Of a stretch of DNA of 64,000 bases, positions 1-64,000 are shown piece after piece (within the stretch, counting starts at the first letter, position 1; each line of letters opens with the position of its first letter). Below the pieces are notes generated by a model that made no database searches, was not told where the DNA came from, and was given only the letters and a program-made list of their open reading frames with translations. The position numbers were made by a program, and so were the translations under genes. This stretch comes from Chloroflexota bacterium. Its GTDB lineage: Bacteria; Chloroflexota; Limnocylindria; P2-11E. The stretch spans positions 106,893-170,892 of the forward strand of contig VBDU01000073.1 of the NCBI GenBank assembly GCA_005883625.1, given 5' to 3'.

Positions 1-244
1 CGATGACGTCGTCCCGGATGTTCTGCTCGATCTCGGCGAGCTTGTCGAGCCGGGTGGTCAGCATGTGATAGTCGGCGATCAGCAGGAAGGTCTCGTATTC
101 GTCCTGCAGGCGCACGCGGTTCGCGAGGGTGCCGACGTAGTGGCCGACGTGCAGCTTGCCCGTCGGCCGGTCGCCCGTGAGGATGCGCTTCCGCATTTTC
201 TTCGCGGAAGCGTGTGCGGGCGCGACGGTGGCCTGGGCGCTCAT
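1..244 (-). CDS. trpS: Tryptophan--tRNA ligase, N-terminal part
   Basis: This is the N-terminal 81 residues of TrpS, which charges tRNA-Trp in the cytoplasm; the rest lies beyond the left edge. The class I signature is visible as [19 protein letters not shown] around residues 20-38, where GKLHVGH is the HIGH equivalent, followed by [19 protein letters not shown], typical of TrpS. The ATG start shares ATGA with the stop of the upstream hydrolase, so the two are probably co-transcribed. About 17 residues precede the conserved core, a slightly long N-terminus. Confidence 0.93.
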
Positions 245-873
245 GGGAGATGCGATGGTACCGCGAAGGCACGCGCGAGCTCATCGCAAACGAGGCGCAC
301 CGCCTCGTCGCGCTTGCCGATGAAGAAGTGCTCCGCATCGGGGACCACCGCGAGGCGCGCGTCGGGGAGCGCGGCCCGGAGCTCGTCCGCCTTTCCGAAC
401 TGGTCGTCCTCCGCGGCGACGACGAAGGTGCCCGCGGGCAGTCGCGGCGGCGGGAGCGGCCCCTGCTCGGGGTCGCGCAGCGGTAGCGCCACGAGCACGA
501 CAGCGTCCGCGCGCCCGCCTCGCTCGAGCCAGTCCGCGCTCATCCGCGCACCGAAGCTGTAGCCGACCAGGCCCAGGGGCAGCGCCGGGGCGAGCGAGCG
601 GCCGTGCCGGACCGCGGCGTCCATGTCCTCGACCTCGCGCTCGCCACCGGTGAACTCGCCGGCGCTCTCACCGGTGCCGCGGAAGTTGAACCGCAGTGCG
701 AGCCAGCCTCGCTCGGCGCACGCGCGCGCGATCTGCGCGATGAACGGATTGCGCATAGTCCCGCCGTGCGTGGGCAGCGGATGGGCGATGACGACGATCG
801 CGGTCGGCGGCAGGTCAGGAATCCGCATCGTGCCCTCAAGCCGCCCGTCGATCCGTTGCGCTTCTTCTCGCAC
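241..873 (-). CDS. Alpha/beta hydrolase (COG2945-like)
   Basis: This encodes 210 residues with a serine-hydrolase fold. It shows an [13 protein letters not shown] segment near residue 31, the FRGTGESAG oxyanion-region motif near residue 64, a nucleophile elbow GYSFGA with Ser near residue 106, and a C-terminal DAEHFF with the likely catalytic His. The pattern matches short cytosolic hydrolases annotated as dienelactone-hydrolase-like or COG2945; the substrate is unknown. Its stop overlaps the trpS start as ATGA, which makes a two-gene operon likely. Confidence 0.8.
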
Positions 874-919
874 ATGCCCGAGTGTGCGTCAGGCGACCCG
901 CGGGTCCTGTCCCGGCTCC

Positions 920-1021
920 GAGGGTCTCTCGCTCCGCGCACCCTGCCCGTCCAGCACCTTCACGGGCCGCGCTCGTCGTCCGTGGACGGGTCCTGGGGCC
1001 CGCGCGTCGCGAGAGACCCTC
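920..1021. repeat. Long imperfect hairpin between S9 peptidase and hydrolase
   Basis: A 20-bp inverted repeat with 18 matches (920-939 against 1002-1021, starting GAGGGTCTCTCG) encloses a second inner pair, CCCGTCCA at 946-953 and TGGACGGG at 983-990. The whole can fold into a hairpin of about 100 nt. It occupies most of the 177-bp gap between the end of the S9 peptidase gene and the start of the hydrolase gene, both on the minus strand. There is no T-tract, so it is not a typical intrinsic terminator. Confidence 0.6.
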
Positions 1022-1050
1022 ATCGCCGTGCCACCCGCGGTCGCGCGCGA

Positions 1051-2829
1051 CTACACGGGCATGTGCTTTTGGAAGAACGCGACGACTCGCGGCCAGGCGT
1101 CGGCGCGGTTCTTCGCTTTCGCCAGACCGTGGCCTTCGTCGTCGTAGCGCAGATATTCCACAGGACGCCCGCGGGCGCGTTGCGCGGCGACGATCTGCTC
1201 GGCCTCCTCTATGGGCACGCGCGGGTCGTTCGCGCCGTGGATCACCATGAGCGGCGCGCGGATGCGCTCCTTGAAATTGATCGGTGAGATCGATTCGAGG
1301 AACTCCGCATCTCTCACGGGGTCGCCGTACTCCGCCGCTCGTAGCGGCCGACGCCATGCCGCGGTGCGCTCGAAGAAAGTCCGGAAGCTCGCGATGCCGA
1401 CGATGTCGACCGCCGCGGCCCAGTTGCGGTCCGGGCAGAACGTGATCGCGGCGAGCGTCATGAAGCCGCCGTAGGAGCCGCCGATGACGCCGATGCGATC
1501 GGCGGGCGCGAGAACGCTCTCGGCGAGCCACGCCGCGCCGGCGTCGAGATCCTTCACCGAATCCATCCGCAGCCGCACGTCGTCAAGCGACATGTAGGCA
1601 CGCCCGTACCCGCTCGAGCCGCGGACGTTCGGCTGCAGCACGTTGTACCCCGCCGCGGTGAGCGCGACCGTGAGCGGATTCCACAGCGGTCGCGCCTGGC
1701 CCTCGGGGCCGCCGTGGACCTGGATCACCGTCGGTCGCGCGCCCTTCGCCGCGCCGCGCGGGCGCAGCAGGAATCCCGGGATCGCCCGACCGTCGAACGA
1801 CTTCCACGACACCAGCTCGGCCTGCGGCAGCCCCTCGGCGAGGCCGCCCATCTGGGGCGGGACCGCGAGCTCGGCGTCGCGCCCAGCGCGGACGACGTAG
1901 ACCGCGGACGGCGCGTCGTAACGGGCCCAGGCGATCGCGAGCGTCCCGTCGGGCGCGAGGCCCAGGCTGTTGCCGATGAGGTCGGTCGCGAGATCGCCGG
2001 GCGGAAGACCGCCGACGACGCGATCCTCGCCGTCGAAGACGACGTGGACCTCGGACCGCCCGTCGACGTTCACGCCGTACGCGAACCGCGCGCCGGAGAC
2101 GTCGAGGTCCTCGATCTCGCGGTCACGCTCGACGACGTAGGCGAACGATCCGTCGAGCCCGACCCGGGCGACCCCCGCGAGGTCGCGGCCTCGGTCGGAG
2201 ACTGCGAGCACGCCGCCGTCGAACGCGTGCGCCGCGGCGTACATTGCCTGCGGCTCGTCGGGCGTGAGGCGCCGCGAGCTCCCCTCGGGCGCGACGAGCG
2301 TGAGGTGGTTGTGATCGCTGCGGTCGCGGTTCGTCGTCACAACGGCTCGCCCGTCGGGCAGCACCGTCGCGCGGAACCCCGTGCCGTCGTGACGGAAGAG
2401 CGCCTTTGGCTCGCCACCGCCGGCCGGGATCGCGTGCAGGTCGAAGTACCGCTCGTCCCGGAGATTCGCGAACGCGACGACCGATCGGCCGTCGCGGCCC
2501 CAGTCGACGAGATGGTGGATGCGGTCCGGGCGCGAGGTGAGCGGCCGGGGGCCGCTCCCGTCCGCGTTCACGACCCAGATCGTCCAGCGCTCGTTGCCGC
2601 CCTCGTCGGCGCCGTAGGCGATCCGCGACCCGTCGGGCGACACCCGGTACGCACCCACGCGGTCGCACTCGTAGCTGAGCCGCAGCGGGGGCCCGTCCCC
2701 TAAACGGAGGCTCCAGAGCTGCATCGTCCCTGTCAGGTCGGTGACGAAATAGAGCGTCCCGCCATCCGGAGAGAGCGCGACGCGCTGCGCTCCACGAGCG
2801 TCAAGGATCCGAGAGAGCGATGGGGGCAC
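1051..2829 (-). CDS. S9 family prolyl oligopeptidase / acylaminoacyl peptidase
   Basis: This is a 592-residue serine peptidase of the prolyl oligopeptidase clan, expected to cleave short peptides. The N-terminal half is a WD40-like beta-propeller with repeated S/A-PDG units (LSPDGGTLYF, VSPDGSRIAY, LAPDGTLAIA). The C-terminal half is the alpha/beta hydrolase domain with HGGPEGQ, the nucleophile motif GGSYGG (Ser452), HGANDPRVP (Asp535) and DEGHG (His567). I chose the GTG at 2829 because family homology begins just after it (PPSLSRILDARG) and an earlier start would overlap the divergent lipoprotein gene. No signal peptide is seen. Confidence 0.9.
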   Translation of the reverse strand: MPPSLSRILDARGAQRVALSPDGGTLYFVTDLTGTMQLWSLRLGDGPPLRLSYECDRVGAYRVSPDGSRIAYGADEGGNERWTIWVVNADGSGPRPLTSRPDRIHHLVDWGRDGRSVVAFANLRDERYFDLHAIPAGGGEPKALFRHDGTGFRATVLPDGRAVVTTNRDRSDHNHLTLVAPEGSSRRLTPDEPQAMYAAAHAFDGGVLAVSDRGRDLAGVARVGLDGSFAYVVERDREIEDLDVSGARFAYGVNVDGRSEVHVVFDGEDRVVGGLPPGDLATDLIGNSLGLAPDGTLAIAWARYDAPSAVYVVRAGRDAELAVPPQMGGLAEGLPQAELVSWKSFDGRAIPGFLLRPRGAAKGARPTVIQVHGGPEGQARPLWNPLTVALTAAGYNVLQPNVRGSSGYGRAYMSLDDVRLRMDSVKDLDAGAAWLAESVLAPADRIGVIGGSYGGFMTLAAITFCPDRNWAAAVDIVGIASFRTFFERTAAWRRPLRAAEYGDPVRDAEFLESISPINFKERIRAPLMVIHGANDPRVPIEEAEQIVAAQRARGRPVEYLRYDDEGHGLAKAKNRADAWPRVVAFFQKHMPV

Positions 2830-2858
2830 CGCGGGAGTCTGGCACGGCAGGGTGGACA

Positions 2859-3977
2859 ATGTCCGGCGTGGGTGGTCGCGGGGCGCTGGGGTTCGCCCTA
2901 GCGTCGCTCCTCCTCGGGGCATGTGCCAGCGCGTCGGTCCCGGTGCCGAGCCCGACGCGCAGCGCGCCCGGAATGACCGAGACCGTCGTCCAGTCGGGCC
3001 TCACGGTGCCGTGGGACATCGCGTTCGCCTCCGACGGGCGAATGGTCGTCACGGAGCGGCCGGGGTCCATCGACGTCTTCGCGTCGACGGCTCCGAACGC
3101 CAAGCGCATCGCGAGCGCGCAGGTCGCGGGCATCCGCGCGATGGGCGAGGCCGGGCTTCTTGGGGTCGCGCTCGATCCCGACTTCGCGACGAGCGGTCTG
3201 ATGTTCGTGTGCGCGTCGCGCATGGACGAGGGCGAATGGCGCGACCAGATCCTTCGGTACCGCCTCGATCGCGGGACCCTCGGCTTCGACGGCTATCTGC
3301 TGCGCGCCGGGATCCGCGCCGCCGGGATCCACAACGGCTGCCGGCTCCGCATCGGTCCGGACGGAAAGGTCTGGGTCGCGACCGGCGATGGCGGCGTCCC
3401 CGCGAAGGCGCAGGACCCGACCTCGTTCAACGGGAAGGTGCTCCGGCTCAACCTCGACGGCTCGGTGCCGTCGGACAACCCGGTCCTCCACGGCGCGACG
3501 GAACGCACCGCGGTCTACGCGCTCGGCCTGCGCAGCCCGAGCGGGCTGACGTTCCAGCCCCAGACCGGCACGCCGTTCGTCGTCGACGCCGGGGAGATGA
3601 CGAACGACGAGATCGACGAGGTCTACGCGGGCGCGAACTTCGGCTGGCCGATGCTCTCGGGCAACGGCGGCGAAGGCCGCGGTTTCGCCGACCCGCTGTG
3701 GACCTCGGGCACGACGACGTACGGGGTCGCCGGCGCGGCGTTCGTGAGCGGTGACGATTGGGGCAGCTGGTCCAACTCGCTCTTCGTCGCGACGCTCAAG
3801 GAGCAGGACCTTCGTCGGTTCAACGTCGACGGCATGCGCGTGATGCCCAAAGAGGTCCTGCTTGATCAGCGGTACGGCCGCCTCCGCACGCTTGTCGTCG
3901 GACCCGACGGCGCGCTCTACGTCACGACGAGCAACGGCACGGCCGATCGGATCATCCGCCTCACGCCCACCCGCTAG
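2859..3977 (+). CDS. PQQ-type glucose/sorbosone dehydrogenase-like lipoprotein
   Basis: The 372-residue product begins with a lipoprotein signal (ALASLLLGAC, lipobox cysteine near residue 23), so it is anchored on the outer face of the membrane. The rest is the six-bladed propeller of soluble quinoprotein sugar dehydrogenases: VPWDIAFASDGRMVVTERPG, GEAGLLGVALDPDF, HNGCRLRIGPDGKVWVATGD and NFGWPMLSGN. Compared with its paralog at 10315-12207, the GHRNPQGL motif has become GLRSPSGL and the SEHAHYTDG region VDAGEMTND, so cofactor or substrate binding may differ. The downstream ATG was chosen because the signal peptide follows it. Substrate unknown. Confidence 0.85.
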   Translation: MSGVGGRGALGFALASLLLGACASASVPVPSPTRSAPGMTETVVQSGLTVPWDIAFASDGRMVVTERPGSIDVFASTAPNAKRIASAQVAGIRAMGEAGLLGVALDPDFATSGLMFVCASRMDEGEWRDQILRYRLDRGTLGFDGYLLRAGIRAAGIHNGCRLRIGPDGKVWVATGDGGVPAKAQDPTSFNGKVLRLNLDGSVPSDNPVLHGATERTAVYALGLRSPSGLTFQPQTGTPFVVDAGEMTNDEIDEVYAGANFGWPMLSGNGGEGRGFADPLWTSGTTTYGVAGAAFVSGDDWGSWSNSLFVATLKEQDLRRFNVDGMRVMPKEVLLDQRYGRLRTLVVGPDGALYVTTSNGTADRIIRLTPTR

Positions 3978-4828
3978 CGCCGCGCGAAGCGCCCGTCCGG
4001 ACATGGACGGACCTCTCCGCTGATCACAAGACGCGCGAGCGTCTGAGCGAGCGCGGGGGCCGCGAGGCCGAGGCGTTTCGCGAGGGCGTCGGGATCGAGC
4101 GGTGACGCGGCCAGGGCATCGAGGATGCGCCCCGTGTCGCCGTCCGTTCGGCGCACCGCGCCGTCCGACGCGAGGCCGAGCGACGCGAGGAGCATCTCCG
4201 CTCCGGTGAGCGCTCGCGCCTCGCCGCTCGCGATGAGCGCGTTCGACCCCGCGCACGCCGCCACCCCGATCGGGCCCGGCACCGCGTAGAGCGGACGCCG
4301 AAGCCGGCGCGCTTCGGCCGCCGTGATGAGCGCTCCCGAGTCCGAGGGTGCCTCCACGACGATCACGACCTCGGCGAGGGCCGCGATCGTCGCGTTGCGC
4401 CGCGCGAACGTCCAGTCCTTCGCCGGCGCGTCGGGTGGGTACTCCGCGATCAACGCGCCGGCCCGGACGATCTCGGCCGCGAGACGCCGGCGCCGCGCAT
4501 TCGTACGCGCGAGGTACGCGGCGATGCCCTGACCAAGCACGGCGACGGTGCGCCCGCGCTCGAGCGCGCCCTCGTGGGCCGCACTGTCGATGCCCTGCGC
4601 GAGCCCGGAGACGACGACGATCCCCGCCGCGGCGGCCGCGGCCGCGAGCTCGCGGGCGACGCGGAGGCCGTATCCGGTGGCGCGGCGCGTGCCGACGATG
4701 CTCACCGCCCGTTCGAGCGGCACCGCGATCTCGCCACGGACCCAGAGCGGATCCGGCGGATGGGCGAGGTCGAGGAGCCGCGGCGGATAGCGCGGATCGG
4801 CGGGGCCGATCGCGATCGCGGCGCTCAC
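3974..4828 (-). CDS. dprA: DNA-processing protein DprA
   Basis: This 284-residue DprA/Smf protein loads RecA onto incoming single-stranded DNA during natural transformation. It has the Rossmann-like core: VSIVGTRRATGYG near residue 48, VVSGLAQGIDSAAHEGAL, VAVLGQGI, and GALITAAEARRLRRPLYAVPGP. A short winged-helix (DML1-like) domain ends the protein. The GTG start overlaps the comM stop (GTGA), so comM and dprA form a translationally coupled pair, both linked to DNA uptake. The 3' end overlaps the convergent lipoprotein gene by 4 nt. The N-terminal SAM-like domain of many DprA proteins is absent. Confidence 0.93.
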   Translation of the reverse strand: MSAAIAIGPADPRYPPRLLDLAHPPDPLWVRGEIAVPLERAVSIVGTRRATGYGLRVARELAAAAAAAGIVVVSGLAQGIDSAAHEGALERGRTVAVLGQGIAAYLARTNARRRRLAAEIVRAGALIAEYPPDAPAKDWTFARRNATIAALAEVVIVVEAPSDSGALITAAEARRLRRPLYAVPGPIGVAACAGSNALIASGEARALTGAEMLLASLGLASDGAVRRTDGDTGRILDALAASPLDPDALAKRLGLAAPALAQTLARLVISGEVRPCPDGRFARR

Positions 4829-6321
4829 GCCCGCATGAGCAGGGCGACCGCCACGTCGTCCGCGCGGATCTGGTCGGAGCCGGCGAGGTCCGCGACCGTG
4901 CGCGCGACGCGCAGCAGCCGGTGGTAGCCGCGCGCCGAGAGACGCCGTTCGCGGATCGCCGCTCCGAGCAGCGTCTCGCCGTCGTCGTCGACGCGACACC
5001 AGCGCCGGATGTCCGCGACCGTGAGCTCGGCGTTCGTGCGCCGCGCGGTCCCGACCAGCCGCGCCGCCATGCGCTCGCGCGCCGCGAGGACGCGACCGCG
5101 GACCGTCGCCGAGCTCTCGCGGCCCTCGTCGCGCAGGCGCTCGTACGGCACGCGCGGGACGTTCACGCGCAGGTCGATCCGATCGAGGAGCGGCCCCGAG
5201 AGCCGCCCGCGGTAGCGCTCGACCGCGTCCGGAAGGCAGCGGCACTCGACCGCCGGGTCGCCGAGGTGGCCGCACGGGCAGGGGTTCATCGCTGCGACCA
5301 GGAGGAACCGCGCCGGATACGTCGCCGCGCCGCCGGCACGCGAGATCGTGATCGACCGCTCCTCAAGCGGCTCGCGCAGCGTGTCGAGCACAGACGGCGA
5401 GAACTCCGCGAGCTCGTCCAAAAATAAGACGCCGCAATGCGCGAGGCTCACCTCGCCGGGCCGCGGCGGCGACCCGCCGCCGACGAGCGCGAGCGGCGAC
5501 GCGGTGTGGTGCGGCGCACGGAACGGCCGCGAGCGGAGCAACGGGTGCCGTGGGTCCACGAGACCGGCCACGCTGTGCACCGCGCTCGCGGCAAGCGCCT
5601 CGTCGTGGTCAAGCGGCGGAAGGAGCGAGGGCAGCGCCCGAGCGAGCATGGTCTTCCCCGTCCCCGGCGGGCCGACGAGCAGCAGGCTGTGCGCGCCCGC
5701 GGCCGCGATCTCGAGGGCGCGCTTCGGCGTCTCCTGTCCGGCGATGTCGGCGAGGTCGACGGCGGGGCGCTCCGGCGGGGCCGGGGCCGGAGCGACGGTC
5801 GGCGCGACGCGCGCGCTCCCGGCGACGTGGTCGACCGCCTCGCGGAGCGAGCCGAACCCGTACGCATCGGCGCCGCAGGCCGCGGCCTCGCCGGCGTTCG
5901 CGCTCGCGAGGAGCGCGGCGGCGATGCCTCGGGCGAGCGCGTGGCGGACCCGCGGCATCGTGCCCCGCACCGGACGGAGCGCGCCATCGAGCGCGAGCTC
6001 GCCGAGGCAGAGCGCCTCCACGTCGACGGCGAGCTGGCCGCTCGCGCGCAGGATCCCGAGCGCGATCGCCAGGTCGAAGCCTGTGCCTTCCTTGCGCCGC
6101 TCGGCCGGCGCGAGGTTCACGGTCACGCGGCGGAGCGGGAACTCGTAGCCCGAATTGCGGATCGCCGCGCGCACGCGCTCACGCGCCTCCTGCACCGCGG
6201 CGTCGGGAAGGCCGACGACGACGAACGCGGGCAGCCCGTTGGCGACGTCGACCTCGACCGTGACGAGCGCGGTCTCGAGTCCCCAGAGAGCGCACGCCCA
6301 CACGCGCGCGACGGCGCGCAC
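4825..6321 (-). CDS. comM: YifB/ComM family Mg-chelatase-like AAA+ ATPase
   Basis: A 498-residue ComM-type helicase, which in transforming bacteria promotes branch migration during recombination of incoming DNA. It has the N-terminal Lon-protease-like fold (ANGLPAFVVVGLPDAAVQE, VNLAPAERRKEGTGFDL), a Walker A VGPPGTGKTMLARALP, Walker B VLFLDELAEF, a Cys-rich insert NPCPCGHLGDPAVECRC, and a C-terminal Mg_chelatase_C region. The GTG at 6321 was chosen because family homology (ARVWACALWGLE) begins at once and a GAGGT lies just upstream. It overlaps dprA by 4 nt. Confidence 0.93.
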   Translation of the reverse strand: MRAVARVWACALWGLETALVTVEVDVANGLPAFVVVGLPDAAVQEARERVRAAIRNSGYEFPLRRVTVNLAPAERRKEGTGFDLAIALGILRASGQLAVDVEALCLGELALDGALRPVRGTMPRVRHALARGIAAALLASANAGEAAACGADAYGFGSLREAVDHVAGSARVAPTVAPAPAPPERPAVDLADIAGQETPKRALEIAAAGAHSLLLVGPPGTGKTMLARALPSLLPPLDHDEALAASAVHSVAGLVDPRHPLLRSRPFRAPHHTASPLALVGGGSPPRPGEVSLAHCGVLFLDELAEFSPSVLDTLREPLEERSITISRAGGAATYPARFLLVAAMNPCPCGHLGDPAVECRCLPDAVERYRGRLSGPLLDRIDLRVNVPRVPYERLRDEGRESSATVRGRVLAARERMAARLVGTARRTNAELTVADIRRWCRVDDDGETLLGAAIRERRLSARGYHRLLRVARTVADLAGSDQIRADDVAVALLMRA

Positions 6322-6420
6322 TTTGACCTCGGGGGTCGGGGAGCGCGACTCCCCGATGACGTCCGTCGCGATGGGAGCACGGTCGCGCACTCGACGACGC
6401 GGGAGCGATAGGAGCCACGG

Positions 6421-6438
6421 TCGGTACCGCGGTACCGA
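6421..6438. promoter_or_regulatory. 18-bp perfect palindrome in the comM/lipoprotein divergent gap
   Basis: TCGGTACCGCGGTACCGA reads identically on both strands. It lies in the 203-bp gap between divergent comM and the solute-binding lipoprotein gene, where a dimeric regulator could control either gene. The core resembles part of a T-box (GGTACCGCGG), but no terminator or leader structure accompanies it, so I treat it only as a candidate operator. The rest of the gap shows no clear promoter hexamers. Confidence 0.35.
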
Positions 6439-6524
6439 AGTCGCTTGGAGCCCGGAGTAGTGTTGCGGCCGCACAGGGAAGGGACGTCGGGCCCCGCTCG
6501 TCGCGGGTCCGACAGGGGAACGGC

Positions 6525-7358
6525 ATGCGGTCAGCGGTCATCGTCCTCGGTGTGGGGCTCTCGATCGTCGTGGCAAGCTGCGCGAGCGCACCGGCCACGC
6601 CAGCGACCCCGTCCTCCGCGCCGACCGCGGCTGCGAAGGCCGCGCCCGTGCCCGCCGACATCGCGCGCGCGGGGGTGATCACAGTCGGTATTCCGGCGAA
6701 TCCCAACCTCATGACCGGCAAGGATGCGAACGGGCTGCCCCAGGGCGTCGCACCCGATCTCATCAACGCGCTCGCCACGCGCATGGGCGTGAAGCTCGTC
6801 TGGGCGGATCTAACGGACGGTGCGAAGGCCGTCCAAAACATCCAGTCCGGGGCCTGGGACATAGCGCTCGCAAGCCCTGACGCCGCCGGAACGGAGTCCC
6901 TCGCATTCGTCGGCTACCTCGAGATCGATCACACGCTCCTCGTTCCCGGCACGTCGGCGATCAGGTCGTTCGCCGACGCGGACAAGCCCGGACTCAAGAT
7001 CTGGGTGCAGCGCGGAGCGCCTGTCGAGCGGACCCTCACGCGCGCGGTGAAGTCCGCGACGATCGTCCTCAAAGAGCCGTGGCTAACGGTCGCGGCGTTC
7101 CAGGCGGACCTCAAAGCGGGCGGCTGGGACGCGTACGCGCAGAACCGTCAGGGCCTGTTGTTCATCAGCAGGGATTTCGCCGGCACACGCGTCATCGACG
7201 ATCGGTTCGGGGCGACGACCCAGTCGCTCGGCGTCAAGAAGGAGCGTGCCGAGCTCGTCGCCTATCTGAATGACTTCATGGTCGAGGCGAAATACTCCGG
7301 CCTCATCAAGAGGTCGATCGAGACCTTCAAGATCCAGGGCGTGCAGCCGGCCCCGTAG
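6525..7358 (+). CDS. Family 3 solute-binding lipoprotein
   Basis: The 277-residue product has a lipoprotein signal (LSIVVASC, cysteine near residue 19), an Ala/Pro/Thr-rich linker to about residue 42, and then a periplasmic-binding-protein fold of the amino-acid (SBP_bac_3) type: GVITVGIPANPNL, GVAPDLINALATRMGVKLVW and GAWDIALASPDAAG. It probably binds a small polar solute outside the cell. No ABC permease or ATPase is adjacent, so it is an orphan binding protein. An AGGGGAA lies just before the ATG. Confidence 0.8.
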   Translation: MRSAVIVLGVGLSIVVASCASAPATPATPSSAPTAAAKAAPVPADIARAGVITVGIPANPNLMTGKDANGLPQGVAPDLINALATRMGVKLVWADLTDGAKAVQNIQSGAWDIALASPDAAGTESLAFVGYLEIDHTLLVPGTSAIRSFADADKPGLKIWVQRGAPVERTLTRAVKSATIVLKEPWLTVAAFQADLKAGGWDAYAQNRQGLLFISRDFAGTRVIDDRFGATTQSLGVKKERAELVAYLNDFMVEAKYSGLIKRSIETFKIQGVQPAP

Positions 7359-7374
7359 GTCACACTAGCCGGCG

Positions 7375-8847
7375 TTGAGCTGGCGGGTGGCGCTCGCGCT
7401 GTTCGTCCTCGGCCTCGCGACCCGCCTTCCGTTCGCGACGACCAATCTCTACGCACATGACTCCGTGCTGTACCTGCGCGGCATGGAGCGCTTCGATCCG
7501 CTCGACCAGCGGCCGCAGCCTCCGGGCTACCTCTACTACGTGCTCCTCCTCCGTGGGGTGGACCTGTTCACGCACGACCCGAACCGCGCGATGACCTTGG
7601 TCAGCGCGTTCGCCGCCGCGCTGGCGGTCGCGCTGATCTACTTGCTCGCGGCGCGCCTCTACGAAGAGCGGACGGCGCGGGTGAGCGCGCTCTTCCTCCT
7701 CACCGCGGTGACGTTCTGGGCGTACGGCGGGGTCGCCTATCCGTACACGCTCCTCGCGGCGCTCTCGATCGCCTGCGCGCTCCTCTTCTGGCGCGCGCTC
7801 GACCACCATGCGACCCGTACGCGTCGCGGCGCCGCTCTCGTCGTCGCGTCGGCGGCGTGGGGCCTCGCGGTCGGCTTCCGCTCGGACCTGGCGATCTTCC
7901 TCGCGCCCCTCTGGTTGCTCGCCGCCGCGCGCGCGACCGCCGCGATCGCCGCTCTCGCCGCGCTCGTCACCTTCGCGCTCGGCGCCGCCTGGTACGGCGC
8001 CAGTGCGCTTGCGGACGGCGGGATCGCGCGCTTCACCGAGGCGCTCCGCGAGCAGTCGAGCTTCGTCGAGGAGCGCTACAGCGTCTTTGCCAACGGCCCC
8101 ATCGCGATCGACCAGAACGGCTACGACCTCGCGCGCTTCCTCGGTCGCGGTCTGTACTTCCTCATCCCACTGGTCGCGGTCACCTTGCTTTGGGGCGAGG
8201 CCCGCCGTGTCGAGCTGCGCGATCGCTGGCGCACCGGCTTCCTCGCGCTCTGGACGTTCGCGCCGCTCCCCTTCTATCTCTTCGTCCACGTCGGCGAATA
8301 CGGCTACGTCTTCTCGATGCTGCCGGGCCTCTCCGTCATCGCCGCGCGCGGCGCCATCGCGCTCGCGAAGGGGCTCCGCCGGCCCCGCTCCCTCCGCTGG
8401 CTGGTCGCGGGCGTGGCGCTCGGAAACGCGGCGATCTTCCTGTTGAGCGACGCGCCGATCTCAGCGCGCGACATCTCCCGGCATGACCACGGCATCGACG
8501 AAAAGATCGCGTACCTCTCGACGTTCGCTCCCGAGACGACCTCCGTCGTCACCGCGTACGACACGTTGCTCGTCGAGCACTACCTCAAGGGCTTGCCCGT
8601 GCTCCCGTACGACCCGGCGGGTCATCCAGGCTTCACGCGGCCGCTCGCCTGTGCTGCCTCCCCGCCGCCGATGCCCTGCTCCGGCGACACCGTCGACGTC
8701 GTCCTCTGGGACGACACCCTCCGTCCCGAAGGGCCGGGCTGGCAGGAGGTGCCGATGCCGCACGGCGCACGCCTGCGGATCGCGCGCGTCCCGCGCGCGT
8801 CGTCGTTACGTGTGAGCGAAGGCCTCGGCGTGGCCATCATCCGCTAG
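7375..8847 (+). CDS. GT-C type (family 39-like) membrane glycosyltransferase
   Basis: A 490-residue integral membrane protein with about ten hydrophobic segments. The first extracellular loop carries YAHDSVLYLRGMERF, where the Asp matches the catalytic aspartate of GT-C enzymes that use polyprenyl-phosphate sugars (PMT/ArnT/GT39). RPQPPGYLYY nearby is also typical. The last 120 residues form a soluble domain. It follows the lipoprotein gene by 16 nt and may be co-transcribed. The TTG start is used; a GTG four codons later (7387) is equally possible. Acceptor unknown. Confidence 0.7.
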   Translation: MSWRVALALFVLGLATRLPFATTNLYAHDSVLYLRGMERFDPLDQRPQPPGYLYYVLLLRGVDLFTHDPNRAMTLVSAFAAALAVALIYLLAARLYEERTARVSALFLLTAVTFWAYGGVAYPYTLLAALSIACALLFWRALDHHATRTRRGAALVVASAAWGLAVGFRSDLAIFLAPLWLLAAARATAAIAALAALVTFALGAAWYGASALADGGIARFTEALREQSSFVEERYSVFANGPIAIDQNGYDLARFLGRGLYFLIPLVAVTLLWGEARRVELRDRWRTGFLALWTFAPLPFYLFVHVGEYGYVFSMLPGLSVIAARGAIALAKGLRRPRSLRWLVAGVALGNAAIFLLSDAPISARDISRHDHGIDEKIAYLSTFAPETTSVVTAYDTLLVEHYLKGLPVLPYDPAGHPGFTRPLACAASPPPMPCSGDTVDVVLWDDTLRPEGPGWQEVPMPHGARLRIARVPRASSLRVSEGLGVAIIR

Positions 8848-9924
8848 CACCGCGCCGACGGCACGCCCGAACCGCCAGCTCGTCGCGGCGAGCGGAATGC
8901 CGAGGACCGCGGCGGCGGCGGGCCAGAGCGAGAGCCACGGCCGCGCGACCGTCTGCGCGTAGTACTGGAAGAACAGGCCCGAGAGACGCGGATCGACCCC
9001 GGGTCCGCTGACGACCGGCGCGGCTGGCGGTGCGATGAAGCCGACGCGCAGCGTCTCCGCGGCGACGAACGCGAGGCTGAACGCCGCACCGAGCGCGACC
9101 GGATGCGCCCAGCGGCCGCCGCGGGCACGGAGCAGGTCGAGCGCGAGCGCCCCCGCGAGCACGAGCGGCGGGAACGCGGGCGGGCGCCAGCCGGCCTCGT
9201 CGAGGACCGCGTACGTGACGATGGCGAAGACGGTGTAGGCGCCGGCCACGGCCGTCGCGGCCCAGCGGCCGCGCACGAACACGACGCCGAGCGCGAGGGC
9301 GATGGGCGCGGTCGCCGTCACGAGCAGCGGGTAGACGAGCGCCTCGCGGGTGACGGTCATGAAGTAGTAGAAGTTCATCCCGAACACGAACACGCCGATG
9401 AGGTTGCCGAGCATCAGCACGCGGAGGGAACGTCGCAGGCGTTCGCCGATCGGAAAGACGCCCGGCGCGAAAGCGGTCGCCCAGCCGACGAAGGCGATGG
9501 CGGTCCCGACGACCGCCGTGAGGTGCGGCGGGCTCCAGATGTCGACGTCTCTCCCGAACGTCCGGTGCCAGAGCTCATCGAACGGGGCCGAGCCGATGAC
9601 CGCGAGGGCGCCGAGGCCGACGAGAGCCAGGCCGAGCTCGGCGTGGAGCGGGCCGACGCGCAGCTCGGCGCTCCGAGCTGGCCGGCCGGCCATCGCGGTG
9701 ACGGTCGCGACGAGCGAGGCGAGCCCCCAGCAGATCACCCCGCCGTACAGGAACAGGTGCGGCGGGCTCCAGAACGTCTCGCGGCCGAGCGCGCGGTGCC
9801 AGGAAACGTCCCACGCGGCGCCGAACCAGCTCAGGACGAGGCCGACCACGCCGAACGCGAGCCCCGTCGCGAGAGCGGATCCCGACAGCGCGTTCCGGCG
9901 CAGCGGCAGCGCGACGGTCGCCAT
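8806..9924 (-). CDS. Uncharacterised polytopic membrane protein with duplicated WHR...WSPPHL motif
   Basis: I do not recognise this 372-residue protein. It is strongly hydrophobic with roughly nine or ten membrane segments. A loop motif occurs twice: WDVSWHRALGRETFWSPPHL near residues 30-50 and FDELWHRTFGRDVDIWSPPH near 106-125. Each has an acidic residue, Trp-His-Arg, Gly-Arg and WSPPH, which suggests an internal duplication and paired His ligands for a metal, heme or quinone. The ATG at 9924 is 11 nt past the yraN stop, so the two may be co-transcribed. The 3' end overlaps the convergent glycosyltransferase by 42 nt. Function unknown. Confidence 0.75.
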   Translation of the reverse strand: MATVALPLRRNALSGSALATGLAFGVVGLVLSWFGAAWDVSWHRALGRETFWSPPHLFLYGGVICWGLASLVATVTAMAGRPARSAELRVGPLHAELGLALVGLGALAVIGSAPFDELWHRTFGRDVDIWSPPHLTAVVGTAIAFVGWATAFAPGVFPIGERLRRSLRVLMLGNLIGVFVFGMNFYYFMTVTREALVYPLLVTATAPIALALGVVFVRGRWAATAVAGAYTVFAIVTYAVLDEAGWRPPAFPPLVLAGALALDLLRARGGRWAHPVALGAAFSLAFVAAETLRVGFIAPPAAPVVSGPGVDPRLSGLFFQYYAQTVARPWLSLWPAAAAVLGIPLAATSWRFGRAVGAVLADDGHAEAFAHT

Positions 9925-9935
9925 CGCCGCCAATG

Positions 9936-10283
9936 CTAGGACGCCTCGAGGAGCTCCACCCGCGTCCCGTGCTCGCTCACGGTGAGCGCCGCGACCACCA
10001 CGCGCCAGCGCGCGCCGCTCTCGCCGCGGACCGCCAGCCACCCGGCGCCGAGGCGCGCGAGCCTGCCCAGCTTTCGCCGGTCGACGGCCTCGGCGGCCGC
10101 AACGAACGACCCGGCGCGGCGCGTCTTCACCTCGACGAACACGTAGCCTGAGCGGTCGCGGCACACGAGGTCGATCTCACCGAAGCGCGTGCGTACGTTG
10201 CGCGCGATCACGCGCAGGCCGCGTCGCGCGAGCTCGGCCTCGGCCGCGCGCTCGCCGGCCAGGCCGAACACACGGCGATCCAC
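9936..10283 (-). CDS. yraN: UPF0102 family protein YraN
   Basis: The 115-residue product belongs to the YraN/UPF0102 family of predicted nucleases with an endonuclease-like fold. It shows GLAGERAAEAELARRGLRVI, then RTRFGEIDLVCRDRSGYVFV and EVKTRR, matching the conserved E-IDL...EVK active-site pattern. The GTG at 10283 gives the usual family length and places GLAGE near residue 6. The family commonly sits between rnhB and comM, as here, although accessory genes separate them. Its role is unproven; links to DNA repair or recombination are suggested by context. Confidence 0.9.
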   Translation of the reverse strand: MDRRVFGLAGERAAEAELARRGLRVIARNVRTRFGEIDLVCRDRSGYVFVEVKTRRAGSFVAAAEAVDRRKLGRLARLGAGWLAVRGESGARWRVVVAALTVSEHGTRVELLEAS

Positions 10284-10314
10284 GCAACGGAGAGCGGACG
10301 CTCCTTGCCGGCTC

Positions 10315-12207
10315 CTATGGCGTCGGCGTGATGCGGATGATGCGGTCGACGCCCGCGCCGTTGTCGGTGGACACGTACAGCGAGCCGTCCGGGCCCTGCG
10401 CCGCCGCACGAAGGCGGCCGTAGGTTCCGACGTACAGCGTCTGCGCCGTCTTGAACGTCCCGTCGGCCTGCGGCTCGAGGCGTAGGAGCATGCTGCCCGC
10501 GAGCGCCGCGAGGAACAGGTTCCCGTTCCAGGCGCCCCACTGGGTCCCGCTCACGAAGGTGTTCCCGCTCGTCGCGACGTACGGGTTGTCGAAGGACTGC
10601 CAGACCGGCTTCGTGAAGCCCGCGCCCGCGCCCAGGGGCCAGGAGTAGTTGGCGCCGGCGCGCAGCAGGTTCACGGTCGCGTGCGAGTGCGCGCCGGTCG
10701 CGCCGTCGGTGTAGTGCGCGTGCTCGCTCGTGAACGGGAGGCCACTGCCCGGTTGGAACGCGAGACCCTGCGGGTTGCGGTGTCCCATCGTGTAGGCCGC
10801 CGTCCGCCCGAATGCGCCCGGCAGGATCGGGTTGTCCTCCGGGACGGTCCCGTCCGGGTTCATCCGCAGGATCTTCCCGTTCAGGGCGTTCGGGTTCTGC
10901 GAGAACGCGGTGTTGCCGACCTCGCCCATCGTGATCCAGAGCTTGCCGTCCGGTCCGAACCGGATGCGACAGCCGTCGTGGTTCCCGCCCGCGAAGATGC
11001 CGGTGCGGATCACGAAGCCGTCGAGCGTGAGCACGTTGTTCGCCTCGCGGTAGCGCAGCACCTGGTTGAGCCAGCCGCTGTCGGTCCGCGAGGCGCAGAC
11101 GTAGACGAAGTGGTTCGCCGCGAAGCCCGGGTCGATCGCGAGCCCCATCGCGCCGGCCTCGCCCTCGGCGCGGATACCGGACACGGCGTTGTTCGCGAGC
11201 TGCGGCGCGCCGGGGGCGGCGCTCGCGTAGACCAGGATGTTCCCCGCGCGCTCGGTGACGAACATCCTGCCGTCCGGCGCGAATGCGACATCCCACGGGA
11301 ACGAGAGTCCCGACTGCACGGTCGTCGTGGTCAGCGTGGGCGCGTTGCCGCTGCCGACGGGGACCCCGGGCACCGTGATCGTGAGGAAGACGCCCTCGTC
11401 CTCCATCCACCAGGCGCCGTCGACGACCGGCCGAAGATGCAGCGAGTACGAGCCCGGTGAGCTCGGCGCGCGGATCTGGAACGTGAAGGTCGCCGTCGCC
11501 CCCGGCGGTACCGTCTGCTCGGCCTGCGCCGCGACGCGCGTCGAGAACGGCCAGTTCACCGCGAGCGGCGCCCACTGCGCGTCATCCATGTTGATGCCCA
11601 GGCGCGCTTCCTCGCCGAGGATCCCCTTGTTCCATGTCCTGCTGCCGGTGTTGCGGAAGACGAGGTTGAGCGGCTGGCTGGTCTGGCCGGGCTGGAGTGT
11701 CGGATACGCGGACTGGCTCACCCAGCGGCTGTGGAAGCCGAGGTCTGAGACGACGAGGACGAACACGCCCTCGTCCTCGAGGTGCTGCACGCCCTCGAGC
11801 ACCGGGTGGAGCGGCAGGCGGTACGGGCCGGGCGCCGACGGCGCGCGCAGCGTGAAGGTGAAGGTCGCGATCGCGCTCGGCGCGACCACGTCCTCCACCG
11901 TCGTCGCGACGCGGTTCGCGTTGAGCCAGCCCACCGCCATGCCCGCGTCCGCGAACGCGGTGCTGTCGCCGCTCACCGCGAGGTTCACCTGCCGGCCGGC
12001 GACTCCGCGCTGCCAGGTCTGATCGCCGGTGTTGCGGAAGCGCACCGTGTAGCTCGTCGTCGCGCCCGGCGAGAGGACCGGCCACGGGCTCTGATCGAGC
12101 CAGGCCGCGTGGAAGCCGGTCGCGGCCGCGGCGGGGCGCGGCGCGATGACGGCGCAGACGAGCGCGAGGACGGTGGCGCACGCAAGGGCCTTCATCGCTC
12201 GGTACAT
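10315..12207 (-). CDS. Secreted protein: two NBR1-Ig-like domains fused to a PQQ-type sugar dehydrogenase
   Basis: This 630-residue exported protein starts with a signal peptide ending near AAAATG (residue 30). Two tandem NBR1-type Ig-like domains follow (about 31-150 and 155-270), each with the hallmark N-x-G-x-x-W-x-x-G (RNTGDQTWQRG, RNTGSRTWNKG) and an E-x-EGVF-x-L end. Residues 285-630 are a quinoprotein glucose/sorbosone dehydrogenase propeller with FPWDVAFAPDGRMFVTERAG, NHDGCRIRFGPDGKLW, MGHRNPQGLAFQPG and NYSWPLG. It is a paralog of the lipoprotein at 2859-3977 and keeps more of the canonical motifs. ATG at 12195 is an alternative start. Confidence 0.85.
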   Translation of the reverse strand: MYRAMKALACATVLALVCAVIAPRPAAAATGFHAAWLDQSPWPVLSPGATTSYTVRFRNTGDQTWQRGVAGRQVNLAVSGDSTAFADAGMAVGWLNANRVATTVEDVVAPSAIATFTFTLRAPSAPGPYRLPLHPVLEGVQHLEDEGVFVLVVSDLGFHSRWVSQSAYPTLQPGQTSQPLNLVFRNTGSRTWNKGILGEEARLGINMDDAQWAPLAVNWPFSTRVAAQAEQTVPPGATATFTFQIRAPSSPGSYSLHLRPVVDGAWWMEDEGVFLTITVPGVPVGSGNAPTLTTTTVQSGLSFPWDVAFAPDGRMFVTERAGNILVYASAAPGAPQLANNAVSGIRAEGEAGAMGLAIDPGFAANHFVYVCASRTDSGWLNQVLRYREANNVLTLDGFVIRTGIFAGGNHDGCRIRFGPDGKLWITMGEVGNTAFSQNPNALNGKILRMNPDGTVPEDNPILPGAFGRTAAYTMGHRNPQGLAFQPGSGLPFTSEHAHYTDGATGAHSHATVNLLRAGANYSWPLGAGAGFTKPVWQSFDNPYVATSGNTFVSGTQWGAWNGNLFLAALAGSMLLRLEPQADGTFKTAQTLYVGTYGRLRAAAQGPDGSLYVSTDNGAGVDRIIRITPTP

Positions 12208-12237
12208 CGTGCCAGCCGTCGCGTCGTTACCCGGAGG

Positions 12238-13191
12238 TCACAGCTCCTTCTGATACATGATCCACACCGGCTGCTTCTCGAACCCCAGCACTTCGTTGAT
12301 CGCGAGCATCGGCCGGTTGCGCGAATCGTTCCAGGTCTTGATGTGGTCTGCGCCCTGCCGCTGCGCGTAGCGGACCGTCTGGAGCTTTAGCGCCATCGCG
12401 ATTCCCTTGCCGCGCGCGTCGCGCAGGACCCCGGTGAGCTGGTGCCAGAAGAAGGATGGATCTTCCGTCGAGCGCGACATGTTCGACACGCCGACGTACC
12501 GGCCGTCATGGTCGATCGCCATGAAGTACGCCTCCGGCAGCGCCCCCGGTCCCTCGAGGATCAGAGCGCGCCAGGTCTCGAACGGCACCATGGTCGGCGG
12601 GTCGATCGAGGGGACGTCCTCGCTGCACAGCCGGGCGAGCTCGTAAGCCTTCTGGAGCGCGCCGGCGTCGCGGGCCATCTCCTCGCCGAGCGTCGTGATC
12701 CGAATGCCCTCGCGCGCGATGCGCTCGTCGGCGGTCGCGAATCGCGAGAAGTCGAAGTCCTTCACCTTGAGGCGCGATTCCCAGTCGCGCTTCACCTCCC
12801 GGAAGCCACGCCGTTCGAGGAAGCGCACGCCGTCGGCCATTGACTCTTTCGCCCCGGCGTTGAGCGCGCTCGCGACGCGGTCGCGGGCGATGGCAACCGC
12901 CGCGTCGTAGAGCGCGGAGCCATGGCCGCGCCGGCGATGGTCCGGATGCACCGCGACATCGAGCCAGTACTTGTCCGGAACGAATGTCCAGCGTTCGTGC
13001 TGGAGCTCGGCGGCTCCGACAAGCCGGCCGCGGTCTTCCGCGACCAGGCGCGCTTTGAAGTACCTCGCGCCGTCCCAGGTGCTGTCGTCGTGCTTCGCTT
13101 CGTCGACCGTCCGCCCGTAGTCGGGATAGGAGGCGTTCGCGACCTCGACGTAGGCCGCGTAGTCGGACGGCGCGAACGGGCGGACGCTCAT
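12238..13191 (-). CDS. GNAT family N-acetyltransferase, tandem domains
   Basis: The 317-residue product carries two acetyltransferase domains. The first (1-150) has the acetyl-CoA loop VHPDHRRRGHGSALYDAA; the second (about 170-317) has TGVLRDARGKGIAMALKLQT and ends with WNDSRNRPMLAINEVLGFEK, a common GNAT C-terminal pattern. It probably acetylates a small molecule or peptide; the substrate cannot be told. The ATG at 13191 overlaps the rnhB stop as ATGA, so it is coupled to rnhB and is an accessory insertion into the conserved rnhB-yraN cluster. Confidence 0.88.
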   Translation of the reverse strand: MSVRPFAPSDYAAYVEVANASYPDYGRTVDEAKHDDSTWDGARYFKARLVAEDRGRLVGAAELQHERWTFVPDKYWLDVAVHPDHRRRGHGSALYDAAVAIARDRVASALNAGAKESMADGVRFLERRGFREVKRDWESRLKVKDFDFSRFATADERIAREGIRITTLGEEMARDAGALQKAYELARLCSEDVPSIDPPTMVPFETWRALILEGPGALPEAYFMAIDHDGRYVGVSNMSRSTEDPSFFWHQLTGVLRDARGKGIAMALKLQTVRYAQRQGADHIKTWNDSRNRPMLAINEVLGFEKQPVWIMYQKEL

Positions 13192-13862
13192 TGCCCGACC
13201 TCCGCCGTCGCGAGACCGGCGCCCTCGAGCTCGAGCGAGATCTGCTCCGCCGACAGCATCATCCTCACGGTCCCGAAGTCCTGGCGATGGAACGGGGTCA
13301 CGCCGAGCTCGCGGAGGGCCTTGCGGTGGTCGATCGTCGGGTAGCCGCAGTTGTGCTCCCATCCGTAGCCCGGGTACTTCTCCGCGAGCTTCGCCATGAG
13401 GCGATCGCGCGTCACCTTCGCGACGATCGACGCGGCAGCGATGGCGAACGACTTCGCGTCGCCGCGCACGATCTCGGTGTGACGCCCCGGCGCGAACGCC
13501 GGATCGAGGATCCGGCGCCCGTCCACGAGGACCCAGTCGTACTCGCCGATCTGGCGCAAAGCGCGGAGCATCGCGACGTGGCTCGCGTGATAGATGTTGA
13601 GCCGGTGGATCTCGGCGACAGAGGCCGCCCCGATGCCGACCTTCATCACCCGCCCGCGGATCCGCGAGATGAGGTCCTCACGCTGGAGCCGCGTGAGCAC
13701 CTTCGAGTCGTTCACCTTGCGGATGAGCCTCGTATCCGGCGTCACCAGGCACGCGGCGGCGACGACAGGACCGGCGAGTGCGGCCATGCCGACCTCGTCG
13801 ACGCCGACGACACGGAGAAGCCCTTGCGACCACAGTCGCTTCTCGTGGTTGAGGGAAGGCAT
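13188..13862 (-). CDS. rnhB: Ribonuclease HII
   Basis: A 224-residue RNase HII, which nicks 5' of ribonucleotides embedded in DNA. The catalytic acidic residues are visible: Asp and Glu in GVDEVG near residue 21, Asp in WVLVDGRR near 108-112, and Asp in KVTRDRLM. NDSK, SFAIAAASIVAKVTRD and PGYGWEHNCGYPT are family hallmarks. The substrate-recognition motif usually written GRG reads GMA here (GVDEVGMAALAGPV), unlike most bacterial enzymes. It lies between rplS and the GNAT gene in the same direction. Confidence 0.92.
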   Translation of the reverse strand: MPSLNHEKRLWSQGLLRVVGVDEVGMAALAGPVVAAACLVTPDTRLIRKVNDSKVLTRLQREDLISRIRGRVMKVGIGAASVAEIHRLNIYHASHVAMLRALRQIGEYDWVLVDGRRILDPAFAPGRHTEIVRGDAKSFAIAAASIVAKVTRDRLMAKLAEKYPGYGWEHNCGYPTIDHRKALRELGVTPFHRQDFGTVRMMLSAEQISLELEGAGLATAEVGQ

Positions 13863-13901
13863 CGGATGATTAGTGTGAGCGGTGGGGGCCGGGCGCTGCT
13901 A

Positions 13902-13922
13902 CGGGGCCGGGGGAGCCCCCGA
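13902..13922. repeat. Intergenic GC-rich palindrome (REP-like family)
   Basis: A short copy of the dispersed family with core GGCCGGGGGAGCCCCC, between rplS and rnhB. The GGGGG/CCCCC arms can form a tight hairpin. Other copies are listed separately. Confidence 0.55.
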
Positions 13923-13924
13923 CA

Positions 13925-14293
13925 TCAGCGGCGCTTTTCGCGCAGGGTGGCCGCTTTGCCCACACGCTCGCGGAGGAAATAGAGCGCGGCGCGGCGCGCG
14001 TGTCCGTGACGGACGAGCTCGATCTTCTCGACGCGTGGCGAGTGCATGAGGAACGTTCGCTCGACGCCGACCCCGCTCGAGATCCGTCGCACCGTGATCT
14101 GCTTGTCGAGCCCGCCGTTGCGGACTCGCAGGACCGTCCCCTCGAAGTTCTGAACGCGCTCCCGGTTCCCTTCGACGACGCGCACGCTCACGCGCACGGT
14201 GTCTCCGGGCCGGACCTCGGGGAGATCCGCCTTCGTCTGCTCGGAGGCAAGCGTGTTCAACAGGTCGTTCATCGGCATGGTGATGGCGCTCAC
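13925..14293 (-). CDS. rplS: 50S ribosomal protein L19
   Basis: The 122-residue protein is L19, located at the 30S-50S interface. It shows the hallmarks [47 protein letters not shown] and [13 protein letters not shown]. It lies directly downstream of trmD, the usual rpsP-rimM-trmD-rplS order. The GTG start at 14293 gives [15 protein letters not shown] codons at 14278 and 14272 are alternatives with no better ribosome binding site. Confidence 0.95.
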
Positions 14294-14347
14294 GGAGTCG
14301 ATCGATAGTAGCAGCAGTCGAGGGAGCGCTGCCCCCTCGGACCCCCG

Positions 14348-15349
14348 TCAGCGCTTCGCCTTCTTCAAGCGATCGAGGATCGTCACGTGCGAGACGCCGA
14401 AATGCCGGGCGAGCTCGCGCACCGTGAGCCCCGTCGCGCGCATCCGCGTCACCTCGGCGACCGTCGGGCCGCGCTGCGATGCGCGTGAGGGCCGCAGGCG
14501 AACCCCCGCGGCCCGCAGCCGCGAGCGGACCGTCGCGGGCGAGATGCCGAAGCGCGACGCGATGCGGTACGAGCCGACGCCGGACTGATATGCGGACATG
14601 AGGTCCTCATCGCGTACGCGGCCGCGCGGACCGGGACGCGGCAGGCGCGCACGCTCGCTCGGCGTGAGCGCCGCTCGGTCAAGGAGCTCCGGACGGCGCT
14701 CGGCGGTCCTCCGGATCGCCTCGCCGCGGCGCCAGCGCTCGATCATCGCGTGGTCCCCCGACAGCAGGACGCTCGGCACGCGTTTGCCCTCGTGCTCGAC
14801 GGGCCGCGTGTACTGCGGGCCCTCGAGAAGCCCGCCGGTGTGGGACTCCTGCGCGAGCGACTCGGGCTCGATGACGCCCGGCACCAGGCGCGTGACCGCG
14901 TCGACCACGACCATCGCCGCGAGCTCGCCACCCGTGAGCACGAAGTCGCCGATCGAGAGCTCTTCGTCGACGTCCCGCTCGATGACCCGCTCGTCCACGC
15001 CTTCGTAGTGCCCGCACACGAGCACGAGATGGGGAACGCGGGCGAGCCGGTGCGCGGCGGCCTGATCAAAGAGGCGGCCCTGCGCGGTCATGAGTACGAC
15101 GTACCCCGCGTTCCCCTTGGTCTCGCGGATCGCGCGCGTGAGCGGCTCGGGCTTGAGCACCATGCCGGCGCCGCCTCCATAGGGCGCGTCGTCGACGACG
15201 CGATGGCGGTCCGTCGCCCACTCGCGCAGGTCGTGCACCGCGAGATCGAGCTGTCCCGCGGTCCGCGCACGGGCGACGATGCTCTCGGCGAACGGGCTTT
15301 CGAACATCTTCGGGAAGAGCGTGAGGACGTCGATACGCAGCGCGCTCAC
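14348..15349 (-). CDS. trmD: tRNA (guanine37-N1)-methyltransferase fused to two helix-turn-helix domains
   Basis: Residues 1-240 are TrmD, which methylates G37 next to the anticodon and prevents frameshifting. The trefoil-knot SPOUT core is clear: [59 protein letters not shown] and [16 protein letters not shown]. The frame continues without a stop for another 90 residues, which is unusual because TrmD normally ends near 250. The tail holds two resolvase-like helix-turn-helix units: [19 protein letters not shown] (about 260-280) and [20 protein letters not shown] (about 309-328). The GTG start overlaps the rimM stop (GTGA). Confidence 0.92.
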
Positions 15350-15873
15350 GGCAGCACGTCCTGCGGGACGACGACGACGCGGCCCGCGGCGAGATCGACC
15401 ACGCGTACGACGGACGCGAGCGCCGGAAGCAGCACCTCGGCGCGCGTTCCCTCGTCGCGCACGACGAGCACGTCGGTCTCTCCGGCGCGCAGGATCTCGC
15501 GGACGATGCCAAGGCGCGTCCCGTCCGGCGTCTCGGCGACGAGCCCGAGCAGGTCCGCCCAGAGGTACGCCCCCTTCGCGGCCTTGCGCGCGGCCTCGCG
15601 CGTGATGTGCAGCACGCGGCCGCGGAGGCGATCCGCGTCGGAGCGGCTCTCGTAGCCGTCGAACCGGACGATCGGGACGTTCGCCGGGCCGCGGACCGAG
15701 GCGATGAGCAGCTCGCCAACGCCCTCGCACTGCAGACGGGCGCCCGGGCGAAAGCGCTCCGCGACGTCGGTCCGGGACTCCACCTTCACCTCGCCCCGCA
15801 TACCGTGCGGCGCGCGAACGAATCCGACGACGACGTCGTCGCTAATCGATCTCGAGGTTGACCTTGGTCCCAT
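15346..15873 (-). CDS. rimM: Ribosome maturation factor RimM
   Basis: RimM binds S19 and assists 30S head assembly. The N-terminal barrel [20 protein letters not shown] and the PRC-barrel region [18 protein letters not shown]...LGIVREI and [15 protein letters not shown] are present. The start is uncertain. Homology begins at VVVGFV, right after the khpA stop, but no ATG, GTG or TTG lies there. The nearest in-frame ATG is at 15873, which gives 175 residues and a 32-nt overlap with khpA. An ATT touching the khpA TAG stop is another candidate. The stop overlaps trmD. Confidence 0.88.
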
Positions 15874-16102
15874 CGCGCGTCGCCATGACCTTGAGGAGCG
15901 CCCGGATCGCCTTCGCGATCCGGCCGCCACGACCGATGACCTTCCCGACGTCCGCCTCGGCGACCTGGAGGTGGAGCTTCGTGAAGTCGCCGTCCTGCTC
16001 CTCGCTGACGACGACCTGCGAGGGATCGTCGACGAGGGCGCGCGCGACGTGCTCGAGGAGTGCGCGCATTTTGCCCGGCTGCGGAGCCGCCTCCGACGTC
16101 AT
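15842..16102 (-). CDS. khpA: KH domain RNA-binding protein KhpA
   Basis: An 86-residue single-KH protein. The GxxG RNA-binding loop is VGKVIGRGGRIAKAIR near residues 53-68, with LEHVARALVDDPSQV at the N-terminus. KhpA usually lies between rpsP and rimM, as it does here, and in Firmicutes it acts with KhpB/Jag as an RNA chaperone affecting cell shape and division. The start overlaps the rpsP stop (ATGA). Confidence 0.92.
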   Translation of the reverse strand: MTSEAAPQPGKMRALLEHVARALVDDPSQVVVSEEQDGDFTKLHLQVAEADVGKVIGRGGRIAKAIRALLKVMATRDGTKVNLEID

Positions 16103-16368
16103 CGAGCCGCTTTCGGGACCTCGTTATCCGGGATGCCGCTCCGGACGAGGAGCGAGCGTGCGGTCGCCGTCGGCCGGGCGCCGCTCTTGATCCAGTGGCG
16201 GGCGCGGTCGCCGTTCACCACGAGCCTGGCCGGCTCGCTGCGCGGGTCGTAGTGGCCGATCGACTCGATGAACCTGCCGTTCCGCGGCGACCGCGAGTCG
16301 GCGACGATGACGCGATACGTGGGCGCCTTCGTCTTCCCGACGCGGCGCAGACGGATGTGCACGGCCAA
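16099..16368 (-). CDS. rpsP: 30S ribosomal protein S16
   Basis: An 89-residue S16. The family signature AVHIRLRRVGKTKAPTYRVI is at the N-terminus, followed by ADSRSPRNGRFIESIGHYDP. The start is a TTG at 16368 with an AGGAGG ten bases upstream, which decides in favour of TTG over the GTG two codons later. It heads the tightly overlapped rpsP-khpA-rimM-trmD operon; the 82-bp gap to ffh probably holds a promoter, though no clear hexamers are seen. Confidence 0.95.
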   Translation of the reverse strand: MAVHIRLRRVGKTKAPTYRVIVADSRSPRNGRFIESIGHYDPRSEPARLVVNGDRARHWIKSGARPTATARSLLVRSGIPDNEVPKAAR

Positions 16369-16450
16369 GAGCTCAGATCCTCCTCACTACGAAAGGCCCG
16401 CGGGCGCGGGCGTTGTCAGTCGATGATAGGGCAGAGGGCGCTTCGCGACC

Positions 16451-17806
16451 TCAGCGCGGCATCCCCGGCATTCTTGGCATTCCCGGAAGCCGCGGGAGCC
16501 GGCCGCTCTTGGCGAGCGCGCCCATCTGCTTCATCAGCTTCTTCATCTCGCCGAACTGCTTGATGAGCGCATTCACGTCCGAGACGGTGGTCCCCGACCC
16601 CGCCGCGATCCGCCGGCGCCGCGAGCCGTTGATGATCGTGGGGTCGCCGCGCTCGGCGCGCGTCATCGACGAGATGATCGCCTCGATCCGTCTGAGCTCG
16701 CGCTCCGCCTCGGGGCCTTCCGGGAGCTGCTTCGCGACTCCGCCGAGGCCCGGGATCATCTTCAGGATGTCGCCGAGCGGGCCCATCTTCTTCACCTGCT
16801 GCAGCTGCGCGTAGAAGTCGTCGAATGTGAAGCTCGCGTCGAGGAGCTTGCGCGCCTGCGCCTCCGCCGTCTGCTGGTCGACCGTCTCCTGCGCCCGCTC
16901 GACGAGGGTGAGGATGTCCCCCATCCCGAGGATGCGCTGCGCGAGACGGTCGGGATGGAAGACCTCGATGGCGTCGAGCTTCTCGCCGGTGCCGATGAGC
17001 TTCACCGGGACGCCGGTCACGGCGCGCACCGACAGCGATGCGCCGCCGCGCGCGTCGCCGTCGGCCTTCGCGAGCACGAGGCCGGTGAGCGGCAGTCGCG
17101 CGTGGAAGGCCGTCGCCGCGTCGACCGCGTCCTGTCCCGCCATGGCATCGACCACGAGGAGGACCTCGTGCGGCTTCGTCGTGGCGACCACGCGCTCGAT
17201 CTCCGTCATCATCGCTTCGTCGATGTGGAGCCGCCCCGCGGTGTCCACGATGACGGTGTCGCTCCCCTCGCTCGCGGCGCTCGCGGCGATCGCCGCGGCG
17301 TCCTCGGCGACCCGCGAGGCGTCGACCGCCTTCACCGGAACGCCGAGCTGCTTTCCCAGCGTGACGAGCTGATCGATCGCAGCCGGCCGGTGCACGTCCG
17401 CCGCGACGAGGAGCGGGCGGCGTCCCTGCTTGCGCAGGAGGTTCGCGAGCTTTGCCGCGGTCGTCGTCTTCCCGGACCCTTGCAGGCCCGCGAGCACGAC
17501 GACCGTGGGCGGTCGCTCGGCGCGCACGAGCGGCGTGGCCTCGCTGCCGAGCATCTCGACGAGCGCGTCGTGGACGATCTTCACGACCTGCTGCGCGCCG
17601 GTGATCGACTCGAGCACCTTCGCGCCGAGCGCGCGCTCCCGGACCGTCGCGACGAGCTGACGGACGACCTTGAAGTTCACGTCCGCTTCGAGCAGCGCGA
17701 CGCGGACGTCGCGGAGCGCCTCCTCGAGATCCGCCTCCGTGACGCGCGGGCGCCCGCGGAGGCGCTCGAACGTGACGGTCAGCTTGTCGGAGAGCTGCTC
17801 GAACAT
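16451..17806 (-). CDS. ffh: Signal recognition particle protein Ffh
   Basis: The 451-residue GTPase binds signal peptides on the ribosome and delivers them to FtsY. The N domain is followed by the G domain with VVVLAGLQGSGKTTTAAKLA (P-loop near residue 104), DTAGRLHIDEAMM, VVDAMAGQDAVD and LAKADGDARGG. The C-terminal M domain carries methionine-rich stretches (MGPLGDILKMIPGLGG) and ends in repeated LPGMPRMPGMPR. It lies downstream of the EAL gene and ftsY in the same direction. Confidence 0.97.
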   Translation of the reverse strand: MFEQLSDKLTVTFERLRGRPRVTEADLEEALRDVRVALLEADVNFKVVRQLVATVRERALGAKVLESITGAQQVVKIVHDALVEMLGSEATPLVRAERPPTVVVLAGLQGSGKTTTAAKLANLLRKQGRRPLLVAADVHRPAAIDQLVTLGKQLGVPVKAVDASRVAEDAAAIAASAASEGSDTVIVDTAGRLHIDEAMMTEIERVVATTKPHEVLLVVDAMAGQDAVDAATAFHARLPLTGLVLAKADGDARGGASLSVRAVTGVPVKLIGTGEKLDAIEVFHPDRLAQRILGMGDILTLVERAQETVDQQTAEAQARKLLDASFTFDDFYAQLQQVKKMGPLGDILKMIPGLGGVAKQLPEGPEAERELRRIEAIISSMTRAERGDPTIINGSRRRRIAAGSGTTVSDVNALIKQFGEMKKLMKQMGALAKSGRLPRLPGMPRMPGMPR

Positions 17807-17873
17807 CCCTATCGCAGGAGGCGCGCTATCGCGCGCAGGGGCCCCTGCCCCTGCCCTGCAACCCCCCTTTCAA

Positions 17874-17890
17874 CGTCGGCTTCGCCGACG
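17874..17890. repeat. Short hairpin between the EAL gene and ffh
   Basis: CGTCGGC and GCCGACG flank a TTC loop, a perfect 7-bp stem. On the minus strand it lies just past the EAL gene stop and is followed by TTGAAAGG, so it may be a weak terminator or processing site. A second palindrome, GCAGGGGCCCCTGC at 17835-17848, lies between it and ffh; the same 14-mer occurs at 56507-56520 upstream of tctC. Confidence 0.4.
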
Positions 17891-17910
17891 AGCGTCCGCG
17901 CCGTGTCCGG

Positions 17911-18669
17911 TCACGCGTCCTTCTGCCGCGAGAGGAGCGTGCGGAGCTCGCCGGGCGCGACCTCGGGGCCGTAGAGGTAGCCCTGCACGATCTCCACGCC
18001 GAGGCCGTGCAGGGCCGCTTCCTGCTCGGGCGTCTCGACGGAATCGGCGACGACGCGGGCGCCCGTCGATCGGGAGGCCCCGACGACCGCCTTGATGGCG
18101 TTCGCGTTCTTGAAGACCTCCTTCGAGACGGGAAACGGGACCTTCTGCGTGTCGAAGGTGAGGTTCGCAGGCGCCCGCGAGCCGAAGATGAGCTCCTCCG
18201 AGGCGAGGCGCACGCCGAGCGCGCGGATCGCCACGAGCCGTTCGACCAGCGCGGAGTCGGAGAGGGACCCGCGCGGCGTCTCGAGCTCGATCCAGCGGGG
18301 ATCGACGCCGGTCTCGGCAAGACCGCGGAAGACGACGTCGACCGCGTCCGGCCGCTGGAGTGTGCGGCCCCAGATGTTCGTCGCGACCAACGGGACCTCG
18401 ACGCCGTCCTCGCGCCACTTCATGAGCTGCGCGCACGCCGCGCGCACGACCCAGCGATCGAACTCCGCGTGGAGGCCGCCCTTCTCGACGAGCGGGATGA
18501 TCTCCGAGGGCCCGATCAGCCCGTAGATCGGGTGAGGCCAGCGCACGAACGCCTCGACGCCCTGGAGCGTCCCGTCCGCCACCCGGACCTGCGGCTGGAA
18601 GTGCAGCGTCAGGAAGCTGCTCTCGATCGTCCGCTTCAGATCGGCGGGACGAAGCTGGAGTGTGGCCAT
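17911..18669 (-). CDS. Degenerate EAL domain protein
   Basis: A 252-residue EAL-type domain without other domains. LTLHFQPQVRVADGTLQGVE and FVRWPHPIYGLIGPSEIIPL fit the family, as do ATNIWGRTLQ and QGYLYGPEV at the end. Catalytic positions are altered: EAL reads EAF, the metal-binding DDFGTG loop reads SEELIFG, and the KID region reads KVPFP. Loss of cyclic-di-GMP phosphodiesterase activity is likely, so it may act as a binding or signalling module. Its ATG overlaps the ftsY stop by one base, so it is expressed within the ftsY-ffh operon. Confidence 0.85.
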   Translation of the reverse strand: MATLQLRPADLKRTIESSFLTLHFQPQVRVADGTLQGVEAFVRWPHPIYGLIGPSEIIPLVEKGGLHAEFDRWVVRAACAQLMKWREDGVEVPLVATNIWGRTLQRPDAVDVVFRGLAETGVDPRWIELETPRGSLSDSALVERLVAIRALGVRLASEELIFGSRAPANLTFDTQKVPFPVSKEVFKNANAIKAVVGASRSTGARVVADSVETPEQEAALHGLGVEIVQGYLYGPEVAPGELRTLLSRQKDA

Positions 18670-19577
18670 CAGCCGGAGTATGCCGCCGGGAGCAGCGCAT
18701 CGACGAACTTCCGCGCGTCCATTGGTACGAGATCGTCCGCCTTCTCGCCCACGCCCAGGAACTTCACAGGCAGCTTGAGCTCGTGCGCGATCGCGAAGAC
18801 CGCGCCGCCCTTCGCCGTCCCATCGAGCTTCGTGACCACGATCCCGGTGACGGCCGCGGTCGCCGTGAACTGTCGCGCCTGCTGGATCGCGTTCTGCCCC
18901 GCCGTCCCGTCGAGCACGAGGAGGACCTCGTCGGGGGCGCCCGAGCGAGCGCGCCCGGTCACGCGCACGATCTTCGCGAGCTCCTCCATGAGCTGACCCT
19001 TCGTGTGGAGCCGGCCCGCGGTGTCGGCGATGACCGTGGTATTCCCGCGGGCGCTCGCCGCGTTCACCGCGTCGAACACGACCGCCGCGGGATCGCCCTC
19101 GGGCTTTCCGGTCACGATGGGCACGGCGACGCGCTCGGCCCAGCGCTCGAGCTGCTCGGTCGCCGCCGCGCGGAAGGTGTCCGCCGCCGCGAGCAGTGGC
19201 CGCTCGCCCGCGTCCTTCAGGCGCTTCGCGAGCTTTGCGGCCGTCGTCGTCTTTCCGCTCCCGTTCACACCGACGACGAGGACGACGCGGGGCATCGCGC
19301 CGTCACCACGGAGCGCGGTGTCCCCGGCGAGCGCGCCGACGAGCGTCTCGCGCACGGCGTCGAGGAGCTTCGGCACGGTCGTGACCTCCGCGGTCGCGAC
19401 GAGGTCCCGCACCTGCGCCATGAGCGGGTCGACGAGTGACACGGAGAGATCCGCACGCAGCAGCCCCTCTTCGAGCGCGTCGAGCCACTCCGGCGTGACC
19501 TTCTCCTCGCGTCCGCGCCCGAAGAGGCGCGCGAGGAAGCCGGTGCGCGTCTTCTCGAGACCGGAGTCGAGGGTCAC
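18669..19577 (-). CDS. ftsY: Signal recognition particle receptor FtsY
   Basis: The 302-residue receptor GTPase docks SRP-ribosome complexes at the membrane. Motifs include VGVNGSGKTTTAAKLAKRL, AADTFRAAATEQLERWAERV, VIADTAGRLHTKGQLMEEL, VLDGTAGQNA, TKLDGTAKGG and the C-terminal LPVKFLGVGEKADDL. The long acidic A domain of E. coli FtsY is missing, as in most Gram-positive and Chloroflexota homologs. Start is GTG. It lies 15 nt after smc, a common smc-ftsY pairing. Confidence 0.97.
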   Translation of the reverse strand: MTLDSGLEKTRTGFLARLFGRGREEKVTPEWLDALEEGLLRADLSVSLVDPLMAQVRDLVATAEVTTVPKLLDAVRETLVGALAGDTALRGDGAMPRVVLVVGVNGSGKTTTAAKLAKRLKDAGERPLLAAADTFRAAATEQLERWAERVAVPIVTGKPEGDPAAVVFDAVNAASARGNTTVIADTAGRLHTKGQLMEELAKIVRVTGRARSGAPDEVLLVLDGTAGQNAIQQARQFTATAAVTGIVVTKLDGTAKGGAVFAIAHELKLPVKFLGVGEKADDLVPMDARKFVDALLPAAYSG

Positions 19578-19592
19578 GCGCCCAGTGTGCGG

Positions 19593-22500
19593 TCAGCCCG
19601 CGCGCACCGCGTCGAGCTCCGAGAGCCGGAGCGAGATCACCTTCGAGACGCCGCCCTCGTCCATCGAGACGCCGTAGAGCATGTCGGCCGCCTCGATCGT
19701 CCCGCGGTTGTGCGTGATGACGACGAACTGCGTGCGGTCGGTGAGCTCGCGCAGCGCCTGCGTGAAGCGGCCGACGTTGCGCTCGTCGAGCGCCGCATCG
19801 ACTTCGTCGAGCACGCAGAACGGCGCGGGTCGTACGCGGAGGATGGCCAGGAGAAGCGCCGTCGCGGTGAGCGCGCGCTCGCCGCCCGACAGCTGCGCCA
19901 GGCTGCCGATCCGCTTGCCCGGCGGTCGCGCGTAGATGTCGATGCCGGGCTCCTCGGGATCCTCGCTCGTGCGCAGCGAGGCCTGCCCGCCGTTGAACAG
20001 GCGCTGGAAGAAGAGGCCGAACTCGCGGTCGACGGCCTGGAGCGTCGCGCTGAACTGCTCGGCGATCGTTCTCGCGAGCTCGTCGGAGAGCGCGCGCAGA
20101 TCGCGCATCGCGCGCTCGAGATCCGACTTTTGTGTCGAGAGGAAGCTGTGGCGCTCGCCGATCTCGCCGAGCTCGGTCGCGGCGAGCGGGTTCACCGGCT
20201 CGAGCGCGATGAGCCGGCGGCGCAGTCGCTGCAGCGCGGCGAGCGTGCTCGTCTTCTCCTTCTCCTCCGGCTCCCCGTCGAGCGCGATCGTCGACGGATC
20301 CGGCAGCGGCTCGTCCTCGGCGAGACCGAGCTCGGCGCGGACCTGCTCCTCGAGCAGTCGCAGCCCACCCGCGGCGCGCTCCTCCTCGACGGCGAGCTTG
20401 CCCCGCTCGCCACGCAGCTCCGCCAGACGCTCGCGCGCCTTCGCCAGACGCTGCTCCTGCTCCCGGCGCGATCCCTCCGCGGCGAGCGCGCGCTCGCGCG
20501 CGAGCTCCGCCGAACGACGCGCGTCGCGCGCGTCCGCCGTTGCCTTGCCCAGCGCCGCCTGCGCGGCCTCCAGCCGCGAGCGTGCGTCACGCTCTTGCGA
20601 GGCCAGAGCGCGAAGGCGCTCTTCCTCGTCGGCGAGGCGCTGCTCGGAAGCGCCGACCTGCTCGTCAAGCGTGTCGCGCAGGCGGACGTCCGATGCGCGG
20701 CGCTCCTCGCTCGTCGCCGCCTCGAGCCGCGCGTCCTCGGCCTGCCGGCTCGCCGCGTTGTGCGCCTCGACCGCAGTCTGCTCCGCCCGCTCGGCGACCG
20801 CGAACGCGTCAGCGGCGCTCGCGCGTGCGGAGGCCGCGGCATCCCGTTCGCGGGCGAGCTTGTCGCGCCGCCCGAGAACGTCGACACGCTCGCGCTCGAC
20901 CGCCGAGGCGCTCGCCTCGCGCGCGCGCACGAGATCACGGACGTCCGCTTCGGCGGTCGCGAGCTCGTCCGCGGCGCGCTCGGCCTCGCTGCGCCCGCGC
21001 TGGGCGATGGCCAGGCGCTCTTCATCCCCCGCGAGCCGCCGTTCGGCCTCGACGCGCTGTTCCTGCACGATCGCACGCGCGCGCTCGGCCGCCGCCAGTT
21101 CGTCGCGCAGGCGCGAGGCCATCGCGCGGAGCTGCGCAGCCGCGTCGCGCTCGGCGCGCGCGCGTGGCTCGACGAGGCGCACCAGTCCCGGCAGCACGAG
21201 CAGTCCGCTCGGCGCGACGACGGCACCCGATCGCAGCGTCGTCGCCGCCGCGAGCGCGGTCGCGTCGTCGGGTGCGACGAAGAGCGCGACGCCGTCGGCA
21301 ACGCGGCGGCAGCCTTTCGGGACCGTGGCCTTCGCGAGATCGTCCGGCGCTCGTTCGGGCGCCGCCAGCGACGCGCCGAGCGCGGCGCGCACCGCATCGG
21401 TGTCGGCGATGCGGTCGCCGAGCCAGGCGAAGCCCTTTGGCAGTGCCGCTCGCTCGCCCGCGGAGTCCCGCGCCTTCAGCTCCGCCTCGGCGCGCTCGAC
21501 CGCCTCGCCGAGCGCCGCGATCTGACCGCGCAGGAGGGCGAGGTCGCCGTCGATGCGTTGAAGCTCGTTGCGCGCGGCCCCGGCCCGCTCCGCAGCGGCT
21601 TCGGCCGTGCGCGCGGACTCCGCGACGGCATCGCGCGCCCGCTCCAGCTCCGAGGCGATCCGGCCACGCTCCCGCTCGCGCTCGGCGCGCTCGCGCGTGA
21701 GCGAGGCCGCCGTGGACGCGAGCTCTTCGTCGCGGGCGAGGAGCGAGCGCTCCTCGTCGCCCAGCCGGATCTCGTCGCTCTCGCGGAGCAGATGCGCGCG
21801 CTCGGCCTCGACGCGCGCGGCACGTGCCTCCGCGAGCGCGACGCGCGTGCGCGACGCGTCCTCCTCGGCGACACGGGCGGCGTCGGCGAACTCGCGCGCG
21901 CGTCGCGCCCCCGCGGCGGCTTCCGCGTCGACACGGCCTCGGCGTTCGCGCAAGGTCGCGAGCTCCGCGGGGAGGGCCGCGAGCGACGCGCCGGTCCGCT
22001 GGCGTTCGGCGGCGATCGCCGCGAGGCTCGCCTCGAGCGCGGCCACGCGCTCGCGGACGCCCGCCTCGGCGGATGCCGCGTCCGCCGACGCGATGCGGCG
22101 GCGCTCCTCTTCTTCGCGCGCGGCGAGGAGCTCCTCCTCGGTGCCGGCGGTCGCGGACTCGCCCTCCCGCACGTAGTCGTCGAGGCGGTCGATCTCGCGG
22201 TCGACGCCCACGATCCTCGCCGCGAGCTCCGCCCGCTGCTCGGCCGTGTTGCCGAACGACGCGCGATACCAGCGGAGCGCGCGCCGGCGCAGCTCGGCAC
22301 GGATCGTCTCGTACTCCGTCCACTTCGCCGCCTGCTCGCGCAGCGCCTCCACGCGCGGGCCGATCTCGCGGAGGATGTCGTTCACGCGGACGAGCTCCGT
22401 TTCCGAGAGCTTCATCCGCTGAAGCGCTTCCTCTCGTCGCAGCTGCAACCGCCGGGTCCCGGAGGCCTCCTCGATGACGGTGCGCCGATCGGCGGGGCGC

Positions 22501-23003
22501 AGGGCGAGGATCTGATCGGTGAGACCCTGGCCCACGACGACGAAGGCGTTGTCGGCCAGATTCGCGCCGGCGAGAAGGTCCTGCAGATCGCGGAGCCGGA
22601 CGCGGGACCGGTTCACCAGATACTCGGCTTCACCGTTCCGGTAGAGACGGCGCCCGACCTCGACCTCTTCGAAGGGGATCGGAAGTCGGCGCGACGAGTT
22701 GTCGAGCTGCATGATCGCCTCCGCCATTCCGAGCGCCTTCCGGCTCTCGCTCCCCCCGAAGATGAGCTCCTCGTTGCGCTTCGCGCGCAAGATGCGCGCG
22801 TTGTTCTCGCCGAGCGCCCAGCGAATCCCATCAACGATGTTCGTCTTGCCGGAACCGTTCGGGCCAATGATCGCGGTGATCCCCGGGGCGAACTCGAGGT
22901 GCGTTTTGTGTACGAATGACTTGAAGCCCGTGAGATCCAGCGTCTTCAGAACGGCGTTCGGTGCGCCGACGCCGCCGTCGATGACCTTCAGGTCGTCGCT
23001 CAT
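19593..23003 (-). CDS. smc: Chromosome segregation protein SMC
   Basis: The 1136-residue SMC ATPase compacts and segregates chromosomes with ScpA/ScpB. The N-terminal head has FKSFVHKTHLEF and the Walker A PGITAIIGPNGSGKTNIVDG near residue 43. Long Glu/Arg/Ala-rich coiled coils (about 170-480 and 660-980) flank a hinge near 500-650. The C-terminal head has the ABC signature LSGGERALTATALL and the Walker B PFCVLDEVDAALDE. The ATG at 23003 overlaps the rnc stop (ATGA). Confidence 0.97.
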   Translation of the reverse strand: MSDDLKVIDGGVGAPNAVLKTLDLTGFKSFVHKTHLEFAPGITAIIGPNGSGKTNIVDGIRWALGENNARILRAKRNEELIFGGSESRKALGMAEAIMQLDNSSRRLPIPFEEVEVGRRLYRNGEAEYLVNRSRVRLRDLQDLLAGANLADNAFVVVGQGLTDQILALRPADRRTVIEEASGTRRLQLRREEALQRMKLSETELVRVNDILREIGPRVEALREQAAKWTEYETIRAELRRRALRWYRASFGNTAEQRAELAARIVGVDREIDRLDDYVREGESATAGTEEELLAAREEEERRRIASADAASAEAGVRERVAALEASLAAIAAERQRTGASLAALPAELATLRERRGRVDAEAAAGARRAREFADAARVAEEDASRTRVALAEARAARVEAERAHLLRESDEIRLGDEERSLLARDEELASTAASLTRERAERERERGRIASELERARDAVAESARTAEAAAERAGAARNELQRIDGDLALLRGQIAALGEAVERAEAELKARDSAGERAALPKGFAWLGDRIADTDAVRAALGASLAAPERAPDDLAKATVPKGCRRVADGVALFVAPDDATALAAATTLRSGAVVAPSGLLVLPGLVRLVEPRARAERDAAAQLRAMASRLRDELAAAERARAIVQEQRVEAERRLAGDEERLAIAQRGRSEAERAADELATAEADVRDLVRAREASASAVERERVDVLGRRDKLARERDAAASARASAADAFAVAERAEQTAVEAHNAASRQAEDARLEAATSEERRASDVRLRDTLDEQVGASEQRLADEEERLRALASQERDARSRLEAAQAALGKATADARDARRSAELARERALAAEGSRREQEQRLAKARERLAELRGERGKLAVEEERAAGGLRLLEEQVRAELGLAEDEPLPDPSTIALDGEPEEKEKTSTLAALQRLRRRLIALEPVNPLAATELGEIGERHSFLSTQKSDLERAMRDLRALSDELARTIAEQFSATLQAVDREFGLFFQRLFNGGQASLRTSEDPEEPGIDIYARPPGKRIGSLAQLSGGERALTATALLLAILRVRPAPFCVLDEVDAALDERNVGRFTQALRELTDRTQFVVITHNRGTIEAADMLYGVSMDEGGVSKVISLRLSELDAVRAG

Positions 23004-23680
23004 TTCGTCACGACCTCGAGGAGCTTCTGCGCCGCCGCCTCTTCGGCCGCGCGCTTCGACGGACCGGTCCCCTGCGCCACGTTGCCGGCGACCGCGACCT
23101 CCACGACGAAATCGCGGCGATGCTCCGGCCCCGTCACCGAGAGCGTGCGGTACATCGGAAGCGGATGGCGCTCGGCCTGCGCCCATTCCTGCAGCGCGGC
23201 CTTCGGCGAGCGCCGCGTCAGCGTCGCGGTCGCGGCGATCGCATCGCCCATCGTCCGCCGCACGACCTGGCGCGCCTCGTCGAGCCCGCCCTCGAGATAG
23301 ACCGCGCCGACGACGGACTCGTACAGGCTGGCGGCGAGGCCCGCACGCTGACGCCCGCCGGTCTCCTCCTCGCCACGCCCGAGCCGCGCGCGCTCGGGCA
23401 GCCCGAGACGTCGACCGACGTCGGCGAGCGCCGCCGACGAGACGAGCGCCGCGCGCAGCGCCGTGAGCTCGCCCTCGGTCGCGTCCGGGAACCGGCGGAA
23501 CAGCTCCTCCCCCACTACGAGGTCGACGACGGCGTCGCCGAGGAACTCGAGGCGCTCGAAATCGCGCGCGTCCGCCTCCGCCGTGTGCTCGTGCAGGTAC
23601 GAGCTGTGCGTCAGCGCGTTCAGCAGGAGCGCATCGTCACGGAACCGGTAGCCGGCGATCTCGCTCGTGATCTCCTCCAT
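23000..23680 (-). CDS. rnc: Ribonuclease III
   Basis: The 226-residue enzyme cleaves double-stranded RNA, including rRNA precursors. The nuclease signature ERLEFLGDAVVDLVV is near residue 42, with LAASLYESVVGAVYLEGG after it. The C-terminal double-stranded RNA-binding domain shows PKAALQEWAQAE, and GPSKRAAEEAAAQKLLE at the end. The ATG at 23680 was preferred to a TTG three codons upstream. It is coupled to smc. Confidence 0.96.
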   Translation of the reverse strand: MEEITSEIAGYRFRDDALLLNALTHSSYLHEHTAEADARDFERLEFLGDAVVDLVVGEELFRRFPDATEGELTALRAALVSSAALADVGRRLGLPERARLGRGEEETGGRQRAGLAASLYESVVGAVYLEGGLDEARQVVRRTMGDAIAATATLTRRSPKAALQEWAQAERHPLPMYRTLSVTGPEHRRDFVVEVAVAGNVAQGTGPSKRAAEEAAAQKLLEVVTK

Positions 23681-23690
23681 AGATAGCAAA

Positions 23691-23718
23691 GAGGCAGGGG
23701 CTCTAGCGCCCCTGCCTC
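23691..23718 (-). terminator. Hairpin terminator between acpP and rnc
   Basis: GAGGCAGGGGC and its perfect complement GCCCCTGCCTC flank a 6-nt loop. On the minus strand the stem is followed at once by TTTGCT, a short T-run. It lies in the 71-bp gap between acpP and rnc and probably ends or attenuates transcription from acpP before the rnc-smc operon; the short T-run suggests partial read-through. Confidence 0.7.
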
Positions 23719-23751
23719 CCCTTCTTGCGCGCGTGACGTGTGCCGCGTTCG

Positions 23752-23997
23752 CTAAGCGACGTGCTCCTCGATGTATTCCTGCGCGTCCCCGACCGTCTTG
23801 ATCTTTTCGGCGTCGTCGTCCGAGATCTCCATCCCGAACTCTTCCTCGAGGCTCATGATCAGCTCGACCAGGTCGAGCGAGTCAGCGTTCAGATCGTCCA
23901 CGAACGAGGCCTCAGGCTTCACATCGCCTTCGTCCACGCCGAGCTGCTCGACGATGATCTTCTTGAGGCGCTCGTAGGTGTTTCCCTGCGCCAACAC
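23752..23997 (-). CDS. acpP: Acyl carrier protein
   Basis: An 81-residue ACP that carries growing acyl chains on a phosphopantetheine arm. The attachment serine is in [19 protein letters not shown] near residue 40, and [20 protein letters not shown] is typical of helices III-IV. An AGGAGG lies three bases before the GTG at 23997 and six before a TTG at 23994; the spacing favours TTG. It is separated from the fabD-fabF-fabG cluster by about 15 kb. Confidence 0.97.
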
Positions 23998-24095
23998 TTA
24001 CCTCCTCCGCCGCGCGACCTCCCGTCCGCCCCGGACAGGTCGGCGCAAGTGTCACGGCGAGCCGTCAGGCCGTCAATCCTTGTCCAGGTCGTCGT

Positions 24096-24563
24096 TCAGG
24101 TCGTCCCGGCCGAGCCCTGCCTCCCTCGCTCCCTCTCTTCCCGTCCGCTCTGTTCGCCGACGGCCGTGGCGAGCACGCCGTTGACGAACTTCGGCGACGC
24201 CTCGGAGCCGAACATCCGCGCGAGCTCCACCGCCTCGTCGATGATGACGGCCGCGGGCGCGTCCCCGGAGACCCGCAGCTCGTACAGCGCGATCCGGAGG
24301 ATGTTCCGATCGATCCGCGCCATCTGGTCGATCGGGAACTCCGGCGCCAGCGCCGCGATCTCCGCGTCGAGCTCCTTGCGGTGCGCGAGGACGCCCGCCA
24401 CGAGGTCCCAGGCGAAGGCCGCCGCCTCCTCCGTCAGGCCGGCCCGGAACGCGCCACGGTCGTGCGTTTCGCGCGGGTCGGCGCGGTTGAAGTCGATCTC
24501 GAACAGCGTCTGCAGCGCGAGCCGACGCGCCGGATGGCGGCCACCGCGCGGCGGTCGCTGCAT
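24096..24563 (-). CDS. nusB: Transcription antitermination factor NusB
   Basis: A 155-residue NusB, which with NusE/S10 promotes processive rRNA transcription. RRLALQTLFEIDF at the N-terminus and IDQMARIDRNILRIALYEL, VIIDEAVELARMFGSEASPKFVNGVL are diagnostic. The C-terminal tail is unusually Arg/Glu-rich (GREERERGRQG). It is downstream of plsX, separated by a GC-rich palindrome that touches its first codons. Confidence 0.94.
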   Translation of the reverse strand: MQRPPRGGRHPARRLALQTLFEIDFNRADPRETHDRGAFRAGLTEEAAAFAWDLVAGVLAHRKELDAEIAALAPEFPIDQMARIDRNILRIALYELRVSGDAPAAVIIDEAVELARMFGSEASPKFVNGVLATAVGEQSGREERERGRQGSAGTT

Positions 24564-24571
24564 GCGCCGCT

Positions 24572-24600
24572 CCGGGGGCCGGGGGGCGGAGCCGCCCGAC
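24572..24600. repeat. GC-rich palindrome between plsX and nusB
   Basis: The sequence GGGGGCCGGGGGGCGGAGCC with a GCCCGA end matches the dispersed family. It fills nearly all of the 41-bp plsX-nusB gap and would put a hairpin just before the nusB start on the minus-strand transcript. Confidence 0.6.
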
Positions 24601-24604
24601 TCAC

Positions 24605-25600
24605 CTACGCCGCCGACGCCACGCCCTCGCCGATGACGTTCACGAGACCGGTCGCGACCGCGCGCTCCGCGACGATGATCGCCCAGCGCATCATCGGCGC
24701 CCGGGCGCGTCCGTGCGTGACCACGGAGACGCCGGCGACGCCGAGGAGCGGCGCGGAGACGTACGGGTCGTAGTCCATGCGGCCGCGGAACGTCCGCAGG
24801 CCGGGCAGCGCGACGATCGCGGCGACCTTGCCGAGGACGCCGCCGAAGATGTCGTTCCGGATGCCTTCGACGAACACGTCGACGACGCCCTCCATGCCCT
24901 TCGCGAGCACGTTGCCGGTGAAGCCGTCGGTCACGCAGATGTCGGTCACCCCCCGAATGACGTCCCGGCCTTCGATATTCCCGTAGAAGTGGATGTCGTG
25001 CGCGCCCGAAAGGAGCGCGTGCGCCGCTTGCTGCATGCGCCCGCCCTTCTCGGGCTCTTCGCCGACGTTGATGAGGCCCACGCTCGGGCTCGCGACGCCG
25101 TGCACGCGCTCCATGAATCGCGAGGCCATGCGCGCGAACTGAAGGATGTTGTGCTCGTCCGCGTCCATCGTCGCGCCGGCGTCGAGGAGGCACGCGGGCT
25201 TCCCTCGCGAAGTCGGCAGCATCCCACAGAGCGCGGGGCGGTCGATGCCGCGGATCCGGCCGAGCGTCATGAGCGCGGCGGCCATCGTCGCGCCAGTGTT
25301 GCCGGCCGAGACGACCGCGTCCGCGTCACCGGTCTTCACCATCACGGTCGCAACGCCGATCGACGTGTCACCCCGCCGACGAAGCGCGTTGGCCGGATGC
25401 TCGTCCATCGCGACGACGTCGCGCGCGTCGCGGACCGCGATGCCCTCGCGCTCCGTCGCGCCGAGCGCGCGCCGCAGCACGTCCTCGCGGCCGACGAGCA
25501 CGAGGTCAGCCGGTCCGCCCTTCTCGCGATATGACAGCGCGCCCCGGACGATCTCGTCCGGGGCGTGGTCGCCGCCCATTGCGTCGACGGCGATCCTCAT
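24605..25600 (-). CDS. plsX: Phosphate acyltransferase PlsX
   Basis: A 331-residue enzyme that makes acyl-phosphate from acyl-ACP, the first step of phospholipid synthesis through PlsX-PlsY. MRIAVDAMGGDHAPDEIVRG starts the protein; VVSAGNTGATMAAAL, RPALCGMLPT, VGLINVGEEPEKG and CVTDGFTGNVLAKGMEG follow. It lies just after rpmF, the usual yceD-rpmF-plsX order. Confidence 0.97.
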   Translation of the reverse strand: MRIAVDAMGGDHAPDEIVRGALSYREKGGPADLVLVGREDVLRRALGATEREGIAVRDARDVVAMDEHPANALRRRGDTSIGVATVMVKTGDADAVVSAGNTGATMAAALMTLGRIRGIDRPALCGMLPTSRGKPACLLDAGATMDADEHNILQFARMASRFMERVHGVASPSVGLINVGEEPEKGGRMQQAAHALLSGAHDIHFYGNIEGRDVIRGVTDICVTDGFTGNVLAKGMEGVVDVFVEGIRNDIFGGVLGKVAAIVALPGLRTFRGRMDYDPYVSAPLLGVAGVSVVTHGRARAPMMRWAIIVAERAVATGLVNVIGEGVASAA

Positions 25601-25616
25601 TCCGGTACCGCGGAGG

Positions 25617-25811
25617 CTAGGCGGTCCGCTTCGCCTTGATCTGGATGACCTGGCGGCCGCGGAACGTGCCGCAGTGCGGACACGCTTGATGCGGTGGCTT
25701 GGGGCTCTTGCACTGCGGGCAGGGCACGAGCGTCATCGCTTTCAGCGCTAGGTGGCTGCGCCGCTCGCCCTGTGCGGCCCGCGGGATGCGCTTCTTCGGA
25801 TGAGCGGCCAC
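25617..25811 (-). CDS. rpmF: 50S ribosomal protein L32
   Basis: A 64-residue L32 with a zinc ribbon: CPQCKSPKPPHQACPHCG gives four cysteines in CxxC...CxxC spacing, so this is a zinc-binding paralog form. The N-terminus AAHPKKRIPRAAQGERRSH is conserved. The GTG at 25811 was chosen because AAGGAG lies eight bases upstream and the Ala-His-Pro-Lys start fits the family; an upstream TTG has no such support. Confidence 0.95.
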   Translation of the reverse strand: MAAHPKKRIPRAAQGERRSHLALKAMTLVPCPQCKSPKPPHQACPHCGTFRGRQVIQIKAKRTA

Positions 25812-25861
25812 ATACGTGCTCCTTACTGGTCTTCGGTCCAATTCTAGGGTCGCGAAGCGGC

Positions 25862-26410
25862 CTATTCGCGCTCCGCGTGGAAGTCGCGCAGCTCATTGAG
25901 CCTGCCCCAGCGCTCGTCTGCCGCGTCCTCATGCTCGTGCGGGTCGGTGTTCAGGTCGCGGCCGCACACCTCGCAGAGCCCCCGGCAGTCGGGCCGGCAG
26001 AGCGGCGCGAGCGGCGTCGCCAGGATGAGCTCCTCCCGAAGCAGCGGTGTGAGGTCGATGCGGAAATCGCTGCCGATGGTCTTCGCGTCGGCCGGAGGCG
26101 GATCGTCCCTGCGGTCCCCGCTGACCACATCGATCGTCGCGAAGTACTGCTCCGCGAAGGACGCCTCGACCGGCGTCTGGATCGGGGTCAGGCAGCGGCT
26201 GCACTGCTGTGCCACGTCCGCCTTCGCCTCGCCCTCGAGGTACGCGCCGGGGTTCGTGTGGGTCGCGAGGATGTCGGCATCGATCGTCGTTGCGCCCGCG
26301 TCCAGCAGCCCGGCGTTCTCGCCACGCGGGTCGATGGGCGACTCGTGGAGGTCGAATTCCGCTTGCGAGCCGACCGGCTGCTTCAACAGAGGTGCGACGT
26401 TGACCTTCAC
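25862..26410 (-). CDS. yceD: YceD family protein (DUF177)
   Basis: A 182-residue DUF177 protein. In E. coli YceD affects 23S rRNA accumulation, and the gene sits next to rpmF in most bacteria, as here. The central CSRCLTPIQTPVEASFAEQY and the C-terminal CRPDCRGLCEVCGRDLN with four cysteines are the family signatures. The GTG start has a GGAG eight bases upstream. It starts one base after the stop of the coiled-coil gene. Confidence 0.9.
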   Translation of the reverse strand: MKVNVAPLLKQPVGSQAEFDLHESPIDPRGENAGLLDAGATTIDADILATHTNPGAYLEGEAKADVAQQCSRCLTPIQTPVEASFAEQYFATIDVVSGDRRDDPPPADAKTIGSDFRIDLTPLLREELILATPLAPLCRPDCRGLCEVCGRDLNTDPHEHEDAADERWGRLNELRDFHAERE

Positions 26411-26411
26411 G

Positions 26412-26813
26412 CTAGGTCTCCGCTGGCTGTGGCTTTCGCTCCTCGAGCACTTCGAGGCTCTTCTTGATGATCGAGAGGGTCTTCACGAGGTCGCTCTCCA
26501 ACCGTACGAGGACGTCGGCCGCGTACTGATCGGCGCCGCGCATCGTCTCGTCGGCCTTCGACTGCATGCGGTCGAGGAGCTCCTGTGCCCGCGACTCGGC
26601 CTCGCGCAGGATCGATTGGTCCTGCAGCAGCAGGGCCGCCTGCTCCTGGGCGGCGCCGATGATCTGCTCCGCCTCCTCGCGCGCCTTCGCGATGACCCGG
26701 TCGCTCTCCTGATTGATGCGCCTCGCCTGCTTCACCTCTTCCGGGATCGCGATGCGAAGCTGGTCGATGAGGTCGAGCATCGCGGCCTGCTCCAGCATGA
26801 CGTTGTTCGTCAT
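26412..26813 (-). CDS. Small coiled-coil protein, V-type ATPase subunit-like
   Basis: A 133-residue hydrophilic protein, almost entirely predicted coiled coil (about 10-120), rich in Glu, Ala, Gln and Arg, with no membrane segment. VKQARRINQESDRVIAKAREEAEQII resembles stalk or DivIVA-like filaments, but no family can be fixed. It lies between rsmD and yceD in the same direction. Its position beside ribosome and lipid genes suggests a scaffold role, but this is a guess. Confidence 0.75.
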   Translation of the reverse strand: MTNNVMLEQAAMLDLIDQLRIAIPEEVKQARRINQESDRVIAKAREEAEQIIGAAQEQAALLLQDQSILREAESRAQELLDRMQSKADETMRGADQYAADVLVRLESDLVKTLSIIKKSLEVLEERKPQPAET

Positions 26814-26877
26814 CGGGACCTTTCGCGCATTGACGACGAGCGCTTCGAGGCGCTCGACGAGGAACTGGATGTCTATG

Positions 26878-27441
26878 TCATCCTCCCGCAGCGGGCTGAG
26901 AGTACCCCAGGAACAACAGCGATTCCTCCCCGACGTCCTTCACGCGCACGACCGCGAGGTCGGCCGGCAGTGCGGGACGATGCTTGCGCAGCACGCGGGC
27001 GACGACGACGGCACCGGGCGCGAGCGCGGCCCGCAGGCGCGCGTGCGCGAGGGTCGCTTCGAGGACGGCCACGTCCGCGAACGGCGGATCGCACAGCGCG
27101 AGATCGAACGGCCCGGCTGGCGCGCGGTCGAGATAGCCGAGGACGTTCGCGGCGACGACCGATGCGCGTTCGGAGAGGCGCGTCGCCTCAAGGTTCCGCC
27201 GTAGCGCCTTCAGCGCCTCGGGGCCGCGCTCGACGAACGTGACCGCGGCCGCACCGCGCGAGAGCGCTTCGATGCCCAGCGAGCCCGCGCCCGCGAAGAG
27301 ATCGAGGACGCGGGCGCCCTCGAGCCGTGGCTCGAGGATCGCGAAGAGGGTCTCGCGGATGCGGTCGGTCGCGGCGCGCGTGCCGCCGCCACGGGGCACG
27401 ACGAGCGTGCGTCCCTTGGCCTCGCCCGCGATCACGCGCAT
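26878..27441 (-). CDS. rsmD: 16S rRNA (guanine966-N2)-methyltransferase RsmD
   Basis: A 187-residue methyltransferase that modifies G966 of 16S rRNA. MRVIAGEAKGRTLVVP opens the protein, RPTSDRIRE reads RAATDRIRETLF, motif I is VLDLFAGAGSLGIEALSRGA, and the catalytic motif is ALCDPPF. It starts three bases past the recG stop. coaD, which commonly follows rsmD, is absent here. Confidence 0.94.
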   Translation of the reverse strand: MRVIAGEAKGRTLVVPRGGGTRAATDRIRETLFAILEPRLEGARVLDLFAGAGSLGIEALSRGAAAVTFVERGPEALKALRRNLEATRLSERASVVAANVLGYLDRAPAGPFDLALCDPPFADVAVLEATLAHARLRAALAPGAVVVARVLRKHRPALPADLAVVRVKDVGEESLLFLGYSQPAAGG

Positions 27442-27444
27442 GCG

Positions 27445-29658
27445 CTACGCGAGCGCGTACCGGCGCCAGAGCGCCGCGACCGCCTCCGCGAGCGAGCCGT
27501 GCTCGGGACGCTCGAGCTGCGGATCGGTCGCGAGGAGCTGATCCGCCTCCGCCGCGGTGTCGTCGATGAGCGCGGGGTCCACGTCGGCGAGATCGACGAT
27601 GCGCAGCTCGGGCGCGCCCGATTGGCGCTCGCCGAGGAACTCGCCGGCGCCGCGGATCTCGAGGTCGCGCTTGGCGAGGTCGAAGCCGTCGAGGGGGTCG
27701 TCGGTCCCGGGCTTGCGCTCGGTCATCGCGGCGAGCCGCTCCGACTCCTCCGCCTTCTCGCTCACGAGGACGCAGTACGCACGCTGGCCGCGGCGCCCGA
27801 CGCGGCCGCGGAGCTGGTGAAGCTGCGCGAGGCCGAAGCGCTCGGCGCCGAGGACCACCATCACCGTCGCGTTCGGGATGTCGATGCCCACCTCGACGAC
27901 GGTCGTCGCGACGATGACGTCGATCTCACGATCCGCGAAGCGCCGCATGACCTCGTCGCGCTCGCGCGCCGGCATGCGACCGTGGAGGAGCGCGAGCCGC
28001 AGGCCGGCGAGGTCCTTCGCCGCCAGGTCCCGGAAGGTCGCCTCCGCGCTCGGCACGTCGTCCTCGGGGTCTTCCTCGATCCGCGGCGTCACCACGAAGG
28101 CCTGCTCGCCGAGGGCGACGCGCTGCCGCACCCAGGGCCAGACCTTCGGCAGCGCGTCGTGCGGCCGCACCTCCGTCCGGATCGACTGACGCCCCGAGGG
28201 CATCTCGTCGAGCACCGAGATGTCGAGATCGCGGTACACGGTCTGCGAGAGCGTCTGGGGGATCGGCGTCGCGGTCGTGAGAAGGAGATGCGGGTCCAGG
28301 CCCTTCTCCCGGAACGTCGCGCGCTGCCGCACCCCGAAGCGATGCTGCTCGTCGACGATCGCCAGGCCGAGCCGCTTGAACGTGACGGCCTCCTCGACGA
28401 GCGCGTGCGTGCCGACGATCACCTCGAGCTCGCCCGACGCGAGCGCGTCGATGATCGCGCGTCGAGCCGTGCCGGTCACGCTCGAGGTGAGGAGGGCGGT
28501 CCGGGGGGCTGTCGCGTCGCGCGTCGCTTCGCGCGCGGCGGCCCCTGCTCCCGAGGACCCCCCACGACTTTCGAAGAGCTCCGTGAGCGAGCGGTGGTGC
28601 TGCTCCGCGAGGAGCTCCGTGGGCGCCATGAGCGCGGCCTGGGCGCCCGAGGCGACGGCGATGCGCGCGGCGAGCGCCGCGACGACCGTCTTGCCGGACC
28701 CCACGTCGCCCTCGAGGAGGCGCGACATGGGGACGCGCTGCGCGAGGTCGGCGCGGATCTCGGAGAACGCGCGGCGCTGCGCGCCCGTGAGCGCGAACGG
28801 CAACGTCGCGACCCAGCGTTCCGCCGTGGCGTCGTCGGCGCGCAGCGGCAGCGCCTTGGCGTCCCTGCGCCAGCGCTCGCGGCGCTGGCCGAGCGCCAGC
28901 TGGAGCACGAGAAGCTCGTCGAACGCGAGCCGTCGCCGTGCCGCGAAGAGGTCGGGCCACGTCGAAGGGAAGTGCACCTCGCGGAGGGCGTCCTGGATCG
29001 GGAGCAGACCCCGCCGCTCGCGGATCTCGTCGGGCAGCGGCTCGGGCACCTCGCGCACGACGGCGGTCCGCTTCGCGCCGCCGAACACGGCGGTGTGGAG
29101 CCAGCGCCGGAGGTGGCCCTCCTTCAGGCCATCCGTGAGCGCGTAGACGGGGACGATCCTTCCGGTATGCACCGCCTCCGCCGAGGCGCTCTCGATCTTC
29201 GGGTTCGCGAACTGGAGGGTGCGCCCGAACCACTTCACCTTCCCCGAGAGGCGCACGAGCTGGCCCTCGGGGTAGCGCTCCTTGATGAACTGGCGGCCGA
29301 ACCACGTCGCACGGACGCTCGTCGCCGTGCTATCCGCGGGATCGAGGAGCTCGACCTCGGTCATGAGCTGCCCGCGCGCGGTGCGGCGCTGGCCGATGTG
29401 CCCGAGGATCGCCTCGACCGTCTGGTCGTGTTCGGCGCGAACGCTCCGGATCGGCGTGAAGGTGGAGTAGTCGAGATACGTCCGGGGCAGGTGCCATAAG
29501 AGGTCGCCGACGCTGCGGATCTCGAGCCGCTCGAGGAGCTTGCGCGAATCGTCGCCGATGCCGGGAAGACGGGTGACCGAGAGATCGAGCGAGCTCTGCG
29601 GCGGCTCGCTCCTTCTATTCGGCGGCGACGATGAACGGATAGTGCGGCTGGCCGCCAT
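27445..29658 (-). CDS. recG: ATP-dependent DNA helicase RecG
   Basis: The 737-residue helicase reverses stalled forks and migrates Holliday junctions. The N-terminal wedge domain includes LPGIGDDSRKLLERL and ATWFGRQFIKERYPEGQLVR. Helicase motifs include LLEGDVGSGKTVVAALAA (I), MAPTELLAEQH (Ia), VDEQHRFGVRQR (II), LLTTATPIPQTL (III), TTVVEVGIDIPNATVMV (V) and HQLRGRVGRRGQRAYC (VI). About 22 extra residues (365-386, SRGGSSGAGAAAREATRDAT) interrupt the region after motif Ia. The ATG lies 44 nt inside the upstream gene. Confidence 0.95.
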   Translation of the reverse strand: MAASRTIRSSSPPNRRSEPPQSSLDLSVTRLPGIGDDSRKLLERLEIRSVGDLLWHLPRTYLDYSTFTPIRSVRAEHDQTVEAILGHIGQRRTARGQLMTEVELLDPADSTATSVRATWFGRQFIKERYPEGQLVRLSGKVKWFGRTLQFANPKIESASAEAVHTGRIVPVYALTDGLKEGHLRRWLHTAVFGGAKRTAVVREVPEPLPDEIRERRGLLPIQDALREVHFPSTWPDLFAARRRLAFDELLVLQLALGQRRERWRRDAKALPLRADDATAERWVATLPFALTGAQRRAFSEIRADLAQRVPMSRLLEGDVGSGKTVVAALAARIAVASGAQAALMAPTELLAEQHHRSLTELFESRGGSSGAGAAAREATRDATAPRTALLTSSVTGTARRAIIDALASGELEVIVGTHALVEEAVTFKRLGLAIVDEQHRFGVRQRATFREKGLDPHLLLTTATPIPQTLSQTVYRDLDISVLDEMPSGRQSIRTEVRPHDALPKVWPWVRQRVALGEQAFVVTPRIEEDPEDDVPSAEATFRDLAAKDLAGLRLALLHGRMPARERDEVMRRFADREIDVIVATTVVEVGIDIPNATVMVVLGAERFGLAQLHQLRGRVGRRGQRAYCVLVSEKAEESERLAAMTERKPGTDDPLDGFDLAKRDLEIRGAGEFLGERQSGAPELRIVDLADVDPALIDDTAAEADQLLATDPQLERPEHGSLAEAVAALWRRYALA
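28501..28566. repeat. Palindrome-rich in-frame insertion in recG
   Basis: This stretch contains GTCGCGCGTCGCTTCGCGCG-type inverted arms and is flanked by GGGGGG and CCCCCC runs. It encodes the low-complexity residues 365-386 of RecG, which lie between conserved segments. Composition and flanks recall the GC-rich palindrome family, but the core differs. Confidence 0.4.
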
Positions 29659-31150
29659 CGACGATCTCCACTGATGCGCGCGGGCACGCCGCGCGCAGGC
29701 GCTGCGCGGCGTAGGCGACGCGGGCTTTGTCCACGCCGGCGCCGCTGTAGAGGGTGAACACCTCGGTCTCGGTCAGGCGGCGCGCGGCCTCGCAGAGCGT
29801 ACTGACCTCGTCGTCGCCGTGGGCGACGACCTTGCCGTCGAGGAGCGCCATGGCCTCCCCCTTGTGAAGGTGCGTGCCATCGATGGTGGCGTCGCGGATC
29901 GCGTGCGTCACCTCGATCCCGTGCGCCCGCTCGGCGACCTGCGCCATCTCGCTCGCGACGTCATTCGGCTTCTTCGACGGATCGAACGCCACGAGCGCGG
30001 CCATCCCCTGGGCGACGTTGTGCGTCACGACCACGCGGACGTTCACGTCCGCGTGCGTGGCCGCCTGCTGCGCGGCGAGCACGACGTTCTTGTCGTTCGG
30101 CAGGACCACGACCGTCCGCGCGTTGGCCTCGTGGATCGCGCCAAGGAGCTCCTCGGTCGAGGGGTTCATCGTCGCGCCGCCACGCAGCACGGTCGCGCCG
30201 AGCGACCGCGCGACCGCGGCGAAGCCCTCGCCGGGCACGACGGCGACGACCCCGATCGGCGCGGCGGGGCCGCGCGACGGGGGCGCCACGACGATGCCCG
30301 TCGCGCGCTCGTGCTCGGCGGTCATCGCGTCGAGATCCTCGACGACGACGTCCGCGACGCGGCCCGCGGTGAGGCCGATGCGGATGATCTCGTCCGGCTT
30401 GAGCGTGTGGACGTGGACCTTCATGACGGTCTCGTCGCCGACGACGAGGACGCAGTCGGCGCCGAACTGGAGCATCTCCTCGCGGACCTTCGCGACGGGG
30501 CGCGTCGGACGCTGGACCAGGAACTGGACGTCGTACGCGCCTTCCCACGACGGCGCCTGCGACATCGCCGGCTGTCCCGCGGGCATGGCGAGCGGCGCGA
30601 TCCGCGTGAGCGGGAGCGCCTTTCCGGTGAAGCTCTCGAGCACGCCTTCGAGGATGAGCTGCAGCCCGCGCGCACCCGCGTCGACCACGCCGGCGGCGCG
30701 GTTCGTGGGGTTCTCCTCGCGCGTCCGCACGATGGCGCGGTCCGCCGCGCTCACGAGCGTCTGGAACAGCTCGACGACGTCCTTGCCCTCGTTGGCGGCC
30801 GCGTCCTCCATCGCGACCGTGAGCGTGAGGATCGTGCCGGGCGCCGGCGCGCTCACCGCGTCGTGGGCGTAGCGGCGCGCGAGCTCGGCCGAGCGCCGAA
30901 TCTCGCGCACGCTCGCCTGCTCCCTGTCGGCAAAGGCCTCTTTCAGCCCGCGGATGACCTGCGAGAGGATCACGCCGCTGTTTCCGCGCGCGCCCATGAG
31001 CGCGCCCTGGGCGGCGGCCGCGCTCACGCCGCGCAGCGTCCCGTCGCAGCCGCGCGCGTACTTCACCGCCGAGCGCATGGTGTGGAGCATGTTGGTGCCC
31101 GTGTCGCCGTCGGGGACGGGGTACACGTTGAGGGCGTTGACCTCATCCAC
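29615..31150 (-). CDS. DAK2 domain / fatty acid kinase FakA-like protein (YloV family)
   Basis: The protein has the DAK2 ATP-binding domain (NALNVYPVPDGDTGTNMLHTM, GALMGARGNSGVILSQVIRG) and the C-terminal Dak1_2-like domain (GEGFAAVARSLGA, LLGAIHEANARTVVVLPNDKN, GDDEVSTLCEAARRLTETEVFTLYSGAG). FakA phosphorylates FakB-bound fatty acids for use in phospholipid synthesis, which fits the neighbouring lipid genes. The only normal start codon is GTG at 31150, giving 511 residues, yet N-terminal homology (FDGAALLRALEAATARLEAG) continues about 30 codons upstream without ATG, GTG or TTG. The true start is therefore probably upstream and non-canonical. Confidence 0.85.
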   Translation of the reverse strand: MDEVNALNVYPVPDGDTGTNMLHTMRSAVKYARGCDGTLRGVSAAAAQGALMGARGNSGVILSQVIRGLKEAFADREQASVREIRRSAELARRYAHDAVSAPAPGTILTLTVAMEDAAANEGKDVVELFQTLVSAADRAIVRTREENPTNRAAGVVDAGARGLQLILEGVLESFTGKALPLTRIAPLAMPAGQPAMSQAPSWEGAYDVQFLVQRPTRPVAKVREEMLQFGADCVLVVGDETVMKVHVHTLKPDEIIRIGLTAGRVADVVVEDLDAMTAEHERATGIVVAPPSRGPAAPIGVVAVVPGEGFAAVARSLGATVLRGGATMNPSTEELLGAIHEANARTVVVLPNDKNVVLAAQQAATHADVNVRVVVTHNVAQGMAALVAFDPSKKPNDVASEMAQVAERAHGIEVTHAIRDATIDGTHLHKGEAMALLDGKVVAHGDDEVSTLCEAARRLTETEVFTLYSGAGVDKARVAYAAQRLRAACPRASVEIVDGGQPHYPFIVAAE

Positions 31151-31210
31151 TCCCGCCTCGAGTCGCGCCGTCGCCGCTTCGAGCGCGCGCAGCAGAGCCG
31201 CGCCATCGAA

Positions 31211-31239
31211 TTGCGTAACGATGTGCGCGACTGTACCAT
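31211..31239 (+). promoter_or_regulatory. Candidate promoter of rpmB
   Basis: TTGCGT at 31211-31216 and TACCAT at 31234-31239 are separated by 17 bases, a sigma-70-like spacing with partial matches to consensus. A start site near 31246 would leave a leader of about 40 nt before rpmB, with a GGAG at 31275-31278. Confidence 0.45.
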
Positions 31240-31284
31240 CGCACTTACGTCGTCCCGATCACATCCCCTTGGAGTGAAGCCCAC

Positions 31285-31494
31285 ATGCCACGCGCCTGCG
31301 CGATCTGCGGCAAGACCGCCGCGTTCGGATACAACGTCAGCCACTCGAAGGTGCACACGCACCGCCGCTTCGACGCGAACCTTCATCCCGCGATGATCGG
31401 TGGCGTCAAGCTCCTCGTGTGCACGCGCTGCCGGCGCACGCAGACGAAGGACGCGCGCATGGCGAAGAAGCGGGAAAAGGTGCGCGCCCGCTAG
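31285..31494 (+). CDS. rpmB: 50S ribosomal protein L28
   Basis: A 69-residue L28 with a zinc-binding pair: CAICGKTAAFGYNVSHSKV at the N-terminus and CTRCRR further on. HRRFDANLHP is diagnostic. It is the only housekeeping gene on the plus strand in this block, divergent from the FakA-like gene, the usual rpmB/DAK2/recG arrangement. Its TAG stop shares a CTAG with the stop of convergent rlmN. Confidence 0.96.
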   Translation: MPRACAICGKTAAFGYNVSHSKVHTHRRFDANLHPAMIGGVKLLVCTRCRRTQTKDARMAKKREKVRAR

Positions 31495-32561
31495 ACCGCG
31501 GCGGCTTTTCCTTCCGGCACCTTCAGCTGACCGCACCCCGCGGCGATGTCCTGCCCTCTGCTGATGCGCAGCGTCGCGGCGACGCCACCCTCATGCAGGA
31601 TCTCGGCGAACCGTTCCATGCGCGGCACCGCGGGTCGACGGAATCCGCCGGGACCCGCGTTGTACGGGATGAGGTTCACGTGCGCGTCGGCCGCGCGCAG
31701 ATGCCGTCGGATCGCCGCGGCGAGGTCGCGCGCGGTGCGCTCGGAGTCGTTCACGCCGGCGAGCATCACGTACTCGAAGGTCACGCGGCGCTTCGTCTTT
31801 TTCACGTAACGCGCCGACGCCGCGAGCACCTCCTCGACGCCCCATTTGCGGTTGATCGGCATGATCGCGCCGCGCGTCTCGTCGTCGGCCGCGTGGAGTG
31901 AGACGGCGAGGTTGATCGGTAGGCCCTCGGCGGCGAGCGCGTCCATCTTCGGCACGACGCCGCAGGTCGAGACGGTGATGCGCCGCGGGCTGATGCCGAA
32001 GTGCTCCGGGTCCATCAGCGTCCTCGCGGATCCCGTCGTCGAGCGGTAGTTGTGGAGCGGCTCGCCCATCCCCATGTACACGACGTGCGAGACGCGCTCG
32101 CCGCGATGGGCGAGCTCGCGCTGCCAGTGACGGATCTGGTCGACGATCTCGCCGACCGTGAGATCGCGGACGAGCCCCATCTCGCCGGTCGCGCAGAATG
32201 CGCACGCCATCGGGCAGCCCGCCTGGGTCGAGACGCACACGGCGTTGCGCGCGCCGTGATGCGGCATGAGCACGCTCTCGATGTGGTGCCCGTCGGCGAG
32301 CCGCAGCAGCGCCTTGCGCGTCTCGCCGTCGGCGCTCGCCTCCTCGCGCACGAGCTCGACGGCGCTCCAGCGGAACGAGGCCGCGAGCGCCTCCCGCAGC
32401 GGCTTGGGGAGATCGGTGAGCTCCACCGGCGACCGTGCGGCCCCGTGCGTCGCGTGACGGCGGATCTGCCGCGCGCGATAGGCCGGCTCGCCCCGCTCGC
32501 GTAGCCATGCGACGAGCGCCTGGTCGCTCAGATCGCTGATGGCCGGGCGGGCGTCATTCAT
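31491..32561 (-). CDS. rlmN: Dual-specificity RNA methyltransferase RlmN
   Basis: A 356-residue radical SAM enzyme that makes 2-methyladenosine at A2503 of 23S rRNA and A37 of some tRNAs. The iron-sulfur motif CPMACAFCATG is near residue 120. SHVVYMGMGEPLHNY, RRITVSTCGVVPKMDALA, LAVSLHAADDE and VNLIPYN follow, and ISRGQDIAAGCGQL contains the C-terminal catalytic cysteine. The ATG at 32561 places FDL-like DLSDQALVAWLRERGE at the usual distance. The stop overlaps rpmB on the other strand. Confidence 0.96.
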   Translation of the reverse strand: MNDARPAISDLSDQALVAWLRERGEPAYRARQIRRHATHGAARSPVELTDLPKPLREALAASFRWSAVELVREEASADGETRKALLRLADGHHIESVLMPHHGARNAVCVSTQAGCPMACAFCATGEMGLVRDLTVGEIVDQIRHWQRELAHRGERVSHVVYMGMGEPLHNYRSTTGSARTLMDPEHFGISPRRITVSTCGVVPKMDALAAEGLPINLAVSLHAADDETRGAIMPINRKWGVEEVLAASARYVKKTKRRVTFEYVMLAGVNDSERTARDLAAAIRRHLRAADAHVNLIPYNAGPGGFRRPAVPRMERFAEILHEGGVAATLRISRGQDIAAGCGQLKVPEGKAAAV

Positions 32562-32676
32562 AGGACAAGCGTACCGGCCGAGGGTCCTGTTACCGAGACT
32601 CCGCCGAGTCGTTACGAATCCGTTGGTGCCGAGGGCCACGGCGCGGAATGACGGTTGCGGAACGATCGGGCAACGG

Positions 32677-32982
32677 ATGTCCCGTCACCTCGTCGCTTTC
32701 GTCATGGCGCTCGGGCTTCTCGTGTCCCCGCTCGGCGTGCATGCCGACGCAGGGCGCCTCGCGACGACGTGCGGGCTCGCGCTCGCGGAGGAGGCGTACC
32801 GCCAAGCGTTCGCCGGGACGATCTCGCTGGACGGGACCTACCTGCCGATCGTGACCATCCAGATCGTCGGCGCCGGCCGTCCCGCGGCGACGGTCCGGCA
32901 GGGCGTAGCGGCGATCCTCACCGACGGTGACGACCTCGCGGCCGCGGCGCTCGCCGATCTCCTCGGCACGACCTGCCCCTAG
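32677..32982 (+). CDS. Small secreted protein of unknown function
   Basis: I do not recognise this 101-residue product. Residues 1-23 form a signal peptide (HLVAFVMALGLLVSPLGVHA). The mature part has two cysteines (LATTCGLALAEEAY and LLGTTCP at the end) that could pair, and a central TYLPIVTIQIVGAGRP. It lies alone between the 5' end of rlmN and the 3' end of fmt, overlapping fmt by 4 nt at the stop. The ATG follows a CAACGG with no strong ribosome binding site. Confidence 0.55.
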   Translation: MSRHLVAFVMALGLLVSPLGVHADAGRLATTCGLALAEEAYRQAFAGTISLDGTYLPIVTIQIVGAGRPAATVRQGVAAILTDGDDLAAAALADLLGTTCP

Positions 32983-33920
32983 GACGGGACCCGCTCGTCT
33001 CCTGACAGGCCGCGCAGCCCCCGCGCCCACTCCGCGCCGCTCATCGCGCGCTTTCCTGCCGGCTTGACCTCGTCGAGGCGGAGCCAGCCCGCGCCCGCGG
33101 CGACCTGCGGCGCGCCGTCGCGGATCGCGAGCGTGCCGCGCTCGACGCCGCGGCCGCCGTTCACCGTCGCCCGCAGGACCACGACGCGCTGACCGCGGAA
33201 CGTGGTGTACGCGCCGGGATCCGGCGTGTACGCGCGCACGATCCGTGTCAGCTCCTCCGCCGTCCGCGAGAAGTCGAGCGCGCCCGCGCGCGGGTCGAGC
33301 TTCGGCCCATGCGTCACCTGCGCCGGGTCCTGGGGTGTGCCAAGCGGCCACGCGCCCAGATAGCGCGGCAGCTCGTCCGCGAGAAGCGCGCCGCCGACCG
33401 CGGCCAGGCGCGTCTCGAGCTGGCCGCGCGTCTCGCCGGACGCGATCGCGGTCCGGCGCTGCGCGAGGATCGGGCCCGCGTCGAGCTCCGCCGTGCCCAG
33501 CATGAGCGTCACGCCGGTCTCGCGGTCCCCCGCGAGGATCGCGTGGGCGATCGGCGCGGCGCCACGCCACCGCGGCAGGAGCGACGCATGGACGTTAATG
33601 GCGTGCCCGGCCGCGGCCTGGATGAGCGTCGCGGGGATGCGGTTGCCATACGCGGCCCACACGAGGAGCTCCGGCCGCAGCGCGAGGACGGTCTCGAGCG
33701 CAGTGCCGCGCAGACCCGCCGGCTGGAAGACGGGGACGCCGATCGTGCGCGCCCGCTCTTTCACCGGCGGCTCGCGGAGCGCGCCGCGATGGGCCGGGCG
33801 ATCGGGCTGCGTGACGACGCCGACGAGCGCGAGCGTGCCGGCGTCGGCCAGGCCCTTCACCGCGTCGAGCGACGGGACGGCGAAGGCCGGCGTGCCGAGA
33901 AAGAGGGTGCGCGGCTTCAG
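32979..33920 (-). CDS. fmt: Methionyl-tRNA formyltransferase
   Basis: Fmt formylates initiator Met-tRNA. The 10-formyltetrahydrofolate domain has VVTQPDRPAHRG, AAYGNRIPATLI and HASLLPRWRGAAPIAHAIL, with the catalytic Asn-His-Asp region. The family N-terminus TLFLGTPAFAVPSLDAVKGL is encoded upstream of the first ATG/GTG/TTG (GTG at 33860). The only codon that fits the family length is CTG at 33920, which overlaps the def stop as CTGA in the same way as ATGA and GTGA overlaps elsewhere here. This gives 313 residues. The CTG start is an inference; a GGAGGAGG lies 13 bases upstream. Confidence 0.88.
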   Translation of the reverse strand: MKPRTLFLGTPAFAVPSLDAVKGLADAGTLALVGVVTQPDRPAHRGALREPPVKERARTIGVPVFQPAGLRGTALETVLALRPELLVWAAYGNRIPATLIQAAAGHAINVHASLLPRWRGAAPIAHAILAGDRETGVTLMLGTAELDAGPILAQRRTAIASGETRGQLETRLAAVGGALLADELPRYLGAWPLGTPQDPAQVTHGPKLDPRAGALDFSRTAEELTRIVRAYTPDPGAYTTFRGQRVVVLRATVNGGRGVERGTLAIRDGAPQVAAGAGWLRLDEVKPAGKRAMSGAEWARGLRGLSGDERVPS

Positions 33921-34558
33921 GCTGAGACCGAGGCCTCCTCCTCCGGCTCGACCGGATGGAGGTCCTCACGGGACTTCAGGCGATCGACGTAGAGGGTGCC
34001 GCTCAGGTGATCGGTCTCGTGGAGCATGCACTGCGCGCCGAACTCCTCGCCGGTAGCCGTGAACTTCTTCCCCGCGACGTCCGTCGCCCCCATGCGGGCG
34101 GCGACCGGCCGCTCGAGCATCCCGTAGAGTCCGCGCACCGAGAGGCAGCCTTCGCTCGTCTCCTCGACGGTGTCGCTCGTCCACTCGATCTTCGGATCGA
34201 CCGCGACGATCCCCGCCTCATCCACGTCCATGATCGCGACGCGGAGCGGCACGCCGATCTGCGGCGCGGCGATCCCGATGCCCCGCGCGACGACCATGGA
34301 CGCGAACATCCGCGCGACGAGCGCCTCGAGCTCCGGCCGCGCCAGGCGCGGCTTCTTCGCCACGGCGTGGAGCACCGGATCGCCGATCTGGCGGACTTCG
34401 ACAGCGTTCGCGGACAGGAACTCGGGCGTCGACCACTTCGTGCGCCGGCCCTTGTCGATCCGCCAGGGTGAGCCCTTCGTCACCCGCAGCCGCGGTGGCG
34501 GCGGCGGCTCGTTCGGCTCAGCCGGGGGCCGGGGGGCAGAGCCCGACTGTGATTCCAT
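33917..34558 (-). CDS. def: Peptide deformylase
   Basis: The 213-residue metalloenzyme removes N-formyl groups from new proteins, acting after Fmt. Motif 1 is GIGIAAPQIGVP, motif 2 EGCLSV and motif 3 HETDHLSG, with the Cys and two His metal ligands all present. About 45 residues precede the usual N-terminus; they are Pro-rich, and residues 4-13 (SGSAPRPPAE) are encoded by a GC-rich palindrome. The ATG shares one base with the priA stop. Confidence 0.94.
   Translation of the reverse strand: MESQSGSAPRPPAEPNEPPPPPRLRVTKGSPWRIDKGRRTKWSTPEFLSANAVEVRQIGDPVLHAVAKKPRLARPELEALVARMFASMVVARGIGIAAPQIGVPLRVAIMDVDEAGIVAVDPKIEWTSDTVEETSEGCLSVRGLYGMLERPVAARMGATDVAGKKFTATGEEFGAQCMLHETDHLSGTLYVDRLKSREDLHPVEPEEEASVSA
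34522..34547. repeat. GC-rich palindrome inside the 5' end of def
   Basis: GGGGGCCGGGGGGCAGAGCC is read in frame as part of the Pro-rich N-terminal extension of peptide deformylase. It matches the dispersed family and could pair as a hairpin near the def start. Confidence 0.55.
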
Positions 34559-36876
34559 CAGCCAAGCAGTGTCACCGGGTCGACATCGACCGTCCACTCG
34601 CCACTCACGGTGACGCGGTCGAGCATCCGGGCCGGATCGCGCCCGCGAAGGACGATCTGCGCGCGGTAGCTCCCCGCGCGCTTCGCCGCGAACGCCGGCG
34701 CGGGGCCGAGGACCTCGGCGTCGGCGCCGGCGGCCTCGCGCAGCCGCGACGCGAGCTCGTCCGCACGCCGTTCGACCGTGTCCTGGCGCTTCGCCTGCGT
34801 CGAGAGGAGCACGAGCCGCCCGAATGGCGGGTAGCCGAAGCGGCGGCGTCCCTCGAGCTCGACCGCCGCGAAGGTCGCGTAGTCGTGCGCGGCCGCGGCG
34901 CGGATCGCGTAGTGCTCCGGCAGGTACGTCTGCAGGATCCCGCGACCGCCCGCGGCCCCGCGGCCCGAGCGCCCGAGGACCTGCGTCAGCAGCTCGAACG
35001 TGCGCTCGGCCGCCGTGAAGTCCGGCAGGTTCAGGACGGTGTCGGCGTTCACGACGCCGACGAGCGCGACGCCCGGCAGGTCGAAGCCCTTCGCGAGCAT
35101 CTGCGTCCCCACGATCACCTGGGCCTTTCCCGACCGCATGCGCTCGTAGGCCGCGGCGTGCGCGCCCTTCGCACGGACCGCGTCGCGATCGAGACGGATG
35201 ACCGATGCGCGCGGGACGGCCGCGCGCACCTCCTCCTCGACACGCTGCGTGCCCACGCCCAGCTGCTTGAGGCGCGCGCTCCCGCAGGCCGGGCACGTCT
35301 CTGGAACGCGCGCCTCGCGCCGACCGCAGCGATGGCAGACGAGTACGTCGGGGGGCTTCGCCCCCCTGGTCGATGGGGGCTTCGCCCCCATGTCGGGGGG
35401 CTTCGCCCCCCGGCCCCCGGCCTGCACGTGATACGCAAACGGGATCTCGCAGGCGGGACAGAGGAGCACGTGGCCGCAGTCCCGGCACAGGACAACGGTC
35501 GCGAACCCGCGCCGGTTCAGGTAGAGGATGACCTGGTCTCCGGTCGCGACCGTCCGCTGCAGCGCGATACGCAGCGCGGTGGAGAGCGTCCCGCGGTTGC
35601 CGGCGCGAAGCTCGAGCCGCAGGTCCACGATCGTCGTCGGCGGGAGCGGACGCTCCCCGACGCGCTCGGGCAAGGGGAGAAGCGCGAGCTCGCCCGAGCG
35701 CGCCGCCTGGTAGGTCGTCACGCGCGGCGTCGCGCTCCCGAGGACGACCGTCGCCGCCGCGAGGCGCCCAAGGGCGAGGGCCGCGTCGACCGCGTGGTAG
35801 CGCGGAGCGCTCTCCTGCTTGTACGACGGCTCCTGCTCTTCGTCGACGACCACCAGCCCGACCCGCTCGAGGGGCGCGAAGAGCGCCGAGCGCGAGCCGA
35901 TGACGACGTCGGCGGCGCCGTCGAGGACGCGGCGCCACTCGTCGAACCGCTCGCCCGCCGAGAGGGCGCTGTGCAGGAGCGCGACGCGATCGCCGAAACG
36001 CGCGATGAACCTGGCGACCACCTGTGCGGTGAGGACGATCTCGGGCACGAGGACGATGACGCCGCGCCCGCGGGCGAGCGTCTCGGCCGCGGCACGCAGG
36101 TAGACCTCGGTCTTCCCGCTCGCCGTCACCCCGTGGAGGAGAAAGCCGTGCGGCGCTCCCCCTGCCGCGCGAGTGTCGCGCGGGGCGTCGAGCGGGGCGT
36201 CGAGCGCGCCGACGATGGCGGCGAGGGCCGCGGCCTGCGCTTCCGTCGCCGGCGAGTCGCGGTCGCGGTCCGCTTCCGCGAGCGCGAACTCGGCTGGCAT
36301 GCGGCGTACCGCGCGCCGTCCTTCAACCACGAGCGCGCGTTTGGCGAGGGCGCGGGCCGCCACCGACGACCCACCCGCCTCTGCGAGGTCGGCGCTCGTG
36401 AGCGCTCCCGCCACGAGGGCACGGAGCGTCGCGAGCTGGCGTGCCCCGAGCCGCACGCTCCCGGCAAGGGCCTCAGCGCCCGCGGGAGCGATCGAGAAGA
36501 GCGCCTCGCTCCGCTCGCCCCGCGCGGTCGCGAGACGGCCGCCCCGTGCCCGGGCCGCGAGGGCCGGCGGGACCATCGCGCGCACGGCGTCGGCGAGCGA
36601 GCACCGGTAGCGCTCGGCGATCCACGAAGCGAGCGCGAGCTGGTGCGGTCGCAGGAGCGGCAGCGGATGCGCGAGCCGCTCGATCGGTTTGAGGGCGCGG
36701 TCGACGACCGCTCCATCGAGCGAGATGACGACGCCGGGCACCGCGCGCGCTCCGAGCGCCACGTGGACGAGATGCCCCGGTGCGACCTCGATGTCCGCGG
36801 GCACTGCGTACGTGAACGTGCGAGCGGGGCCGCGCAGACCGGCGAAGACCGCGATCTCAGCAGTACGAGCGGTCAC
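34558..36876 (-). CDS. priA: Primosomal protein N' (replication restart helicase PriA)
   Basis: The 772-residue helicase reloads the replisome at stalled forks. The 3' DNA-binding domain is followed by helicase motifs: LLHGVTASGKTEVYLRAA (I), VLVPEIVLTAQ, VVDEEQEPSYKQ (II), VLGSATPRVTTY (III), and IVGTQMLAKGFDLPGVALVG. The zinc-binding cysteines start with LCRDCGHVLLCPACEIPFAY and resume at VCHRCGRREARVPETCPACG. Between them are about 24 extra residues with three GAKPP repeats (486-510), encoded by tandem GC palindromes. The GTG start overlaps the gmk stop (GTGA). Confidence 0.95.
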   Translation of the reverse strand: MTARTAEIAVFAGLRGPARTFTYAVPADIEVAPGHLVHVALGARAVPGVVISLDGAVVDRALKPIERLAHPLPLLRPHQLALASWIAERYRCSLADAVRAMVPPALAARARGGRLATARGERSEALFSIAPAGAEALAGSVRLGARQLATLRALVAGALTSADLAEAGGSSVAARALAKRALVVEGRRAVRRMPAEFALAEADRDRDSPATEAQAAALAAIVGALDAPLDAPRDTRAAGGAPHGFLLHGVTASGKTEVYLRAAAETLARGRGVIVLVPEIVLTAQVVARFIARFGDRVALLHSALSAGERFDEWRRVLDGAADVVIGSRSALFAPLERVGLVVVDEEQEPSYKQESAPRYHAVDAALALGRLAAATVVLGSATPRVTTYQAARSGELALLPLPERVGERPLPPTTIVDLRLELRAGNRGTLSTALRIALQRTVATGDQVILYLNRRGFATVVLCRDCGHVLLCPACEIPFAYHVQAGGRGAKPPDMGAKPPSTRGAKPPDVLVCHRCGRREARVPETCPACGSARLKQLGVGTQRVEEEVRAAVPRASVIRLDRDAVRAKGAHAAAYERMRSGKAQVIVGTQMLAKGFDLPGVALVGVVNADTVLNLPDFTAAERTFELLTQVLGRSGRGAAGGRGILQTYLPEHYAIRAAAAHDYATFAAVELEGRRRFGYPPFGRLVLLSTQAKRQDTVERRADELASRLREAAGADAEVLGPAPAFAAKRAGSYRAQIVLRGRDPARMLDRVTVSGEWTVDVDPVTLLG
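35348..35420. repeat. Three tandem GC-rich palindromes inside priA
   Basis: Three hairpin units, GGGGGGCTTCGCCCCCC at 35350-35366, GGGGGCTTCGCCCCC at 35375-35389 and GGGGGGCTTCGCCCCCC at 35395-35411, followed by GGCCCCCGG, are read in frame as the repeats RGAKPPD, MGAKPPST and RGAKPPD of PriA. They sit between the two halves of the zinc-binding region. Confidence 0.9.
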
Positions 36877-37463
36877 AGGTCGTAGTGTCGCGGTCGCTTC
36901 GCCTCCTTGCGGACGATGTCCGCGATCTCCTTCACGGTCTCGTCGATCTTCCCGTCCTCGTTGACGACGACGTAGTCGTACTCGGGCGCGGCCGCCATCT
37001 CGATCGGCGCGTTGCGCATCCGCAGGTCGAACTCCTCCGGCGACTCGGTCCCGCGCTGCTGGAGACGCTTCTGAAGGGCATCGAGCGACGGCGGCATCAT
37101 GAAGATGGTCAGTGCTTCCGGCAGCATCGCTTTGATCTTCCGCATTCCTTGCGGCTCGGGCTTGACGATGACGATCGTGTGGTCACGCAGGGTGTCGGCG
37201 AGCGCGTCCTTTCGTACGCCCTTGAAGTCGCCGTGGACCATGGACCACTCGAGGAAGTTCCCCTGCTCGATCTCGGCACGGAACTTCTCCGGCTCGTAGA
37301 AGTAGTAGTGCACGCCGTGCTTCTCGCCTTTGCGAGGCTTGCGGCTCGTCGCGGTGACGTAGACGACCGCGTCGTCGAGCGTCTTCACGAGCCGCTCGAT
37401 CACCGTGTCCTTCCCCGCCCCCGACGGCGCCGAGACGATCACGAGCAGCCCGCGACCGTCCAC
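36873..37463 (-). CDS. gmk: Guanylate kinase
   Basis: A 196-residue kinase that converts GMP to GDP. The P-loop is LLVIVSAPSGAGKDTVIERL near residue 6, with the GMP-binding VTATSRKPRKGEKHGVHYYF and LEWSMVHGDFKG. The GTG at 37463 gives the usual length. It lies 11 nt downstream of rluD and overlaps priA. rpoZ and coaBC, which commonly follow gmk before priA, are missing here. Confidence 0.96.
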   Translation of the reverse strand: MDGRGLLVIVSAPSGAGKDTVIERLVKTLDDAVVYVTATSRKPRKGEKHGVHYYFYEPEKFRAEIEQGNFLEWSMVHGDFKGVRKDALADTLRDHTIVIVKPEPQGMRKIKAMLPEALTIFMMPPSLDALQKRLQQRGTESPEEFDLRMRNAPIEMAAAPEYDYVVVNEDGKIDETVKEIADIVRKEAKRPRHYDL

Positions 37464-37474
37464 GCTTTGGCTGC

Positions 37475-38416
37475 TCAGGGCCGCGCTCCCCCGATCGCGT
37501 CGAGGAGCGGCGTGCGCACGGCGGGCGCGCCGAGCGCGGCGAGATATGCGGCGAGGTCGGGCGCGAGCGGCGCGGTGAACGTCCGCTCGCCGGCGTGCGG
37601 CAGGCGCACCGTCAGCCGCCACGCGTGCAGGAACTGACGCCCGAGCCCGCTGGCGTCGCCGCGCTTGCCGTACACCGGATCGCCAACGATAGGGAGTCGC
37701 GCGTACGCGAGGTGGACGCGGATCTGGTGAGTGCGCCCGGTGGTCGGTCGAACGTGAAGGAGCGCGCGTCGCTCGGCGCTCGCGCCCCACGCCGCCACGC
37801 GCGCGAACCGGGTGACCGCGTCGCGGCCGCCGGCCCGGACGACCATCCGCCGCCGGTCATCGGGATCGCGAAAGAGCGGCGCCTCGACGACCACCGGCTG
37901 CTCGCCGGGATCGCCCCACACCAGCCCGAGGTACTCCTTGGCGAACGTCTGCGCCTGCAGCTGGCGCGCGAGCGCGAGGTGCGCGACGTCGGTCTTCGCC
38001 ACGATGAGGACGCCACTCGTGTCCTTGTCCAGCCGGTGGACGATCCCCGGGCGGGACGCCGCGCGGCCGGTGTCCCCCGTGATCCGGCCGACGATGGCGT
38101 TCACGAGCGTCCCGGTCTCGTGACCGTACGCGGGATGGACGACGAGGCCGGCGGGCTTGTTCACGACGATCACGTCCTCGTCCTCGTACAGCACGTCGAC
38201 CGGGATGTCTTCGGCCGCGAGCGACAGCGCCGGAGCGGCGTCGGGCACGTCGACCGTGAGCTCCTGGCCGACGCGCACCTTGTACGCCGGCTCGACCGAC
38301 TCACCGTCGACGCGCACGCGGCCCTCGCGCGCGAGGCGCTGGATGGCGCTCCGCGAGAGGAGGCTGTGCGCCGCGAGGAAGCGGTCGACGCGCTCGCCCC
38401 CCTCGGCGACGCGCAA
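37475..38416 (-). CDS. rluD: 23S rRNA pseudouridine synthase, RluD/RluA family
   Basis: About 313 residues. An S4 domain (ERVDRFLAAHSLLSRSAIQRL, GRVRVDGESVEPAYKVRVGQ) precedes the catalytic domain with VVNKPAGLVVHP and the active-site GIVHRLDKDTSGVLIVAKT. VRPTTGRTHQIRVHLA and PIVGDPVYG are typical. I chose the TTG at 38416 because a GGGAGG lies six bases upstream; the GTG at 38434, overlapping the lspA stop, is the alternative. It is operonic with lspA, a very common pair. Confidence 0.93.
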   Translation of the reverse strand: MRVAEGGERVDRFLAAHSLLSRSAIQRLAREGRVRVDGESVEPAYKVRVGQELTVDVPDAAPALSLAAEDIPVDVLYEDEDVIVVNKPAGLVVHPAYGHETGTLVNAIVGRITGDTGRAASRPGIVHRLDKDTSGVLIVAKTDVAHLALARQLQAQTFAKEYLGLVWGDPGEQPVVVEAPLFRDPDDRRRMVVRAGGRDAVTRFARVAAWGASAERRALLHVRPTTGRTHQIRVHLAYARLPIVGDPVYGKRGDASGLGRQFLHAWRLTVRLPHAGERTFTAPLAPDLAAYLAALGAPAVRTPLLDAIGGARP

Positions 38417-38433
38417 CGCGATCCTCCCGGCCA

Positions 38434-38919
38434 CTAGGCGGGCTTCGCCTGCGCTCGCCGCTCCTCGCGCCAGAGCGCGAACGTCACGAGCGCGATGCCC
38501 ACGACGATCGATGAGTCCGCCACGTTGAACGCCCAGAACCGGACGTCGCCGATGCCCACGTCGATGAAGTCCACGACGAAGCCCTGGCGCACGCGGTCGA
38601 CGAGGTTGCCCGCGGCGCCCCCGAGCTGCATGCCGAGCGTCGCGCTGACGAGCCAGGAGGAGCTCGCGATCTGCCGGTAGTAGTAGACGATCGCCACGAC
38701 CGCGAGGACCGAGAGGATGGAGAGGAGCGTCGTGCGCTCCGGCAGCAGCCCGAAGGCCGCGCCGGTGTTCTCCGCGTGGACGATGCGCACGTAGTCGCCC
38801 ACGACCTGGCGCGGCTGGTTGAGCGGGAGGCTCTCCGCGACCCAGGTCTTCGTGATCCGATCGGCGACGAACACGGCGAGCGCGCACGCGCCGATGACGA
38901 GGAGACGCCGACCGCTCAT
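38434..38919 (-). CDS. lspA: Lipoprotein signal peptidase (SPase II)
   Basis: A 161-residue membrane aspartyl protease with four membrane segments that removes signal peptides from diacylated lipoproteins, such as those found in this window. The catalytic Asp pair lies in NLVDRVRQGFVVDFID and FWAFNVADSSIVVGI, with HAENTGAAFGLL before them. It starts the lspA-rluD pair and follows fabG by 17 nt. Confidence 0.96.
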   Translation of the reverse strand: MSGRRLLVIGACALAVFVADRITKTWVAESLPLNQPRQVVGDYVRIVHAENTGAAFGLLPERTTLLSILSVLAVVAIVYYYRQIASSSWLVSATLGMQLGGAAGNLVDRVRQGFVVDFIDVGIGDVRFWAFNVADSSIVVGIALVTFALWREERRAQAKPA

Positions 38920-38936
38920 GGGCGAATGCTAGGGAA

Positions 38937-39686
38937 CTACGCGGTCACCATCCCGCCGTCGACGATGAGCACCTGGCCGGTGATGTAGCTCGCGTCGTCG
39001 GACACGAGGAAGGCGATGGCGTTCGCGATGTCCTCCACGCTCCCGAACCGGCCGAGCGGGATCTGGCGCAGAAGGTCGTCCTTCACCTGCTGCGGCAGCG
39101 GATCCGTGAGGTCCGTCGGCACGAACCCGGGCGCGACCGCGTTCGCGGTGATGTTGCGGACCGCCATCTCGCGCGCGATCGTCTTGGTGAAGCCGATGAT
39201 CCCGGCCTTCGCCGCGGCGTAATTCGCCTGGCCGGCGTTCCCCATCACGCCGGCGATCGACGCCACGTTCACGATCCGGCCGGAGCGCTGCTTGATCATG
39301 GGCCGCAGCGCGGCCTTCGTGACGAGGAACGTCCCGCGCAGGTTGAGGTCGAGCACCGCGTCCCAGTCCTCCGCGCTCATCCGGAGGAGCAGGTTGTCGC
39401 GCGTGATGCCGGCGTTGTTCACGAGGATGTCGAGCTTGCCGCCGCCGAATGCCACAGCCTTCTTCACGACGTCGTCGGCCTGGCCGTCGGCGGACACGTC
39501 GCCCTGGACGAGCGTCGCGCTTCCCCCGGCACTCTCGACGAGGCGCTTCGCCTCTTCCGCCGCCGCGGCGTTGCCTTTGAAGTTGATCGCGATCTTCGCG
39601 CCCTCCCGGGCAAGGCGGACGGCGGTCGCGCGTCCGATCCCGCGTCCGGCGCCGGTGATGAGCGCGACGCGCCCGTCGAGCCTCAT
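38937..39686 (-). CDS. fabG: 3-oxoacyl-ACP reductase FabG
   Basis: A 249-residue short-chain dehydrogenase that reduces beta-ketoacyl-ACP with NADPH. ITGAGRGIGRATAVRLAREG binds the cofactor, LDILVNNAGITRDNLLLRM follows, and the catalytic Ser-Tyr-Lys set is in IVNVASIAGVMGNAGQANYA and AAKAGIIGFTK. APGFVPTDLTDPLPQQ is typical. It follows fabF by 37 nt. Confidence 0.96.
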   Translation of the reverse strand: MRLDGRVALITGAGRGIGRATAVRLAREGAKIAINFKGNAAAAEEAKRLVESAGGSATLVQGDVSADGQADDVVKKAVAFGGGKLDILVNNAGITRDNLLLRMSAEDWDAVLDLNLRGTFLVTKAALRPMIKQRSGRIVNVASIAGVMGNAGQANYAAAKAGIIGFTKTIAREMAVRNITANAVAPGFVPTDLTDPLPQQVKDDLLRQIPLGRFGSVEDIANAIAFLVSDDASYITGQVLIVDGGMVTA

Positions 39687-39723
39687 AGGGCGCCGAAACT
39701 AGCAGGACGTCGGCGGCGCGACG

Positions 39724-40959
39724 CTAGGCGGCGCGGAAGATGAGCGAGGCGTTGTGGCCGCCGAACCCCATCGAGTTCGAGAGCGCCGTCCTGATCGGCT
39801 TCGCCCGGGCCTGATTCGGCACGTAGTCGAGGTCGAGCGCCGGATCGGGGGTCTCGTAGTTGATCGTGGGCGGGACGCAGCCGTCGCGCATCGCGAGCAG
39901 GCAGGCGATGGCCTCGAGCGCGCCGGCCGCCCCGAGCAGGTGCCCCGTCATCGACTTCGTCGAAGACACCATGAGCGTGTGCGCGTGCTCGCCGAAGACC
40001 CGCTTGATGGCCGCCGTCTCCTCGCGGTCGTTCGGCTGCGTCGACGTGCCATGGGCGTTGATGTACTCGATGTCCGTCGGCCGCAGACCCGCCTGGTCGA
40101 GGGCCATCTTCATCGCGCGCGCGTTCCCCTCGCCCTCAGGCGACGGCGCCGTGATGTGGTACGCGTCGGCGGTCGCGCCGTAGCCGACGAGCTCGCCGTA
40201 GATCTTCGCCTTCCGCGCGAGCGCGTGCTCCCGCTCCTCCAGCACGAGGACGGCGCCGCCTTCCGAGAGGACGAATCCGTCGCGGTCCTTGTCGAACGGT
40301 CGCGACGCCTTGGCGGGCGAGTCGTTGCGGCGACTCATCGCGTGCATCGTCGCGAACGCGCCGATCGGGAGCGGCAGCACCGCGGCCTCGGCCCCGCCGC
40401 TCACCATCACGTCGGCCTGGCCCCGCTTGATGAGCTCCGCGCACTCGCCGATCGCGTGCGCGCTGGACGCGCAGGCGGACACGTAGGTGAGGCTCGGGCC
40501 GCGGAGGTCGAACTGCATCGAGATCTGCGCCGAGCCCGCGTTCGCCATGAGCATCGGCACGAGGAAGGGCGACATCCGCGACGGCCCCTTGTCCCGCATG
40601 ACGAGCACCTGCTCGATGAGCGTCTCGATGCCGCCGACGCCGGTCGCGATCGACACGCCGATGCGCTCGCGGTCGTCGCCGCCGCCCTTGATGCCGCCGT
40701 CCTCCATCGCCTGCGCCGCGGCGGCGACGGCGAACTGCGCGAAGCGGTCGGTGCGGCGGATGTCCTTGCGCTCGAGATACTTGCCGGGGTCGAAGTCCCT
40801 CACCTCACCGGCGATCTGCGTCTCGTATGCCGCGGGATCGAATCGCGTGATTCGCGTGATCCCGCTTCGCCCGTGCACGAGGGAGTCCCAGGTCGACGCG
40901 ACGTCGAGGCCGATGGGTGTCACGGCGCCGAGGCCCGTGACCACGACGCGCCGCGTCAT
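39724..40959 (-). CDS. fabF: 3-oxoacyl-ACP synthase II (FabF)
   Basis: A 411-residue condensing enzyme that elongates acyl-ACP with malonyl-ACP. RRVVVTGLGAVTPIGLDV starts the protein. The active-site Cys is in YVSACASSAHAIG, where the usual form is ACATGTHAIG; the two His are in INAHGTSTQPNDREE and TGHLLGAAGALEA. SNSMGFGGHNASLIF ends it. The ATG overlaps the fabD stop (ATGA), so fabD, fabF and fabG form one operon. Confidence 0.96.
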   Translation of the reverse strand: MTRRVVVTGLGAVTPIGLDVASTWDSLVHGRSGITRITRFDPAAYETQIAGEVRDFDPGKYLERKDIRRTDRFAQFAVAAAAQAMEDGGIKGGGDDRERIGVSIATGVGGIETLIEQVLVMRDKGPSRMSPFLVPMLMANAGSAQISMQFDLRGPSLTYVSACASSAHAIGECAELIKRGQADVMVSGGAEAAVLPLPIGAFATMHAMSRRNDSPAKASRPFDKDRDGFVLSEGGAVLVLEEREHALARKAKIYGELVGYGATADAYHITAPSPEGEGNARAMKMALDQAGLRPTDIEYINAHGTSTQPNDREETAAIKRVFGEHAHTLMVSSTKSMTGHLLGAAGALEAIACLLAMRDGCVPPTINYETPDPALDLDYVPNQARAKPIRTALSNSMGFGGHNASLIFRAA

Positions 40960-41981
40960 GGGTGGGCGGCGGTCAGGCCGGCGCGCTCTCGTAGCGAAGC
41001 GAGCGCCCCCGCGATCGAGGACGGGTCGGACACGTTCACGAGCTTCACGTCGGCGATGCGTTTCACGAGCCCGTTCACGACCTGTCCCGCGCCGATCTCT
41101 ACGAACGTCGAAGCGCCGCGCTCGGCCATGTAGCGGACCGAGCGCAGCCACTCGACGCGGTTCGAAAGGTGCCGGACGAGGGCGTCCGGGATCGCGGATG
41201 CGTTCGGATGCGGCAGCGCGCTGACGTTCGCGACGATCGGCACGACAGGCTCGCGCCACTGGAGCGTGCGCATGAACGCCGCGAGGTCCGGGCCGATCCG
41301 GCCCATGTCGGGGAAGTGGAACGGTGCCGAGATGCGCAGCGGGATGACCTTGCGCGCCCCGTGCTTCGCGAGCGCCTCGGTGACGCGGGCGATGCTCTCG
41401 CTGTCCCCCGCGATCGTCACCTGCGCCGGCCCGTTGTCGTTCGCGACGACCGCGCTGCCGACCGGCAGCGTCTCGGCGATCACGCGGTCGACCTCGTGCG
41501 CGGATAGGCCGACGATCGCCGCCATCGCACCCTTGGCGCCGCGCGACGCGGCGAGACGGCCGCGCTCCGCGACGAGGCGCAGCGCCTCGGAGAACGTCAG
41601 GACGCCGGCCGCCACGAGCGCCGTGAACTCGCCGAGCGAGTGCCCGGCGACGAAGCGAGGGCGCAGCGCCGGCGGGAGGGCGGCGACCCCGCGCGGCTCG
41701 TGGCCCTCGGTCACGCGCCGGCCGAGCTTGCCGTTCACCGACTCGACGAGCGCCTCGAGGATCGCGACGCTCGTCGTGAGGACCGCCGGCTGGGCGAGCG
41801 TCGTGTCATCGAGCGCCTCGTTCGGTCCTTCGAAGCACAGCCGGCTGAGCTCGTACCCCAGGACACGATCGGCCTCCTCGAACGTCTCGCGGGCATGCGC
41901 CGATCCCTCGTAGACCGCGCGGCCCATGCCGACGATCTGCGAGCCCTGGCCGGGAAAAACGAATGCCGACCCTTCCGCCAC
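40956..41981 (-). CDS. fabD: Malonyl-CoA:ACP transacylase (FabD)
   Basis: A 341-residue transacylase that loads malonyl units onto ACP. AFVFPGQGSQIVGMGRAVYE starts it and the nucleophile Ser is in FVAGHSLGEFTALVAAG. The catalytic His lies in ISAPFHFPDM, where FHSP is more usual. VEIGAGQVVNGLVKRI is near the end. About 20 extra residues (GRRVTEGHEPRGVAALPPAL) precede GHSLG. It heads the fabD-fabF-fabG operon. Confidence 0.95.
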   Translation of the reverse strand: MAEGSAFVFPGQGSQIVGMGRAVYEGSAHARETFEEADRVLGYELSRLCFEGPNEALDDTTLAQPAVLTTSVAILEALVESVNGKLGRRVTEGHEPRGVAALPPALRPRFVAGHSLGEFTALVAAGVLTFSEALRLVAERGRLAASRGAKGAMAAIVGLSAHEVDRVIAETLPVGSAVVANDNGPAQVTIAGDSESIARVTEALAKHGARKVIPLRISAPFHFPDMGRIGPDLAAFMRTLQWREPVVPIVANVSALPHPNASAIPDALVRHLSNRVEWLRSVRYMAERGASTFVEIGAGQVVNGLVKRIADVKLVNVSDPSSIAGALASLRERAGLTAAHP

Positions 41982-42038
41982 GGACGCTAACGATAGCGGC
42001 GCGGCCCGGGTCCGTCGAGCGGTCGATCCATTATTGGA

Positions 42039-42044
42039 TACAAT
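42039..42044 (+). promoter_or_regulatory. Candidate -10 element of the TetR gene (leaderless)
   Basis: TACAAT lies in an AT-rich patch within an otherwise GC-rich stretch. The GTG start of the TetR gene is nine bases beyond its end, so transcription would begin at or next to the start codon. No good -35 is seen. The gap also separates the divergent fabD gene, which could be a target of the regulator. Confidence 0.4.
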
Positions 42045-42053
42045 TCGCGTGCA

Positions 42054-42647
42054 GTGAATTCACGGCCGTACGTGCAGCGGGCGCGCGCGCGCAGTGTCGC
42101 ACGAACGACGACGGCGATCGAGAACGCCGCGCTGCGCGAGGTCGCGCGGAACGGCTATGCCGAGCTGCGAATCGCCGCCGTCGCGCGGCGCGCCCGAGTG
42201 GCGCCCCGCACCGTCTACCTCCACGCGCCGACCAAGGAGCGCCTGGTGCAGCTGGCGCTCCGGCGCCGCGCCGATGCGCTCGCGTCGCGGGTCGAGCGCT
42301 GGCATCCGCGCGCGGAGGCGCCCGACACCGTCCTCAACGAGATCGTCGCCTTCCACGAGCGCAACTACCGCCAGGAGAGCGCGCTCCTCGAGACGCTCGT
42401 CGCCGGCGGCGTGCCGCCCGCGTGCCTGGCGATCCTCCGCGATCTCGACCGCATCCGCCTTCACGTGATTTCGCGCACGCTCGGCGACCTCGCGCGACGC
42501 GGCGTGCTGCGCATGCGACTGGCGGACGCCGTGGCGCTCGCGCACGCGCTCCTTGCGTATCCGACGTGGCGGACGGCGCTCACCGGACCCGCGCGCCGCC
42601 GTGCCCCGCGTCTCGTCGCGTCAGCATTGCGCAGCGCGCTCCTCTAG
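42054..42647 (+). CDS. TetR/AcrR family transcriptional regulator
   Basis: A 197-residue regulator. The N-terminal helix-turn-helix is in residues 22-68: IENAALREVARNGYAELRIA, AVARRARVAPRTVYLHAPTK. The C-terminal half is alpha-helical with no recognised family, as usual for ligand-binding domains. It is divergent from fabD, 72 bp away, and is followed after 21 nt by a methyltransferase that may be its target. No ribosome binding site precedes the GTG, in agreement with a leaderless transcript. Confidence 0.85.
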   Translation: MNSRPYVQRARARSVARTTTAIENAALREVARNGYAELRIAAVARRARVAPRTVYLHAPTKERLVQLALRRRADALASRVERWHPRAEAPDTVLNEIVAFHERNYRQESALLETLVAGGVPPACLAILRDLDRIRLHVISRTLGDLARRGVLRMRLADAVALAHALLAYPTWRTALTGPARRRAPRLVASALRSALL

Positions 42648-42668
42648 GCCCCCCGTAGCATCGCGAGC

Positions 42669-43562
42669 GTGACCGCCAGGGTGCTCGACGAGTGGGCCGA
42701 ATGGCTGCTGCACCGAAGGCACGGCGGCGACCCGCAGCTCTTGCGCAGGCAGCTCGACTTCCTCGGTCCAGTCCGAGACCAGGTCCTCGACAACGCGGCG
42801 ATCGCGCCGGGCGAGACCCTCCTCGACGTCGGCGCAGGCGACGGCCTCATCGCATTCGGTGCGCTCGAGCGGGTGGGGCCGACGGGACGAGTGATCTTCG
42901 ACGACATCTCGCAGGATCTCCTCGATCGCGCGCGATCGCTCGCGGCGACCGCCGGCGTGCTTGACCGTTGCGAGTTCATCCGCGCCTCCGCCGACGACCT
43001 TTCGGCGCTCGAAGACACCTCGGTCGACGCGGTCACCACCCGTTCGGTGCTGATCTACGTCGGGCCGAAGGCGAAAGCGATCGCCGAGTTTCACCGGGTG
43101 CTCAAGCCCGGTGGACGCCTCTCGGTCTACGAGCCCATCAACCGGTTCGCTCACCGCAGGACCTGGCAACAGGGCTTCTTCGGGATCGACGTCCGCCCCG
43201 TCGCGGATGTCTGGGCCAAGGTGCGCGCGCTGTACGACCGGCTGCAGCCGGAGTCAGACCCGATGCTCGACTTCGACGAGCGCGACCTGTTCGAGCTCGC
43301 CGAGGCAGCCGGCTTCGCCGAGGTGCGCCTGCGTTACGAGGCGGCGGTCACACCGCCACCGGAGAAGCTCGTCTGGGAGCGAGTTATCCGCTCGGCTGGG
43401 AATCCGAAGATCCCGACGCTCGAAGAGGCGATGGCCCAGACGCTCACGGCCGAAGAGCGGGAGCGTCTCGTCGCGCACGTCCGCCCGCTACTCGAGAGCG
43501 GCGCGGCCGTCTCGCGGAGCGCCGTGGCGTACCTCTGGGCCCGAAAAGCGCGCGGGGGCTAG
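42669..43562 (+). CDS. SAM-dependent class I methyltransferase
   Basis: A 297-residue methyltransferase. SAM-binding motif I is ETLLDVGAGDGLIAFGAL near residue 48, motif II IFDDISQDLLDRA, then FIRASADDLSAL and the post-motif VLKPGGRLSVYEPINR. It is like UbiE/Methyltransf_11 enzymes, but the substrate is unknown. Residues 145-297 hold a helical C-terminal part with EKLVWERVIRSAGNPKIPTL. It follows the TetR gene in the same direction and may be regulated by it. Confidence 0.85.
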   Translation: MTARVLDEWAEWLLHRRHGGDPQLLRRQLDFLGPVRDQVLDNAAIAPGETLLDVGAGDGLIAFGALERVGPTGRVIFDDISQDLLDRARSLAATAGVLDRCEFIRASADDLSALEDTSVDAVTTRSVLIYVGPKAKAIAEFHRVLKPGGRLSVYEPINRFAHRRTWQQGFFGIDVRPVADVWAKVRALYDRLQPESDPMLDFDERDLFELAEAAGFAEVRLRYEAAVTPPPEKLVWERVIRSAGNPKIPTLEEAMAQTLTAEERERLVAHVRPLLESGAAVSRSAVAYLWARKARGG

Positions 43563-43594
43563 AGCTTTTGCTCGAGGCGCGTTCCGCCTAGGGC

Positions 43595-46500
43595 TCAGAC
43601 CTTTTCGATCTCCAGCTCGGCCCGTACCCCGTTGAGCTCGCCCTTCCACGCATGGCCGCGGCCCGCGAGGCCGCGGGTCACGCTCGTCGCGAGCGATTCC
43701 TCGGCCACGAACTCGCGGTAGCCCGCGAGGGCGTCCGCGATCGGGCCGTCGTAGCGCAGCACGATCCGGTCGGCGATGTCGAGGCCGGCCTCCTTGCGCA
43801 GGTTGTTCAAGTGGTGCGCGAGCTCGCGCGCCAGGCCCTCCCGCTCGAGGTCGGGCGTGAGGGCCGTCTCGAGCGCGACGGTCGCGCCGGCGTCGCGCGC
43901 GACGGCGTGTCCGGCCACGCCTTCGTGCGAGACGAGGACTTCCTCGGCGCCGAGCTCGAAGCCCTCGACCCGGATGCGTCCGTCCTGCCGCTCGTAGCGT
44001 CCCTCGGCCAGGGCTCGGCGCACCCGGGGCAGATCCTTCCCGAGCTTGGGACCGAGCACCTTGAGGTCCGGCTTTACGACCTCGCGCACCAGGCCCTCGG
44101 CCTGTTCGCGGACCTCGATCGCCTTCACGTTGAGCTCGTCCTTCACGACCTCCGCGAGCTCGCCCGCGCTCTCGAGGGCGCCTCGATCCCGATCGTTCGC
44201 GTCGAACACGACGATGAGCTTGGGCAGCGGCATCCGCGTCTTCACGCCCGCGCTCGACCGCGCGGCGCGGCCGAGCGCCACGACGCGCATGGCCGCCCGC
44301 ATGCGTCGCTCGAGCTCGTCGTCAAGACGCGCGGGCTCCTCTTGGGGGAAGTCGCTGTGGTGCACCGATGCCGGCGCGCCCCGGACCGCGGCGCGCACGA
44401 GATTCTGGTAGAGCTCCTCCGCGAGGAACGGCATGACCGGCGCGAAGAGCTTCGCGAGCGTGACGAGCGCCTCGTACAGCGTCTGGTATGCGGCGAGCGC
44501 GTCGCCGTGCGAGCGCGCCTTCCAGAACCGTCGCCGGTTCCGGCGCACATACCACGTAGAGAGCTCGTCCCAGAAGGCCTCGATCTTGAGGATCGCGCTG
44601 CGCACGTCATAGGCCTCGTACGCGCGACGGCAGTCCGCGACGAGCCGCGCCTGCGAGGACAGGAGCCAGCGGTCGAGGAGCGGACGCTCGGTCACCGGGA
44701 CCGCCCGCTCCGACGGATCGAAGCCGTCGAGGTTCGCGTACGACACGAAGAACTTGTACGTGTTCCAGAGGACGAGGATCTTGCGCTTGAGCTCCTCGAA
44801 CGGCGGCCAGCCGAAGTACATGATCTCCTGCAGATCGGCCTTGGCGACGACCCAGCGGATCGCGTCGGCGCCGACGAGCTCGCACGCCTCGACGAGGCTC
44901 ACCATGTTCCCGCCGGTCTTGTGGAACTCTTCGCCCGGCGCGGCGAGCATCGGCATGAACGTCTGGCACGCGCGGTACGGCGACTCGCCCGTCAGCACGA
45001 CGCTGAAGAAGAGCTCGGAATAGAACCACAGGCGGACCTGCTCGACCATCTCGACGATGTAGTCAGCGGGGAACCACTTCTCCCAGTACGCCTTGTCGTG
45101 CAGCCAGTCGAGCGTCGAGAACGGCACGATCCCCGCGTCCAGCCAGCAGTCCCCCACCTCGGGATCGCGCCTGCTCTCGGCCTTGCACTCCGGGCACGCC
45201 ACGACGACCTCGTCGATCCACGGGCGATGGAGCTCGCGGAGACGCTCGAGCCCGCGCACGGCGCGTTCCCGAAGCTCCTCCTCGCTCCCGATCACGAAGA
45301 AGTGCCCATTCGCGCACGTGTAGAAGGGGAGCGGGAGGCCCCAGTAGCGCTTGCGGCTGATGTTCCAGTCGCCCATGTTGTCGAGCCAGTTGTCCATTCG
45401 CCTGCCGGTCGCCGGCGGGATCCACGTCACCTTCGCGGCGGCGGCCTTCAGCCTCGGCCGCAGCTCCTCCATCGAGATGAACCATTCGTCGTCGACGCGG
45501 AAGACGATCTCCTCATGGCACCGCCAGCACTCGGGATACCGATGCGTGTAGGGCGTGGCACGGAAGAGGCGGCCGCGTTTCTGAAGATCGTCGGCGATCT
45601 CCTGTCCGACGTCGCGCGCCTCTTTGCCTTCAAGCCAGCCGTAGCCCTTCACGAACCTGGCGTTCTCGTCGATCGGGACGAGCACCGCGAGCTTCTCGGT
45701 CTTCGAGAGGGCGAAGTCCTCCGCGCCGCACCCAGGCGCGATGTGCACGAGTCCGGTGCCTTCGGCCTCGCTCACGTCCTTCCAGGCGATGACCCGGTGT
45801 CCGCTCACCCCCTCCTTGGCCGCAGGTAGCTCGTCGAACGGCCCCCCGTAGCGGAGGCCGACGAGCTCGCTCCCCTTCACGAAGCCGAGCACCGTGGGTG
45901 AGCCGGGGAGCGCGGTCCCAAGCGTGCCCTTCGAGACGATCAGCACCTCGTCGCCGACCTGCACGCGGGCGTAGTCGAGCTCGGGATGCACGGCGAGCGC
46001 GACGTTCGCCGGGAGCGTCCAGGGGGTCGTCGTCCACACCAAAAATGCCTCACGGGGGCCGGGGGGCAGAGCCCCCCGACCGGTGGCCACATCACGCACG
46101 ATCGGGAAGCGCACGAAGACGCTCGTGTGCGTCATCTCGCGGTAGCTGTCGATCATCTCGTGCTGGGAGAGCGCCGTGCCGCAGCGCGCGCACCAGGGCA
46201 TCGAGCGGTGCCCCCTGTAGAGCCAGCCCTTGTCGTGGCACAGCTTCAGCACGTGCCAGATGTGCGAGATGTTCAGGTCGCCGTACGTGTAGTAGGAGCT
46301 CGGCCAATCCATCCACTGGCCCATGCGGATCGAGCCCTTCGTGATCGCCACCGCGGACCGATCCACCCGCGCGCGGCACGCCTCCGAGAATCGGGCCAGT
46401 CCATATTTCTCGATGTCGCGCTTGCTGTTCAGGTTCAGCTCGCGCTCGACCTGCACCTCGACCCAGAGCCCCTGGCAATCGAATCCGTTCTGGTAGCGCT

Positions 46501-46792
46501 GGTCGAAGCCCCGCATCGCCTTGTACCGCTGGTACAGGTCCTTGTACGTGCGCGCCCATGCGGAATGAACGCCCATGCCCTCGACGTTCGCGGTGATCGG
46601 CCCGTCGAAGAACCGGAAGCGCGGTCCGCCCGCGTTCTTCTTCCGGAGGACCTCGAAGCTCTGCTCGCGCTCCCAGAGGTCGAGCACGCGGTGATCGACC
46701 TCGGGCAGGTCGAGCGTGGAGGGCACCGCCTGGAATCGCGTCCTCAGTCGGGGGGCTCCGCCCCCCGGCCCCCGCTCGCCCGTCTTCGCCAT
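43595..46792 (-). CDS. ileS: Isoleucine--tRNA ligase, divergent type
   Basis: A 1065-residue class I synthetase. FRFFDGPITANVEGMGVHSA contains the HIGH region, but the usual H-x-GH is replaced by GVHSAW. The KMSKS loop reads FHKTGGNM. LVWTTTPWTLPANVALAVHP is the conserved editing-domain motif, and NGFDCQGLWVEV and the Cys pairs WCARCG and CWRCHE are visible. Two GC-rich palindromes are read in frame (residues 7-15 and about 238-248). The ATG at 46792 has a GGAGG five bases upstream. It is preceded by a T-box leader, so expression should rise when tRNA-Ile is uncharged. Confidence 0.95.
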   Translation of the reverse strand: MAKTGERGPGGGAPRLRTRFQAVPSTLDLPEVDHRVLDLWEREQSFEVLRKKNAGGPRFRFFDGPITANVEGMGVHSAWARTYKDLYQRYKAMRGFDQRYQNGFDCQGLWVEVQVERELNLNSKRDIEKYGLARFSEACRARVDRSAVAITKGSIRMGQWMDWPSSYYTYGDLNISHIWHVLKLCHDKGWLYRGHRSMPWCARCGTALSQHEMIDSYREMTHTSVFVRFPIVRDVATGRGALPPGPREAFLVWTTTPWTLPANVALAVHPELDYARVQVGDEVLIVSKGTLGTALPGSPTVLGFVKGSELVGLRYGGPFDELPAAKEGVSGHRVIAWKDVSEAEGTGLVHIAPGCGAEDFALSKTEKLAVLVPIDENARFVKGYGWLEGKEARDVGQEIADDLQKRGRLFRATPYTHRYPECWRCHEEIVFRVDDEWFISMEELRPRLKAAAAKVTWIPPATGRRMDNWLDNMGDWNISRKRYWGLPLPFYTCANGHFFVIGSEEELRERAVRGLERLRELHRPWIDEVVVACPECKAESRRDPEVGDCWLDAGIVPFSTLDWLHDKAYWEKWFPADYIVEMVEQVRLWFYSELFFSVVLTGESPYRACQTFMPMLAAPGEEFHKTGGNMVSLVEACELVGADAIRWVVAKADLQEIMYFGWPPFEELKRKILVLWNTYKFFVSYANLDGFDPSERAVPVTERPLLDRWLLSSQARLVADCRRAYEAYDVRSAILKIEAFWDELSTWYVRRNRRRFWKARSHGDALAAYQTLYEALVTLAKLFAPVMPFLAEELYQNLVRAAVRGAPASVHHSDFPQEEPARLDDELERRMRAAMRVVALGRAARSSAGVKTRMPLPKLIVVFDANDRDRGALESAGELAEVVKDELNVKAIEVREQAEGLVREVVKPDLKVLGPKLGKDLPRVRRALAEGRYERQDGRIRVEGFELGAEEVLVSHEGVAGHAVARDAGATVALETALTPDLEREGLARELAHHLNNLRKEAGLDIADRIVLRYDGPIADALAGYREFVAEESLATSVTRGLAGRGHAWKGELNGVRAELEIEKV
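46053..46080. repeat. GC-rich palindrome inside ileS (editing domain)
   Basis: CGGGGGCCGGGGGGCAGAGC followed by CCCCCCGA encodes the segment TGRGALPPGPRE just before the conserved LVWTTTPW motif of IleS. It matches the dispersed family and does not disrupt the frame. Confidence 0.7.
46748..46774. repeat. GC-rich palindrome at the 5' end of ileS
   Basis: GGGGGGCTCCGCCCCCC followed by GGCCCCCG encodes residues 7-15 (RGPGGGAPRL region) of IleS. It could also form a hairpin just inside the ileS coding sequence downstream of the T-box terminator. Confidence 0.7.
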
Positions 46793-46802
46793 CTGGCCCT
46801 CC

Positions 46803-46839
46803 AAAAATCAAAACGCCGTCCCGAACGCTCGGGACGGCG
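46803..46839 (-). terminator. Intrinsic terminator of the ileS T-box
   Basis: A perfect 11-bp stem (CGCCGTCCCGA with TCGGGACGGCG, 4-nt loop) is followed on the minus strand by TTTTGATTTTT. It ends 10 bases before the ileS start and overlaps the CGTCCC segment typical of T-box terminators. Confidence 0.92.
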
Positions 46840-47056
46840 CAAGCCGCGGTACCACCCGAGTTGACGCGGCCGAGCCGCGTCCACTCTGTTGCGACGTCTG
46901 GGGGCTGGGGGGCGAAGCCCCCAACGCTTCGACGTCCGCGGTTGCTAACGGAGTGCCGCTCCGGCCGGGTCTAGTCGCCGCTTGTCGCGGCTTTCTTCCG
47001 GCGGCTCGGGGTCGATCGCCCCTCGAACGCCTTTCAAGACGAAGTCTAGCGCCTGG
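46806..47056 (-). promoter_or_regulatory. T-box riboswitch leader of ileS
   Basis: On the minus strand the conserved T-box GGGTGGTACCGCGG lies at 46844-46857, preceded by AACTC and by a perfect stem GACGCGGC/GCCGCGTC (46863-46881) and CAGAGTGGA, the usual antiterminator neighbourhood. The leader extends upstream about 200 nt with a GC-rich palindrome at 46899-46924 and a candidate specifier ATC at 47016-47014. In T-boxes uncharged tRNA pairs with the UGGN bulge and prevents formation of the terminator. The position upstream of ileS indicates tRNA-Ile sensing. The exact 5' end and specifier loop are not proven. Confidence 0.88.
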
Positions 47057-47086
47057 ACAGAGCGAGGCCCCGCGAGCATGCCACTG

Positions 47087-47132
47087 TTGACATACAGCGG
47101 GCAAACATATATATGTTAGAGCGATATATGTT
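47087..47132 (+). promoter_or_regulatory. Promoter region of the GGDEF gene with AT-rich palindrome and direct repeats
   Basis: A perfect TTGACA (47087-47092) is followed after 17 bases by TATATG (47110-47115). The -10 lies inside a 14-bp perfect palindrome AACATATATATGTT (47104-47117). ATATATGTT recurs at 47124-47132, 15 bases further on. Such an AT-rich island stands out in this GC-rich region and could bind a regulator over the promoter. Confidence 0.65.
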
Positions 47133-47150
47133 CACGATATGGAGGCGCAT

Positions 47151-47795
47151 ATGGCGGTGCGAGTGGTGAGGCGTACGACGGAGGCTGCGGCGAAGGCCTC
47201 GGCGACGCGGTTCGGCGACGCGCTCGAGAAGGCCCTCGGGTCGGAGGGCGGCGCATCGCTCCTTCTTATCGACCTCGACAACCTCATGGTCTTGAACCAG
47301 GACGGCGGGCGTGCCGTGGGCGACAAGGCGATCGACGTCGCGACGAAGGTCCTCGCCGCGGCGGGAAAGGCGGAGGGCTGGACGTTCGGCCGGATCGGTG
47401 GGGACGAGTTCGCGCTGCTCGCGCCCGGTGTGCCCCTCGAGTCGGCGTTCCTGCGCGCCGCCCGTCTTCGGGAGGAGCTCGCGGCCGCACTGCGCAAGGC
47501 GGTGCCCAGCCGCTTCACCGCGACGGCCACGATCGGCGTCGCGAACGCCCCGCGCGACGCCAAGACCGCGGAGCAGCTCATGCGCAAGGCGGACCTCGCG
47601 CTCTACGCGGCGAAGGAGCAGGGCGGCAACGCGGTGGGATTGCCGCCGGGTGAGGACATGGTCCTCAAGTCCTCGTACTACAGCTCCGCGCAGCTCGGCC
47701 GGCTCCGCTCTCTCGCCGAGCGTCTCAAGAAGAAGGAGGCGGTCCTCCTCCGCGAGGGCCTCGACGACCTGCTCCGCAAGTACGAGCGCGCCTGA
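47151..47795 (+). CDS. Small diguanylate cyclase (GGDEF domain only)
   Basis: A 214-residue protein consisting of a GGDEF domain that should make cyclic-di-GMP from two GTP. LLLIDLDNLMVLNQDGGRAV binds metal and nucleotide, and the active-site loop GRIGGDEFALL has Gly83-Gly84-Asp85-Glu86-Phe87 intact. No RxxD inhibitory site precedes it. There is no sensor domain, membrane segment or signal peptide; the last 50 residues are charged and helical (RLRSLAERLKKKEAVLLREG). The ATG at 47151 has a GGAGG five bases upstream. Confidence 0.9.
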   Translation: MAVRVVRRTTEAAAKASATRFGDALEKALGSEGGASLLLIDLDNLMVLNQDGGRAVGDKAIDVATKVLAAAGKAEGWTFGRIGGDEFALLAPGVPLESAFLRAARLREELAAALRKAVPSRFTATATIGVANAPRDAKTAEQLMRKADLALYAAKEQGGNAVGLPPGEDMVLKSSYYSSAQLGRLRSLAERLKKKEAVLLREGLDDLLRKYERA

Positions 47796-47804
47796 GCGCG
47801 TCCC

Positions 47805-50318
47805 TCAGCGGAGCGCGGCGAGCTCCTCGCGGATCCGCTGGGCCGCGCGGGAGTGCAGCCGAAGCGACTCGCGCGTCCGCGCGACGACCTCGCGGCTCTC
47901 GGGCTCGGCCACCGCGGCGAGGAACGTGTCCGCCTCCCGGGCGAGCGTCGGCGGGGACAGCTGCCCCATGCTGCTCAGCACCGCGTTGCGCACGAGCCCC
48001 TCCAGCGGGGCGATCCGCGGTGCGTACCGCTCGCGGAGCGCGCGCCAGTAGGCCTCGCGCGCGGCGACGTTCCGAAGCCCCTCGAAGAAGATGCCGGGGA
48101 GGTCCTGGTCGCGGATCGTCCCGTCGTCGACGGCCGCGATCGTCGCCGCCGTCGCCGCCTCGTCGCGAAAGACGGGCAGCGCCTCGCGGAACCGCTCCTC
48201 CTCCTGCGGCTCGCGACCCGCGGTCTCCCGGACGCGCGCGAGATAACGCCCGTGAAGCGCGGCGTCTCCGTCGGTCGCCGCGACCGCGGCGCATGCCGCG
48301 ACGAGGTTGCGGTCTTGGCGCTCGCCCGCCAGGTGCGAGCGGATGCGCTTGGCCGCCTCGTCGCGGACGTCGGGGGCGCGCGCGAGCTCACCGAGCGCGC
48401 GAATGGCGAGCGGCCGCAGCTCCTGATCCTCCTCGCTATCGCTGGCGCCCGGCTCCCACGCCAGCCGGCTCAGCGCGGGCCGGAACAGGCCCTCAACGAG
48501 AGCGGCGAACGTGCGCTCGGCGCGGGGCGTCAGGGCATGGACCGCGATCCAGCGCAGCTGCTCGGCCGCGACGGCGAGCACCGCGCGGTCGCGCTCGCGC
48601 GCGAGCGCGCGCAGCAGCGCGACGTAGTCTGACGCGCGCAGCATGCCCGCGCGCGTGAGCGCCCAGTCGTTGTCGAGCAGGAGGAGCCGCTCGGACGCGT
48701 CGAGCTCGTCGACGTGATCGAGCAGGCGCGTGCGCAGATCCCCGTCCAGTGAGAACCGGTAGAAGCCCGCGGCCCGCGCATTCGGGTGGATCCACGCGGC
48801 GGCAGCGAGCTCGAGCGATCCCGTGGGGGCGTCGAGCAGCGCGCGCGTCTCGCCCGACGGCGTTCGCACGAGGAGCGGGATCGGCCAGCGCTGATCGGAA
48901 GCGGGCGCGTCGGGATCGAGGAAGAAGCGCCGCTGCCGCAGCGCGACGCGGCCATCCTTGTCCCGCGCCAGTTCGACGAGCGGATGGCCCGGTTCGGTGA
49001 TCCAGGTCTGCGCGACGCGCGTCACGTCCCGACCCGAGGCGTCGTCCAGCGCCCGCCAGAAATCAGCGGCGACGGCGCTTGATTCGCGGAAGCGCTCGAG
49101 GTAGAGACGGACGCCGTCGCGGAAGGTCTCCGCGCCGAGATAGCTCTCGATCATGCGAAGGACGGCCGCGCCCTTCTGATAGGTGATCGGGTCGACACGC
49201 TGGACCGCCGCCTCGGCCGTGGCGGCCGCGGCGTGGATCGGATGCGTCGAGGCAAGGGAGTCGAGCGCGAAGCCTCGGGTCGTCCCGGCGACGAAGTCGC
49301 GCCAGATCCCCCACTCCGGATGCAGCGCGTCCTCGGTCTTGTTGCCGACGAACGTCGCGAACGACTCGCTGAGCCAGAGGTCGTCCCACCAGGCGAGCGT
49401 GACGAGGTCGCCCCACCACATGTGCGTGAGCTCGTGCGCCGCGACGCCCACGCAGGACTTGAGCGCGCGGACGCTCGCCTTCGCGGGGTCGGTCGCCACG
49501 AGCTCGAGGCGGTACGTGACGGCCCCCGGGTTCTCCATCGCGCCCGCCGGGAAGTCGGGCACGCCGAGGCCCTCGACCTTGTCGTACGGATACGCCACGC
49601 CGGTGTACCCCTCGAGCCACTCGATGCACCGGCGCTGCGCGTCTCGCGCGTAGACGCCGTCGGCGGCGAGCCCTCGGGGCAGCCAGATGCGGACCGGGAT
49701 GCCGGTCGTCGTCGAGACGACCTCCGTGCCTTCGAACGGACCGACCGCGAACGCGAGGAGGTACGGCGAGAGCGGCGGCGTCTCGCCAAAGCGCCAGCGC
49801 GTCCGGCCCCCGCCGTCGTCGCTCGTCTCGAGGAGGCGCGCGTTCGCGATGGCCACGAGACCGTGCGGCGCGGTGAGCTCGAGCGCGAAGCGCGCCTTGA
49901 AGGATGGCTCGTCGAAGCAGGGAAAGAGCCGGCGCGACTCCGCCGGCCAGAGCGTGGTGATCGCGTACCGCTCGTCGCCCCGCGTCGAGCGGTAGAGCGC
50001 CTTCAGGTCCGGCCGGATCGGCCCCGCGAAATCGAGCTCGACCGTCACCGGTCCCGGGCCGACCGGCTCGGCGAAGCGCAGCACGACCGCGTGCGCCGCC
50101 GCTTCGGGCGTGACCTCGAGGGGCCGCGCGCCGGCGGCCGCACGCGCGATCTCGATGTCGCGCGCGTGGAGGACGATCTCGCGCCGCGGGTGATCGGTCA
50201 CCAGCTCGAGCCGCTCGTGCCCCTGGAAGCGCCACGCCTCGAGATCGAGGTCGAAGCGGAGCGCATAGCGGACCGGGCGGACGTCGGTCGGAAGCCGGAA
50301 CGCGTTCCCCAGCGGCAC
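47805..50318 (-). CDS. pepN: M1 family aminopeptidase (aminopeptidase N)
   Basis: An 837-residue zinc aminopeptidase that removes N-terminal residues from peptides. The exopeptidase motif is FPAGAMENPGAVTY, the zinc motif is AAHELTHMWWGDLVTLAWWD with LWLSESFATF providing the third ligand, near residues 260-320. An N-terminal beta domain (RPVRYALRFDLDLEAW) and a long C-terminal helical ERAP1-like domain complete it. No signal peptide is seen. It starts with GTG, 45 bp from the divergent Nudix gene. Confidence 0.95.
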   Translation of the reverse strand: MPLGNAFRLPTDVRPVRYALRFDLDLEAWRFQGHERLELVTDHPRREIVLHARDIEIARAAAGARPLEVTPEAAAHAVVLRFAEPVGPGPVTVELDFAGPIRPDLKALYRSTRGDERYAITTLWPAESRRLFPCFDEPSFKARFALELTAPHGLVAIANARLLETSDDGGGRTRWRFGETPPLSPYLLAFAVGPFEGTEVVSTTTGIPVRIWLPRGLAADGVYARDAQRRCIEWLEGYTGVAYPYDKVEGLGVPDFPAGAMENPGAVTYRLELVATDPAKASVRALKSCVGVAAHELTHMWWGDLVTLAWWDDLWLSESFATFVGNKTEDALHPEWGIWRDFVAGTTRGFALDSLASTHPIHAAAATAEAAVQRVDPITYQKGAAVLRMIESYLGAETFRDGVRLYLERFRESSAVAADFWRALDDASGRDVTRVAQTWITEPGHPLVELARDKDGRVALRQRRFFLDPDAPASDQRWPIPLLVRTPSGETRALLDAPTGSLELAAAAWIHPNARAAGFYRFSLDGDLRTRLLDHVDELDASERLLLLDNDWALTRAGMLRASDYVALLRALARERDRAVLAVAAEQLRWIAVHALTPRAERTFAALVEGLFRPALSRLAWEPGASDSEEDQELRPLAIRALGELARAPDVRDEAAKRIRSHLAGERQDRNLVAACAAVAATDGDAALHGRYLARVRETAGREPQEEERFREALPVFRDEAATAATIAAVDDGTIRDQDLPGIFFEGLRNVAAREAYWRALRERYAPRIAPLEGLVRNAVLSSMGQLSPPTLAREADTFLAAVAEPESREVVARTRESLRLHSRAAQRIREELAALR

Positions 50319-50363
50319 CGCGGCAGCCTAACCGAGCGTCCTCGCGACACTACGATCGCCGGC

Positions 50364-50990
50364 GTGTACCAGGGTCCCTTCGCGACCGCGGACCGCGACC
50401 TCACTGCCGCGATGCGCGCCGAGATCACGACCCTGTCGCGCCGTCTCGGCCCCCCGCTCGAGCGCGAGGTGGCGCTCGACGACGTCGCGTTCGATCCGGT
50501 CGGCGCGCCCGACCGGATCGCCGAGGTCTGCATGGTCGTCCGCCGGCCGTCGGGGAAGCTGCTCCTCGCCATCAAGGACTTCTACCCACGCGGCGCGTTC
50601 CGCCTGCCGACCGGCGGCATCCATCACGGCGAGGCGATCTTCGACGCCCTGCGTCGCGAGGCGGAGGAGGAGACCGGGCTCAGCCTCGCGGTCCGGCGCT
50701 TCCTCGCGGCCATCACGTATCGCGACGGGCCGGCGGGCGCGCCCGTCTTCCACACGTTCGCCTTCCTCCTCGACGAGACCGGCGGCACGCTCGGCGCACG
50801 CGACCCCGCCGAGCGGATCGCGACCTGGCGGGAGATCCCGCCCTCGGAGCTGGCCGGTGTCGCCGCGACGCTCGAGGCCGTCCCGAACGACGCGAACGCC
50901 GAGATCCCGAACTGGCGTTCGTGGGGGCGCTTTCGGGCGCACGTGCACCGCGCGGTGCACGACGCGCTGGCTAGCTCGTCTGGAACTTGA
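50364..50990 (+). CDS. Nudix hydrolase
   Basis: A 208-residue protein with a full Nudix box: GGIHHGEAIFDALRREAEEE followed by TGL fits G-x5-E-x7-REUxEExGU. It likely hydrolyses a nucleoside diphosphate derivative; the substrate is unknown. The GTG start is divergent from pepN and the 3' end overlaps the convergent ABC permease by 20 nt. Confidence 0.85.
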   Translation: MYQGPFATADRDLTAAMRAEITTLSRRLGPPLEREVALDDVAFDPVGAPDRIAEVCMVVRRPSGKLLLAIKDFYPRGAFRLPTGGIHHGEAIFDALRREAEEETGLSLAVRRFLAAITYRDGPAGAPVFHTFAFLLDETGGTLGARDPAERIATWREIPPSELAGVAATLEAVPNDANAEIPNWRSWGRFRAHVHRAVHDALASSSGT

Positions 50991-52065
50991 AGAAGCGGAC
51001 CGCGAGAAGGAAGCCGACGATCGACCAGACCGCCAGTCCGAGGACATCGCCGCGCACGTCCCACAGCGTCGCTCCCTGCGTGCTCACCTCGCGGACCGCG
51101 TCGTTGAGGTACGTGAGGGGAGCGTGCTCCGAGATCGGCTTCAGCAACGGAGGCACGACGTCGGTCGGGAAGAACACGCCCGAGAGGAAGAACTGCGGCA
51201 GAGTGATGAGGTTCGCGACGGGCGGCACCTGGTTGACGGTCTCGGCCCAGCCCGCCAGCGTGAACCCCACCGTGAGGAACGCGATCGACCCCAGCGTCGT
51301 GAGCACGAGCAGGTCGAGCACGCTCCCGACGACCTGGACCTTGAAGACGAGCAGGGCGACTCCGAGCAGGATGAGGATCTGGATCACGGAGAGGACGAGC
51401 CGCAGGAGCACCTGAGAGGTGAGGAAGCGGATCGGCCGGAAGGGCGTCGCCATGATCCGGCGGAGCACCCCGCGCTGCTTGTCCGCGACCAGCGCGAACG
51501 CGACCGAGAAGATCGCCAGCTGCATGACGTTCATCCCGAGGATGCCCGGCACCAGGAAGTCGACGTAGCGCAGGCGCACGGCCGACACCTGCTCCTGCGT
51601 CAGCTGGACGACCGGAGAGGTGCGCGTCACCGCGAAAGAGGTCTCAGCGATCAGCTGCTGGAGGATCGCCCGGCCCACCGCGACCTGCTGGGCTCGTCCG
51701 TCGTTCGCGTACACGAGCAGGGTCGGGACGCTCGCGCCCGGCTGCGGGGGCGCGAGGCGGAAGTCGGCCGGGATGGCCACGACCATGTCTCGCTCGCTGC
51801 GTGAGAGCCGCGCCTTCTCGTCGTCGAGCGCGCCCTCCCGGACCGTGAGCTCGCCGATCCCCGCGAGCTGGTCGACGAACCGCCGGCTGTCCGCGTTCCG
51901 CGCTTCGTCGACGATCCCCATCGTCACGTGGCCGAACGCGCCCAGGTTGAGCGCTCCGAAGATGAGCATGAACATGAGCGGCAGCAGGAGGCTGAAGAAC
52001 ACCGCGCTCCGGTCGCGCACGTACGCGCGCAGGAGCATCGCCGTGTAGCGCACGACCTGGCGCAT
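50971..52065 (-). CDS. ABC-2 type transporter permease
   Basis: A 364-residue membrane protein of the ABC-2 export family. One membrane segment near the N-terminus (SAVFFSLLLPLMFMLIFGAL) is followed by a large extracytoplasmic domain (about 50-175), then five segments from residue 180 on, with GVLRRIMATPFRPIRFLTSQ as the conserved cytoplasmic loop. With the ATPase it forms an exporter of unknown substrate, possibly a drug or lipid. The ATG shares one base with the ATPase stop. Confidence 0.9.
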   Translation of the reverse strand: MRQVVRYTAMLLRAYVRDRSAVFFSLLLPLMFMLIFGALNLGAFGHVTMGIVDEARNADSRRFVDQLAGIGELTVREGALDDEKARLSRSERDMVVAIPADFRLAPPQPGASVPTLLVYANDGRAQQVAVGRAILQQLIAETSFAVTRTSPVVQLTQEQVSAVRLRYVDFLVPGILGMNVMQLAIFSVAFALVADKQRGVLRRIMATPFRPIRFLTSQVLLRLVLSVIQILILLGVALLVFKVQVVGSVLDLLVLTTLGSIAFLTVGFTLAGWAETVNQVPPVANLITLPQFFLSGVFFPTDVVPPLLKPISEHAPLTYLNDAVREVSTQGATLWDVRGDVLGLAVWSIVGFLLAVRFFKFQTS

Positions 52066-52826
52066 CAGTCCTCCCGGAGCTCGTGCCCCGTGAGGTCGAG
52101 GAAGACGTCTTCGAGGTTGGCCTGCTGCTGGAGCACAGGCTTGGTGAAGCCCCGCCCCAGGAGATCCGCGATGAGCGTGCGCGGCGGGGCGAGCGCCACG
52201 ATCCGCCCCTCGTCGATGATGGCGACCCGATCGCACAGCACCTCGGCCTCGTCGAGGTAGTGCGTGGTGAGCAACACGGTGATGCCGCGGTCGCGGATGC
52301 TCTGGACGAGCGCCCAGAGGTTGCGGCGCGCCTGCGGGTCGAGACCCGTTGTCGGCTCGTCGAGAAAGATGACGCGCGGCTCGTTCACGAGCGCGACGGC
52401 GATCGAGAGCCGCTGACGCTGGCCGCCGGAGAGCTTCTCCTGACGCTGGCTCGCCCGGTCCGCGAGGTCCACCTGCCGGAGGAGCGCCAGCGCGTCGACC
52501 GTGCGGTCGTAGAAGATCCCGAAGAGCTCGACGACCTCCTTCGTCGTGTAGTGCTCGGGGAACGCGCTCGCCTGGAGCTGCACGCCGATACGGCGCTTGA
52601 CCCCGGTCGGATCGCGGGCCACGTCGATGCCGGCGACCGAGGCGGTACCGGAGTCCGCGTTGCGCAACCCTTCGAGGATCTCGACCGTCGTCGTCTTCCC
52701 AGCCCCGTTCGGACCGAGGAGCCCGAAGACCTCGCCTTCCGCCACCGTGAAGCTGATGCCGCGGACGGCCTCGATCTCACCGTACCGCTTGCGAAGGTCG
52801 GTCACGGAGATGATCGGCGTCGTCAA
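52065..52826 (-). CDS. ABC transporter ATP-binding protein
   Basis: A 253-residue ATPase. Walker A is GLLGPNGAGKTTTVEIL, the signature LSGGQRQRLSIAVALV, Walker B RVIFLDEPTTGLD and the His switch LLTTHYLDEAE. It pairs with the ABC-2 permease directly downstream. A TTG start overlaps the stop of the upstream membrane protein gene as TTGA, so the three genes are likely one operon. Confidence 0.95.
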   Translation of the reverse strand: MTTPIISVTDLRKRYGEIEAVRGISFTVAEGEVFGLLGPNGAGKTTTVEILEGLRNADSGTASVAGIDVARDPTGVKRRIGVQLQASAFPEHYTTKEVVELFGIFYDRTVDALALLRQVDLADRASQRQEKLSGGQRQRLSIAVALVNEPRVIFLDEPTTGLDPQARRNLWALVQSIRDRGITVLLTTHYLDEAEVLCDRVAIIDEGRIVALAPPRTLIADLLGRGFTKPVLQQQANLEDVFLDLTGHELRED

Positions 52827-53362
52827 TGCACGAAGGCGCCGTAGGCCACGTCATAGAGAAGGAGCGCGAACGGGAGGAGCACGACGGCCGCGACCACGAT
52901 CCGCACCACGACCGGATGCGGCCGGCGCAGCCGCATGTACGTCACGACCAGGACGGCGGTGACCCCGACGAGGAGCGGGACCTGGACGACCCAGTGGAGC
53001 GGGTCGGCGTGGTCGACGAGCAGCGTGTAGACGTTGGCCGCGCCGAGGAAGCCGGTCGCGAGCCCGACGACGGCGAAGACGCCGGCGTTGCGCGACGGGT
53101 CCCGCAGCGCGAGGAGCAGGCCGAGCCCGAACGCGAGCAGGAGCGCACCCAGCATCCGCTCGTACACGCGGTGATATGGCGGATAGAAGAACGCCGACGG
53201 GAACGCCAGCGACAGGATGACCGGTAGGAAGAAGAGGGCGGCGCAGACGATCCCGACCGCGCGAGCGCCGCGCAGCGTCGCCCGGTCGAGCTGGAGCGGC
53301 CGTTCGATGGCGCGGCGAGTCTCGTACCCTATCCGCTCGATGTCGAATCGGGGAGTCGGCAT
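52823..53362 (-). CDS. Uncharacterised membrane protein, operonic with ABC-2 exporter
   Basis: I do not recognise this 179-residue protein. It has about five hydrophobic segments (AVGIVCAALFFLPVILSLAF, MLGALLLAFGLGLLLAL and others). It starts back-to-back with the LCP gene: the two start codons share a CATG. The 3' end overlaps the ABC ATPase gene by four bases, suggesting a role with that exporter. Confidence 0.7.
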   Translation of the reverse strand: MPTPRFDIERIGYETRRAIERPLQLDRATLRGARAVGIVCAALFFLPVILSLAFPSAFFYPPYHRVYERMLGALLLAFGLGLLLALRDPSRNAGVFAVVGLATGFLGAANVYTLLVDHADPLHWVVQVPLLVGVTAVLVVTYMRLRRPHPVVVRIVVAAVVLLPFALLLYDVAYGAFVH

Positions 53363-54965
53363 GAGGCGCGCACACGCCGTTCGCGTCCGCCAAGGACTCC
53401 CTCCTCCGAAGGCGGCAGGCTCACCCGGCTTCGCCGCCGTCCTGTCGGGACTCCTTCCAGGCCTTGGACAGGCCTATCAGGGCCGCTGGGTCCGCGGGAT
53501 CCTCATGGTCCTGCTCCCGATCTTCGCGGTCCTGCTGGCCGGCACCTTCATCGCGATCGCGGACCCGCTCACCTCGCTCGTATTGCGGAACGCGCCCGCC
53601 TTCACGTTCGTCGTGGCGGCGTGCCTCCTCACGTACCACCTCTACGTGGTCGTGGACGCGTTCGCGGGCAAGCTCCGCGGCATCGGCGCGCTCCGCGGGC
53701 GCCGGCTCGCCGAGTACCTTGCGCTCGCCGTCGTATGCGCGTCGCTTGTCGCCTTCTACGGCACGCTGTACCGCGGCTCGGCACCGTGGGCCTCGCTCGC
53801 GGCGAAGATCTTCGAGCCAATCGCGCGCCAGCCCCTCATCGCGAACGCGCAGGAGCCCCTCGTGTCGTGGAGCGGCACGGAGCGCCTCAACGTGCTGCTC
53901 CTCGGCGTCGACGCCCGCGGCGACGGGTCGACCACCGACAACACCGACACGATGATCGTGCTGTCGCTCGACCCCGTGAACAAGACCGCGGCGATGCTCT
54001 CGCTCCCGCGGGACATCTGGATCAACAAGCCGGGTGTCTTCGTCGACAAGATCAACGCGGCCTACGCGTTCGGCGGGCCGGACCTCACGAAGAAGGTCGT
54101 CGAGGACCTCCTCCGGATCAAGCTGCACGCCTACGCCCTGGTCGATTTCGAGGCGTTCACGAGGATCGTCGATTCCGTTGGCGGCGTGGTGGTCGACGTG
54201 CAGCGGCCCGTGCGCGATGAGTCGTACCCCACGGCGGACTACGGGATCGAGCGGATCGAGATCCTCTCCGGGCCGCAGCTCATGAGCGGGGCCACCGCGC
54301 TCCATTACGCGCGATCCCGGCATGACAGCAACGACTACAGCCGCGCGAGCCGGCAGCAGGCGGTCCTCACCGCGCTGCGGGCGCGGATCGCCCAGGGCGA
54401 TCTCCTGCGGCAGCTCCCGGGCATCGTGGACCGCGTCGGGAGCTTCGTGAAGACGAACTTCGACCCCGCGAACATCCTGCCGCTCGCGCGGTTCGGTACG
54501 GGCATCGACGGCTCGGCGATCCGCAGCGAGGTCCTCTACCCGTGCGGCGGCGACTACCCGCACTGCGAGCTCCAGTACACCGGCGGCGACGACGGCTTCT
54601 TCCTCGTTCCGGACGTCGCGAAGGTCCGCGAGCTCGCAGCGCAGCTCTTCTACGATCCGCAGGTGAAGGCCGAGGGCGCCTCGGTCGAGGTCCGCGCCGC
54701 GGGCGTCGCGCGGGGGGTCGGGCAGAGTGTCGCCGATCGGCTCGGCGCGCGGGCCTTCACGGTCACAAGCGTGTCGAGCGGGCAGGCGGCGCGCTCGGCG
54801 GTGTTCGTGCGTACCGGCGCGAAGCGCTACACCGCCAACGAGATCGCCCGCGAGCTCGGTGGGTTGCCGGTGGATCAGCTGCCGGTCGGCGAGCAGACCT
54901 CCGCCGACATCCTCGTCCGCGTCGGCACCGATTTCCGCGGTCTGGCGACCGACACCGCGCGCTAG
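53361..54965 (+). CDS. LytR-CpsA-Psr (LCP) family protein
   Basis: A 534-residue membrane protein that should transfer glycopolymers from lipid carriers to peptidoglycan or another wall anchor. The N-terminal 110 residues hold three membrane segments including LLPGLGQAYQGRWVRGILM, a TM2-like motif. The LCP domain (about 175-335) has LLLGVDARGDGSTTDNTDTM, LSLPRDIWINKPG and ALHYARSRHDSNDYSRASRQ with the key Asp and Arg residues. The end holds a LytR_C-like domain. The presence of LCP suggests wall polymers typical of monoderm bacteria. Confidence 0.92.
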   Translation: MRRAHAVRVRQGLPPPKAAGSPGFAAVLSGLLPGLGQAYQGRWVRGILMVLLPIFAVLLAGTFIAIADPLTSLVLRNAPAFTFVVAACLLTYHLYVVVDAFAGKLRGIGALRGRRLAEYLALAVVCASLVAFYGTLYRGSAPWASLAAKIFEPIARQPLIANAQEPLVSWSGTERLNVLLLGVDARGDGSTTDNTDTMIVLSLDPVNKTAAMLSLPRDIWINKPGVFVDKINAAYAFGGPDLTKKVVEDLLRIKLHAYALVDFEAFTRIVDSVGGVVVDVQRPVRDESYPTADYGIERIEILSGPQLMSGATALHYARSRHDSNDYSRASRQQAVLTALRARIAQGDLLRQLPGIVDRVGSFVKTNFDPANILPLARFGTGIDGSAIRSEVLYPCGGDYPHCELQYTGGDDGFFLVPDVAKVRELAAQLFYDPQVKAEGASVEVRAAGVARGVGQSVADRLGARAFTVTSVSSGQAARSAVFVRTGAKRYTANEIARELGGLPVDQLPVGEQTSADILVRVGTDFRGLATDTAR

Positions 54966-54986
54966 CCGACCGCGGTCTCCACGACC

Positions 54987-55256
54987 GCGGGGTGCCTCGC
55001 GGCGCAGCGGGACTCGCCCCCCGCAAGCCGGCCGTCAGGGCGCTCCCGGCCATCCGATAGGACGGGGCGAAGGGACCCGCGAGCACGCGAGGCACCCGAG
55101 ATCGGAAGCAGACCTCAGCGAGCCGAGGCCTCGACGGCGCGGGGTGTCTCGCGGCGCAGCGGGACTCGCCCCCCGCAAGCCGGCCGTCAGGGGATAGCGC
55201 ACCATCCGACAGGACGGGGCGAAGGGACCCGCGAGCACGCGAGGCAGCCCGAGACG
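54987..55256. repeat. Two copies of a 118-bp structured repeat
   Basis: Copy 1 (54987-55104) and copy 2 (55139-55256) are near-identical with a 152-bp period; they differ mainly in a short inner segment. Each has terminal inverted repeats (GTGCCTCGCG with CGCGAGGCAC in copy 1) and inner complementary arms (CGGGACTCGCCCC with GGGGCGAAGGGACCCG), so each can fold into a long hairpin. They lie between the convergent LCP and ilvE genes. No protein gene is convincing in the remaining 430-bp gap, which also holds one GC-rich palindrome. Confidence 0.85.
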
Positions 55257-55350
55257 GAGAGACCTCGGCTAGGGCGCGCTCTTCCTCTTCTTTGCTCTCT
55301 CGATCCGCTCGCGCGGCGTCCACGACGCGCGCGATACGTCCGATGGCGTT

Positions 55351-55377
55351 CGGGGGCCGGGGAGCGGAGCTCCCCGA
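55351..55377. repeat. GC-rich palindrome downstream of ilvE
   Basis: CGGGGGCCGGGGAGCGGAGC followed by TCCCCGA matches the dispersed family, with an extra GGAGC/GCTCC arm. It lies 20 bases past the ilvE stop on the minus strand and may stabilise or end that transcript. Confidence 0.6.
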
Positions 55378-55397
55378 GCGCTCCTTCTTCTTGGCGG

Positions 55398-56378
55398 TCA
55401 CGTACGCGAACCCGTGTACACGGGCGTCACCCAGCCGCGATAGCGGGCCACCTTCCCGCGGACCGCCTCGAAGTAGATGCGCCGGATGCGCTCGGTGATC
55501 GGCCCGAGCGTGCCCTCACCGAGCGGGCGGTTGTCGATCTTCGTGATGAAGTTGATCTGCGTCCCCGTGCCGCACAGGAACGCCTCGTCGGCGATGTAGA
55601 GCTCGGTCCGGTCGATCTGACGGACCAGCGTCGGGATCTTCTCGTCGGCGGCGATCTGAAGGATGCTCGCGCGGACGATGCCCTCGAGGATGTTGTCGCT
55701 TCCCGGCGGCGTGACGAGGACGCCGTCGCGGACGATGAACAGGTTCTCCGCGCTGCCCTCGGAGACGTGGCCGTCCTGGTTCAGCACGATCGCCTCGTCG
55801 AAGCCGGCTTCGGCCGCTTCGGTCTTCGCGAGGGCGGCGTTCACGTACGCGCCGGTGATCTTGCTCCGCGCCGGGATCGCATTGTCGTCCGTCCGCCGCC
55901 ACGACGAGACGGCGCACGAGATGCCCCGGTCGATGTCGAGGTAGGTGCCGAACGGGATGGCGAAGACGGTGAAGCCGTCCTCGAGGTCATGAAGGCGCAC
56001 CCCGATGAGGGGACTGGACTTGTAGGCGATTGGCCGGATGTAGGCGTCCTCCCGGTAACCGCATTTCCGCAGCAGGTCGACCGTGATCCCGACGAGCTCG
56101 TCGATCGTGTGCGGCAGGGCAATACGCATGATCCGGCAGGAGCGGTGGAGCCGGGCGTAGTGCTCCTTCAGATGGAGGCCGTACAGCTGTTCGTCCTGAG
56201 CGTTCCAGTACGCCCGGATGCCCTCGAAAACGCCGGTCCCGTAGTTGAAGGCGTGCGTCATGACGCTGATCCTCGCGTCACGGATGGGCACGAGCTCGCC
56301 GTCGAGGAATGCCCAGGCGTGCTCCGGGGCGGTCCCGCGCCGGAGGCTCGGCGCCGGTCTGGCCAGCTCCTTCACCAT
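55398..56378 (-). CDS. ilvE: Branched-chain amino acid aminotransferase
   Basis: A 326-residue class IV PLP aminotransferase that interconverts Leu, Ile and Val with their keto acids. THAFNYGTGVFEGIRAYWN starts the family region, the PLP lysine is in ARSKITGAYVNAALAKTEA, and EGSAENLFIVRDG and FLCGTGTQINFITKID are typical. The ATG at 56378 has an AAGGAG seven bases upstream, deciding against the ATG at 56399. Confidence 0.95.
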   Translation of the reverse strand: MVKELARPAPSLRRGTAPEHAWAFLDGELVPIRDARISVMTHAFNYGTGVFEGIRAYWNAQDEQLYGLHLKEHYARLHRSCRIMRIALPHTIDELVGITVDLLRKCGYREDAYIRPIAYKSSPLIGVRLHDLEDGFTVFAIPFGTYLDIDRGISCAVSSWRRTDDNAIPARSKITGAYVNAALAKTEAAEAGFDEAIVLNQDGHVSEGSAENLFIVRDGVLVTPPGSDNILEGIVRASILQIAADEKIPTLVRQIDRTELYIADEAFLCGTGTQINFITKIDNRPLGEGTLGPITERIRRIYFEAVRGKVARYRGWVTPVYTGSRT

Positions 56379-56417
56379 GCGCACGCTCCTTGTATGCATG
56401 CGGGGAGCCGAGACCTC

Positions 56418-56443
56418 TGGGGCCGGTGGGCGCAGCCCCCCGA
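56418..56443. repeat. GC-rich palindrome upstream of ilvE
   Basis: GGGGCCGGTGGGCGCAGCCC followed by CCCGA is a diverged copy of the dispersed family in the leader of ilvE, about 40 nt upstream of its start. Confidence 0.5.
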
Positions 56444-56505
56444 CAGGCGACCCGCTTCTTCGATTGTGACACGATACCTGTGGTCAGACCGCCGGCATGA
56501 CCCCG

Positions 56506-56521
56506 CGCAGGGGCCCCTGCG
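56506..56521. promoter_or_regulatory. 16-bp perfect palindrome upstream of tctC
   Basis: CGCAGGGGCCCCTGCG is a perfect palindrome 28 bases before the tctC start, immediately upstream of the AGGAGG. Its core 14-mer also occurs upstream of ffh at 17835-17848. It could be an operator or a hairpin near the ribosome binding site. Confidence 0.4.
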
Positions 56522-56548
56522 TAATGACCTCATGAGGAGGTGGCGTCG

Positions 56549-57604
56549 ATGACGCTAAGGTCCACTCGCGTCCTTTCGCTGCTCGCCGCCGGAATGCTGG
56601 TGGCCGTCGCATGCGGCGGCGGTGGCGGTGGGACTCCGGCCTCGTCGCAACCCGCCGCGGCGTCCGGGACCACTCAGCCCACGGGCGTCGCCGCGATCAG
56701 TCCGACGCGGCCCGTGGAATTCGTGATCAGTACCGCCCCGGGTGGCGGGTCCGACATCTACGCGCGCTTCATGCAAGGGGTGATCGAGAAGCAGAAGCTC
56801 TCGCCGCAGCCGGTCCAGCCGGTCAACAAGGAGGGTGCGTCCGGCGCGGTCGCGTTCACCTACGTCTTCGAGAAGAGGGGTGACATGCACTACATCATGA
56901 TCACCCTCAACTCGTTCTTCACCACGATCATCACGCAGAAGCTTCCCTACAAGGCGACGGACTTCACGCCGATCGCGAACCTCGCACTCGACCCGTTCTT
57001 CCTCTGGGTGAACGAGGACAGTCCGTGGAAGACCGCGCCGGACTTCGTCAAGGCGGCGCAGGACAAGTCGATCGTGGTCGCGGGCACCGGCTCGAAGCAG
57101 GAGGATGAGGCGCTCTTCCGCCGCATCCAGTCCACGGCCAACACCAAGCCGTTCACGTTCGTTCCGCAGACCTCCGGCGCGACGGTCGCGGCCGCGCTCG
57201 CCGGCCACCAGGGCGGCGTCGACGCGACGGTGAACAACCCCAGCGAGGGCATCGGCCTGTATCAGGCGACCCCGCGCAAGCTGCGCCCGCTGTGCGCCTT
57301 CACGCCGGACAGCCCGGCGGCCGGCGCGTACAAGGGCCTCGCGACGTGCAAGTCGCAGGGCCTCGACATCACCGACTACTACATCATGCGAGCGGTCATG
57401 GCACCGCCCAGCTTGAGCGCCGGCCAGCAGAAGTTCTGGGTCGACGTGTTCAAGGGCGTCTTCGACTCGGCGGACTGGAAGAAGTTCATGGACGACAACG
57501 CGCTCGACCCGAAGTTCCTCTCGGGCGCGGACTTCACCAAGTTCATCGCGGACTATCAGAAGCTGCACGAGGACATCGCGGCAAAGAACAACTGGGTCCA
57601 GTAG
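56549..57604 (+). CDS. tctC: Tripartite tricarboxylate transporter substrate-binding lipoprotein TctC
   Basis: A 351-residue binding protein. The lipoprotein signal is LLAAGMLVAVACGGGGGG (cysteine near residue 22), so it is membrane-anchored. The TctC fold shows PVEFVISTAPGGGSDIYARF, NKEGASGAVAFTYV, DFTPIANLALDPFFLWVNED and GGVDATVNNPSEGIG. It would capture a carboxylate and pass it to TctAB. The ATG at 56549 has an AGGAGG eight bases upstream; a GTG at 56540 is less well placed. It is the first gene of tctCBA. Confidence 0.92.
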   Translation: MTLRSTRVLSLLAAGMLVAVACGGGGGGTPASSQPAAASGTTQPTGVAAISPTRPVEFVISTAPGGGSDIYARFMQGVIEKQKLSPQPVQPVNKEGASGAVAFTYVFEKRGDMHYIMITLNSFFTTIITQKLPYKATDFTPIANLALDPFFLWVNEDSPWKTAPDFVKAAQDKSIVVAGTGSKQEDEALFRRIQSTANTKPFTFVPQTSGATVAAALAGHQGGVDATVNNPSEGIGLYQATPRKLRPLCAFTPDSPAAGAYKGLATCKSQGLDITDYYIMRAVMAPPSLSAGQQKFWVDVFKGVFDSADWKKFMDDNALDPKFLSGADFTKFIADYQKLHEDIAAKNNWVQ

Positions 57605-57617
57605 CCTCTCCCGCGAC

Positions 57618-58103
57618 GTGAGGCCGTATCAGATCGGGACGGCGGCGGCGATCGTGCTGATCGCCGCCGTCGCCATGTTCGACCGGCGCGACATCTTCCG
57701 GTTCGTCGTGGGCACCGCGCCCGGTGACGTCGGCGCGAGCTGGTATCCGTTCTGGGCGGCGGGGATCATGGGGCTGGCGGCCGTCGGCATCGCGATCCGC
57801 GCGGCGACGACGCCGCAGCCCACGGAGGGCGCGTTCACGGGACGCGAGAGCGTCCTTGCGGTCGTGCGCCTCGTCGTCCCGATGATCCTGTACGCGGCGT
57901 CGTTCTCGGTGCTGGGCTTTTACATCGCCACCGGCGTCTACATGGGCTTCTTCGCGTGGTACCTCGGCCGCTACAAGGTCCACTGGATACTGACGACCGC
58001 TCTCGTTACGCCCCTCCTCATCTACCTCGCGTTCGAAGTGGGCTTCAAGCTGCTTCTGCCGAAGAGCTTCCTCTATCAGCTCATCCCGGGGTTCCCGCTC
58101 TAG
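57618..58103 (+). CDS. tctB: Tripartite tricarboxylate transporter small membrane subunit TctB
   Basis: A 161-residue protein with four membrane segments, matching the DUF1468/TctB family by size and arrangement. SWYPFWAAGIMGLAAVGIAI and FYIATGVYMGFFAWYLGRYK are typical. It lies between tctC and tctA and ends the base before the tctA start, so the three are one operon. Start is GTG. Confidence 0.9.
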   Translation: MRPYQIGTAAAIVLIAAVAMFDRRDIFRFVVGTAPGDVGASWYPFWAAGIMGLAAVGIAIRAATTPQPTEGAFTGRESVLAVVRLVVPMILYAASFSVLGFYIATGVYMGFFAWYLGRYKVHWILTTALVTPLLIYLAFEVGFKLLLPKSFLYQLIPGFPL

Positions 58104-59666
58104 ATGGAGGTCTTGGGACTGCTCGCGGGCGGCTTCGGCACGGCGCTCCAGCCGATCAACGTCGGGTTCCTCATGGTCGGGGTCCTGCTGGGCCTCGTCA
58201 TCGGGGTCCTGCCCGGCCTGGGCGGCACGAGCGGCGTCGCGATCCTCCTGCCCATCAGCGTCGTCATCGCGCGGGGCGACATCGCCGGCGCGAACTCGAC
58301 GACCGCGGTCATCCTCCTCGCGGGCATCTACTGGGGGGCCCTCTTCGGCGGCGTCATCACGTCCATCCTTTTCAACATCCCCGGAGAGCCGTGGTCCGTG
58401 GTGCTCCTTTTCGATGGATTTCCGCTCGCCAAGCGCAAGGGAAAGCCGGGTCTCGCACTGACGTCGTCATTTGTCTCCTCGTTCGTTGGGGCCCTCATCG
58501 CGACGCTCCTCTTCACCTTCCTGGCGAAGGAGATCTCGGATCGCGCACTCGCGTTCGGTCCACCTGAGCTCTTCGGCGTGTTCGTGCTCTCCTTCGCCAC
58601 GCTGATCGGCCTCGGCGCGGAGTCGCCCCTCAAGTCCATCGCGATGCTGGCGCTCGGCCTCCTCCTCGCGGCGGTGGGCTTCGACACGATCACCGGCGCG
58701 CAGCGGCTCAACTTCGGCTCGATCGAGCTCCTGGCGGGCATCGGATTCGTGCCGGTGACGATCGGCCTCTTCGGCATCGGCGAGATTCTGGCCTCGGCCG
58801 AGGAACAGGGCATCGGTTACATGGAGAAGATCAGCGCGCGCCTCGGCTTCAGCGACCTCCTCGAGGCTCTCGCGGCCCTCTGGAGCCGAAAGTGGCTCGT
58901 TGTCTCGAACTCGGTCATCGGCTTCTTCTTCGGCGTGCTGCCCGGACATGGCGCGACGGCGGCGTCGTTCCTTGGCTACGGCCTCGCACGCCAGTACGCG
59001 AAGAACAAGGAGGACTTCGGGAAGGGCGAGATCAGCGGGATCATGGGGCCCCAGTGCACGGCCGACGCCGCGGGCGTCGCGTCGCTCGTGCCGATGATCA
59101 CGCTCGGCGTACCGGGCTCACCGACCTCGGCGGTCATCATGGCCGGCCTCTTCGTCTGGGGGCTCCAGCCCGGTCCCCTCCTGTTCATCCAGCACCAGGA
59201 CTTCGTGTGGGGCCTCATCGCGAGCATCTACGTGGGGCACTTCCTCACGTTCCTCCTGTGCCTGCTGCTGGTGCCCGTGCTCGCGATGATCATGCGCGTG
59301 CCCTATGCGATCATCACGCCGTTCATCGTCGTCATCTCGATCATCGGCTCGTACTCGCTGAACAACTCGCTCCTCGACGTCTCCATCACCATCGTGTTCG
59401 GCCTCATCGGCTACTGGCTCCGGAAGATGAAGTACCCGCTCGCGCCGCTCGTGGTCGCGCTCGTGCTCGGCGACTCGACCGAGCGGGAGCTTCGCAAGAG
59501 CCTCATCGCGGGCGCGGGCAACCCGGGGATCTTCTTCTCGAGCCCGCTCTCGAGCGTCATCATGATCCTCGCGGTCGTGCTCCTGCTGTACCCGCTCGCG
59601 AAGACGATCCGCGGCCGACTGCGCCCGGCGCCGGCGTCGGCCGCCGAGCGCAAGCACGCCGCATGA
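58104..59666 (+). CDS. tctA: Tripartite tricarboxylate transporter large permease TctA
   Basis: A 520-residue permease with about twelve membrane segments. The duplicated family motif is visible: GVLPGLGGTSGVAILLPISV near residue 33 and GVLPGHGATAASFLGYGLAR near 280. GGVITSILFNIPGEPWSVVL and ITLGVPGSPTSAVIMAGLFV are typical of TctA. Energy probably comes from an ion gradient. The substrate class is carboxylates; which one cannot be told. Confidence 0.95.
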   Translation: MEVLGLLAGGFGTALQPINVGFLMVGVLLGLVIGVLPGLGGTSGVAILLPISVVIARGDIAGANSTTAVILLAGIYWGALFGGVITSILFNIPGEPWSVVLLFDGFPLAKRKGKPGLALTSSFVSSFVGALIATLLFTFLAKEISDRALAFGPPELFGVFVLSFATLIGLGAESPLKSIAMLALGLLLAAVGFDTITGAQRLNFGSIELLAGIGFVPVTIGLFGIGEILASAEEQGIGYMEKISARLGFSDLLEALAALWSRKWLVVSNSVIGFFFGVLPGHGATAASFLGYGLARQYAKNKEDFGKGEISGIMGPQCTADAAGVASLVPMITLGVPGSPTSAVIMAGLFVWGLQPGPLLFIQHQDFVWGLIASIYVGHFLTFLLCLLLVPVLAMIMRVPYAIITPFIVVISIIGSYSLNNSLLDVSITIVFGLIGYWLRKMKYPLAPLVVALVLGDSTERELRKSLIAGAGNPGIFFSSPLSSVIMILAVVLLLYPLAKTIRGRLRPAPASAAERKHAA

Positions 59667-59673
59667 CGGAGGC

Positions 59674-60624
59674 GTGAGCGCCCTCGACGTCGCGCTGATC
59701 GTCGGCGCCTTCGCCCTGATCCTCGCGGGCGCGGAAGTCTTCACGAACGGCGTCGAGTGGCTCGGCGTCAACGCGCCGTTCATGCTCGGCACGCTCGTCA
59801 TGCTCCTCATCGGCCTTACCGCGTATCTCCTGAGGGCGCGCCGGAAGCGGACGACGCTCCACGTCGATGCCGCGCACGCCAAGCGCGACCTGTCGTTCTT
59901 CCTCGTCATGTACACGCTCGCCCTCCTCCTCGCGATCGCACCGCGCGAGCTGCACTTCCTCAAGAGCTACCTCGGCTGGATCTTCCTGCCCGCGTACTTC
60001 GTCTACCTCTTCGTCGTGCTGCGCACGCCCGCCAGGGGCCCCGAGGACATCGAGGAAGCGAAGGAGGAGGCCGAGGCCTTCGACGAGCTCACGTTCGCGA
60101 CGTACCTCCGCCGCGCCGTCGCGTCGATCCGCCCGAAGGCGCCGCCGCTCTGGCTCGTCCTCGCGCAGACGCTCATCGCGTTCGCCGCGATCTTCGTCGG
60201 AGCGCGATTCTTCGCGGACTTCGTGGGGGACGTCTCACACGCGCTGGGCTTCAATCCGCTCCTGCTGTCGCTGATCCTCGCCCCGCTCGCGACCGAGCTG
60301 CCCGAGGCCGCGAACAGCCTCATCTGGACGCGCGACAACAAGGACGTCATCGCGCTCGGGAACGTCGCGGGCGCGATGGTCTTCCAGTCGACCATCCCGG
60401 TGACGGTCGGCGTGCTCCTCACGCCGTGGGACCTCGGGCCATCGTCGGCGAGCTGGCCGTTCGGCGTCATGACGGCGGTCTTCGCGCTGCTCTCGGGTCT
60501 GGTCATCTACATCCAGCTCCGCGTCCGCACGCGCGAGAACTCGCTGCCGCTCTCCTCACTCATGCTCGGCGGCAGCCTCTACGTCGTGTTCATCGCCTAC
60601 GTCCTCTGGAGCGTTCTGGGGTAA
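59674..60624 (+). CDS. CaCA (sodium/calcium exchanger) family-like protein, apparently lacking alpha-1 core
   Basis: A 316-residue membrane protein with about eight segments. The second alpha repeat is clear: LSLILAPLATELPEAANSLI followed by WTRDNKDVIALGNVAGAMVF. The N-terminus begins as an alpha-1 repeat (ILAGAEVFTNGVEWLG) but then passes straight to NAPFMLGTLVMLLIGLTAYL, without the usual G-x-x-LPE segment. Full-length relatives are about 50 residues longer at this point. Ion exchange is therefore doubtful. It follows tctA by 7 nt, so it may be co-transcribed. Confidence 0.75.
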   Translation: MSALDVALIVGAFALILAGAEVFTNGVEWLGVNAPFMLGTLVMLLIGLTAYLLRARRKRTTLHVDAAHAKRDLSFFLVMYTLALLLAIAPRELHFLKSYLGWIFLPAYFVYLFVVLRTPARGPEDIEEAKEEAEAFDELTFATYLRRAVASIRPKAPPLWLVLAQTLIAFAAIFVGARFFADFVGDVSHALGFNPLLLSLILAPLATELPEAANSLIWTRDNKDVIALGNVAGAMVFQSTIPVTVGVLLTPWDLGPSSASWPFGVMTAVFALLSGLVIYIQLRVRTRENSLPLSSLMLGGSLYVVFIAYVLWSVLG

Positions 60625-60686
60625 GCGGCGGGGGTCCGCGGGGACGGAGGCGCCGCGACCCTAGAATCCTCGGACGCGCTCGGCCG

Positions 60687-60712
60687 TCGGGGGGCTCCGC
60701 GCCCCCCGGCCC
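60687..60712. repeat. GC-rich palindrome upstream of the BMP lipoprotein gene
   Basis: GGGGGGCTCCGCGCCCCCC followed by GGCCC matches the dispersed family, with one GC insertion in the loop side. It lies in the 122-bp gap before the BMP gene. No other signal was seen there except the ribosome binding site. Confidence 0.65.
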
Positions 60713-60746
60713 TCTGCTGCGCGCGGAGAGGGAGGTAATAGAGCGC

Positions 60747-61772
60747 ATGAAGCGTCTGCTTGCGTTGGGTCTCGCCTTCGGGCTGGTCGTCGCCGGCTGC
60801 GGCGGCGCCGGACTACCCGGCGGCGGCGGCGGCCTCAAGGTCGGCATGGTCACCGACATCGGCCAGCTCGAGGACAAGTCGTTCAACGAGTTCTCGTGGA
60901 AGGGCGTCCAGGACGGCGCGAGCGCCGTCGGAGGCAGCGCCAAGAACATCGTCACCAAGGACATCGCGGACTACAAGCAGAACATCCAGAGCTTCGTCGA
61001 CCAGAAGTACGACATCATCGTGACGGTCGGGTTCCTCATCGGGACCGACACGCTCGCCGCGGCGAAGGCGAACCCGAGCATCCAGTTCTTCGGCATCGAC
61101 CAGTTCATCTGCGTCGCGAAGGACGCCAGCGACAAGGAGTGCAAGGGCGACGTCCCCGCGAACTACCAGGGACTCATCTTCAACGAGGCCCAGGCCGGCT
61201 ACCTCGCCGGGATCGTCGCGGGCACGATCACGAAGAGCAACAAGATCGGGGCGGTCGGCGGGCGCTCGGACGTCCCGCCCGTCGTGAGCTACATCAAGGG
61301 CTACGAGAACGCCGCGAAGACCGTGAAGCCCGGGGTCCAGGTCCTCATCAACTACGTGGAGGACTTCAACGCTCCCGACAAGGGCGAGGCCTCGGCGAAG
61401 ACGATGATCGGCCAGGGCGCCGACGTGATCTTCCAGGTGGCCGGCCTCACCGGCGCGGGGGCCCTGCGCGCGGCGTGCAACGCGAAGATCTGGGGCATCG
61501 GCGTCGACGTCGACCAGTACCTGTCCCTGCCGGACTCGAAGGCCTGCATCGTCACGAGCGCCGAGAAGCACCTGCAGAACGCGGCGCGTGACGCGATCAA
61601 GCGCTTCAAGGACAAGGGCAAGCAGACCGGCAATTACGTGAACGACGCGACCAACGGCGGCGTCGGCGCGTCGCCCATCCGCAACCTCAACCCCGTGCCC
61701 GCCGGGCTCGAGGACAAGCTCAAGCAGGCGACCGCGGACATGGCCTCCGGGAAGCTCAAGCCCGTCCCGTAA
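60747..61772 (+). CDS. BMP family (PnrA/BmpA) nucleoside-binding lipoprotein
   Basis: A 341-residue lipoprotein of the basic membrane protein family, which binds purine nucleosides for ABC import. The signal LGLAFGLVVAGCGG gives the lipid cysteine near residue 18. KVGMVTDIGQLEDKSFNEFS, DIIVTVGFLIGTDTLAAAKA, FFGIDQ, FNEAQAGYLAGIVAGTIT and IGAVGGRSDVPPVVSYIKGY follow. A GGAGGT precedes the ATG. The next two genes are the ATPase and permease of the same system. Confidence 0.93.
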   Translation: MKRLLALGLAFGLVVAGCGGAGLPGGGGGLKVGMVTDIGQLEDKSFNEFSWKGVQDGASAVGGSAKNIVTKDIADYKQNIQSFVDQKYDIIVTVGFLIGTDTLAAAKANPSIQFFGIDQFICVAKDASDKECKGDVPANYQGLIFNEAQAGYLAGIVAGTITKSNKIGAVGGRSDVPPVVSYIKGYENAAKTVKPGVQVLINYVEDFNAPDKGEASAKTMIGQGADVIFQVAGLTGAGALRAACNAKIWGIGVDVDQYLSLPDSKACIVTSAEKHLQNAARDAIKRFKDKGKQTGNYVNDATNGGVGASPIRNLNPVPAGLEDKLKQATADMASGKLKPVP

Positions 61773-61841
61773 TCGCGCCAGCAGCGAGCGAGAGCGAGCG
61801 GGCCGGCCTCAGGGTCGGCCCGCTCGTCGCATGAGGAGCCC

Positions 61842-63380
61842 ATGAGCGACGTACCGCCCGTCCTGGAGATGCGGGGCATCACGAAGCGCTTCCCGACCGG
61901 GACGCTCGCGAACGACGCGGTCGACCTCGACCTCCGCGAAGGCGAGATCCACGCGCTGCTCGGCGAGAACGGCGCGGGCAAGTCGACGCTCATGAACATC
62001 CTCTACGGCCTCGTCACGCCGGACGAAGGCGAGGTCCGCATCGACGGCCGGCCCGTGACGATCCGCGACCCCGCCGACGCGATCGCACGCGGGATCGGCA
62101 TGGTGCACCAGCACTTCATGCTGGTCCCGGTCCTCTCGGTCGCCGAGAACGTCGTTCTCGGACAGGAGATCGTTCGCGTCGGCCAGGTCCTCGACCTCGC
62201 CGAGGCGGCGAAGCGGATCCGGCTGCTCGCGAAGAAGCTGGGGTTCGATATCGAGCCCGCGACCCGCGTCGATCAGCTCTCCGTCGGCCAACAGCAACGC
62301 GTTGAGATCCTTAAGGCGATCTACCGCAACGCGCGGATCCTCGTCCTCGACGAGCCGACCGCCGTCCTCACGCCGCAGGAGACGCGCGAGATCTTCGGCG
62401 TGCTCCGGAAGCTTCGCGCGGAGGGCGCGAGCATCATCTTCATCAGCCACAAGCTCGACGAGGTCCTCGAGATCGCGGATCGCATCACCGTGATCCGGCG
62501 CGGAAGGGTCGCCGGCAGCCGCACTCCGGCGAACTGCACCAAGGGCGAGCTCGCGGAGCTCATGGTCGGTCGAGCCGTCAGCCTCCGCGTCGATCGCGGC
62601 CGGTCGCACCCCGGCGACGTGATCCTCGAGGTCTCGGCGCTGCGCGTGAACGACGACCGCGGGCACGAGGCCGTGCGAGGCGTGGACCTATCGGTCCGGG
62701 CGGGTGAGATCGTCGGCATCGCCGGCGTGGCCGGCAACGGCCAGGACGAGCTCGTGGAGTCGCTCATCGGGCTGCGACGTGCGGCCGCCGGAGCCATCCG
62801 CCTCGCCGGCCGAGACCTGAGCCACGCGTCGGTCGACGAGCGGCGCGACCGCGGCATGGCCTTCGTCCCAGCGGACCGTCAACGCTTCGGTCTCGTGCTC
62901 GCGTATCCGCTCGCGGACAACCTCAGCCTCACGAGGTACGCCGAGACCCCGTTCGCGACCGGGTTCGCCCACGTCGTGCGAAGTCTGCGCGCGATCCTCG
63001 CGAACGCCGTGCGGCTCATCCAGGAGTTCGACGTGCGCGCGTCGTCCCCGCTGGTCGCGGCGGGAACGCTGTCGGGCGGGAATCAGCAGAAGGTCGTCGT
63101 CGCCCGTGAGTTCCGTCACGATCTCAAGGCGCTCGTGCTCGATCAGCCCACGAGAGGGCTCGATGTGGGAAGCATCGAGTTCATCCACAAGCAGGTCATC
63201 GCACGCCGGGACAAGGGCGTCGCCATCCTGCTCGTATCGGCGGAGCTGGACGAGGTCCTCGACCTCTCGGACCGGGTGCTCGTCATGTTCCGTGGACGCA
63301 TCGTCGGCAGCTTCGCCGCCGAAGAGGCGCGGCGAGAGCAGGTCGGGCTCCTGATGGCGACCGGCGGAGCTCGCGTGTGA
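61842..63380 (+). CDS. Nucleoside ABC transporter ATP-binding protein (NupO/YufO-like)
   Basis: A 512-residue ATPase with two ABC domains. The first has Walker [19 protein letters not shown], signature [17 protein letters not shown] and Walker [16 protein letters not shown]. In the second, Walker A is degenerate ([18 protein letters not shown]) but [15 protein letters not shown] and [11 protein letters not shown] remain, as in sugar and nucleoside importers. Its stop overlaps the permease start by four bases. Confidence 0.94.
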
Positions 63381-64000
63381 TCCGGCTGCGCGGCGTCGCC
63401 CGCCGAATCTGGCGCGTCGCCTCGATCCCGTTGCTCGCGATCGCCCTCGCGTTCGTCGTGGCCGCCGTCGTGATCGTCGTCTCGAGCGCCTTCACGTCGA
63501 CGGGCTTCGACCTGTTCCTGCCGATCGGCGCGTATTCGAGCCTTCTCGCGGGCGCCTTCGGCAGCGGGAACGGCATCACGAACACGCTCGTCGCCGCGGC
63601 GCCGCTCATCTTCGGTGGCCTGGCGGTGGGGCTCGGATTCAAGGGCGGGCTCTTCAACATCGGCGTCGCCGGCCAGTTCCTCGTCGGCGCGTTCGCGGCG
63701 GCGGTCGTGGGCTCGGCGCTCGCGGGTGCGCCCACGGCGGTCGGCGCGACGTTAGCGATGTTCGCCGGCGCGCTCGGTGGCGCCGCCTTCGGATTCATCC
63801 CTGGCTTCCTCAAAGCGCGAACGGGAGCGCACGAGGTCGTCACCACCATCATGCTCAACAACGCCGCCGTTCTCTTGCTGACGTGGGCCGTGAACGACCT
63901 CGTGCGCGCCCCCGGCTTCTCGTTCCCGCGGACCGGCGACATCGGCAACAGCGCGCTCCCCATCCTGCTTGGCCGCAATCTTCACCTCGGGATCCCCCTC
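63377..64000 (+). CDS. Nucleoside ABC transporter permease (BPD_transp_2), N-terminal part
   Basis: The first 208 residues of a branched-chain/nucleoside-type permease; the rest is past the right edge. After a basic N-terminus ([12 protein letters not shown]) there are hydrophobic segments, the family motif [19 protein letters not shown] near residue 95, and [20 protein letters not shown] near 150, which matches YufP/NupP-type permeases. The GTG at 63377 overlaps the ATPase stop (GTGA). Confidence 0.93.

Follow-up and report, generated by a model that had tools for sequence, protein, structure and literature searches.

TrmD is fused, throughout one order of uncultured Chloroflexota bacteria, to a C-terminal tail of two helix-turn-helix (HTH) units, and the fusion is genuine and fixed in that order. 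The gene lies on the minus strand at 14348..15349 of the window, by which we mean the whole 64,000-nucleotide stretch of DNA analysed. Its frame, read from 15349 to 14348, contains 333 codons free of stops; it starts with a GTG and overlaps the last codons of rimM by 4 nt. Could the length of this frame be an artefact? We scanned 177 genomes of the class. Of the 29 that belong to the order of the window, 28 have the tail, and in the remaining one (G003) TrmD is cut off by a contig end; the tail is absent from all 148 genomes of other orders. A separate scan of named genomes located 26 loci matching most of the tail, all titled as Chloroflexi or Chloroflexota MAGs, with groundwater, lake and soil-depth samples among the titles. 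At L018 and L020 seemingly tailless halves of TrmD lie at contig ends; in both genomes the tail is found at the start of a separate contig. The original prediction of a fusion was exposed to two objections, a sequencing error that had removed a stop near codon 245 and a fusion confined to a single genome. With the tail present in 28 genomes and at 26 loci from named records, sequencing error is ruled out and neither objection holds.

The tail occurs in one copy per genome, always attached to the sole TrmD, and the window's own genome contains no paralogue of it elsewhere (E ≤ 0.1). In a tree of TrmD cores, computed without the tail, all tailed proteins fall in one clade (support 100/99), the deepest branch of which is family f2 (G028), while the TrmDs of the sister families f3, f4 and f5 are tailless. 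A single clade implies one origin of the fusion, no later than the base of the order. We propose that TrmD gained the tandem HTH module at its C terminus in one such event, and that the fused protein would then have replaced the plain enzyme. Two further candidates were set aside. Separate translation of the tail from an internal start was rejected, the only ATG at the start of the tail (M251) not being conserved, and so was an origin from a mobile element, for which a scan of phages and plasmids gave weak matches in one phage and one plasmid.

Is the enzyme itself complete? Profile matches, alignment to PDB structures and alignment of the family place the SPOUT catalytic and C-terminal domains at residues 4–222 (14684..15340, minus strand). 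Residues 5–226 match two trmD equivalog models, TIGR00088 at 290 bits (cut-off 195) and PRK00026 at 305 bits (cut-off 220), so that the complete TrmD originally claimed is borne out; the alignment to TrmDs in the PDB extends to residue 237. Three active-site residues, E116, R154 and D169, have been named for TrmD (PMC1829167), and E116 and R154 are invariant in our alignment. The D169 position is occupied by Glu (E168, window 14846–14848) in the whole tailed order (alignment of L100–L125), by Glu also in sister families f3 and f5, and by Asp in f4. E168 is a natural variant of TrmD Asp169, a general base reported to be necessary for activity. Since the one TrmD found in this genome is the tailed one, the fusion is expected to carry out m1G37 methylation and is probably catalytically active.

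The core is followed by a fast-evolving linker, residues 223–246 (14612..14683, minus strand), recognized from the alignment and from its pN/pS, and almost missing from the f2 homologue (alignment, L125). The first HTH unit comprises residues 247–284 (14498..14611) and the second residues 297–333 (14351..14461), both on the minus strand. Pfam matches, AlphaFold2 helices and invariant recognition-helix residues define the first; the second is defined by HTH_10 and HTH_7 matches in Pfam, by AlphaFold2 helices and by an invariant SHVTI..R motif.

What is the fold of the tail? Scanned alone, it scores above the Pfam gathering cut-offs of HTH_10 (32.9 against 23.1), HTH_38 (31.4 against 27), HTH_23 (29.9 against 24.6) and the resolvase family HTH_7 (27.4 against 23.8). 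AlphaFold2, given the tail alone, predicts two three-helix HTH units (helices 3–11, 16–23, 27–36 and 53–61, 66–73, 77–88) with a mean pLDDT of 87.6, the joint between them being less certain. Profile match and prediction agree on the two trihelical units of a tandem HTH module; on these grounds the HTH fold of the tail is shown, and the two-HTH tail of the original prediction stands. The model of the full-length fusion is of moderate quality (pLDDT 74.9, pTM 0.51), and for that reason we make no claim as to where the tail sits relative to the tRNA. The best Foldseek match to the tail is 2lvs, a CRISPR-repeat-binding protein (E 0.045, TM about 0.35), followed by Mu Mor (1rr7), mariner-type DNA-binding domains and response regulators. 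Tn3 resolvase and a γδ/Hin chimaera are also matched, a single HTH superposing at 0.7–1.0 Å. Together with the HTH_7 match, these structures uphold the predicted likeness to resolvase/Hin and Mor proteins. Foldseek returned no solved structure that confidently matches the whole two-HTH arrangement (the E value of 2lvs being the best), and the scores for the tail as a whole are weak, probably reflecting two units whose position with respect to each other is not fixed.

To which family, then, might the tail belong? The protein of the top structural match, Cbp1, also carries tandem HTHs in one chain. It is, however, a free-standing archaeal protein, and the tail alone reaches 25.0 bits over both HTHs against the Cbp1 equivalog NF040595, far under its cut-off of 140. 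The second HTH, on scanning of the tail alone, exceeds the HTH_7 cut-off of the resolvase/Hin family (PF02796), but a serine recombinase needs an N-terminal resolvase catalytic domain, and the N-terminal part of the fusion is TrmD. The tail differs from the resolvase/Hin HTH and from Mu Mor in having two HTHs in tandem. We claim no membership of the tail in the Cbp1, Mor, mariner-type, response-regulator or resolvase families. In sequence, the nearest relatives found for it elsewhere in the phylum are double-HTH proteins of some 105 residues that stand alone. They align over both HTHs and most of the tail, the best of them with 49 bits and an E of 1.8e-12. Three such genes were located in another Chloroflexota family, at L127 (1471–1779), L128 (1444–1758) and L130 (1414–1770). 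Each has a gene for a large protein with a membrane segment before or after it and mostly an adjoining gene of the XRE-type HTH kind. Unlike the tail, these proteins are not fused to TrmD, and the flanking DNA examined contains no trmD.

The genes around trmD keep the same order, ffh–rpsP–KH–rimM–trmD–rplS–rnhB, in the genomes of the order that were compared. From this comparison of gene order we assigned, all on the minus strand, the upstream partner ffh (16451..17806) and the operon partners rpsP (S16, 16099..16368), a KH-domain protein of YlqC type (15842..16102), rimM (15346..15930), rplS (L19, 13925..14293) and rnhB (13188..13862). In the trmD–rplS gap (14294..14347, minus strand) comparison of upstream regions revealed an extended −10 box, TGCTACTAT, some 20 nt ahead of the GTG of rplS. 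Just upstream of ffh lies an open reading frame of 252 aa (window 17911–18669) that is EAL-domain-like by eye, and a reading frame resembling it seems to precede ffh in some relatives. Does the operon contain a site for the tail? In the upstream regions of ffh, rpsP and rplS, compared in up to 22 species, we found no operator-like word, just the RBS and the −10 box being conserved, although this is a weak test that short or degenerate sites could escape. Promoter positions vary among species. In five species (four of genus g8, plus L111) ffh and rpsP are separated by a very short gap or by none, so that there is little space for an internal promoter and operator. An operator inside the tail was considered and rejected: synonymous-site constraint rises slightly over residues 289–324, but no higher than at the start of the gene.

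How is rplS preceded where TrmD lacks the tail? In sister families f3 and f4 it has its own TGCTATACT-like box and then a leader of about 75–125 nt, which in f4 contains a pair of conserved hairpins, of which the second shows compensatory changes. As a candidate L19 5' leader it has a conserved CGCGGCCGC...GCGGTCGCG hairpin right after the −10 box and a second, covarying one before the RBS; it was noted in the trmD–rplS gap of L005, L008, L010, L021, L022, L040 and other loci. A known RNA leader at rplS was rejected, no Rfam family having matched in 18 loci. In the tailed order the structured leader is absent, and a TGnTAnnnT box, shared by most of the order, stands some 20 nt ahead of rplS. 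An extended −10 box at such a short distance from the GTG suggests that the rplS mRNA of the tailed order may be leaderless. The coincidence of leader loss with tail gain is suggestive, but since each is a single event it is a lead and not evidence. In f5 the rplS leader is also shortened, yet TrmD has no tail.

Is the tail a working part of the protein? Over 23 species with a synonymous difference of about 50%, the catalytic core has a pN/pS of 0.29 and the tail one of 0.30 (HTH1 0.23, HTH2 0.31), against 0.63 for the linker. Core and tail are under the same purifying selection, while the linker is relaxed. In the recognition helix of HTH1 the residues S270, T273, V274, R275 and R277 are invariant across the 23 species, and in that of HTH2 so are S320, H321, V322, T323, I324 and R327; the turn glycines of the tail are likewise invariant. 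The net charge of the tail is +12 and that of the core −7. The equality of pN/pS argues that the tail works and is not a remnant. The free-standing two-HTH proteins of the phylum do offer a plausible donor gene for a fusion by read-through into a small HTH gene, but that the product should have persisted as a passive, functionless appendage is hardly credible: selection on it equals that on the enzyme across the synonymous divergence sampled, and no genome of the order examined has lost the tail or acquired a frameshift in it. The pN/pS values in effect refute this explanation.

What, then, might the tail bind? That it binds nucleic acid, as originally claimed, is its likely role, to judge from the HTH profile and fold matches. 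On balance we favour the view that the tail of an active TrmD dimer is a sequence-specific DNA-binding module. The families matched by its profiles are DNA-binding, as are the best Foldseek match and the resolvase, Mor and mariner-type matches, and the proteins related to it in the phylum are double HTHs that stand alone. No complete TrmD of the order lacks the tail, and none is accompanied by a plain TrmD. The recognition-helix residues, fixed throughout the order, are as expected for a fixed target, and the charge of the tail, a pN/pS like that of the core and the confidence of its model point the same way. On the other side stand the failure to find a conserved operator near the trmD operon and the lack of a confident structural match to the whole tail. 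HTH and winged-HTH folds can, moreover, bind RNA, and the substrate of TrmD is RNA. The tail might instead bind RNA, raising the affinity or selectivity of the enzyme for tRNA or docking it on the ribosome or on precursor tRNA, much as domains appended to synthetases and to other SPOUT enzymes do. Additional domains that bind nucleic acid are present in many SPOUT enzymes (PMC1829167), and the extra domain of TrmD–Tm1570 has been suggested to aid substrate binding (PMC11187310). A tail so basic, with no DNA operator found in the operon's upstream regions, would suit such an appendage. But the informative family and fold matches are to DNA-binding HTHs and to no RNA-binding family, the base-contact positions of the recognition helices are invariant, and the sister families do without the tail; we regard an RNA-binding appendage as the main alternative, possible but distinctly less probable.

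If the tail binds DNA, does it act on its own operon? The original prediction envisaged control of the operon of rpsP and rplS. The tail might repress or activate ffh/rpsP–trmD–rplS or, in a variant of the idea, might have taken the place of the RNA leader found before rplS in the sister families. The place of trmD in a conserved ribosomal-protein operon, in the genomes compared, accords with this proposal, as does the disappearance from the tailed order of the leader that f3 and f4 possess behind the TGCTATACT box. Against it, the upstream regions of ffh, rpsP and rplS share no word beyond the RBS and the −10 box, promoter positions are not constant, several species have too short an ffh–rpsP gap, and the loss of the leader is one event, matched in f5 by a short leader without a tail. 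Control of its own operon is thus not supported by these comparisons, and we consider it unlikely.

How would a DNA-binding TrmD operate? TrmD is dimeric and binds one tRNA per dimer (PMC9508554), so that the fusion would present two arms with two HTHs each. With these arms recognizing a fixed DNA sequence, TrmD would have two functions, the occupation of a DNA site and the methylation of tRNA. Binding to DNA could report the state of the enzyme, of SAM or of tRNA to transcription, and such is the regulatory role that we infer for the fusion. A bolder proposal, which we think rather improbable, is that the TrmD of this order is a true transcription factor, a four-HTH dimer on defined DNA sites that couples m1G37 or SAM status, or translation capacity, to transcription, and that has taken over control of rplS from the ancestral RNA leader.

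How does the fusion compare with other TrmDs? It shares with the free-standing enzyme, a tRNA (guanine37-N1)-methyltransferase (TIGR00088/PF01746), the complete SPOUT and C-terminal domains, the place in the operon, E116 and R154, and differs from it by about 90 extra residues with two HTHs and by Glu at the Asp169 position. Published accounts present TrmD either on its own or joined to Tm1570 (PMC1829167, PMC11187310). The earlier statement that TrmD is normally free-standing is right for the sister families, but the fusion to Tm1570 shows that TrmD can also occur otherwise. TrmD–Tm1570 (PF01746–PF09936) resembles the present protein in having a lineage-restricted C-terminal domain added to TrmD, but that addition is a second knotted methyltransferase, whereas here it is an HTH pair of the nucleic-acid-binding kind. 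PF09936 is not among the best 25 Pfam families of the window protein; HTH models account for the tail region, which is all-helical in AlphaFold2. A literature search for TrmD with HTH domains or for autoregulation of its operon found nothing relevant. We found no published case of a TrmD–HTH fusion, TrmD–Tm1570 being the known TrmD fusion.

TrmD is nearly universal and essential, and is an antibiotic target; leaving aside the fusion to Tm1570, it is described as a short enzyme that stands alone. That an entire order carries it as a strictly selected fusion to HTH units hints at a direct physical connection, so far unstudied, of tRNA modification with gene regulation or, alternatively, at an unusual mode of tRNA capture.

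Follow-up and report, generated by a model that had tools for sequence, protein, structure and literature searches.

The in-frame insert in the zinc region of PriA very probably marks one of the sites at which a small mobile palindrome of a REP/RPE-like kind, most often 27 nt long, has inserted. This element is dispersed and patchily distributed between close relatives, it occurs both in and between genes, and it lies in frame in several essential genes, where its copies occupy positions at which relatives have a turn, a tail or a linker. An initial annotation of the window, as we call the whole stretch of 64,000 nucleotides that was analysed, had recognised three tandem palindromes in frame in priA and had regarded them as a repeat expanding inside this gene. 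The palindromes and the open reading frame are borne out by the sequence and the hairpin positions, but the repeat is not private to PriA; instead, it belongs to a genome-wide family with members also in dnaG, ileS, def and mazG.

The priA gene (primosomal protein N′, 772 aa; 34558..36876, minus strand) is assigned by Pfam and PDB matches and encodes a full PriA. The Pfam families PriA_3primeBD, DEAD, Helicase_C and PriA_C are all matched, PDB PriA entries match down to 1e-101, and the 3′ DNA-binding, helicase and C-terminal domains are all present together with eight cysteines that are intact, as first described, and invariant in 24 of 24 aligned PriA sequences. The whole insert, QAGGRGAKPPDMGAKPPSTRGAKPPD (35347..35424, minus strand), replaces a DG turn with a net gain of 24 aa and extends a little beyond the 35348-35420 originally given for it. 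Of the four CxxC pairs of PriA, it is pair 2 (C473/C476) and pair 3 (C514/C517) that the insert separates, which bears out its placement between two cysteine pairs. On the coding strand the hairpins follow one another as GGGGGCCGGGGGGCGAAGCCCCCCGAC, ATGGGGGCGAAGCCCCCAT and GGGGGGCGAAGCCCCCCGAC, with the palindrome GGGGGC-GAA-GCCCCC, and encode GGRGAKPPD-MGAKPPST-RGAKPPD, in agreement with the peptides RGAKPPD, MGAKPPST and RGAKPPD read from them earlier. By alignment of copies, unit 1 (GGGGGCCGGGGGGCGAAGCCCCCCGAC; 35392..35418, minus strand; GGRGAKPPD) is a canonical 27-nt element. Unit 2 (35373..35391, minus strand; MGAKPPS) consists of the hairpin only, with an 8-bp stem, ATGGGGGC-GAA-GCCCCCAT, and unit 3 (35347..35366, minus strand; RGAKPPD) of a hairpin and GAC, without the 5′ G5 block. 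The hairpins themselves, at 35350-35366, 35373-35391 and 35394-35412, have core-to-core spacings of 24 and 21 bp. The three-hairpin stretch folds better than its shuffles by 4.1-4.6 s.d. as DNA and by 4.4 s.d. as RNA, and the genome contains GGGGGCTTCGCCCCC at 18 sites (9 per strand) compared with 0 for the reversed pattern; therefore, the stretch is not a product of chance. In an AlphaFold model of the window PriA (24 sequences; mean pLDDT 83.6), the insert at residues 486-509 has pLDDT < 50 and is flanked by short strands at 481-483 and 511-513, so that it is predicted to be a disordered, floppy loop at the tip of a hairpin, in line with the surface loop guessed at the outset.

Ten genus relatives were compared with the genome under study (G000), making 11 genus genomes in all. 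At the place of the insert, PriA orthologues from the genus and from the wider family carry a turn of two residues (DG; HVDGSLVCHRC and variants), which is the short linker expected of the family, with a longer linker, unrelated to the element, in G019 alone. In G007, one unit, HVGGRGAEPPDSLVCHRC, stands at the same codon as the insert of G000, with the loop GGA in place of GAA, and the count of units at this site is thus 3 in G000 and 1 in G007. The third codon positions in the insert stem are identical between these two genomes, whereas elsewhere in priA the third positions of Gly and Pro codons agree at 35 of 93, and GGG, CGG and CCC account for a minority of their codon families (22, 27 and 30%, respectively). 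Such agreement in minority codons indicates that the insert sequence is dictated by the DNA palindrome, probably recently so. The short turn in relatives, the varying number of units and the palindrome-dictated codons sustain the view first proposed, that of a DNA element and not an old protein feature; among the PriA orthologues aligned, an insert of the same length with synonymous codons was not found in distant relatives. Since G000 and G007 are not sisters, the single unit of G007 is best read as an insertion separate from that of G000.

Aligned copies of the element share flanks past the palindrome, with a G4-5 block, usually followed by NC, on the 5′ side and RAY on the 3′ side. The element can thus be written as 5′-(Y)GGGGG-NC-, followed by a hairpin without mismatches (G5C stem, triloop) and RAY-3′. 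In a census of 75 copies from G000 and its genus relatives, drawn from pattern searches and 438 kb of sequence stretches, C or T precedes the G run in 70 copies and the commonest triloops are GAA (35), GGA (9), AGA (8) and AGC (7). Of the 62 copies that could be measured, 27 have the modal length of 27 nt; variants of 28-33 nt are common, and the canonical 27-nt copy is, by inspection, free of stops in all six frames. The 15-mer perfect core GGGGGCNNNGCCCCC occurs 136 times in G000 compared with 1 for the reversed-pattern control, and GGGGCNNNGCCCC 172 times in the genome compared with 8 for its control. The core counts in the ten relatives, among draft metagenome-assembled genomes of the genus that, like G000, are 71-93% complete, are 68, 49, 48, 9 and 1, with none in the other five; G007, G005 and G002 are, like G000, rich in copies, and G001, G008 and G009 are free of them. 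So patchy a distribution would be expected if the element is mobile and not an old feature of the genome.

An element of this kind would be non-autonomous and may depend on an activity supplied in trans, other than a recognised Y1 transposase, that copies it in the form of a single-stranded hairpin. The Y1_Tnp domain (PF01797) was found in 0 of the 11 genus genomes, which are incomplete drafts, compared with 5 of 14 control genomes matched, and a Y1/RAYT transposase was rejected as the mover because none was found in the genome itself or in those of its genus. At 27 nt and stop-free in any frame, a copy would be neutral to the reading frame on insertion, and the peptide that it encodes (GGRGAxPPD and relatives) would be short, charged and disordered, so that insertions at exposed turns and linkers would survive. 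This neutrality is a property of a subset, since many copies are 28-33 nt long, and because such variants are common in the census the coding copies look filtered. In priA, a first full copy would have landed at the β-hairpin tip of the zinc region, and two more hairpins would then have followed at steps of 21 and 24 bp, for which slippage or tandem duplication offers the simplest route. Tandem growth is the simplest account of priA because other tandem loci of G000 have the same shape: in a pair on contig C4 (59266/59287) the units are 21 bp apart and the second is without the 5′ G5 block, like unit 3 of priA, and further pairs have spacings of 23-24 bp. A separate locus in G007 (C292, 7852-7907) holds a 41-bp tandem duplication comprising one whole element and its flanks, the two copies being nearly identical.

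Several further copies lie in the window. The def gene (peptide deformylase; 33917..34558, minus strand), which we take as such from its motifs GIGIAAPQIG, EGCLS and HETDHL, has a start codon that overlaps the priA stop and, by translation, carries in frame in its N-terminal tail a shortened copy of 24 nt with three C lost (MESQSGSAPRPPAEP...; 34524..34547, plus strand, opposite to the gene). Other variants occupy the def tail in G002 and G005, all three being different and in the same orientation, and none is present in G001, G003 (the sister of G005), G004, G007 or G008. The ileS gene (43595..46792, minus strand), presumably isoleucyl-tRNA synthetase from its sequence, probably has its true start at 46792, upstream of the 46726 chosen by the gene caller. 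A 27-nt element (46054..46080, plus strand, opposite to ileS) lies in frame ahead of FLVWTTTPW (TGRGALPPGPREAF), at a position where seven residues without an insert are found in most genus members, and another (46747..46773, minus strand) is in frame in the N-terminal tail (MAKTGE-RGPGGGAPR-LRTRF). A third 27-nt element (46899..46925, plus strand), recognised like the tail copies of def and ileS by comparison of syntenic contigs, lies in the ileS leader, and G001 and G002 have an empty site there that reads GAACACGACGTCG. At this one site, compared base by base between filled and empty alleles, no target-site duplication is visible, and here alone the element ends are placed to about 1 nt; a DNA search for empty sites with a 4.8-kb stretch of contig C4 returned mostly paralogues and was not used. 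Two variant copies lie between genes, one at 55352..55378 (plus strand) with the stem CGGGGAGC-GGA-GCTCCCCG, in which one G-C stem pair is A-T, and one at 60686..60713 (minus strand) with a 5-nt loop.

The leader upstream of ileS (46793-47010, minus strand; GGGTGGTACCGCGG, terminator) appears T-box-like from a partial Rfam T-box match that is below the gathering score (40.1 bits, E 2e-7), the GGGTGGTACCGCG motif and its place before ileS; no known RNA family is found by Rfam in the window at the gathering threshold. In addition, ileS of G005, G002 and G011 (L221, L222 and L233) contains, at the linker site, another in-frame hairpin, CGxxCGGG-CCGGC-loop-GCCGG-CCCGyyCG, in which the outer stem pairs covary (GC/GC, CC/GG, TT/AA) among the linker hairpins of the three genomes.

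In-frame copies also occur in the linkers of L019 and L015, which from their sequences we take to be dnaG primase and a MazG-type protein, respectively. The filled dnaG allele replaces the linker of relatives and is not a clean addition, and dnaG of G003 holds a decayed copy of the element. The coding phase in conserved regions is nearly always GAxPP (priA, dnaG, the ileS linker, mazG, and def of G002 and G005), and in N-terminal tails a GGxAPR phase also occurs. By predicted gene starts, 19 of 40 G000 copies with flanks are intergenic, 12 are at gene ends, 8 lie within genes and 1 is at an edge. The notion that coding copies are rare was rejected, since the predicted starts lay downstream of the true ones and several copies classed as intergenic are in N-terminal tails. 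Right after the dnaG linker (L244-L268), a block AAACAAAC...GAGCGTTAC-TAATGGCACTATTG retains rare codons throughout the family, with CAA, CGT and GCA in 18 of 18 genomes and AAA in 17, which suggests that a DNA signal overlaps the gene here, for instance an internal promoter serving a gene downstream.

In a tree built from PriA and DnaG with the inserts removed, G007 falls within the clade of G004, G006, G008 and G009, and G000 forms a separate basal branch; a forced clade of G000 and G007 is rejected (p 1e-65). As such, the priA insert needs 2 changes on the tree, and the dnaG insert 3 (G000; G003 and G005; G007), which indicates that separate lineages of the genus were hit at the same places in priA and dnaG. 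In the case of dnaG, the insertion may instead be older and have decayed since, as it has in G003. The expected number of hits in priA, dnaG and ileS is ~0.17 compared with three seen (P ~8e-4), values that are indicative because the genomes are incomplete. The expectation is a rough upper bound, in which each perfect-core copy of G007, G005 or G002 is given a gene of its own and genes are taken to number roughly one per kb, and it ignores that the hits share the same codon. There is a small chance that a non-Y1 activity moves the element with a target preference over and above survival alone, such that it enters fixed codons of the priA zinc hairpin tip, the dnaG linker and def in independent lineages and would thereby alter replication-restart or priming proteins. 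IleS of G007 and G008 (L226 and L227) forms a separate divergent group relative to the PriA and DnaG tree, and IleS of G014 (L228) resembles this group, a pattern that suggests gene exchange.

A single ancient insertion in priA and another in dnaG, passed on by vertical descent and since lost from most lineages, would explain why gene, codon and orientation are the same in G000 and G007 for priA and in G000, G005 and G007 for dnaG, and the decayed dnaG copy of G003 demonstrates that decay of inherited copies does happen. We nevertheless consider this history improbable, as G004, G006 and G008 (the members of the G007 clade with the region) and the outgroup genera keep an undisturbed DG turn, several scarless losses would be required in priA, and loops and unpaired bases vary between lineages over perfect stems. 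Local creation of palindromes by quasi-palindrome repair, in which the fork switches templates, with recurrence arising from local sequence and no mobile element involved, would fit the tandem growth in PriA. It would also fit the stem changes on both sides that are seen at 55352 and, in ileS, in the hairpins of G002, G005 and G011 (GC, CC, TT against GC, GG, AA), all of which agree with arm-to-arm correction. This origin is very improbable all the same, because one G5-NC-hairpin-RAY sequence at scores of unrelated loci calls for copying between loci.

A functional PriA loop under selection, for instance a new protein- or DNA-binding loop, could account for the preserved frame and for GAKPP occurring three times; however, the same peptide is carried by unrelated proteins, the codons track the palindrome and not codon usage, and the loop is predicted to be disordered and is missing in nearly all relatives, which leaves this explanation with very little probability. 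It is barely conceivable that the insert was produced by faulty assembly or binning at a hairpin repeat of short period: draft metagenome-assembled genomes are involved and GC-rich hairpins sequence poorly, but the full insert is < 80 bp and fits within one read, and the separate assemblies of G007 and G005 have in-frame copies of their own.

The mobile palindrome that we favour can be compared with the GTAG- and CGTC-tagged REPs described by Di Nocera and colleagues, who also recorded copies within genes for replication and repair, as well as CGTC families that lack a dedicated transposase (PMC3733652). It resembles GTAG REP/RAYT systems in its length of 20-40 nt, its perfect GC-rich hairpin, the unpaired block on one side and its patchy high copy number, and, as a short GC-rich palindrome in high copy (136 against 1 for the control), it has the character of a REP. 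Its palindrome is the same size as that of the S. maltophilia REP, 16 nt interrupted by 3 nt (PMC8266576). In contrast to GTAG REPs, the element has no GTAG or GGAG at the hairpin foot, with GGGGG-NC on one side and RAY on the other, and no Y1 (RAYT/TnpA_REP) gene was found in the 11 genus genomes. About half of the sampled copies are in predicted coding sequence, which may be a further difference. With CGTC REPs (including RPE-4 and RPE-6) it shares an 8-bp stem, the lack of a dedicated transposase and intragenic copies (PMC3733652), and its reverse strand often starts with GTC. CGTC REPs are defined by a CGTC tag, an 8-9 bp stem opening with A-T pairs, a 4-5 nt loop and a CCA tail (PMC3733652), whereas the element has a triloop, no A-T at the first two stem positions, a C-run tail and a variable base before GTC; in the 75-copy census stem length alone fits that definition.

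Rickettsia RPEs are in-frame inserts at the same locus in orthologues, with possible insertion hotspots (PMC3767692). The element is like RPEs and WPEs in forming tolerated in-frame inserts in many unrelated genes and at the same locus in orthologues, and its palindromes lie in frame in the open genes priA, dnaG, ileS and def. It differs from RPEs in its free-living, high-GC Chloroflexota host, in being shorter than their 100-150 bp, and in the tree, according to which independent insertions filled the priA site that is shared. Like MITEs it is dispersed, palindromic and presumably non-autonomous, but it is 27 nt long and no target duplication was seen at the one site checked. Because the tag tests failed for both REP superfamilies and no Y1 gene was found in the 11 genomes, we do not assign the element to a named family; it is best read as a new REP/RPE-like element, of a kind already known. 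In-frame palindromes in essential genes have so far been found mainly in Rickettsia and Wolbachia, with scattered intragenic REPs elsewhere. In these soil Chloroflexota, filled, empty and decayed sites exist in close relatives, so that a tree can give the order in which copies in proteins were inserted, tolerated and decayed; because the same codons were hit repeatedly, a hotspot can be tested against a survival filter, and the absence of RAYT raises the question of what moves such elements.

A wider spread of the 15-mer over Chloroflexota was rejected, as loci outside the family are mostly other repeats or single hits, and the distant 15-mer core in G231, G297 and G120 belongs to another repeat, TGTCATTGCGAGG...GAAGCAATC. 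The shared core pattern has 51 copies in G297 and 72 in G231, and L277-L280 (in G262, G231, G297 and G120) represent another dispersed palindrome, TGTCATTGCGAGGGGGCGCAGCCCCCGAAGCAATC. At L281, L282, L284 and L288, in distant Chloroflexota, hairpins stand beside a GGGGGT block like the 5′ block of the element, to which they may be related.
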